Assembly (NCBI GenBank): GCA_007694125.1
Contig: RECH01000358.1
Location: forward strand, 1 to 32,339
DNA length: 32,339 bases
Direction: 5' to 3'
Origin: Leptolyngbya sp. DLM2.Bin15
Lineage (GTDB): Bacteria > Cyanobacteriota > Cyanobacteriia > RECH01
Below are positions 1 through 32,339 of this stretch, piece by piece. Numbering within the stretch: the first letter of the stretch is position 1; each line of letters starts with the position of its first letter. The notes beneath the pieces are model-generated. The model searched no databases, was not told the DNA's origin, and worked only from the letters and a program-made list of their open reading frames with translations. The position numbers and the translations under genes were made by a program.

Positions 1-115
1 GTTGCTGGGGCAGACGTCAAGACGACCAAACGATGCTACTGTCCCCTGAAGCAGCTTCGATCGCAGGAATGAGTCCCATGCTGAGTATTGCTGGGATCTA
101 GGCGGAGCGCTGGCC

Positions 116-149
116 AAAAATTAAGGTGATCAGTTGTGACTGACCACCT
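116..149 (-). terminator. Terminator of tRNA-Leu (minus strand)
   Basis: An 11-bp stem (one mismatch) pairs 124-134 with 139-149 around a TGTG loop. On the minus strand it is followed by TAATTTTT (123 down to 116). This stem plus U-tract lies 60 nt downstream of the tRNA-Leu 3' end, so it is a likely intrinsic terminator for that transcript. Confidence 0.55.
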
Positions 150-208
150 CAATTACAAAATCACAGACCTATCGCTTGTCAGTGTTTTGATTTTTTAATC
201 TAAAATTA

Positions 209-292
209 TGCGGAACCCGGGACTTGAACCCGGAAGTCTTTGCAGACACTAGAACCTGAATCTAGCGCGTCTACCAATTCCGCCAGTTCCGC
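209..292 (-). tRNA. tRNA-Leu (anticodon CAG)
   Basis: The reverse complement folds as a class II tRNA of 84 nt. The acceptor stem GCGGAAC pairs with GTTCCGC and is followed by discriminator A. A 5-bp anticodon stem (CTAGA/TCTAG) encloses a loop with anticodon CAG at 256-258. There is a long variable arm (TGTCTGCAAAGACT region) and a T-arm with GGTTCAAGTCC. The long variable arm and the A discriminator fit leucine. The CCA end is not encoded. The tRNA reads CUG codons. It stands alone, divergent from murA. Confidence 0.96.
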
Positions 293-316
293 ATCAGCTT
301 TTGGCTGCGACTATCA

Positions 317-345
317 ATCATCGCTTGTCTTGAGGTATTCGTCAA
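317..345 (-). promoter_or_regulatory. Candidate sigma70-type promoter of tRNA-Leu
   Basis: On the minus strand a TTGACG -35 box (340-345) is separated by 17 nt from GATGAT (317-322), which matches 4 of 6 positions of the -10 consensus. Transcription would begin near 310, leaving a leader of about 18 nt before the tRNA 5' end. The assignment rests on motif match and spacing only. Confidence 0.4.
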
Positions 346-487
346 CCCAGGCAAGGAGATTTTTTTGAGTTTATCCATGATTAGGTTAAGGTTGAGTAAA
401 CCTTGAATCATGCCTTCTGGTCAGATCTAAGCCTAAGGGCGATCGCCTTAAGCCCCCTCGGGTTTCCTAAAATGTGATATTCAGATC

Positions 488-515
488 TGGACATTTGGCT
501 GCTTTTCGGTAGAAT
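488..515 (+). promoter_or_regulatory. Candidate sigma70-type promoter of murA
   Basis: TGGACA (488-493) matches 5 of 6 bases of the -35 consensus. TAGAAT (510-515) matches 5 of 6 of the -10 consensus. The spacer is 16 nt. Initiation near 522 gives a leader of about 28 nt to the TTG at 550, or about 43 nt to the alternative start at 565. Confidence 0.45.
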
Positions 516-549
516 CAGAACCGAAATCTTCATAACCTTACATAATTTT

Positions 550-1917
550 TTGGAGGACAGACCCATCGCTCCTTCGTCCCGCTCATCTAACACCGCTTCG
601 AGTGCTGAATCTAGCAACGCGGTACTTCACATTCAGGGTGGTGCTCGTCTATCCGGGCAGGCCCACGTCAGTGGTGCAAAAAACTCTGCGCTTGTTTTGT
701 TGGCTGGTGCATTGTTATGCCCTCAGGATTGTCGTTTGCGCAATGTTCCTTCGCTGCTAGATATCGATCGCATGATGGAAATCCTAGCCAGCCTGGGTGT
801 CAAGGTTGAGCGGGATGGTACTGCGCTGGTGATGAATGCCAGTCATATCTCCCAATCTAAGGCTCCCTACGAACTGGTGAGCCAGTTGCGCGCTAGCTTT
901 TTCATCATCGGGCCGTTGCTAGCTCGGCTGGGCATTGCTCGGGTGCCGTTGCCTGGCGGTTGTGCCATCGGTGCTCGTCCGGTTGATCTCCATGTGCGTG
1001 GTTTGCAGGCCATGGGGGCCAATGTGCAAATCGATCGCGGTGTCGTTCATGCCTATATCCCAGGGGTGCGCAAGCGGCTCCAGGGGGCGCGCATCTATCT
1101 CGATTGCCCCAGTGTGGGTGCAACGGAAACGCTGATGATGGCAGCGACCCTGGCTGAGGGAGAAACCATCTTGGAGAATGCGGCCCAGGAGCCCGAGGTG
1201 GTGGATCTGGCCAACTTCTGCCGAGCGATGGGGGCTAAGATTCGTGGCGCTGGCACCAACACCATCGTCATTTCCGGTGTGCCTAGCTTACACACCACTG
1301 ACTATGCTGTGATCCCAGACCGGATCGAGGCTGGGACGTTTTTGATCGCTGGGGCCATTACCCATTCCGATATCACCGTATCGCCTGTGGTGCCCGAGCA
1401 TCTAACCGCCGTGATTGCCAAACTGCGTACGGTGGGTGCAACGGTGCTCGTGGAAGCGCCCAACCGGCTGCGGGTGATTGGAGCCGATCGCTATCGGGCC
1501 ACTGACCTCAAAACCTTGCCCTATCCTGGTTTTCCCACGGATATGCAGGCTCAGTTCATGTCACTGCTGGCGCTCAGTGAAGGCAACAGTATTGTCATTG
1601 AGAATATCTTTGAAAACCGACTGCGCCACGTTGCGGAACTGAGCCGCATGGGGGCAGACATTCGCGTGGAGGGCAACACCGCCATTATCTGCGGTGTGCC
1701 GAAGCTGTCTGGGGCTCCGGTGGTGGCGACCGACCTGCGGGCTTCAGCGGCGCTGGTGTTGGCGGGGCTGGCGGCGGAGGGAACAACCACACTCCAAGGT
1801 CTGCAGCATCTCGATCGCGGCTATGACAACTTGGAATGGAAACTGAAGCAGTTGGGTGCTGATCTACGCCGTATTCATGGTGATGCAGAACCAGCCTTGA
1901 CCTATGCTCCGGTGTAG
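550..1917 (+). CDS. murA: UDP-N-acetylglucosamine 1-carboxyvinyltransferase
   Basis: MurA transfers enolpyruvate from PEP to UDP-GlcNAc, the first committed step of peptidoglycan synthesis in the cytoplasm. The 455-residue product has the family landmarks: SGAKNSALV (Lys44-Asn45, substrate contact), [14 protein letters not shown] with the catalytic, fosfomycin-sensitive Cys138, and FPTDMQAQ with Asp331, the presumed general base. The start is uncertain. No ATG or GTG lies in frame between the upstream stop (about 475) and the conserved VLHIQGG at residue 25. TTG at 550 is the only common start codon, but it has no Shine-Dalgarno, whereas GGAGG (552-556) sits 8 nt before an in-frame ATC at 565. 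The first 24 residues are Ser-rich and not part of the enzyme fold. The family assignment is secure. Confidence 0.96.
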
Positions 1918-1967
1918 CGATCGCCCTTAATCTCTAAATCCATTGGGATTTGGCTGATCGACCCCTA

Positions 1968-1995
1968 CCCTCTTCCCGTCTGGGAAGGGGGTTTT
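1968..1995 (+). terminator. Intrinsic terminator after murA
   Basis: A 10-bp stem (1968-1977 with 1982-1991, one G-T pair) closes a GTCT loop and is followed directly by TTTT. It lies 51 nt after the murA stop codon and would end the murA transcript. Confidence 0.8.
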
Positions 1996-2080
1996 CCATG
2001 GGAACTGGTGCAACTGTAGTCAAGCGCGGCAAGATAGAAGGTAGCGCACCTTTAATCTTGAGCTTTTTCCTACTTACACC

Positions 2081-2269
2081 ATGTCACAGTCTAGATTTAC
2101 CTCCGAACTTCTCCTCAGCGCGGCGACTGTCCCGGTGCTCATGGGCATCATGGGCGGCAAGCTGATGGCCGATGTCATGCTGAGTGTTGGGCAAGCTAGT
2201 GAAGAACTGTTTCGGGGCGATCGCTTGCCCGTTTTACATCGAACCACCCCGCCGCCGTCCGAGTCCTAA
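2081..2269 (+). CDS. Small conserved-looking protein, function unknown
   Basis: This is a 62-residue ORF lying between the murA terminator and the ppc spacer. The N-terminal half (about residues 8-35) is hydrophobic and glycine/methionine-rich (VPVLMGIMGGKLMADVM). It is followed by an acidic-amphipathic stretch, GQASEELFRGDRLPVL, and a Pro/Ser tail. The balanced composition and the QASEE-FRGDRLP stretch resemble small hypothetical proteins that I recall from other cyanobacteria, but I cannot name a domain. The hydrophobic segment could associate with a membrane. It starts at an ATG without an obvious Shine-Dalgarno. An overlapping ORF in another frame (1950-2165) looks non-coding by comparison. 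Confidence 0.6.
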   Translation: MSQSRFTSELLLSAATVPVLMGIMGGKLMADVMLSVGQASEELFRGDRLPVLHRTTPPPSES

Positions 2270-2724
2270 CCGGGGCGATCGCTCGGGTATCGCGCGGTGT
2301 TCGTCCTCTGATGGACAAATGTAGCCCGCGATACGTTCTAGATCGAAAAAATGTATCGAAATTGCCAAAATCCATCCAATATCGCTGGAATTTTGAGCAT
2401 TTGCGGCTTCTGAGGGATACTAGATTTTGGCTTAGGTTCTACGGGTTGGGATGGTCATCATTCTGATCTGAGATGGCGATCGCGGCTCCTATTCTCCAGC
2501 TATGGCATGACCATTCCAGCGCGGATGTATGCTAGGAGGCTAGACATGGGATAGTAATCGACTATTGTGAGCCTAGGGATTTGGGATCCTATTGTCGTAG
2601 GTTAAGGGGGCTGGCATGATCAGTGCAGGGTTGATAGACCCAAACGTCTTGGACTCTGCTGAACACCTGCCTCGCCCTTGGAAACGTCCCACCAAACTAT
2701 CGAGTATTACCGCTAGGACAGACT
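2270..2724. other. Intergenic spacer upstream of ppc
   Basis: These 455 bases contain no convincing ORF. The spacer holds two HIP1 sites, a nested inverted repeat at 2287-2334 and a small inverted repeat ATAGT-AATCG-ACTAT at 2551-2565. AGGA at 2715-2718 is a plausible Shine-Dalgarno for ppc. The ppc promoter should lie here, but I cannot place it with confidence. Confidence 0.6.
2287..2334. repeat. Nested inverted repeat (RNA hairpin candidate)
   Basis: GTATCGCG (2287-2294) and CGCGATAC (2327-2334) are perfect 8-bp reverse complements. Between them a smaller GTCC-TCTGAT-GGAC hairpin is nested. It begins 18 nt after the small ORF's stop and has no U-tract, so a classical intrinsic terminator is unlikely. 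Confidence 0.5.
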
Positions 2725-5700
2725 ATGAGTTCATCTCCTCACTCCTCAGATGATGCGTTTCGTTCCGGTACAGTGATCGAACCATCGACACCTCCCGCTA
2801 GCGATCTTTCTCCAACCTCCACATCAGATCTTCTCTTTCGGCATCGTCTGCGGGTTGTAGAAGATTTATGGGAACAGGTGCTACAGCAGGAGTGCGGCCA
2901 TGAAACCGTGGCATTGCTTCAGACCTTGAGGTCGGTCTGTTCTCCAGAAGAAGCGGTGATTGAAGGCGCACCCAATGTGATTGACCTGATCGAACGCTTA
3001 GACCTCACGGAAGCCATTCGTGCCTCCCGCGCCTTTGCCCTGTACTTTCAACTGATTAATATTGTCGAGCAGCATTATGAGCAGCGGGGGCAGCAAGAGC
3101 AATATCGAGAAGCCACCCAGCGCTACGCAACTCTGCGCAATGGGGAACAGGAAGGCAATGTTCCTAGCCTAGCCCGCACCTATGCCCAGCAGGCCAGCGC
3201 TCGCAGTGCGGCGGCAGAACGCGGCACCCAGGCTGAGATTTTGGAGAAAAGCCTGCAGGATTCGGTGATGGCTCCTCGGGAAGCACGCACCCTGCAGGGG
3301 CTATTTCCGCAACTGTTTCAGCTCAACGTTCCGCCTCGGCAAATCCAAACCCTGATCGACAACCTTGATATCCGGTTGGTGTTTACCGCCCACCCCACAG
3401 AAATTGTGCGGCACACCATTCGTGATAAGCAGCGCCGCATTGACCGGATTTTGCGTCAGCTCGATCAAATTGAAGAACGGCTGCCCTCGATCGCTTCCTC
3501 GTCGTCCCAGGAAATGGTGGATTTGTGGGAGGAGCTGACGGAAGAAATCCGTCTATGGTGGCGTACGGATGAGCTGCACCAGTTCAAACCTACGGTGCTG
3601 GATGAGGTAGACCATACGCTGCACTATTTTGATGAAGTGCTGTTTGAAGTGGTGCCTAAGCTCTACCAGCGGTTTTGCAAATCGCTTAGTGATACCTTTC
3701 CGCGCCTGCGTCCACCCCGCTATAACTTTTGCCAGTTTGGCTCTTGGGTCGGATCAGATCGCGATGGCAACCCGTCGGTGACGCCGGAGGTGACTTGGAA
3801 GACGGCTTGCTATCAGCGCAATTTGGTAATTTTTAAGTACATTGGCTCGGTGGATCACCTGACGCAGTTGCTCAGCCTCTCGCTGCACTGGAGTGATGTG
3901 CTGCCCGATCTGCTCGATTCCCTAGAGCAAGACCAAATGCACATGCCGGAGGTCTATGAGCAGCTTTCCATTCGCTATCGGCAGGAGCCCTATCGTCTCA
4001 AGCTGGCCTATATCAAAAAGCGTTTGGAGAATACCCGCGATCGCAGCCTGCAACTCTATGAGGGAGATTGCTTCCAAGATGAGCATCCGATTCTCAACCC
4101 TGCGATCATCTATCGATCGGGGCAGGAGTTTTTAGCCGAACTCCATCTGATTCAGCGTAATTTGACCGAAACGGGGCTGAGCTGTCAGTGGCTCGATAGT
4201 CTGATCTGCCAGGTGGAAATTTACGGTTTCAACCTAGCTCGCTTGGACATTCGCCAAGAAAGCTCGCGCCATTCCGATGCCCTGCATGAGATTGCTGAGT
4301 ATTTACAGGTGCTGCCTCGCCCCTACGATGACCTGCCGGAACATGAACGGATCGGCTGGTTGGTGCAGGAGCTAAAAACTCGTCGTCCCTTGGTGCCAAC
4401 GGAGCTACCTTTCTCTGAAAAAGTATGCGAAACGATCCGTACCTTTCGCATGGTGCGTAAACTCCACCAAGAATTTGGCCCCGAGATCTGTGAGACCTAC
4501 GTGATCAGCATGAGCCACCATGTGAGCGATTTGCTGGAGGTGTTGCTGTTGGCGAAGGAGGCAGGGCTCTACGATCCTGCCTTGGGTACGGGCGTGTTGA
4601 ATGTGGTGCCGTTGTTTGAAACGGTGGAGGATCTGAAGCGGGCTCCGGCGGTGATGCGTCAGTTGTTTGAGCTACCTCTCTATCGGGCGATGCTGGCCGG
4701 GGGCTATGAGGCGATGGCTGCCGAAGCTGCTTCCCGTAGCCATGAGATGGAAATGCATGGGTCGGCCCATGCCACCTCGATTCCTGCACCCCAGGGCGAT
4801 CGCCCCTTGGTATCTCTCCAAGAAGTGATGCTGGGCTATTCCGATAGCAATAAAGATTCGGGCTTTTTGAGCAGCAACTGGGAAATCCACAAGGCCCAGC
4901 AAGCGCTCCAGCAGATTGCCGAGGGCTATGGTGTTTCCCTGCGCATCTTCCATGGGCGGGGTGGCTCGGTGGGGCGGGGCGGTGGCCCAGCCTACGAGGC
5001 TATCTTGGCCCAGCCGGGACGCAGTATTGCCGGTCGCATCAAAATTACAGAGCAGGGCGAGGTGCTGGCCTCAAAATACAACCTGCCCGATTTGGCATTG
5101 TATAACCTAGAGACCATTACCACAGCGGTGGTGCAGGCTAGCTTGCTGCGCAATGGGTTTGACGACATCGAACCCTGGCGCGAGATTATGGAGGATCTGG
5201 CGGCGCGATCGCGGGAGCATTACCGAGGGCTGATTTACGAACAGCCGGACTTCATCGACTTTTTCCATCAAGTGACGCCGATTGAGGAAATTAGTCAGCT
5301 TCAGATCAGCTCCCGTCCAGCGCGGCGGGGCGGCAAGAAAGGGTTGAGTAATCTGCGTGCCATTCCTTGGGTGTTTAGCTGGACGCAGACGCGCTTCCTG
5401 CTGCCGTCGTGGTATGGCGTGGGTACCGCGTTGCAGGACTTCCTAGAGCAAGCTCCGGAAGAGCATCTGAAGCTATTGCGCTATTTCTACTACAAGTGGT
5501 CTTTCTTCCGTATGGTGGTGTCGAAGGTGGAGATGACCTTGTCGAAGGTTGATTTAGACATTGCCCATCACTACGTGAAGGAGTTAACGCCGCCGGAAGA
5601 TCGCGATCGCTTCAATCGAGTCTTTGAGCAGATTGCTAGCGAATACTACCTCACCCGTGATTTGGTGTTGGCGATTACGGGGCACGAGCGTTTGCTGGAT

Positions 5701-5913
5701 GGCGATCCTGAGCTCCAGCGATCGGTACAGCTTCGCAACAGCACCATTTTGCCCCTCGGCTTCCTGCAGGTGGCCCTGCTGAAACGGCTGCGGCAGCATA
5801 AGACCGATACCCAGTCTGGGGTGGTGCGATCGCGCTATAGTCGCGGTGAGCTGCTGCGGGGGGCCCTGTTGACCATCAACGGTATCGCTGCCGGGATGCG
5901 CAATACGGGCTGA
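2725..5913 (+). CDS. ppc: Phosphoenolpyruvate carboxylase
   Basis: PEPC carboxylates PEP with bicarbonate to oxaloacetate. In cyanobacteria this feeds the incomplete TCA cycle and nitrogen assimilation. The 1062-residue length fits cyanobacterial enzymes, which are longer than the roughly 880-residue E. coli form. Visible motifs are VFTAHPTE with catalytic His223, [12 protein letters not shown], the PEP-site [10 protein letters not shown] (about 704-713), the glycine-rich mobile loop [13 protein letters not shown] starting at His743, and the C-terminal RNTG at the active site. Residues 1-38 are Ser/Pro-rich and probably disordered. I see no plant-type N-terminal phosphorylation motif. ATG at 2725 is preceded by AGGA with 6-nt spacing. 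It is monocistronic as far as spacing shows. Confidence 0.98.
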
Positions 5914-5947
5914 TTCTCGGTCAAGACCAAGGCGATCGCCCTTTGCT

Positions 5948-5993
5948 AGGGAACCTGGAACACGGGGGGCGATCGCGGCTGAAATGGTTCCCT
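5948..5993. repeat. 8-bp inverted repeat after ppc
   Basis: AGGGAACC (5948-5955) and GGTTCCCT (5986-5993) are perfect reverse complements around a 30-nt loop that contains a HIP1 site. It lies 35 nt past the ppc stop and has no U-tract. It may be a 3'-end stabilising hairpin. The rest of the 271-nt spacer to 6184 shows further HIP1 sites and no gene. Confidence 0.35.
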
Positions 5994-6184
5994 GCTGCTG
6001 TGGATAGGGTTAGGCGATACTAACAGGACTCCACGATCTACCCATCAGGTTGCGCGATCGCTGCATTATCATAGAACAGCTAACGTTGTTCCTCTCAAAT
6101 TGTCAAATCCTCGGGACGAACGACAGCTCTAGCTATAGGATATAAGTTCAAACCTGTTAGGGTCGTTGGTGAGCCAATAATCTC

Positions 6185-8191
6185 ATGCTGTGTTGCCTCA
6201 ACCCTCAATGCTCAACTCCCCACAACACAGATGACGCGACTCAATGCGCCAACTGTGGGCAGCCCTTGGTGACCTCCCTGCGAGGTCACTATCGTCCTGT
6301 GCAACTTTTGGGGCAGGGAGGGTTTGGGCGCACCTACTTGGCAACCGATCAGGATCGCTTGGGCACCCGCTGCGTGATCAAGCAATTTTCGCCCAGGGTG
6401 CAGGGCACGCGGTCACACCAAAAGGCCGTGCGCTTGTTTAACCAAGAGGCGGTACGGCTGCATGAACTGGGCGAGCACCCTCAAATTCCCAATCTGCTGG
6501 CCTATTTCGAGCAAGATGGCTATCTTTACCTGATCCAGCAGTTTATTAAGGGACAAAATCTGTCCCAACTGGTGCGGCGACAGGGCAGTTTTTCCGAGCC
6601 CCAACTGCGCGAGGCCCTGCTCGATATTTTGCCGGTGCTGAAGTTTGTGCACGACCATCAGGTGATCCACCGCGATATCACCCCCATGAATATTCTGCAG
6701 CGGCAGATTGACAATCGCCTAGTGTTGATTGACTTTGGGGTGGCCAAACAAATTTCCGAAGCCACCGACAACCTCACCGGCACCCGCATTGGTACAGAAG
6801 GCTATGCGCCCCTTGAACAATTTCGCAGTGGGCGCGCCTATCCTGCCAGTGATCTCTACAGTCTGGGGGCCACCTGTTTATACCTGCTGACGCAAACTCG
6901 TCCTGATAGCCTCTACGATCCTCTAGCGGGGCGATGGATCTGGCGAGAGTATCTGGCACGGCAGGAGAAGAGCATTAGCGATCGCTTGGCGGCAGTTTTG
7001 GAGCGGATGCTGAAGGATTTGGTGACCGAGCGCTACCAGTCTGCAACAGAGGTGATTCAAGATCTCACCCGAGTGGTGGTGGGGAGTCCTGCGCCGCCGC
7101 CGCCCCGTTGGCGAGCTGCCAGTCCTGCCATGCCCTCAGGATCAGCGATCGCTTCCCCTCCCACAGCTCCTCCCTTAGCCGAAGACACGATCTCCTCAGT
7201 GCCCACCTCCATTTCTGGGGTGCCATCGTCTGGGGTGCCATCGAGCTCTCCCTCGGGCTCACCTCCCGCCTCCCGCCCTCCCACCTCTGGGCCCACAGAG
7301 CAGGGCTGTTTGCATGTCTTAGAAGGGCATTCATCTTGGGTGACGGGGATTGCCCTCAGTCCTGATCAGCGGGTGGTGGTTAGCAGCGGCTTGGATGACA
7401 CCATCTACCTGTGGGATGCCTTCACGGGGCGGAGTATGGCTAAGCTGACCGGCCATGCCCGAGGCGTGAATGTGGTGATCGTCAGTCCCGATGGTACGAC
7501 GCTGCTCAGCGGCAGCGATGACTACACGATTAAAGAATGGAATCTGAGCACGGGGAACCTGATTCGTACCTTGAAGGGGCATTCTCGGGACGTGAATGCG
7601 TTGGCTATTAGCGCCAATGGCAAGCTGTTGGCTAGCGGTGGTGAAGACCGGACGATCAAGCTATGGCAGATGGGCACGGGGGCGCTGCTCAAGACCTTGG
7701 TGGGGGTTGCAGGCATGATTAAGTCTGTGGCCATGAGTCCAGATAGCAATATTTTGGTCAGCGGTGGGTTTGATAACAAAATTAAGCTCTGGAGCCTCAA
7801 GACAGGCGAGCAGCTCAAATCTTGGGTGGCGCACCATAATTCGGTGAATGCGGTGGCGGTGAGTCCAGATAGTAAGCTGTTGGCTAGCGGCAGTAAGGAT
7901 CGCACGGTACGTCTCTGGGAGCTGGCCACCGGTCGGTTGCTGCACACCATGGCAGGGCATAATCGAGATGTCAACACGCTGCTGTTCAGTCCTGATGGAC
8001 GGATGCTGGTGACGGGAAGCAGTGATGCCACCCTGAAGTTTTGGGATGTGCGGGATGGTTCTCTGCTGCGATCGCGTCGGGCCCATCTCGACTCGGTGAA
8101 TGCGATCGCCCTCAGTGGGGATGGCAAAATTCTCGTGAGCGGTAGTTCTGACAAGACGGTGAAGATTTGGCAGGTGGCAGATCTGCTGTGA
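6185..8191 (+). CDS. Ser/Thr protein kinase fused to WD40 propeller
   Basis: The 668-residue product has four parts. Residues 4-24 form a zinc-ribbon-like Cys cluster (C4-x4-C9 and C21-x2-C24). Residues 35-297 form a Hanks-type kinase with glycine loop GQGGFG (43-48), ATP lysine K66, alphaC glutamate E88, HRD 162-164, N169, DFG 183-185 and GTEGYAPLEQ in the activation segment. Residues 300-372 are a Pro/Ser-rich linker. Residues 379-663 carry seven WD40 repeats, enough for one closed propeller. The catalytic loop reads HRDITPMN: the usual lysine two residues after Asp is Thr166. All other catalytic residues are present, so activity is likely but not certain. No transmembrane segment is visible. 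Such kinase-WD40 fusions are common in cyanobacteria. The substrate is unknown. Confidence 0.93.
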   Translation: MLCCLNPQCSTPHNTDDATQCANCGQPLVTSLRGHYRPVQLLGQGGFGRTYLATDQDRLGTRCVIKQFSPRVQGTRSHQKAVRLFNQEAVRLHELGEHPQIPNLLAYFEQDGYLYLIQQFIKGQNLSQLVRRQGSFSEPQLREALLDILPVLKFVHDHQVIHRDITPMNILQRQIDNRLVLIDFGVAKQISEATDNLTGTRIGTEGYAPLEQFRSGRAYPASDLYSLGATCLYLLTQTRPDSLYDPLAGRWIWREYLARQEKSISDRLAAVLERMLKDLVTERYQSATEVIQDLTRVVVGSPAPPPPRWRAASPAMPSGSAIASPPTAPPLAEDTISSVPTSISGVPSSGVPSSSPSGSPPASRPPTSGPTEQGCLHVLEGHSSWVTGIALSPDQRVVVSSGLDDTIYLWDAFTGRSMAKLTGHARGVNVVIVSPDGTTLLSGSDDYTIKEWNLSTGNLIRTLKGHSRDVNALAISANGKLLASGGEDRTIKLWQMGTGALLKTLVGVAGMIKSVAMSPDSNILVSGGFDNKIKLWSLKTGEQLKSWVAHHNSVNAVAVSPDSKLLASGSKDRTVRLWELATGRLLHTMAGHNRDVNTLLFSPDGRMLVTGSSDATLKFWDVRDGSLLRSRRAHLDSVNAIALSGDGKILVSGSSDKTVKIWQVADLL

Positions 8192-8204
8192 CCTATGGAT
8201 CCTC

Positions 8205-8240
8205 TAGTGATCCGCCAGCGATTAGTGATCCGCCAGCGAT
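8205..8240. repeat. Perfect 18-nt tandem duplication
   Basis: TAGTGATCCGCCAGCGAT occurs at 8205-8222 and again, identical and directly adjacent, at 8223-8240. The second copy runs into CGC and completes a HIP1 octamer, whereas the first copy breaks off inside it. It lies 13 nt after the kinase stop codon. Confidence 0.95.
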
Positions 8241-8290
8241 CGCCCCTGTCTAACCGGTTCAAGATTTAAGGTGATGGTGCACAACGTCTG

Positions 8291-9121
8291 ATGACAGAAG
8301 CTATAGACGCCGTAGAAACGTCCCCAACCTGGCGGCTAATTCCCCATTTACAAGCGCCAGGCTCGGTGCAGATGGCCATCGATCGCTGGCTGCTGGAGCA
8401 GCATCGTGCCGGACACCATCCCCCAACGCTGCGGTTTTATACCTGGTCTCCCCCGGCTATTTCGGTGGGCTATCACCAACGGCAGCTTCCTGATCACTGG
8501 GCGACGCTGCGCTGGCAGGATGCGCCACTGGCAGTGGTGCGCCGTCCTTCTGGTGGGCGAGCGGTGCTGCACCAAGGCGATCTCACCTATGCGATGGTAA
8601 CCTCTGGGCTGAAGGGCGATCGCTCCACGGTCTATCGTGCCCTGTGTGAGGTGTTGATCCAAGGATGGCGATCGCTAGGGGTTGCTCTACACTACGGCGA
8701 TGCCCAGGGCGGCTATCATCAGCATACGAACTGTTTTAGCCTAGCTACAGCGGCAGACTTGATCACCGCCAGCGGCACCAAGATGATTGGCAGCGCCCAA
8801 CTGCGGCGAGGGACGGCCATTCTCCAGCATGGCTCCATGCGCCTCCATCCCGATGTCACCCTGGCGCAGCAGGTCTTTCTCCTGGATAAGCTGGGTGATG
8901 GCCAACCCCTGTTGCCTGCACCGCTACAGTCCCTGTCCGATGATGTTCTGCGCCGGGTGATTAGCCATGCCCTGGCCCAAGCAGCGGAGGCTGTGTTGGC
9001 TATTCAACTCCAGGAACAACCCTTGACCATGGCGGAATGGGAGCAGATCATGGTTGAGCATGATGCAGCTACCCTAGAAGACGAGACGGCTGCTGCTGCC
9101 CCGGATCAGATCTCAGACTAG
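8291..9121 (+). CDS. Octanoyl/lipoate transferase, LipM-like
   Basis: This 276-residue protein belongs to the biotin/lipoate A/B ligase family. RRPSGGRAVLHQGDLTY (84-100) is the substrate-loop signature, and SGTKMIGSAQ (161-170) carries the conserved lysine K164. ILQHGS follows. A cysteine in NCF (C148) precedes this block in the position where Bacillus LipM-type octanoyltransferases have their acyl-thioester cysteine. LplA ligases of the E. coli type are longer and lack it. I therefore favour octanoyl-ACP:protein transfer over ATP-dependent lipoate ligation, as inference. Its likely acceptors are GcvH and the E2 encoded at 29615-30898. It starts 99 nt after the kinase gene on the same strand and converges on potC. 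The C-terminal 25 residues are acidic and Ala-rich. Confidence 0.82.
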   Translation: MTEAIDAVETSPTWRLIPHLQAPGSVQMAIDRWLLEQHRAGHHPPTLRFYTWSPPAISVGYHQRQLPDHWATLRWQDAPLAVVRRPSGGRAVLHQGDLTYAMVTSGLKGDRSTVYRALCEVLIQGWRSLGVALHYGDAQGGYHQHTNCFSLATAADLITASGTKMIGSAQLRRGTAILQHGSMRLHPDVTLAQQVFLLDKLGDGQPLLPAPLQSLSDDVLRRVISHALAQAAEAVLAIQLQEQPLTMAEWEQIMVEHDAATLEDETAAAAPDQISD

Positions 9122-9197
9122 AGCTGGATTGTAGGACTAGAGACCGCGCTCCACGGTCACGTTGAATCATTCTGTGATGCGTGGGCGATCGCTGGGG

Positions 9198-10010
9198 CTA
9201 GCGCTGAGATCGAGTTTCTCCCCGATAGCGCACATATTCAGCCAGGAAGGCCAGTAGGGCAGAGGTTGAGATTAACAGCACGCTCAGGGCATTGATATCG
9301 GGTTTAACGCCGGTGCGGATGCGGCTGAAAATTTCAATGGGCAATGGATTTGCGCCGCCGCCTGCCGTGAAGCTAGAAATCAGCAGGTCATCCATACTGA
9401 GGACAAACGACAGCAGGCAGCCTGAGATAATGGCGGGCATTAATTCGGGTACCAGAATCTTTAGAAATGCCTGCACAGGCGTAGCGCCTAGATCGAGGGC
9501 TGCTTCCTCCAGCCTGGGATCGAGGGTGGCTAGCCGGGAGGAGACCACAACGGCAATATAGGCCAGGCAAAAGACCATATGGGCGGCGATGATCGTCCAT
9601 AAACTCAAGGGAATTGCCATGGTGGCTAGAAACACCAGGGTAGCCACGGCGATCGCAATGTCAGGAATAATTAACGGTAGATAGGATACGCCCCGATAAA
9701 GGCTCTTGCCGGGAAACTTGTATTTCGCCAACCCCACCGCCATGAGCGTGCCCAACACCGCCGATAGGGCCACGGCTACGGTGGCTACGGTGATGCTGTC
9801 TTGGAGCGCGGATAGAATGCGTCCGTCGTTGAAGAGGCGACCATACCACTGCAGGCTAAAGCCTTCCCAACGAGCGCTGTAGCGGGAGGCATTGAAGCTA
9901 AATACCGCTAAGACCAGGATGGGGAAATACATGAACCCAAACATGATCAGGGTGATGATCCCCAGGATGGGGATGGGAAACCGTCTAGGAGGCTGGGAAA
10001 CGGGTTTCAT
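9198..10010 (-). CDS. potC: Polyamine ABC transporter permease PotC
   Basis: This is the second permease of a spermidine/putrescine importer, a 270-residue inner-membrane protein. About six hydrophobic segments are visible, the first near residues 12-38. The EAA loop reads EAALDLGATPVQAFLKILVP, the docking site for PotA. The reading frame is open further upstream into potB, but ATG at 10010 is chosen because AGGAG (10017-10021) precedes it by 6 nt and MKPVSQ begins a normal-length protein. Only 20 nt separate it from the potB stop, so it is the last gene of the potA-D-B-C operon. It converges on the LipM-like gene with 76 nt between stops and no clear terminator. Confidence 0.94.
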   Translation of the reverse strand: MKPVSQPPRRFPIPILGIITLIMFGFMYFPILVLAVFSFNASRYSARWEGFSLQWYGRLFNDGRILSALQDSITVATVAVALSAVLGTLMAVGLAKYKFPGKSLYRGVSYLPLIIPDIAIAVATLVFLATMAIPLSLWTIIAAHMVFCLAYIAVVVSSRLATLDPRLEEAALDLGATPVQAFLKILVPELMPAIISGCLLSFVLSMDDLLISSFTAGGGANPLPIEIFSRIRTGVKPDINALSVLLISTSALLAFLAEYVRYRGETRSQR

Positions 10011-10030
10011 GACATTCTCCTGGAAGACCC

Positions 10031-10945
10031 TTAGGCTTTTGTGGCGTTGCGATCGCCGTATTTCATCAAGAGGGCGATCGCAATACTCACGGCTAAAATC
10101 AACAGCATACTCAGTGCTGCCCCTAATCCCCAGTTGCGTACTCTCAAAAACTGGTTGTAGATCAGTCGCGACATGGTTGTACTGGATGCTCCACCGAGGA
10201 GTTCTGGTACGACGAAATCGCCCAAGCTGGTGATGAAGACCAGCAAACTGCCGGCCGCAATGCCCGGCAGGGTTTGGGGAACAGTGACCTTCCAAAAGGT
10301 TTGGAGTGGCGTTGCACCTAGGTCGGCAGAAGCCTCCAGCAGCCGCAGATCAAGTTTTTCTAGGGACGCGTAGAGAATCAGCACCATGTAGGGCAAAAAG
10401 CTGTAGCTGAGGCCAATGCCCACGGCCACTTCGGTATACAGCCAGTCTTGGGTGGGTAGATGGACGAAGGATAACAAAGAATTGAGGACGCCTGTGGGAC
10501 GCAAGATCGACACCCAGGCATAGGCTCGCAGCAGGGATGATGTCCAAAGTGGCAGCACGAAGGCGATCAGCAGCAGCACCCGCCAGCGCTTCGGCGATTT
10601 CAAGGCAATCCAGTAGGATACGGGAAATCCTAAGATCAGGCAGGCTGTGGTGGTGATGAGAGCAAACCCCAGCGATCGCCCAATCACATCTCGATAGGTT
10701 TTGTTGAGCAACTGTAGGTAATTGCCTAATCCATAGTCTGGCGGTGCCGCGCCAGGCCGCAGGCCGGGGAGAAAGCTGAGGTCTAGGATGAGCAGAGTGG
10801 GCAGAACTAGGAGCACCACCAGCCATAGACCGGAGGGCCCTAAGAGCAACAAGGGCTGCACCCACCGTAGCCAACGCCGAGGTGGGGGGGCAGGCGGGGG
10901 ACTTGGCTGGAGCGTGCTTGGGGATGGTGGCGTGGAGGTTGACAT
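10031..10945 (-). CDS. potB: Polyamine ABC transporter permease PotB
   Basis: This is the first permease subunit, 304 residues. The N-terminus is Ser/Pro-rich (about residues 1-24, with PPPAPPP) and is followed by a hydrophobic helix from about residue 29 (VQPLLLLGPSGLWLVVLLVL). The EAA motif EASADLGATPLQTFWKVTVP is the ATPase contact. It forms a heterodimer with PotC in the plasma membrane. The start ATG at 10945 lies 70 nt below the potD stop, in a spacer that contains a C-rich repeat on the mRNA. The proline-rich cytoplasmic leader is longer than in E. coli PotB. Confidence 0.94.
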   Translation of the reverse strand: MSTSTPPSPSTLQPSPPPAPPPRRWLRWVQPLLLLGPSGLWLVVLLVLPTLLILDLSFLPGLRPGAAPPDYGLGNYLQLLNKTYRDVIGRSLGFALITTTACLILGFPVSYWIALKSPKRWRVLLLIAFVLPLWTSSLLRAYAWVSILRPTGVLNSLLSFVHLPTQDWLYTEVAVGIGLSYSFLPYMVLILYASLEKLDLRLLEASADLGATPLQTFWKVTVPQTLPGIAAGSLLVFITSLGDFVVPELLGGASSTTMSRLIYNQFLRVRNWGLGAALSMLLILAVSIAIALLMKYGDRNATKA

Positions 10946-10956
10946 AGCTCACCCGT

Positions 10957-10975
10957 GGGTTGGGGTTGGGGCTGG
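10957..10975 (+). repeat. G-tract repeat in the potD-potB spacer
   Basis: GGG-TT-GGGG-TT-GGGG-CT-GG runs on the plus strand. This is the template for the potD-potB mRNA, which therefore carries AACCCC repeats just before the potB Shine-Dalgarno region. The runs could form a two-tetrad quadruplex in DNA, or C-rich anti-Shine-Dalgarno repeats in RNA. Confidence 0.45.
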
Positions 10976-11015
10976 AACCAGGCGAGTTCAAGAGGTTAGA
11001 TCAGCGGGTTCCGGG

Positions 11016-12170
11016 CTAGGCGCTGGCTAACTCTGTCCAGAGGCGATCGTAGAGTTCAATGGCCTCTCCTACTGGGGCAATGCCTTCACATTTGGCCAAG
11101 ATCTCGTCGGGGGGGAATAGATCATCGTTGGTCTGGAGGTCTTCGGGGAGCAACTCGAAGGCGGGCTGAATGGGGGTGGCAAAAAAGAGTCGGCTGACCA
11201 CGTCGGCTGAGACTTGGGGCTCGTAGAAGAGATTCATCCAGGCGTAGGCTGCTTCGGGGTTGGGCGCAGATTTGGGAATCACCATGGTATCTGTCCACAG
11301 GGAGGAGCCACTTTTGGGAACGACGTAGATGAGCGACGGATCTTCTAGGGTGGCGGCGATCGCATCCACGGAGTAGGCCATCACCAACGCCAAGTCACCG
11401 CTGAGCAATTGATCTTCCCAGCCGAAGGATTGGAAGGAGGCAATGGCTGGCTTCAGGTCTACTAACAGCTGATAGGCTGCTTCAATTTCGTCTGGATTGG
11501 TGGAATTGTAGGAATAGCCGAGGGATCGTAGGGATGCCCCTATCACCTCACGCATATCATCCAGCAGGGTCATGCGGCGGAACAATAGGTCTTGATAGTC
11601 CCAGAGATCGCTCCAGTCTTCTGGTTCAATCTCAAGTTGGGTGGTGTTATACAACAGCCCTGTGGTGCCCCAACTCATGGGAATGCTGTGGGCGTTGCCC
11701 GGGTCATAGCTAGGATTCTGCCACTGGGGAAATAAGGTGTCTAACCCTTGTAGCTTGGAATGGTCAAGCTCGGACAGCATCCCTAGCTCGATCATTTCTT
11801 CCACCATATAGTCAGATGGATAAATAATGCTGTAGGCATCCCCACCGCCGGCCTGCATCTTGGCGAGCATGACTTCATTGGAGTCATAAATATCAATGAC
11901 CACCTCAATGCCCGTGCGCTCCGTAAACAGTTGGGCAAGCCCTTCGTCGGTGTAGTCTGCCCATGTGTAGATGTGGAGTGTACCCGGCTGGGCGCTGGCG
12001 GTTCCATTGTTGGATGTTGAGCCAGTTTGCACATCTGAAATACCGCGCCGACAGTTGGAAAGCGCTAAGCCAGAAAGGGCAGCGGCGGAAGCCTGTAAAA
12101 ACCGCCGGCGACTTGTTGAGACTACCCGAGGCGATCGCCCTAGGGAGCGTTGGGGATAATGATGCTTCAT
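11016..12170 (-). CDS. potD: Polyamine-binding periplasmic protein PotD
   Basis: This is the substrate-binding protein of the polyamine importer, 384 residues from the chosen ATG. The N-terminus has a twin-arginine signal: S20-R-R-R-F-L25 followed by a hydrophobic Ala/Leu stretch. This suggests Tat export of a folded protein. C40 (LALSNC) is a poor lipobox because Asn is at -1. The mature part has family motifs: HIYTWADYT, YDSNEVMLAKMQ, DAYSIIYPSDYMVEEM, and DDMREVIGASLRSLGY, which carries the Asp/Glu positions that bind the amine in E. coli PotD. The frame stays open to 12257, with further ATGs at 12194 and 12257. The 12170 start places the Tat motif near residue 20, and GGAGGG lies 13 nt upstream. 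Putrescine versus spermidine preference cannot be read. Confidence 0.93.
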   Translation of the reverse strand: MKHHYPQRSLGRSPRVVSTSRRRFLQASAAALSGLALSNCRRGISDVQTGSTSNNGTASAQPGTLHIYTWADYTDEGLAQLFTERTGIEVVIDIYDSNEVMLAKMQAGGGDAYSIIYPSDYMVEEMIELGMLSELDHSKLQGLDTLFPQWQNPSYDPGNAHSIPMSWGTTGLLYNTTQLEIEPEDWSDLWDYQDLLFRRMTLLDDMREVIGASLRSLGYSYNSTNPDEIEAAYQLLVDLKPAIASFQSFGWEDQLLSGDLALVMAYSVDAIAATLEDPSLIYVVPKSGSSLWTDTMVIPKSAPNPEAAYAWMNLFYEPQVSADVVSRLFFATPIQPAFELLPEDLQTNDDLFPPDEILAKCEGIAPVGEAIELYDRLWTELASA

Positions 12171-12569
12171 TGGTATTGAATGACCCTCCGGCATACAACC
12201 TGGCAGGCGCGTCGGTGCTAGACGCACAAAACAACGGGAGACGTTACGCACCGTCATGGCTGACTATTGACCAGATTGAGGCTGGGGCTTAGCACCGAGG
12301 ACGTACGTCTTGATTGTGTGAAAATCAGGTGAACACGATACTAGTCGCGCAAGGAAGGAGCGATCGCAACCATGCCTAAGGCGTAGGATTCGACGAAGGC
12401 CTACATAGAGATTCAGCGTCCCCTCTGTCCACACGGACGACCCAACTGAGATCCATGCCACCCTAGGTGATAGCTGAATCAGCAGGCAGGATGCCACCGG
12501 AAAATATCATTCCCTGTCTAGCCTTGTCAATGGGGGGCGATCGCTCAATCCAATCGCTCCTTTCCTCTA
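12171..12569. other. Long spacer between potA and potD
   Basis: These 399 bases separate the potA stop from the potD start within what is otherwise a tight operon. I see no coding region: short ORFs here lack family features and plausible composition. The spacer contains HIP1 sites and, on the minus strand, a good promoter candidate at 12501-12530. Confidence 0.6.
12501..12530 (-). promoter_or_regulatory. Candidate internal promoter for potDBC
   Basis: On the minus strand TTGACA (12525-12530, perfect -35) is followed after 18 nt by TATTTT (12501-12506, 4 of 6 of the -10 consensus). Transcripts would start near 12494 and have a leader of about 320 nt before potD. This would let potDBC be expressed independently of potA. 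Confidence 0.4.
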
Positions 12570-13697
12570 CTACATGGTTAGCGCCAGACAGTCGGTGGCA
12601 GACCAGTAGACATGAATGGGTGTATGGGGCTCGGGTAGGCTTTCTAGTCGATTGGGCTGGAGCACCGTCAGGCAATCGCCCGACATGAGTTCTATCAGGT
12701 AATGGACATGGGTGCCTAAATACATGACATGCTTCAGGCGTCCTTCAAAGCAGTTGCTATCGGCTGTGGGCAGGTCAAGGCTCACCTGAATCTTTTCAGG
12801 ACGTACACTCACCACCACGGGGCTATTGGTATCTCCTGTCCAGCACTCCGATGGTTTGACGCGAATTTTTAAGCCATTTTGAGTGGTGACCTGCATGTCG
12901 GCATGGTCGGATGCTTCCACATAGCCCTGGAATAAATTGGTATCCCCAATAAAATCCGCCACAAACGGAGTTGAGGGATGTTCATAAATCTGGCTAGGGG
13001 TGCCGATCTGTTCAATCAAGCCACCCCGCATCACGGCAATGCGATCGGACAAACTCAACGCTTCTTCTTGATCGTGGGTCACCATTACAAAGGTGACTCC
13101 TAGGGTTTGGTGGAGGTTGGACAACTCGACCTGCATCTCTTTGCGAAGCTTGAGGTCGAGTGCGCCTAAGGGTTCATCCAAGAGCACCACGGCTGGACGG
13201 TTGACCAAAGCCCGTGCTAAAGCCACCCGCTGTTGTTGTCCTCCCGAAAGCTGGGCAGGAAAGCGCTGGGCGTAGTCGTCCATTTTCACCAGTTGCAGCA
13301 CTTCCGCGACCCGCTGTCGCACCTGCGTCCGGCTACATTTTTTGATCCGCAGCCCAAAGGCAACGTTGTCCCACACGGTCATGTGGTTGAACAAGGCGTA
13401 ATTCTGAAAGACCGTGTTGACCGGGCGACGATAGGGGGGCACGTAGGACATAGACTGCCCACGGATATAGAGGTCACCGGATGAGGGCGTTTCAAATCCT
13501 GCTATCAGGCGAAGCGTGGTGGTTTTACCACAGCCTGATGGCCCCAAAATACTAAAAAATTCGCCCTTCTGGATGTTGAGATTAACACCCCGAACAGCGG
13601 TTTCTCCATCAAAGACCTTGAACACGTTGCAGAGTTGAACATCAATCTCTGCATTGGTTTCAGTTGCGCGTTGGCTTTGGGCAACGGTCTGAGGCAT
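12570..13697 (-). CDS. potA: Polyamine ABC transporter ATPase PotA
   Basis: This is the cytoplasmic ATPase that powers the PotBC channel, 375 residues. It carries Walker A GPSGCGKT (52-59), Q-loop VFQNY, signature LSGGQQQR (150-157), Walker B VVLLDEP (170-176) and H-loop His208. A C-terminal TOBE-type regulatory region runs from about 280 to 365 ([11 protein letters not shown], then [13 protein letters not shown]). The length matches the PotA family, which is longer than generic ATPases. Residues 1-18 precede the domain and may be a short extension. It is the first gene of the pot cluster on the minus strand, divergent from the PBP gene. GGGGGA lies 9 nt before the ATG. Confidence 0.95.
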
Positions 13698-14188
13698 GGC
13701 AGCATATCCCCCAGTGGCGACTGATGAAAGGCAGAATAGCCCTTCGATAGCTTCAATAGCTTAATTGGTTTTGCAAGACTTGTGAATGTCTTGATGAATG
13801 GTGGGGTGTTCCCCATTTAGACGCTTACCATAACACAAGTTCAGGCTTGGTATGGAGAGCTTACTGGTCAGTATGCCCAAAAACATGCCTGGTCTATCTT
13901 TTGGGCAACTGAATTGGAGAACATGATTCAGCGTTGAAACAAAACGACATCAATCGCTGTACACTAGCTAAGCGGGAGATCTATGGCAAGCTCAGGGATG
14001 ATCCACTAGACCGCTGTGTTCATCGCTATCGAGGCGATCGCTGATCAAAATAGCGAGTCAGCATTCTTCCCTAACATTCATGTTGTCTGTGCCCCAGGGA
14101 TGGGCAAGTATTGAGATTACTCTACCAGACTGCACGTTCTGTGCTCGTTGTACATGCCGATGTGCCGAGCGTTTTAGCCACATTGTCT
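13698..14188. other. Divergent intergenic region, potA / PBP2
   Basis: This spacer of 491 bases is between the divergent potA and PBP2 genes and should carry both promoters. It holds a 9-bp inverted repeat at 13874-13907 and one HIP1 site near 14034. Short plus-strand ORFs at 14080-14376 and the TTG extension of the PBP frame at 14111 are not convincing as coding. Confidence 0.6.
13874..13907. promoter_or_regulatory. Inverted repeat, possible operator
   Basis: TGCCCAAAA (13874-13882) and TTTTGGGCA (13899-13907) are perfect 9-bp reverse complements. Their 25-nt centre spacing is a bit over two helical turns. It lies about 180 nt upstream of potA and about 280 nt upstream of PBP2. The arrangement fits a dimeric regulator site, but no regulator gene is adjacent. 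Confidence 0.4.
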
Positions 14189-16021
14189 ATGACTCTGACC
14201 CAGAATCGTCCGAAGCCTCAACTCCGTCAGCGCAGTCCTCGTACTGTGGGACGACAGTATCAGTCTGTGCTTGTTCTTTTGGTGATATCGATTTTTCTTT
14301 TGGGCGGTATGGGTGGCCGTCTTGCCTATCTTCAACTGCTGGAGGGCGATCGCAACCGCCAACTAGCGGAAGATAATCGTATTCGCCTGATTCCACAGCA
14401 GCCTGAGCGAGGTCGTATTTTCGATCGAGAGGGGCGGATGTTGGCCGGTAGCCAGCTATCCTACTCGGTGTTTCTCTGGCCAGTTGCCAATACGGAAGAA
14501 GCCTGGCAGCCAATTATCCGTCGCCTAGCGACCATTATTAATGTTCCGGCCGATACGATTCAGAGTCGTCTAGAACAATCTGGCTATGGTTCGCCCTCCT
14601 TGGTGCGGATTGTCCGCAGCGTTGATCCAGACGTGGTCACAGCCTTAGCTGAGCTGAGTTCTGACCTGAATGGCGTGCAGGTACAGGCAGAAACGGAGCG
14701 CTTTTATCCCTACGGTGAAATTGCGGCCCATGTGTTGGGCTACACCGGAGAAATGAGTGATGAAGAACTGCTTCAGCGGGAGAATGAAGGCTACCGCTTA
14801 GGAGATATTACCGGGCAGATGGGTGTGGAAGCTGCGTTTGAGCCACTCCTGCGGGGGCAGTGGGGTGGGCAGCAGGTGGAAGTGGATAGCTATGGGCATG
14901 TGCTTCAGGTGCTGGGGCAGAAGGAATCGGAAGCGGGCAGTGATGTGCAGCTCACCTTGGATCTAAAGCTGCAGTGGGCGGCGGAGAAGGCCTTGGGCGA
15001 TCGCATTGGAGCCATTGTCGCCATCGACCCACGCAACGGCGAAGTGTTAGCCATGGTCAGCCGTCCGGTGTTTGATCCCAATATTTTCTCCAGCAACATC
15101 ACGACAGCTCAGTGGCAAGCGCTGCAGGAGCAGGAATTTCCCTTCGTGAACCGAGCTTTGCAGGGCTATCCTCCCGCCAGTACGTTCAAGATTGTGACCA
15201 CAACGGCGGCGATCGAATCGGGGAACTACAGTCCAGATACGGTGTTGCCGACCTTTCCCTTTATTCGGGCCGGTGGCATCGAGTTTTGGGATTGGAACAA
15301 TGCTGGATTTGGCCCCCTTGGATTTTCCGGTGCCATGGCCTACAGCAGCGATACCTTTTTCTACCAAACCGCCATGCGCATGGGTAGCCAGCCCTTAATT
15401 CAATGGACGCGTCGCTTTGGCTTTGGGCAAAAAACCGGCATTGAGCTGTCTTCGGAAGAATCCTCAGGGTTGGTGCCGGATGAAAGCTGGAAACTTGAAA
15501 ATATTGATGAACCTTGGTTCCAGGGCGACACCATCAACATGTCCATCGGTCAAGGCTATCTGCAATCGTCGCCCTTGCAGGTGGCGGTGATGTTTGCGGT
15601 GGTGGCCAATGGGGGCGATCGGGTCACGCCTCATGTGTTGAGGACGGCGGAGCCCGTGGAGCGGTATCGGGAGAGTTTGGGCATTAGTGAGCCAACCTTG
15701 CGAGTGCTGCGCCAAGGCTTGCGGGAGGTGATCACCTATGGAACAGGATCTGGGCTCAATGATGGCAACACGCCGCCGATTGCCGGCAAGAGCGGTACAG
15801 CAGAAGATCCACCGCGAAAATCCCATGCCTGGTTTGGAGCCTATGGGCCTATGGACAATCCAGAAATTGTGGTCGTTGCCTTCGCTGAAAATGATGGCGG
15901 CGGTGGTAGTTCAGTGACGGGCCCCATGGTGCGTCAAGTGTTGAATGCCTACTTCAGCGATGCGCCATTGCCAACGCCGCGCACCCCGTCGCGCCCTGTG
16001 GATGATTCTCTAGATCCCTAA
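14189..16021 (+). CDS. mrdA: Penicillin-binding protein 2 (class B transpeptidase)
   Basis: This is a peptidoglycan D,D-transpeptidase of the elongation type. From ATG 14189 the protein has 610 residues: a cytoplasmic tail, one transmembrane anchor (about 25-43), a PBP dimerisation region (about 66-245, with RGRIFDREG at 74-82), and a transpeptidase domain. The active site has S331-TF-K334, the second motif S386-S-D388, and K534-S-G-T. The SSD and KSGT variants are typical of PBP2 rather than the FtsI/PBP3 group. The frame is open upstream to a TTG at 14111, but the 14189 start gives the usual N-terminus. With MurA it is the second wall-synthesis gene here. mreB/rodA are not in the window. 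Confidence 0.93.
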   Translation: MTLTQNRPKPQLRQRSPRTVGRQYQSVLVLLVISIFLLGGMGGRLAYLQLLEGDRNRQLAEDNRIRLIPQQPERGRIFDREGRMLAGSQLSYSVFLWPVANTEEAWQPIIRRLATIINVPADTIQSRLEQSGYGSPSLVRIVRSVDPDVVTALAELSSDLNGVQVQAETERFYPYGEIAAHVLGYTGEMSDEELLQRENEGYRLGDITGQMGVEAAFEPLLRGQWGGQQVEVDSYGHVLQVLGQKESEAGSDVQLTLDLKLQWAAEKALGDRIGAIVAIDPRNGEVLAMVSRPVFDPNIFSSNITTAQWQALQEQEFPFVNRALQGYPPASTFKIVTTTAAIESGNYSPDTVLPTFPFIRAGGIEFWDWNNAGFGPLGFSGAMAYSSDTFFYQTAMRMGSQPLIQWTRRFGFGQKTGIELSSEESSGLVPDESWKLENIDEPWFQGDTINMSIGQGYLQSSPLQVAVMFAVVANGGDRVTPHVLRTAEPVERYRESLGISEPTLRVLRQGLREVITYGTGSGLNDGNTPPIAGKSGTAEDPPRKSHAWFGAYGPMDNPEIVVVAFAENDGGGGSSVTGPMVRQVLNAYFSDAPLPTPRTPSRPVDDSLDP

Positions 16022-16042
16022 CGGCTTGCGGTGAACCTGATC

Positions 16043-16064
16043 TTTAGAGGTCGTTTTAGAGGTC
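16043..16064. repeat. Short direct repeat, 12-nt period
   Basis: TTTAGAGGTC occurs at 16043-16052 and 16055-16064, separated by GT. The 12-nt unit is repeated with 10 identical positions. Confidence 0.8.
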
Positions 16065-16116
16065 AGGTCGATGGAGGGGCTAGCGATCGCCTTTAATTTG
16101 ACCCATGGCTGAAGGG

Positions 16117-16160
16117 CTAGGGGGCGAGACGTGGAGTTCTCCCCCACGCCAACGCCCTAG
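16117..16160 (+). other. Compound hairpin after PBP2 gene
   Basis: The outer arms CTAGGG (16117-16122) and CCCTAG (16155-16160) pair, and the inner arms CGTGG (16130-16134) and CCACG (16144-16148) pair. A CG/CG step lies between them (16125-16126 with 16153-16154). No U-tract follows. It may be the 3' end structure of the PBP2 transcript. Confidence 0.4.
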
Positions 16161-16210
16161 GGTGAACTTAGCGATCGGCAGGTTGGGGCAGCGGGACAGA
16201 TAAAAAAAAT

Positions 16211-16230
16211 GAAGTTCTTAGAAGTTCTTA
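16211..16230. repeat. Perfect 10-nt tandem duplication
   Basis: GAAGTTCTTA is present twice in direct succession (16211-16220 and 16221-16230) and is followed by GA, the start of a third unit. Confidence 0.95.
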
Positions 16231-16426
16231 GAGAAAGTACATCGATCCCTCAAAATTCCTCAACAGAGTAGGGGGAAAACCTTTCGGGGATCAGGGCAGA
16301 TGAAACAATACTGCACTGCTAAGCTGAGACAGAGTATTGGTAGTCGGGTTTACAACTGATCTAAATCGCAGAGTGTTAGGTTAAAGGCGCAGTCGAATTT
16401 TTGGCGTACCTCTCCTCCACAAGCTT

Positions 16427-16819
16427 ATGGCTCAGATCCTTGATTCCCTTCCCACAGGTGTTGATAATCCCATCACCTGCTGCTACGTAAATGCTACAAG
16501 TAAGATCCAGATTGCTCGGATTACCAATGTTTCTAACTGGTACTTTGAGCGAGTTGTTTTTCCAGGACAGCGATTGCTCTTTGAAACATTAAAGCATGCC
16601 CAACTAGAGATTCATACTGGCATGATGGCAAGCGCCATTTTGTCAGATACGATTCCCTGCGATCGCCTCGAAGTTGAGGAAGCAGAGGATGGATCAATTC
16701 GGTTTGTCGATCGCCGTCAACCGGATGATGATGCAGCCTCTGGCTATACAGACCCCATGCCGGTGGCTTCGGTGTCTGCTGCGCCCCAGGCTTTGGCTGT
16801 AGCTTTATCAGCAGATTAG
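16427..16819 (+). CDS. DUF1830 domain-containing protein
   Basis: This is a 130-residue protein. Residues about 15-85 match the cyanobacterial DUF1830 pattern as I know it: ITCCYVNATSKIQIARIT, then NWYFERVVFPGQRLLFE, then an acidic LEVEEAE end. Residues 90-130 are low-complexity (Asp/Ala/Pro) and probably disordered. There is no signal peptide or membrane segment. The function of the family is unknown. The paired cysteines C18-C19 are a notable conserved-looking feature. It is monocistronic: a 405-nt spacer lies upstream and two terminators lie downstream. ATG at 16427 lacks a Shine-Dalgarno. Confidence 0.88.
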   Translation: MAQILDSLPTGVDNPITCCYVNATSKIQIARITNVSNWYFERVVFPGQRLLFETLKHAQLEIHTGMMASAILSDTIPCDRLEVEEAEDGSIRFVDRRQPDDDAASGYTDPMPVASVSAAPQALAVALSAD

Positions 16820-16920
16820 GTCTGATGGTGGCTCAGCAGCGATCGCTAGTTGGTAATGTGTTATTACATCTGCAGGTTCAGAATCCTTTGCATTTTAGGG
16901 CGCTCCATAGCTTAAGACCC

Positions 16921-16950
16921 AAAGCCGTCTAAGCACCTGACGACTTTTTT
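16921..16950 (+). terminator. Intrinsic terminator 1 after DUF1830 gene
   Basis: AAAGCCGTC (16921-16929) pairs with GACGACTTT (16939-16947) with one C-A mismatch. The loop is 9 nt and the right arm runs into a T-tract that ends at 16950. Confidence 0.65.
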
Positions 16951-16982
16951 AAATAATGGCTTTAGAAACACACGAAACAATG

Positions 16983-17011
16983 GGGACATACCGACGGTAT
17001 GTCCCTTTTTT
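16983..17011 (+). terminator. Intrinsic terminator 2 after DUF1830 gene
   Basis: A perfect 10-bp stem, GGGACATACC (16983-16992) with GGTATGTCCC (16996-17005), has a 3-nt loop and is followed by TTTTTT. It is the strongest terminator in the window and backs up the weaker one 33 nt upstream. Confidence 0.92.
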
Positions 17012-17184
17012 CTGGGATGCGGTGGGAGACGGTGTTCCTAGCTCTGTTCAAATTAGGATTCTAGTCGGAGATCGGGGCAGTGGCATGAGCCGATGGGAGA
17101 CATGGTTCAGGAAACATCTGATCATCCATACCTAGGGGGGAGATCTAAGCGACAATGGAGGGTGGTGTTGCTTAGGGGTTCGTC

Positions 17185-17880
17185 ATGGCCGCTGCCCATT
17201 CAGACCTTGATATTGCTCCTTTTATTGATCATGCTCTGCTCGACGTGACGGCTACGCCTGAACAGTTGGCTCGGTGTTGCGATGAAGCCGATCGCTTTCA
17301 GTTTGCCTCCGTTTGTGTCTATCCCATCCATGTGCAGCAGGCGGTGGAATACCTGCATAATAAAAATCCTAGGGTTTGTTCTGTCATTGGTTTTCCTACC
17401 GGCGCAACTACGGCGGCCGTTAAACTATACGAAGCCCAAGAAGCTGCCGACCATGGTGCAACTGAGTTGGACGTGGTGATGAACATTGGCTGGTTGAAAA
17501 CCGGGCAGAGTCAACTACTCCATCGGGAATTGGCCGATATTTGTGATGCCACGGGGCAAACGGTGAAGGCGATTTTAGAAACCCATCTCCTCACCTACGA
17601 GGAAAAGCAACTGGCCGTTGATGTGTGCTTAGATGCAGGGGTACAGTTTCTGAAGACCAATACAGGCTGGTTTGGTGGGGTCACGGTGGAGGATGTGAAG
17701 TTTCTCAAGGCTGCGGCCCGCGATCGCATCGGCATTAAGGCCTCTGGCGGCATTCGTACCTTTGAGCAAGCGATTGAACTCATTCTGGCTGGCGCGACCC
17801 GTCTGGGCACCTCTCGCGGCCCGGCCCTCATTCAGCAGCGGCAGGATCCTAGCGCCGAGAGTACCACGTCTAGCTATTAG
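17185..17880 (+). CDS. deoC: Deoxyribose-phosphate aldolase
   Basis: DeoC reversibly cleaves 2-deoxyribose-5-phosphate to glyceraldehyde-3-phosphate and acetaldehyde in deoxynucleoside catabolism. The 231-residue TIM-barrel protein has the expected catalytic residues: Asp96 in ELDVVMN, Schiff-base Lys157 in FLKTNTGW, and Lys185 in [10 protein letters not shown]. The phosphate-binding end reads [10 protein letters not shown]. The length matches the short bacterial class. The last 15 residues are a Gln/Ser-rich tail. It is followed after 139 nt by recO on the same strand. No other deo genes are adjacent. Confidence 0.97.
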
Positions 17881-17896
17881 GCTAGGAGGTGCCCAG

Positions 17897-17920
17897 GATG
17901 CCCAGATAGATGCCCAGATA
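17897..17920. repeat. Perfect 12-nt tandem duplication
   Basis: GATGCCCAGATA is present twice head to tail (17897-17908 and 17909-17920) and is followed by a partial third unit (GATA). It lies 16 nt after the deoC stop. Confidence 0.95.
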
Positions 17921-18019
17921 GATACTCACAACAGGTAGCGCTGACCGATCGCCCATGATTGCTACGCCCGCCCCTTGGTTAGCCCCACCCATGCCCCCTT
18001 CATGCTCAACCTCTAGTTC

Positions 18020-18979
18020 ATGCCCAAAACCTACAAGGTCATTGGAATTAACCTCAAAGGAATGCCTCTCGGTGAGAGCGATCGCTTATTGACGCTGCTC
18101 ACCCGCGAACAGGGGTTGATGCGGGTTGTGGCTCCTGGTGCGCGTAAACACTACTCCAAACTAGGCGGACGCAGTGAACTGTTTGTGGTTAACCACCTGC
18201 TGATTGCCACAGGACGGAGCCTTGATAAAATTGTTCAAGCAGAGACGATTGAATCTTTTCCTGGGCTGAGCCGGGATCTCAGAAAACTCACGGCGGGGCA
18301 CTATTTAGCTGAGCTAGCCCTTGGGCAAGCCATGGGCGATCAGCCCCAGGATGAGCTGTTTGACCTGGTGATAGAACATCTGGGGCGCATTGCTGCGTTG
18401 CCAGGCACCTTGGCGATCGCCACTCTCACCCACGCGATATTTCATGTGCTGACCCTCGCTGGTCTGTCTCCCCAAGTGCAGCTTTGTTGCATGACCCAGC
18501 AACCTCTGAGCCCAAACTTTAGCCAGGCAGGATGGCGGGTTGGGTTTAGTCCGGCTGCAGGTGGTATTGTGCAGTTAGATCATGCCGTCGGTATACCTAG
18601 GTATATCGATCGCCCTCGCTCAGGCATTCAGCAACCTGGCCAGAAGGCGGAGCCTAGGATCACGCCAGGGCATCGCTCTCCCGCTCGCGTTCAGCCGGCG
18701 ATCGCCTCCATCGGTGCCTTAGAACTCGCCGTATTGCAGCGACTTTCCCAGCCGCACCTTCTTCAATCCGACGGTCGGCTGATGGCAGGTGTAACGGCTG
18801 ATGGCAGTGTTTTCGCCGACGATGCAGCATCCTTGGTGGAAGCTGACCCGATTCCCTCGGATGTCTGGCTGTCTCTAGAGCGACTACTGCGCCACTACGC
18901 CCAGTATCATTTCGATCGCCCGATTCGGTCGGCAGACTTAATTGAAACCTGTTTTGCAGGTGTTCCCCCTGCGCCCTAA
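18020..18979 (+). CDS. recO: DNA repair protein RecO
   Basis: RecO helps RecR load RecA at gaps and anneals single strands. Residues 1-80 form the OB-fold (KVIGINLKGMPLGESDRLLTLL, with ARKHYSKLGGRSELF following) and the rest is helical. The length of 319 is above the usual 240-260. The excess lies largely at residues 192-230, a Pro/Arg/Gln-rich segment that looks like a disordered insertion. The zinc-finger region is degenerate: only CC at 156-157 is seen instead of two CxxC pairs. There is a 42-nt gap to the MFS gene, so co-transcription is plausible. Confidence 0.93.
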   Translation: MPKTYKVIGINLKGMPLGESDRLLTLLTREQGLMRVVAPGARKHYSKLGGRSELFVVNHLLIATGRSLDKIVQAETIESFPGLSRDLRKLTAGHYLAELALGQAMGDQPQDELFDLVIEHLGRIAALPGTLAIATLTHAIFHVLTLAGLSPQVQLCCMTQQPLSPNFSQAGWRVGFSPAAGGIVQLDHAVGIPRYIDRPRSGIQQPGQKAEPRITPGHRSPARVQPAIASIGALELAVLQRLSQPHLLQSDGRLMAGVTADGSVFADDAASLVEADPIPSDVWLSLERLLRHYAQYHFDRPIRSADLIETCFAGVPPAP

Positions 18980-19021
18980 GCCCTAACCTCCTCCACCCCC
19001 CGCCATACCGTTGTCAGATTT

Positions 19022-20530
19022 ATGAAGCGATCGCCCCCGTCTGATTTTGACTATCCCGTCTTCCATTCCAGTCGGCTTGAGCCAGACGGCGGTGATGCAT
19101 GGAATGCGGCACCTGACGTTTCCATCTCTCCAGAGCGATCGCCCACCATCCAGCCTTCTGATCCCGAGTCTCACCACGATTCAGCCCCTATGCCCTCTCC
19201 TCCCCCATCTTCTCCTGAGCAAGACTCCGGTTTGTGGCCAGTCTTAAGGAACCGTGACTTTTTGATGATGTGGATTGGGCAGGTGTTTTCCCAACTCGCA
19301 GACAAGGTTTACCTGGTGCTGATGATTTCGATCATCGCTAACCACTTTCAGGCCCCAGGACAAAGCATCAGTGGATGGGTCTCGGCGATCATGATCGCCT
19401 TTACGATTCCCGCCATTTTATTTGGCTCCATTGCTGGCGTCTTCGTCGATCGCTGGTCGAAAAAAGCTGTGCTCACGGGCAGTAATCTCCTGCGAGCAGG
19501 ATTAGTGTTCCTGCTCCCCGCCTTATTGGCACTTGTGGAACCTGGTACACAGGTCTCACAAATTCCTGTGGGCTTTCTGGTGCTTTTGCTGATCACCTTT
19601 CTGGTGTCCACCCTCACCCAGTTTTTTGCCCCCGCAGAGCAGGCCACCCTGCCCTTGATTGTGCCCCCTAGGCAGCTACTGTCAGCCAACTCTTTGTATA
19701 CCACCACCATGATGGCATCCGTGATTATCGGCTTTGCCATTGGGGAGCCATTACTAGAGTTTGCTGGCCAGTGGATGGAGAGTTTGGGGGCGATCGCTGG
19801 TTTAGACACAGAAGGTGGCAAAGAAGTAATCGTAGGTCTAGGGTATGGAATTGCCGGGCTCCTGCTCCTCTGGTTGAATACCCACGAAGCGGCTATCGAT
19901 CCCGATCGCGAACATCCCCACGTCTGGCAAGATATTCGCGATGGAATCCGGTATTTGGGCAAAAACGATCGGGTGCGAGCCGCCCTCATCCAGCTCGTCT
20001 TGCTGTTCTCCGTCTTCGCTGCCCTAGCGGTTTTGGCGGTACGACTGGCGGAAGTGATTCCCACCATTCAGTCTGACCAATTTGGCTTTCTCCTGGCAGC
20101 AGGCGGTGTTGGTTTAGCCATTGGTGCAACGGTTATTGGCCAGTTTGGACAAACCATGTCCCGGGCGCGCCTCAGCTTGTATGGATCCCTAGGGATGGCG
20201 ATCGCCCTCAGCACCCTAGCCCTTTTTACTCAACAGCTTTTGCCTACCCTGATTATTATTGGATTACTCGGCGGATTTGCTGCTATCATCGCTGTTCCAA
20301 TGCAAACAACCATCCAAGCTGAAACCCCAGAAAATATGAGGGGTAAAGTTTTTGGCTTACAAAATAATGCAGTTAATATTGCTTTAAGCCTCCCCCTGGC
20401 ATTGGCTAGCATTGCCGAAAGCGCCCTCGGGCTACAAATCGTATTTGTTGGCTTAGGGGGAATGGTTGCCATGGGAGGTGTCTTAACCTGGTATATTTCC
20501 CGTAAGGGATCAATAAAAACTAGTTCTTAA
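19022..20530 (+). CDS. MFS transporter, exporter-like
   Basis: This is a 502-residue membrane protein with about 11-12 hydrophobic segments from residue 80 on. The N-terminal 75 residues are hydrophilic and Ser/Pro-rich (PSPPPSSPEQ) and should be cytoplasmic and disordered. The loop FVDRWSKKAVL, after the second or third helix, matches the MFS A-like motif (D-R-x-x-x-K). The sequence resembles the MFS_3/EntS-like group of drug or siderophore exporters, but the substrate cannot be inferred. A later ATG around residue 57 could serve as an alternative start and would shorten the tail. It lies 42 nt after recO. Confidence 0.88.
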   Translation: MKRSPPSDFDYPVFHSSRLEPDGGDAWNAAPDVSISPERSPTIQPSDPESHHDSAPMPSPPPSSPEQDSGLWPVLRNRDFLMMWIGQVFSQLADKVYLVLMISIIANHFQAPGQSISGWVSAIMIAFTIPAILFGSIAGVFVDRWSKKAVLTGSNLLRAGLVFLLPALLALVEPGTQVSQIPVGFLVLLLITFLVSTLTQFFAPAEQATLPLIVPPRQLLSANSLYTTTMMASVIIGFAIGEPLLEFAGQWMESLGAIAGLDTEGGKEVIVGLGYGIAGLLLLWLNTHEAAIDPDREHPHVWQDIRDGIRYLGKNDRVRAALIQLVLLFSVFAALAVLAVRLAEVIPTIQSDQFGFLLAAGGVGLAIGATVIGQFGQTMSRARLSLYGSLGMAIALSTLALFTQQLLPTLIIIGLLGGFAAIIAVPMQTTIQAETPENMRGKVFGLQNNAVNIALSLPLALASIAESALGLQIVFVGLGGMVAMGGVLTWYISRKGSIKTSS

Positions 20531-20697
20531 TAGCTTTTTTCGGTTGAATTTCAACCCATGGTTTTATTACGTTTTCAACAGAATAAGGTTGCCCTCCAAG
20601 GTCAGATGGCTGAGGCATGGGGAGCATGACATCAAACTTTTGGGCTATTGGCACCAGCCCTTCGTTCCACGTTTTACATCACCTCAAACTCACTTGA

Positions 20698-21852
20698 ATG
20701 CACATCGCTTGGCTTGGAAAAAAATCCCCCTTTTGCGGGAATGTCACCTATGGTCGAGAGATCACCAATGCGCTAGTTCATCGCGGGCATCGCGTCAGCT
20801 TTTTACATTTCTCCCAAACGGACTCAACTGAATCGCCGTCCCACTCCCAGGGACACGATGAAGTGTCGATCCCGTTTCTATACAAATCTCAGATTGCCAC
20901 CATTCCCTCTCCCCGCTCGGGCAAGGTCTTGTTTGAGGCCCTACGGGATCTGAAACCGGATTTAGTGCATGCTTCGCTGACCCTCTCGCCACTTGACTTT
21001 CGCCTTCCCGAGATCTGTAACGAACTGGGAATTCCTCTCGTTGCTACCTTTCATCCTCCCTTTGATCGCAAGCGCCGCAATCTTACGTCTAGCACCCAAC
21101 ACCTCACCTACCAGGTCTATGCTCCATCCCTGGCGCAGTACGATCGCGTCATTGTGTTTTCCTACATCCAGCGCGACCTCCTGACCAAGCTAGGAGTGCC
21201 ATCCGACACCGTTGCGGTGATTCCCAACGGCGTGGATGTGGAAAAATACTCCCCTGGCTTTTCCAATATCAAACGTGAAGTGAACGCCGAACGGCTATTT
21301 GTCTATCAAGGACGGGTTGCTCTTGAGAAAAATGTGGAGTCATTACTCAGGGCTTGGCGACATGCTGATCTGGCCCCTAGCAGCAAGTTACTGATTGTGG
21401 GCAATGGGCCCCTGGCACCGTCGCTACGAGCCTTTTATGCCCTGGATAGCAGCATCGTTTGGCTGGGGTTTATTTCTGACGAAGCACGACGGATCGAGAT
21501 TTTGCGCGGAGCCGATGCGTTCATTTTGCCTTCCCTGGTGGAAGGTCTATCCTTGTCTTTGCTAGAGGCGATGTCCTGCGAAACGGCTTGCTTGGCCACC
21601 GATGCCGGTGCTGATGGCGAGGTGCTAGAAACGGGAGCTGGGATTGTCTTGAACACGCAACGGGTTGCCACCCAACTGCAAACGCTGATCCCAGTTTTCC
21701 AAGATCATCCCGAACTCACCGCCCTTCTGGGACGAAAAGCACGACAGCGTGTGTTAGATCGCTACACCCTCAGCAACAATATCACCGCCCTAGAACACCT
21801 CTACGACCAATTGGTGAAGCGATCGCAGGTCTTTTTGGGCACCTCTGTGTAG
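20698..21852 (+). CDS. Family 4 glycosyltransferase
   Basis: This is a 384-residue GT-B fold enzyme. The N-terminal domain begins MHIAWLGKKSPFCGNVTYGREI with the Gly-Asn acceptor loop (14-15). The C-terminal nucleotide-sugar domain has FVYQGRVALEKN (Arg206, Lys211) and the EX7E motif EGLSLSLLE (E282, E290). VIPNGVDVEKY marks the domain linker. There is no signal or membrane segment, so it acts at the cytosol or membrane surface. The donor and acceptor (lipid, polysaccharide or sucrose-type) cannot be read from this alone. It is separated from the MFS gene by 167 nt and stands without other polysaccharide genes. Confidence 0.92.
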   Translation: MHIAWLGKKSPFCGNVTYGREITNALVHRGHRVSFLHFSQTDSTESPSHSQGHDEVSIPFLYKSQIATIPSPRSGKVLFEALRDLKPDLVHASLTLSPLDFRLPEICNELGIPLVATFHPPFDRKRRNLTSSTQHLTYQVYAPSLAQYDRVIVFSYIQRDLLTKLGVPSDTVAVIPNGVDVEKYSPGFSNIKREVNAERLFVYQGRVALEKNVESLLRAWRHADLAPSSKLLIVGNGPLAPSLRAFYALDSSIVWLGFISDEARRIEILRGADAFILPSLVEGLSLSLLEAMSCETACLATDAGADGEVLETGAGIVLNTQRVATQLQTLIPVFQDHPELTALLGRKARQRVLDRYTLSNNITALEHLYDQLVKRSQVFLGTSV

Positions 21853-22067
21853 CGATTCGGTTGATTTTTCGGATCAGACAGATTAATTTGTCTATCATTT
21901 TATTAGGTGCTTGCTCTGAGCACTTAATGAAACTTCACTATGTGTTGCTGTTGTCGGTCGATGCTGCTCCATGCCATTTGGGGATTAGGCTCGGCCGATT
22001 CTCATAAAACTGAACAACTTGGATCGCATCGAAGACCCAGTCAACCTATCTTGTATCAGAGGTTCCT

Positions 22068-23111
22068 ATGGCTTTATACGCTGAATTGCATCGCCATCTC
22101 GGTGGCTCCGTTGTGCCGAGAGTGCTGTGGCGGTATCTCCATCGCCATCATCCCGATCAGGTGTCCCAGTTTCAAACCTATGATGACTTTGAAACCTTTT
22201 TTACGCGCCCACGCAATACCCTGGATGAATACCTAGAGCTGCACACCTTGGTGGAGCACGTACAAACCCTGGAGGCCCTTCCCTACTTTGTGTATCGTTT
22301 GATGCGCGGGGCCTATGTGTTTGAAAATCTAGCCTACCTTGAGTTGCGGTATACCCCCTACCTACGGACTCCCAATCATCTCAGCCAAACAGAACGGATC
22401 GACCAAATGGGGGCGATCGTTGAGGCTGTGGGGCAGTCCAGCCAGATTGGTGAGTATCCCATTGTGACCAGCCAAATTTTATGTATGCATTCCCGACTGC
22501 CCTACGAGGTGAATCGGGCCATTGTGGATCTAGCTGCCCAGATGCCGCAGTATGTCTGCGCCATTGATCTAGCTGGGGGGGATGCCCACTATGCCGAGCG
22601 TCTAGATGAGTATGTGGAGCTGTATCGCTACGGGCGATCGCTGGGGCTGAAAACCACCGGGCATCTTTACGAAACCCCCCAGGGTTGCTATCCGGAGCTA
22701 TTGCCCTACCTGATGCGTATTGGCCATGGCATTCAGATTCCCCTATTGCATCCTGAACTGCTGCGGCAGGTGGCCGCTAACCAGCAATGTTTAGAAGTTT
22801 GCCCCACCACCTACCTCAAAACCGGGACGTTAGAGGATATTGAGCAACTCAAGGTCGTGTTCGATCGCTGCTTTGATGCTGGCGTAGACATTGCCATTTG
22901 CACCGATAACGCTGGGCTACACAACAAGCGCCTACCGTTTGAGTATGAAAGCCTGCTCACCCACGACATCATTGGCTTTGAAGAACTGCAGCACTGTCAA
23001 GATGCAGCCTTTAACCATGCCTTTGCCTGGACGCATCAGCAACAGCCGTCCTCCATTCTGAGCAATGTTCTGCGTCCCGAACCCAATCTTGTGGGATCGG
23101 GCAATTCCTAG
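22068..23111 (+). CDS. Adenosine deaminase family protein
   Basis: This is a metal-dependent amidohydrolase of 347 residues. The zinc site is complete: H8-x-H10 (AELHRHLGGS), H199 and catalytic E202 (GHLYE, where typical enzymes read HAGE), H220 (RIGHGI) and D280 (CTDN). Two positions differ from classic adenosine deaminases: the Asp after the metal-binding Asp is N281, and CPxSN reads CPTTY. The enzyme may therefore deaminate adenosine or a modified or phosphorylated analogue. The substrate is not certain. AGAGG (22058-22062), 5 nt before the ATG, supports the start. deoC 4 kb upstream hints at nucleoside salvage but is not an operon partner. Confidence 0.87.
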   Translation: MALYAELHRHLGGSVVPRVLWRYLHRHHPDQVSQFQTYDDFETFFTRPRNTLDEYLELHTLVEHVQTLEALPYFVYRLMRGAYVFENLAYLELRYTPYLRTPNHLSQTERIDQMGAIVEAVGQSSQIGEYPIVTSQILCMHSRLPYEVNRAIVDLAAQMPQYVCAIDLAGGDAHYAERLDEYVELYRYGRSLGLKTTGHLYETPQGCYPELLPYLMRIGHGIQIPLLHPELLRQVAANQQCLEVCPTTYLKTGTLEDIEQLKVVFDRCFDAGVDIAICTDNAGLHNKRLPFEYESLLTHDIIGFEELQHCQDAAFNHAFAWTHQQQPSSILSNVLRPEPNLVGSGNS

Positions 23112-23281
23112 GTGAGGCATACATCTCCGTGGGCTGAGCAGAGCTAAAGCCTACGGCTCGTTGGGTGGTGCATTGAAGCAAGCCAATCGGAGTGCTATGG
23201 TTTGGGAGTTAGAGACGTGGCTGCCCTGTGTCTCGGTCTCTACACCCAACCCTTAGTCGATGTGATAGTGATCCCGCTGCC

Positions 23282-23500
23282 ATGACAGAAACCCCGTCTC
23301 AACATCAGCCCCACTGGGCCATGCAGCTCCTCCAGCTCTTAGCCTTGTTTTCCATGGCAATTGTGCTTAGCGGTCTAGCCACAAATTACGTCTTCCACCG
23401 AATTCGGCTATTAACAGGAGATGGAGTGAGCTGCACCCGCTATTTACCCAATGGTGGCGTCGAGCGTCTCTATGGTGCTATCCAGTGCGATCGCGACTAG
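23282..23500 (+). CDS. Small single-pass membrane protein, unknown
   Basis: This is a 72-residue ORF from ATG 23282. Residues about 13-36 form one hydrophobic helix (MQLLQLLALFSMAIVLSGLA). A basic and polar tail of about 35 residues follows, with two cysteines (C51 and C69). The sequence is not recognised. The frame extends upstream to an ATG at 23228, but the added 18 residues are atypical. It has one clear transmembrane helix and lies in a same-strand gap, 170 nt after the deaminase and converging on the DUF4335 gene. It is likely real but of unknown function. Confidence 0.55.
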   Translation: MTETPSQHQPHWAMQLLQLLALFSMAIVLSGLATNYVFHRIRLLTGDGVSCTRYLPNGGVERLYGAIQCDRD

Positions 23501-23528
23501 CTCATTTTCTAGATTGCATAGCAAAACT

Positions 23529-23556
23529 CAGGGACAAGGCTTCAGGGACAAGGATT
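23529..23556. repeat. Near-perfect 14-nt tandem duplication
   Basis: CAGGGACAAGGCTT (23529-23542) is followed directly by CAGGGACAAGGATT (23543-23556), 13 of 14 identical. It fills most of the short spacer between the convergent 72-residue ORF and the DUF4335 gene. Confidence 0.93.
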
Positions 23557-23557
23557 A

Positions 23558-25003
23558 CTAGAAGCCTCGCCATGGGCTCACCTGGAGAACACCATCTTGG
23601 GTGATGACCACTAGAAACTGACCCTGATCGTTTTGGCGATCGCTGTTGGTTGCAGCTCCCCGGAGGGCAGGTAGGGGTGTTTTGCTGAGGAACTCCGACG
23701 CCGTATCATCGAGGGGTTCATAATCAACGACTACGCCATCGGGGGTCATGTTCACCCGATAGCTGATGTCTGCAGAGAGCGATCGCCGATCGGCATCATC
23801 CAGACCATCAATCATCAGGTCGTATAAGTCCCAATTGAGATTGGCAAGCTGAGCGGGGTCAGTGATTTCAGTCCCCAATTCTACGGGCTCTTGCTCTGCT
23901 GATGCTTCCGGTAAGCGGCCATGCCACGGGCTGACTTCTACGGCTCCAGCGGGCGTAAAGACCACTCGATATTGGGCCACGGGTTCCTGTTGTGCTACCT
24001 CTGGATCTAGCAAGGTGTATTGCAGATCGGGCAGGGGCGTTTCATCGACCCGGGCTAGAGCTGCATCATTGACATATTTGAAGCCCAAGACATTGCCATT
24101 CTCTGCCACCGCCACTCGGTAGATCAGCGCATCCTCAAAGCTATGCTCTTGAGTCCAGCTATCAAACAGGTTTTCCTGAAGCTGCACCATTAATTGATCA
24201 ACCACATCTGGCTCGATAATCAGCGGCGCATCGTTAAACAGAACCTCTGTTGCCTCATCACTAGCGGCATCTAGGTCACTACCTGTGTCTAGGGATTCTA
24301 CTTCGTCAGAGGATGTTTCAGTGGGGGGATTGTCACCGCTAGCAACCGTATCCGTCGAGTTAGCTTGCACATTAGTGGCGGCTTCAGACGGCGATTCTTC
24401 GGTCGGACGAAACTCGGGTATCGGCACAAAGAAGAAGGCGATCGCGGCGGTGGCTAACCCTGCCACTCCCAATGCTGCGGGCAACGCTCGTTTGGCGAGG
24501 GGTTGTTTCGGGGTGGTTTGACGCTTGCGCACCGGCGTCAGATTGAGCGTTAGCCCTGGAATCGTTTGGCTATCGGCATAGAACTGATCAATGGCTTCCA
24601 CCAAGTCAAACAACTGTACCGTCATCAAGTCAAAACTAATGGACTCTGACTGGGTACGGGCCGGATCATCCGTCAACGCTTGGGGATAAATGGTCAGGCG
24701 ATGGAAGTTGGACGAGACTTGCTCGATTACGACGGGTTGAGTGGAGCCGCCGCGCTCACGGTTGTAGGGCACACCGCTCAAAAACTGTTGGGCGTAGGCG
24801 CTGGCGGTGGTAATCAATTGCTCGAAAAACTCACGCCCGCCTTTAATGGAGCGATCGTGACCATTAAACCGACATTCAAAGCTGGTCAAAATAGATAATA
24901 GGGGACGTCCGGCCGAGTCGCCATTCCCCAAGCCCACCTCTTCGCCCCAACCATCGAGGGTGAGGGTGCAATTTGGCAAGCTATACAGCCGCTGAATACT
25001 CAT
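23558..25003 (-). CDS. DUF4335 domain-containing membrane protein
   Basis: This is a 481-residue protein. Residues 1-160 form the DUF4335 region (LYSLPNCTLTLDGWGEE at 6-22, then SFDLMTVQLFDLVEAIDQF). A basic stretch is followed by one transmembrane helix (about 174-193). Residues 197-255 are an acidic, Ser/Thr-rich linker. The C-terminal part contains two homologous modules (about 264-362 and 384-480), each with YRV near its start, TPLP in the middle and VSPW(H/R)G at the end. The N-terminal side is probably cytoplasmic because of the Lys/Arg residues before the helix. The start overlaps the DUF3038 stop as ATGA (25003-25000), so translation is likely coupled. The family is known from cyanobacteria and its function is unknown. 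Confidence 0.88.
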   Translation of the reverse strand: MSIQRLYSLPNCTLTLDGWGEEVGLGNGDSAGRPLLSILTSFECRFNGHDRSIKGGREFFEQLITTASAYAQQFLSGVPYNRERGGSTQPVVIEQVSSNFHRLTIYPQALTDDPARTQSESISFDLMTVQLFDLVEAIDQFYADSQTIPGLTLNLTPVRKRQTTPKQPLAKRALPAALGVAGLATAAIAFFFVPIPEFRPTEESPSEAATNVQANSTDTVASGDNPPTETSSDEVESLDTGSDLDAASDEATEVLFNDAPLIIEPDVVDQLMVQLQENLFDSWTQEHSFEDALIYRVAVAENGNVLGFKYVNDAALARVDETPLPDLQYTLLDPEVAQQEPVAQYRVVFTPAGAVEVSPWHGRLPEASAEQEPVELGTEITDPAQLANLNWDLYDLMIDGLDDADRRSLSADISYRVNMTPDGVVVDYEPLDDTASEFLSKTPLPALRGAATNSDRQNDQGQFLVVITQDGVLQVSPWRGF

Positions 25004-25605
25004 GCCACTTCCCCGTCAAACACACTACTCCAAAGGCGCTGAGTTCCTGATGTCCCGGTGCAAAACAAGAGCTGACCCAGTAATAAGAGAGCCAGTTCAT
25101 TCAGCTTTTCATCCGTGTCATAGGCCATCACGCCTGCCCGCTTCGGATTCATCCGCGAGCGGAAATGGGCCCGAAATCGCTCCAAATATTCTGCCAACCG
25201 GAAGTGATGATCCAGCGACAGTTGTTTTTCCTGAAGCTGTTGGTGGGCAAGCAACAGTTGACGAATGAGTACGGTTAATCGACGGGCCAGGTTGCAAGCA
25301 ATGAGCACAAGGGCTTTACCCTCTGCCAAGGTGAGAGGACGACGCTGGCTATTGCGACGAAACGGATTGGTGCTCCGCAGCCGCCAGAGCATGACCCGAT
25401 TTTTAATAATGCTTTGCAGTTCTAAGTCTTTGGCGGCCTTGAGGATGGCTTCCGACCCACTGAGGTCGAGCGCTTCAATCGCCAACAAAATCAAGTCAAT
25501 CTGCAAACGGGCCCGGCGCGGACAGACTCCATCCGCAACTGGCATATCTGGCAGGATGTCCAAAATCATAGGCACCGGCTTGGCAGGAGGATGGTGTACT
25601 TGCAT
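25000..25605 (-). CDS. DUF3038 domain-containing protein
   Basis: This is a 201-residue protein, all-helical by appearance and without a membrane segment. It matches the cyanobacterial DUF3038 family as I know it: QIDLILLAIEALDL at about 40-53, a basic middle (RSTNPFRRNSQRRPLTLAEG), and a C-terminal DTDEKLNELALLLLGQLLFCTGT. The frame is open to 25680, but ATG 25605 gives MQVHHPP and a normal beginning; the upstream 25 residues look like translated spacer. Its TGA overlaps the ATG of the DUF4335 gene. It is the first gene of a two-gene operon. The function is unknown. Confidence 0.87.
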   Translation of the reverse strand: MQVHHPPAKPVPMILDILPDMPVADGVCPRRARLQIDLILLAIEALDLSGSEAILKAAKDLELQSIIKNRVMLWRLRSTNPFRRNSQRRPLTLAEGKALVLIACNLARRLTVLIRQLLLAHQQLQEKQLSLDHHFRLAEYLERFRAHFRSRMNPKRAGVMAYDTDEKLNELALLLLGQLLFCTGTSGTQRLWSSVFDGEVA

Positions 25606-26029
25606 TACCCTCGCGAAAATATTCAGCAGAATTGTATCAAAACCGAGGATGACTTTTAGAGAAGACGGGCAAAAAACCACCGGGTAACCGAGTGTGTTTT
25701 CTAGCCTATGAGTGTGTCACCGTTGCGATCGCCAAGGTCACCCCCGTGGGAGTCCACTCAACCATGCTTCTAGTCTGCCCTTAAACATGTTCTTGATGAA
25801 CATATTGATGAGCATAATCTTCGGTTACCGCCTCTGGGGTGTGTGATCTAGCAAAACCACTCCCACAGTTAACGTGCAGTCTTCCAATGGTAGGGTGTTA
25901 CGCGCCAATTTGGGTAAATCTGCCCCAATTTTGTGGGACGCGATCGCTTAGGTAGCGTTGCAGAATGGAGGCTGATCGTGCAACTTTCTCTTCCAGCGTA
26001 GACCCTTACGTTTGACGGAGGCTGCTACC
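25606..26029. other. Spacer upstream of the DUF3038 gene
   Basis: These 424 bases have no convincing gene. The spacer holds GAGTGTGT twice with a 20-nt period (25690 and 25710), a 12-nt tandem duplication at 25793-25816 and HIP1 sites. The promoter of DUF3038-DUF4335 (minus strand) should lie here. Confidence 0.55.
25793..25816. repeat. Near-perfect 12-nt tandem duplication
   Basis: TTGATGAACATA (25793-25804) is followed directly by TTGATGAGCATA (25805-25816), 11 of 12 identical. Confidence 0.9.
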
Positions 26030-26314
26030 TTAAGCTTCAACGGTGACCCCGCGCCAAAAGGCAACATAGCTTTTAATATTCTGAGCAGCGCTCTTCGGTT
26101 CCGGATAATACCAGGCGGCATCTTTATTAGTTTTACCATTCACGGCCAGGGTGTAGTAGCTGGCAACACCTTTCCAGCCGCAGGTCGTGTGGGTTTCGCT
26201 GGGGGTGAAATACTCCATCTGCAACGCATCGGGCGGAAAGTACTGATTGCCTTCAACGACTTCACAGCGATCGCTCTCAGCAATCACGACTCCATTCCAA
26301 ATTGCTCGGGGCAT
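26030..26314 (-). CDS. DUF427 domain-containing protein
   Basis: This is a 94-residue single-domain protein. It has the family pattern: MPRAIWNGVVIAESD, GNQYFPPDAL, then TTCGWKGVASYYTL and AWYYPEPKSAAQNIKSYVAFW. The fold is a small beta-rich tunnel. The family has no firmly known role. The length matches the family and there is no membrane segment. AAGGA lies 10 nt before the ATG. It is divergent from the acyl-ACP synthetase gene, with 171 nt between starts. Confidence 0.93.
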   Translation of the reverse strand: MPRAIWNGVVIAESDRCEVVEGNQYFPPDALQMEYFTPSETHTTCGWKGVASYYTLAVNGKTNKDAAWYYPEPKSAAQNIKSYVAFWRGVTVEA

Positions 26315-26485
26315 GGTTGTATTGTCCTTAAGTTACGAGTGGTTGAGATGATGGATTGAGATGTGGGGCGCATGGGCCACTTCTTTTATTATGACGGGAG
26401 AAGCCAGTGGATATTCTGTCTACTGTTATGACCCATGCATGATCATTCCGCAGTACGCTAGACCCAGCATTGTAGGAGAAGTATT

Positions 26486-28480
26486 GTGGCTCACCCCCCC
26501 ACAGCTCACTATGGTTTAACGGCGGATGACCAACAGCGTTTGGCTCCCATGATTGACTATCGCGCCGTGCGATCGCTCCCGGAAATTTGGGCGATCGCGG
26601 CCCAGCATCCAGATGTGGCCCAGCAGGTGGCGCTGCATGCGCCTCACAGCCAGCCCGAGGTGCGAATCACCTACAGCCAGCTCCATGAACGGATCCAGCT
26701 CTGCGGCGCGGCGCTACAGCATTTGGGAATCCGCAAGGGCGATCGGGTTGGCTTGATTGCCGACAACAGTCCTCGCTGGCTGATTGCCGATCAGGGCATT
26801 ATGGCTGCGGGAGCCGTCGGTGTGGTGCGCGGGGCCCAGGCGGCGGTGGAAGAATTATGGTTCATTCTTAAAAATAGCGGCAGCACGAGCCTGATCGTGG
26901 AGGATCAGGCTACCTTTCTGAAGCTCCAGGCAGGTTTGGCAGAGTTGCCGATCCAGCGGGTGATGTGGCTGAGTGATGAGCCCGTACCCACCGAGGATCT
27001 GGGCTACCCAATCTTCAATTTTTCTAGCCTGCTGGAGCAAGGTCAGGGGCGATCGCTGCAGCCAGTGCCCCTCGAACCCAGCGACCTGGCTACCCTGCTC
27101 TACACCTCCGGCACCACCGGCCATCCCAAGGGCGTCATGCTCACCCATGCCAACCTGCTGCACCAGGTGAACACCCTAGGCGTTGTGGTGCAACCCAAGG
27201 CGGGCGATCGCGTTCTCAGCATTTTGCCCACCTGGCACGCCTACGAGCGCTCCTGTGAATATTTCCTGCTCTCCCAAGGCTGCACCCAGGTTTATACCAG
27301 CCTGCGCCACGTGAAAGAAGACCTGAAAACCTTTCAACCCCATTTCATGGTGGGTGTGCCCCGGCTTTGGGAGTCTATTTATGAAGGCATCCAGCGGCAG
27401 CTTCGCGAACAGCCTGCCTCCCGTCAAAAGCTGGTCAACACGTTCCTCACCAACAGCCATCGCTATATCACGGCTAAACGCACCTACAGCGGTTTGAACC
27501 TTGAGAACCTACATCCCTCGCCCCTCGAACGTATTCTGGCAGGACTAGAAGCGATCGCCCGCTGGCCCCTGCATCGTCTAGGTCATCGCTTGGTCTACAG
27601 CAAAATTCGCGGCGCAACCGGCGGCAACATTAAGCAGGTGATTAGCGGCGGCGGTTCCTTGGCAAAACATTTGGATACCTTTTTTGAAGTCATTGGTGTG
27701 GATGTGCTCGTGGGCTATGGCCTCACCGAAACTGCGCCGGTGCTCACGGGACGTCGCCCTTGGAACAATCTGCGAGGTTCTGCCGGCCAGCCTATCCCCG
27801 GCACCGAAATTCGCATCGTCCATCTTGAAACCCGGCAACCTCTGCCGGTGGGCGATCGCGGCCTAGTGCTAGCCCGTGGCCCTCAGGTGATGACGGGCTA
27901 TTATCAAAATCCCGAAGCAACGGCTAAGGCCATTGACGCCGACGGCTGGTTTGACACCGGTGATTTGGGACATCTCACGGCAGGCGGGCATCTGGTGCTA
28001 ACCGGGCGTGCCAAGGACACCATCGTTTTGACCAATGGTGAAAATGTGGAGCCCCAGCCCATTGAGGATGCCTGTGTGCGCAGTCCTTATATTGACCAGA
28101 TTATGCTCGTGGGACAAGATCAGCGCTCCTTGGGGGCTCTGATTGTGCCCAACTTAAATGCCTTAGAAGTTTGGGCTAATCAGCAGGGCAAAACCCTTCA
28201 GGTACCCGAGGGCGTCAGTTTAGACAAACCTGACCCCCAACCCGATCGATCGCCGCTGCCCGTGGACGATGGGACGGTTCAAAGCCTCTATCGCCAAGAG
28301 TTAACCCACCATGTGCAGGATCGGCCCAACTACCAAGCCAACGATCGCATTGGCCCCTTCCGGCTGATTCTGGAACCGTTCTCCATGGACAACGGCATGA
28401 TGACTCAAACCCTAAAAATTCGTCGCCCGGTCGTCTACGATCGCTATCAGTCCTTGATCGACGAGATGTTCGAGTCCTAG
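26486..28480 (+). CDS. aas: Long-chain acyl-ACP/acyl-CoA synthetase
   Basis: This is an AMP-forming fatty acid activating enzyme, 664 residues. The P-loop LLYTSGTTGHPKGVMLTH starts at about residue 204. GYGLTETAP (about 410) and GWFDTGDLG bind the adenylate, and LTGRAKDTIVLTNGENVEP is the hinge region. The length and the inserted segment between the P-loop and the TE motif resemble the cyanobacterial acyl-ACP synthetases that recycle free fatty acids into membrane lipids. ACP rather than CoA as acceptor is inferred from this similarity. The start is GTG at 26486 with AGGAGAA 6-12 nt upstream. There is no N-terminal signal. Confidence 0.9.
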   Translation: MAHPPTAHYGLTADDQQRLAPMIDYRAVRSLPEIWAIAAQHPDVAQQVALHAPHSQPEVRITYSQLHERIQLCGAALQHLGIRKGDRVGLIADNSPRWLIADQGIMAAGAVGVVRGAQAAVEELWFILKNSGSTSLIVEDQATFLKLQAGLAELPIQRVMWLSDEPVPTEDLGYPIFNFSSLLEQGQGRSLQPVPLEPSDLATLLYTSGTTGHPKGVMLTHANLLHQVNTLGVVVQPKAGDRVLSILPTWHAYERSCEYFLLSQGCTQVYTSLRHVKEDLKTFQPHFMVGVPRLWESIYEGIQRQLREQPASRQKLVNTFLTNSHRYITAKRTYSGLNLENLHPSPLERILAGLEAIARWPLHRLGHRLVYSKIRGATGGNIKQVISGGGSLAKHLDTFFEVIGVDVLVGYGLTETAPVLTGRRPWNNLRGSAGQPIPGTEIRIVHLETRQPLPVGDRGLVLARGPQVMTGYYQNPEATAKAIDADGWFDTGDLGHLTAGGHLVLTGRAKDTIVLTNGENVEPQPIEDACVRSPYIDQIMLVGQDQRSLGALIVPNLNALEVWANQQGKTLQVPEGVSLDKPDPQPDRSPLPVDDGTVQSLYRQELTHHVQDRPNYQANDRIGPFRLILEPFSMDNGMMTQTLKIRRPVVYDRYQSLIDEMFES

Positions 28481-28853
28481 CAACCGGGGGTCGTCAGATT
28501 GCGTCAGCAGCATCCAGGCAGCAATTGTCGGCCGTTTTGGGGACGCGATCGCGGTATGATCAACGGGACGTTTGGCGAACCTTCATCCATCGTCAGGCAT
28601 GGTGCGATCGCCCAACAAGATGATCCTAGAGCTACCGTCCCTGAGATGAAGGCTGAATCGCGCTGTCAGGGTGCGATCGAGGCCATAACGCTCTATTTCG
28701 ATGATGCATCACGCCAGCATGATGCAGTCTGACGACGGACATTGCAGGGCTGTCATCCAGCACAGCAGCTACCGCTAGTTGTGAGTGGCCGTGCTAGGGT
28801 CGGTGCATCCGTCTTAAATTCATATTACTCCCAAGATTTCTAAGCAGTTGCCC
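28481..28853. other. Spacer between aas and ylqD-like gene
   Basis: These 373 bases hold several HIP1 or partial HIP1 sites and a hairpin, TGCATCA (28705-28711) with TGATGCA (28720-28726), around an 8-nt loop. A 77-codon ORF at 28499-28732 has no recognisable features and is judged non-coding. Confidence 0.5.
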
Positions 28854-29303
28854 ATGGAAGCTTCACAATCACACCTATTACTGAAACGGCTGATCAACAT
28901 TAAAGTTGTTGTGACGCCCCGTTGGAAAGAAGAGGTTCAACAACAGTTGCAAACCCAAATCAACCAACTGGATGGTCAGCTTCAGCAGCTTGAGGCCCAA
29001 GGACAGCGGATGGTGACGGAGGTTCAGAAACAAAGTGGGTCATCGGATGACCCCGCTGTGAGCCAACAAATTGGCAGCATTCAAACCCAAGTCAACCAGA
29101 AGAAAAGCGAGTTGCTAGAGAAGAAAAACCAAACTCTACAGCAGCTTCAACAGGTGCAGCTCCTAGAAATGGAGCAAGAAGTCGGTCAAGGGCAAATTGA
29201 GAGCTTCTTCCGCATTGAGAAGGGCGATAACCTGATCCGCAAAATGCAGGTAGAAATCCTCATGCGGGATGGAGTGGTGGAAGACATCCGTGGCGATCTC
29301 TAA
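28854..29303 (+). CDS. YlqD-family coiled-coil protein
   Basis: This is a 149-residue protein of the YlqD family. It has a short N-terminal beta segment (LLKRLINIKVVVTPRWKEE), then a long Gln/Leu-rich coiled coil (about residues 22-110), then a conserved C-terminal IESFFRIEKGDNL and VEILMRDGVVEDIRGDL. The function of the family is unknown. I start at ATG 28854 (MEASQSH) rather than the TTG two codons upstream. There is no membrane segment. The coiled coil implies an oligomer. A strong HIP1-containing hairpin follows the stop. Confidence 0.88.
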   Translation: MEASQSHLLLKRLINIKVVVTPRWKEEVQQQLQTQINQLDGQLQQLEAQGQRMVTEVQKQSGSSDDPAVSQQIGSIQTQVNQKKSELLEKKNQTLQQLQQVQLLEMEQEVGQGQIESFFRIEKGDNLIRKMQVEILMRDGVVEDIRGDL

Positions 29304-29614
29304 CCTCATCCTTTGTTGACCTATGGGGCGATCGCTTCACCCTGATTGCAGGTAAGCGATCGCCCCAAACGCTATGCTGGGTGACCTATCTGGGGGTATT
29401 GTTCATTCCTCCAGAGCCAGATTTGGAGAACGATGAACCGGTCTCCAGTCCCCCATTAATGTTCCGTAATCAAGCGGTTTCAAGCTACAATCTAGGATCG
29501 CGACCGTGAATTGGCGAGGGCGTCTGAGAACCCCTTTGCTGCGTTCATGGGTGCTACCCTGCTGGTTTGCGAGAACTTCGCAGTGCTGTTGTTGATCGAG
29601 TCAGACGCTACCCC
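29304..29614. other. Spacer between ylqD-like gene and E2
   Basis: These 311 bases carry no gene. The first 60 hold a perfect 13-bp hairpin (29325-29366). The remainder should carry the E2 promoter, which I cannot place. The open frame upstream of the E2 ATG (from TTG 29567) is spacer, because the lipoyl domain begins at MIHEVFMPAL. Confidence 0.6.
29325..29366. repeat. HIP1-based 13-bp hairpin
   Basis: GGGGCGATCGCTT (29325-29337) and AAGCGATCGCCCC (29354-29366) are perfect reverse complements around a 16-nt loop. Each arm contains one GCGATCGC. It begins 22 nt after the ylqD-like stop. No clear U-tract follows. Confidence 0.85.
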
Positions 29615-30898
29615 ATGATTCATGAAGTATTCATGCCCGCTCTCAGCTCCACGATGACCGAAGGCAAAATTGTGTCTTGGGTCAAATCACCGGGAGACAA
29701 GGTAGAGAAGGGTGAAACCGTCGTTGTTGTGGAATCCGATAAGGCCGACATGGATGTAGAGACCTTCTATGAAGGGTATCTGGCCAGCATCATTGTCCCG
29801 GCTGATGAAGTTGCGCCCGTGGGGGCTCCCATTGCCTTGGTGGCAGAAACTGAGGCAGAAATTGAACTAGCCCAGCAGCAGGCCAGCGCCATTCAGGCAG
29901 GAACAGCAGCACCGGCAGCTTCTCCAGCCTCTGCTCCTGCAGCAGCTCCAGCGATCGCCTCTGCCACAACATCCCAAAATGGAGCCGTTAAGTCTGGCCG
30001 CTTGGTGGTTTCACCCCGGGCCCGCAAGCTTGCTAAGGAGTTCAAGGTTGACCTCAACACCCTCCAGGGGAGTGGCCCCCATGGGCGGATTATTGCTGCA
30101 GATATAGAAGCCGCTGCGGGGAAAGCTCCCAGTGCGCCGGTCGCTGCCATTGCTCCGAAGCCAGCGGCGGCAGCATCGGTGGCAGCACCTGCGCCGATCG
30201 TGCCCGCTCCCGTCGCTGCTCCCCTTGGGGAAGTCGCCAAGTTCAACACCCTGCAGCAAGCGGTGGTGCGCAACATGATGACCAGCCTCCAAGTGCCCAC
30301 GTTCCGGGTTGGCTACACCATCACCACCGATGCCCTCGATGCCCTGTATAAAAAGGTGAAATCGAAAGGTGTCACCATGACCGCTCTGTTGGCTAAGGCC
30401 GTGGCGGTGACGCTGCAGCGCCATCCCTTGGTGAATGCTTTCTATACCGAACAGGGCACCAGCTATCGTTCGGAGATTAATGTGGCGGTGGCGGTGGCCA
30501 TGGAGGGCGGCGGTTTGATTACCCCTGTCCTGCGTCAGGCTGATCAAGTGGATCTCTATTCCCTATCGCGCACCTGGCGAGATTTGGTGGAGCGATCGCG
30601 CCTGAAGCAGCTTCAGCCCGATGAATATTCCACCGGTAGCTTTACCCTGTCGAACCTAGGCATGTTTGGCGTCGATCGCTTCGATGCGATTTTGCCGCCG
30701 GGTCAAGGTTCAATCCTGGCCATTGGAGCCTCTCGCCCCCAAGTGGTGGCCACGGCTGACGGCATGATGGGGGTGCGCAATCAAATGCAGGTCAACCTCA
30801 CCTGCGACCACCGCATCATCTACGGTGCGGATGCTGCCGCCTTCCTGCGGGATTTGGCTCAGTTGATTGAAACCAATCCCGAATCCCTCACCCTATAG
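29615..30898 (+). CDS. Pyruvate dehydrogenase E2 (dihydrolipoyl acetyltransferase)
   Basis: E2 moves the acetyl group from E1 to CoA on a swinging lipoyl arm. The 427-residue product has one lipoyl domain (1-80) with the modified Lys43 in ESDKADMD, an Ala/Pro-rich linker (81-127), the E1/E3-binding domain (129-167, SPRARKLAKEFKVDL), a second Ala/Pro linker, and the acyltransferase core (205-427) ending in TCDHRIIYGAD with catalytic His399. The Tyr where many E2s have Asp (DHRxxDG) is what I know from plastid and cyanobacterial E2s. The single lipoyl domain also fits. ATG 29615 is chosen because the lipoyl fold starts at once. Lipoylation could be served by the LipM-like enzyme at 8291-9121. 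Confidence 0.95.
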   Translation: MIHEVFMPALSSTMTEGKIVSWVKSPGDKVEKGETVVVVESDKADMDVETFYEGYLASIIVPADEVAPVGAPIALVAETEAEIELAQQQASAIQAGTAAPAASPASAPAAAPAIASATTSQNGAVKSGRLVVSPRARKLAKEFKVDLNTLQGSGPHGRIIAADIEAAAGKAPSAPVAAIAPKPAAAASVAAPAPIVPAPVAAPLGEVAKFNTLQQAVVRNMMTSLQVPTFRVGYTITTDALDALYKKVKSKGVTMTALLAKAVAVTLQRHPLVNAFYTEQGTSYRSEINVAVAVAMEGGGLITPVLRQADQVDLYSLSRTWRDLVERSRLKQLQPDEYSTGSFTLSNLGMFGVDRFDAILPPGQGSILAIGASRPQVVATADGMMGVRNQMQVNLTCDHRIIYGADAAAFLRDLAQLIETNPESLTL

Positions 30899-30918
30899 TC
30901 GTCCCGCAAGTTTGAAAC

Positions 30919-30963
30919 AAGCGCCGCCCCTTGACTCGTTGTCGATCCAAGGGGCGGTTGCTT
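30919..30963. terminator. Hairpin between convergent genes
   Basis: A 10-bp GC-rich stem, CCGCCCCTTG (30924-30933) with CAAGGGGCGG (30948-30957), can be extended outward (30919-30923 with 30958-30963) around one bulge. It lies between the E2 gene and the minus-strand gene at 30997, so it can end transcription from both sides. U-tracts are poor on both strands. Confidence 0.65.
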
Positions 30964-30996
30964 ATGTTGCGTTCAAGGTAGGGGCGTCTAGTCGTG

Positions 30997-31689
30997 CTAG
31001 CGATAGGATTGGGGCCCCGTCCAAATGTTATTGACAAGTTCTCCAAAGACCACGGGGCGATCGCCCACGTCGGCCGCCACCGTTTGCCCATGGAGATTCA
31101 CAGCCCATACCGGCCACTGCTCTTCGCCCATATTGCCGGCCCGGAAGAGCACCCGGTCAGGGTCAGACTGACTCCAACCCAGCAAAATAGCATTGCTGTA
31201 GTTCACCATGGTGGGGGCGATGGTATGGGCTTGGCTTTGGTGTTGATCCCAAACGACGGCATAGTCAGATGCTAAACCCGTACCAAAGAGTGATTCAAAT
31301 TCCCGGGCCAAGATGCGATCGCCCGCCTTCGACCAAGCAATGGGAATAATCATGGCGATGCTCCCAGGATGGTCTGTCTCTTCTCCCGAGACAAAGGGGT
31401 TATCGGCTAAGGGCGACGAGGCGGTGATCACCTGCAGTGCACCGGTTTTCAAGTTTTCTAGAAACAGCACGCTAGCTACTTGGGTCTGCGTGGGATCAGG
31501 CTGAATGCGAAGCTGAATGCGGCTATAGGCAGCGTAGCAACCATCAGGCGAGACCAAGGAAGGACTGCGGTAGTAGCGCAAAATGGGCGATCGCTGCGCA
31601 GGGTTCTCGGTGACCATGGTCATCACCCAGTTCCAGGGGACTGGGTACGGGCTATTCAAAGGGTCTAGGCGGGTGGAAGGTTCGGTCAT
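30997..31689 (-). CDS. TolB-like beta-propeller protein, unknown function
   Basis: This is a 230-residue protein. Three segments resemble WD40/TolB-like propeller blades: SPDGCYAAYSRIQ (about 45-57), IAWSKAGDRILAREF and LGWSQSDPDRVLFRAG. A further strand pattern, VASVLFLENLKTGALQVIT, fits the same fold. There is no signal peptide or transmembrane segment, so it seems cytoplasmic, unlike TolB. I cannot name the family. The start is ATG 31689; a GTG two codons upstream is also possible. No Shine-Dalgarno is seen. A small inverted repeat, TCAGCA/TGCTGA, lies at 31703-31721, just upstream of the start. Length and composition support a real gene. Confidence 0.78.
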   Translation of the reverse strand: MTEPSTRLDPLNSPYPVPWNWVMTMVTENPAQRSPILRYYRSPSLVSPDGCYAAYSRIQLRIQPDPTQTQVASVLFLENLKTGALQVITASSPLADNPFVSGEETDHPGSIAMIIPIAWSKAGDRILAREFESLFGTGLASDYAVVWDQHQSQAHTIAPTMVNYSNAILLGWSQSDPDRVLFRAGNMGEEQWPVWAVNLHGQTVAADVGDRPVVFGELVNNIWTGPQSYR

Positions 31690-31767
31690 GGGCACAGTAA
31701 CATCAGCAGGCGTTGTGCTGACATGGGGTTAGCAAAAAATGAAGCGCATTACGTCAAAACGTACGGG

Positions 31768-31793
31768 TGAAACCTATGGTTGAAACCTATGGG
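31768..31793. repeat. Near-perfect 13-nt tandem duplication
   Basis: TGAAACCTATGGT (31768-31780) is followed directly by TGAAACCTATGGG (31781-31793), 12 of 13 identical. Confidence 0.92.
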
Positions 31794-32094
31794 TTGGGAG
31801 CGGCGATGCTGCTTTTAAAGAGCACAGCATTTTTTCTCCACTCCGCTCCATAGAGCGATCGCGAAGCATCTCTCCCAACCTGATAGGCGGCCACTGTCCA
31901 ACTCAAACTCCCATCTCCGGGAGACTGTGTCCGGTGGAAATAGCCATCACGGTACCATGGGATAGCAATAGCTATGGACAAGGCTAGATGGCGACGAAAA
32001 CCGGTAGACTCGGTTGTTGTGCCCTAGGTCGGCACAGACCGTTGAGCCTGCCCCTACTCAGCATTCCCTGGCCCCAGGCATCGTATGCCATGGA

Positions 32095-32122
32095 CAGATT
32101 CACAGATGCAGATTCACAGATA
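32095..32122. repeat. Near-perfect 14-nt tandem duplication
   Basis: CAGATTCACAGATG (32095-32108) is followed directly by CAGATTCACAGATA (32109-32122), 13 of 14 identical. Confidence 0.92.
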
Positions 32123-32339
32123 CCGTAGCTTCTTGCCCAGGATTGAGCTGCCTCACAGTGGCCAGCTATCCCCTATGCTTCTGATGCATGGCAGCGCCAT
32201 ACAAGTCTATATGCTCCTATTTACAGGTATAGCAAGGGAAATGGGAACTGCCATGGAAAACGCTGAAACTCTTTAATAGACTTAACGTATGCAGCGTCAC
32301 ATAGACATCAATCGTTAAATTCTGCCTATCGTGATCAGC

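Follow-up and report, generated by a model that had tools for sequence, protein, structure and literature searches.

A coupled DUF3038–DUF4335 gene pair of cyanobacteria: a candidate membrane complex in the formation or organisation of thylakoids

The window, by which we mean the whole 32,339-nucleotide stretch of Leptolyngbya sp. contig RECH01000358.1 that was analysed, carries two overlapping genes on its minus strand. The upstream gene (25000–25605) encodes a basic, helical DUF3038 protein of 201 residues when the start is taken as the corresponding ATG; a mechanical list of ORFs starts it further upstream, with the GTG at 25680. Its product matches the full length of Pfam PF11237 (model positions 1–168 of 168, E 2.6e-67) with 226.5 bits against a gathering cut-off of 25. 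The downstream gene (23558–25003) encodes a single-pass membrane protein of 481 residues, in which residues 5–196, i.e., the first 40%, match the whole of PF14233 (DUF4335; positions 1–186 of 186, E 1.1e-58) with 198.6 bits against a cut-off of 27. As the initial annotation had reported, the genes share an ATGA at 25000–25003 (TCAT on the plus strand), which combines the TGA stop of DUF3038 with the ATG start of DUF4335. The annotation had described a soluble helical partner and a single-pass membrane partner with an acidic linker, which is right but incomplete, as DUF4335 also carries two C-terminal repeats whose predicted fold resembles the C-terminal domains (CTDs) of TolA and TonB, and the genome contains a second pair. 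It had also spoken of a two-component system in the broad sense; the strict sense is excluded, since a Pfam scan up to E 1 found no kinase or receiver domain in either protein. NCBIfam holds no model for DUF3038 or DUF4335, and PHROGs no family for either protein. Two smaller ORFs flank the pair: a 94-residue DUF427 protein (26030–26314, minus strand; PF04248, E 1.5e-34) and a 90-residue ORF (23228–23500, plus strand) that matches nothing in Pfam, contains one hydrophobic stretch and heads toward the 3′ end of DUF4335.

The AF2 model of the window DUF4335 protein (mean pLDDT 82.3, pTM 0.43) suggests a modular architecture. Residues 1–150 (24554–25003, minus strand, as for all features of the pair) are predicted to form an acidic PUR-alpha-like domain of two repeats, each made of strands and a helix; in the PUR/Whirly fold, each of the two repeats has four strands and a helix. 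The best fold matches for this domain (VIA) were 2it9 (Z 9.4), PURA 8chv (Z 9.0 over 119 residues, 3.5 Å) and 2nvn (Z 8.4), followed by weaker matches to Whirly (Z about 4) and MRP1/2. Both 2it9 and 2nvn are solved cyanobacterial proteins whose function is not known and, unlike DUF4335, they consist of a single domain of about 120 residues. A predicted transmembrane helix follows at residues 177–195 (24419–24475; hydropathy 2.16 over 19 residues). The net charge changes from +6 in the 20 residues that precede the helix to −3 in the 20 that follow, and by the positive-inside rule the protein should therefore be oriented N-in/C-out, with the PUR-like domain probably on the cytosolic side. Next comes an acidic, mostly disordered linker (residues 196–264; 24212–24418), with a pLDDT of about 40–68 that rises up to 90 at its end.

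Beyond the linker, two putative outer domains were recognised with a profile of our own, repeat 1 at residues 269–362 (23918–24199; E 1.3e-33) and repeat 2 at residues 387–480 (23564–23845; E 5.5e-23), and these are predicted to lie on the lumenal or periplasmic side. Repeat 2 resembles the C-terminal domain of TolA (2x9a; VIA Z 6.0, 78 residues, 3.3 Å) and repeat 1 (model residues 269–356) that of TonB (1xx3; Z 3.7), both below the caution level of Z 8 set for the tool. Pfam gave no match in the region after the linker, and Foldseek on the DUF4335 model returned nothing at E 0.001; the fold assignments are thus best taken as predictions of middling strength. The number of outer domains varies. 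Among 127 type-A proteins (the type found in the window, where DUF4335 has the long form), 57 have two copies, 39 have one and 31 have none, although contig ends may have truncated some of the 31. The outer domain is missing from all 12 type-A proteins of family f20, whose genomes each have one DUF3038 match that passes the cut-off. In type B, exactly one copy was found in 24 of 24 proteins, families f26 and f53 included.

Do the two proteins bind each other? A DUF3038 orthologue (locus L081) is modelled as entirely helical with a pLDDT mostly above 90. No structure resembled the DUF3038 fold in a search with a fused model that barely probed that half, and, by sequence, no solved structure matched below E 0.19. 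When the L081 chain was read through the junction stop and folded as one, two well-folded domains were obtained with a pTM of 0.56, their mutual placement not being confident in a model whose junction measured two residues and whose alignment paired only 10 rows. Several observations point indirectly toward binding, namely the adjacency and co-duplication of the genes described below, their parallel divergence and, in type A, their opposite charges. Across 43 loci without f20, the protein distances of DUF3038 and DUF4335 correlated with r 0.80, compared with 0.64 and 0.78 against the linked gene apt; the partial correlation between the partners was 0.63, a value that none of 2000 permutations reached. 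In type A, the median pI was 9.66 for DUF3038 and 4.7 for the DUF4335 N-domain (39 rows each), so that the charges are complementary, whereas in type B (5.69 and 5.35, respectively) they are not.

Two conserved elements may provide the contact. In DUF3038, residues 70–88 (25342–25398) hold the motif R-x3-W-R-x-R-x2-NP-x-RR, in which W74 and R77 are invariant and R70, P81, R83 and R88 are conserved in at least 90% of 48 rows covering types A and B (alignment A4). In DUF4335, the highly conserved helix LFDLVEAIDQFYAD at residues 131–144 (LFDLVEA-DQF; 24572–24613) contains D133, D139 and D144, which are invariant in 48 rows (alignment A3). We propose the Arg motif and the Asp residues of this helix as the candidate interface, and we infer that the pair most likely forms a membrane complex.

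The initial annotation had stressed the strict coupling of the two genes, and in most lineages this holds. Among the best 80 of 497 confirmed matches from 84,980 species, a sample biased toward the kin of the window, DUF4335 lies directly downstream of DUF3038 in 78, and 64 of these 78 pairs have the exact 4-base overlap. The remaining two are a locus that ends 135 bases past DUF3038 (L222) and one without DUF4335 within 4 kb (L238). Similarly, in a broader sample, the type-A genes adjoin in 61 of 66 genomes, with 4-base overlaps in 38 and 1-base overlaps in 6. The five others comprise G159, where the end of the locus cuts the pair (the matches lie 24 bases apart by coordinates), and four genomes of family f13. 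Of five f13 genomes examined, four have the two genes unlinked; G119, of this family too, has them separated by coordinates. In G103, the two matches are about 1.8 kb apart. Type-B genes are adjacent in 23 of 25 cases, with gaps of 0–310 bases and never an overlap, the exceptions being G193, where no DUF4335 is nearby, and G099, present only as a short locus; all intergenic gaps depend on mechanically chosen start codons. The coupling is far beyond chance. Frequent separation, or one gene without the other, had been named at the outset as evidence against a coupled pair. Separation does occur in f13 and in the type-B genes of G193, yet both genes persist there, and one gene without the other was seen in no complete genome, L238 alone lacking DUF4335 within 4 kb.

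The wider neighbourhood suggests no function. By representatives checked with Pfam, the type-A pair has apt upstream in divergent orientation in 17 family codes, and the type-B pair is preceded on its own strand by mutS2 in 8. A petBD neighbourhood was seen in one congener locus only, and the conserved neighbours listed included no recognisable ExbB/ExbD or TolQ/TolR cluster. An RpaB HLR1-like promoter motif showed no excess over shuffled sequences in 116 regions upstream of type A.

The second pair of the same genome is of type B and lies on another contig (G000:C202; locus L094, 3409–5387, minus strand), with its genes 35 bases apart and not overlapping. Most genomes of the class Cyanobacteriia carry two copies each of DUF3038 and DUF4335, and the domain trees (64 DUF3038 and 63 DUF4335 sequences) split both families into types A and B, a split that, by the trees, goes back to an old duplication. 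A single conflict was observed, in which three f26/f53 rows join type B for DUF3038 and type A for DUF4335 (SH-aLRT 99 in each case), in quick trees with long branches where row L090 may be misplaced. Families f9, f10, f18 and f20 have a single DUF3038 match per genome, of type A in the rows placed; families f26 and f53 also have a single match, which the DUF3038 tree places in type B. In one f15 genome (G060; locus L079, 1905–14677), type-A and type-B pairs lie within about 13 kb of each other, pointing apart.

How widely is the pair distributed? In 292 genomes of the phylum, DUF3038 was found in 138 of 139 Cyanobacteriia and in none of 153 genomes of other classes. The corresponding profile search for DUF4335 gave 132 of 139 and 0 of 153, the seven class genomes without a match being six Prochlorococcus-like ones (f20/g32; the label is itself inferred) and G051. 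A loss of DUF4335 in the six was considered and rejected, as each of them, like three control genomes, has a diverged copy that adjoins DUF3038. In these 9 of 9 loci, the gene lies 1–4 bases after DUF3038; the diverged copies of the six (own profile, E about 1e-9 to 1e-11) encode a transmembrane helix. Because the six apparent absences were rescued in this way, the co-occurrence survey finds both genes in 138 of 139 class genomes, G051 being the exception. The Prochlorococcus-like genomes that keep the pair measure 1.6–1.7 Mb. The expectation that both families are limited to cyanobacteria is supported within what was sampled: among 14 control genomes, DUF3038 or DUF4335 matches occurred in Synechococcus elongatus only, and all of the best 80 of 497 matches were cyanobacterial. 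A search for phage or plasmid carriage of DUF3038 gave no match.

G051 (f7/g15), a single contig estimated to be 99% complete, was considered as a thylakoid-bearing genome without the pair, and this is doubtful. In its congener G233, petD lies within the 8 kb that surround the type-A pair; G051 shows no DNA match to these 8 kb and has neither petD nor the type-B locus. Since petD and the surrounding region are missing along with the pair, G051 is a poor counter-example, and the missing stretch is perhaps a data gap.

In a larger sample of the class, DUF3038 was found in 376 of 388 genomes. Family f47 accounts for six of the 12 without it, f55 for two and f54 for one; the others are two metagenome-assembled genomes (62% and 68% complete) and G051. 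DUF4335 is missing from all 12. The nine genomes of f47, f54 and f55, which therefore have neither gene, are Gloeobacterales-like. The f55 genome G351 may represent Anthocerotibacter panamensis, the f54 genome can be placed in this group by analogy, and two f47 genomes (G299 and G316) match Gloeobacter violaceus PCC 7421 and G. kilaueensis JS1 as described in the available part of the source (PMC3806779). Family f9 had also been considered as Gloeobacter and was dropped, as KaiB and PsbZ were present in all 23 genomes checked, f9 included. Eight of the nine Gloeobacterales-like genomes have a clear PetD, which indicates that these genomes are photosynthetic. PsbZ is missing from nine of nine, an absence that we take to be a Gloeobacter trait. 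Gloeobacterales have no thylakoids, according to the sections available of a 2026 study of thylakoid origin (PMC13174344). The pair is thus present in nearly every thylakoid-bearing genome sampled and missing from the thylakoid-free ones, which makes it a good candidate for a factor that builds or organises thylakoids. However, the identical absence pattern of PsbZ means that this profile is not specific to membrane formation.

A further pointer comes from plants. The sole mention of either family name found among 5.39 million open-access papers concerns ANU10 (ANGULATA10, At1g28530), a land-plant protein with a DUF4335-like stretch by the authors' own low-significance Pfam match (PMC4036511). 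In the portions of that paper available, Arabidopsis ANU10 is described as a plastid protein recovered in the thylakoid fraction, with one transmembrane helix (residues 421–443 of 614) and protein on both sides of it, as in DUF4335, and anu10 mutants are described as having fewer thylakoid membranes, poor grana stacking and fewer LHCII trimers (PMC4036511). On the other hand, these portions mention no DUF3038 partner, and the authors regarded ANU10 as an embryophyte-specific family with no obvious cyanobacterial orthologue (PMC4036511). Among the matches listed, there was no later functional study of ANU10/At1g28530, nor any useful paper for the tentative gene numbers slr1413, slr1414 and sll1430; the literature search found no localisation or mutant data for the pair.

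Could the pair be part of the machinery that builds thylakoids? We consider it about an even chance that DUF3038 and DUF4335 form an undescribed membrane complex that is obligate in thylakoid-bearing cyanobacteria and serves thylakoid formation or organisation. In such a complex, a single N-in/C-out helix would anchor DUF4335 in the membrane, and the basic, helical DUF3038 would sit on its acidic PUR-like domain on the cytosolic side. The TolA/TonB-CTD-like domains, one or two of them in many lineages, would reach via the flexible linker into the lumen or periplasm. The complex might then act as a scaffold that places or assembles photosynthetic membrane proteins or that keeps membranes at a set distance. 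It may have arisen together with thylakoids, and an early duplication would have given rise to form A, which is compact and coupled by ATGA, and to form B, in which one outer domain is always retained. The phylogenetic profile and the link to ANU10 point the same way, each being weak alone. Against this reading stand the fused-fold pTM of 0.56, the type-B charges, the unlinking in f13, the profile shared with PsbZ and the f26/f53 tree conflict.

Because PsbZ shares the profile of the pair, a role in the photosystems stays a live rival. The pair could be a photosystem or antenna assembly factor that arose with late changes in oxygenic photosynthesis, its effects on thylakoids being secondary, as for Psb27 or PsbZ. 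Like PsbZ, Psb27 and Psb34 were not found in Gloeobacterales according to the available sections of the thylakoid-origin study (PMC13174344), and the shortage of LHCII trimers reported in the available part of the ANU10 paper (PMC4036511) would fit as well. However, the pair has no conserved link to a photosystem operon, its recurrent neighbours being apt and mutS2 and petBD having been noticed in the one congener locus only, and we consider this reading rather unlikely. A less probable explanation is a conserved housekeeping complex that Gloeobacterales lack only by happenstance, through a loss in that order or a later gain that served a different purpose. Gloeobacterales are a small order that differs in other genes too, such as PsbZ, and only the profile and the weak ANU10 match point to thylakoids, but near-universal retention in all thylakoid lineages sampled, the smallest genomes included, speaks against such a complex.

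The predicted shape of DUF4335 raises two further alternatives. With its N-in/C-out topology, linker and C-terminal domains of similar predicted fold (Z 6.0 to TolA, Z 3.7 to TonB), it might be an envelope tether in the plasma membrane, the outer domains binding a periplasmic, cell-wall or outer-membrane partner under the control of DUF3038 from the cytosol. The energising transmembrane helix of TonB and TolA lies near the N-terminus and needs a conserved His. That of DUF4335 lies mid-protein behind a cytosolic PUR-like domain, and no His occurs in any DUF4335 transmembrane segment inspected. Furthermore, the outer domain is missing in 31 of 127 type-A proteins, all 12 of f20 included, and Gloeobacterales possess an envelope yet lack the pair; a tether of this kind is improbable. 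More improbable still is a membrane-bound nucleic-acid binder, in which a PUR/Whirly-like domain would hold mRNA or the nucleoid at the thylakoid surface. The PUR-alpha matches (Z about 8–9), the weak Whirly and MRP1/2 matches and the strongly basic type-A DUF3038 are consistent with such a role. However, in place of the basic nucleic-acid-binding face of PUR and Whirly proteins, the membrane-anchored N-domain of DUF4335 is acidic in 39 of 39 type-A rows (pI 4.17–5.87, net charge −13 to −3, as overall charge rather than a surface map), its sequence showed no similarity to nucleic-acid binders below E 0.1, and type-B DUF3038 is mostly acidic.

The DUF3038–DUF4335 pair is a real, undescribed and ancient two-protein module that may plausibly help to form or organise thylakoids. 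A bolder version of this reading, in which the pair was one of the few inventions at the origin of thylakoids, a scaffold of PUR-fold and TolA-like parts that every thylakoid lineage has kept and whose DUF4335 half was handed on to plants and became ANU10, is doubtful. Few candidate genes bear on how thylakoids originated and are built, and the pair adds a directly testable module that is near-universal where thylakoids occur, missing in the Gloeobacterales-like genomes sampled and perhaps a relative of a plant protein that thylakoid stacking requires. The 2026 study of thylakoid origin started from reference lists of known proteins, and the available portion of its main text contains neither 'DUF' nor 'ANU10' (PMC13174344). 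Among the proteins it does cover in that portion, the SPFH protein Slr1106 resembles Psb27, Psb34 and our pair in being present in thylakoid-bearing cyanobacteria and not in Gloeobacterales, and the DedA protein Slr0305 was gained after Gloeobacterales (PMC13174344); all four belong to families unrelated to DUF3038 and DUF4335.
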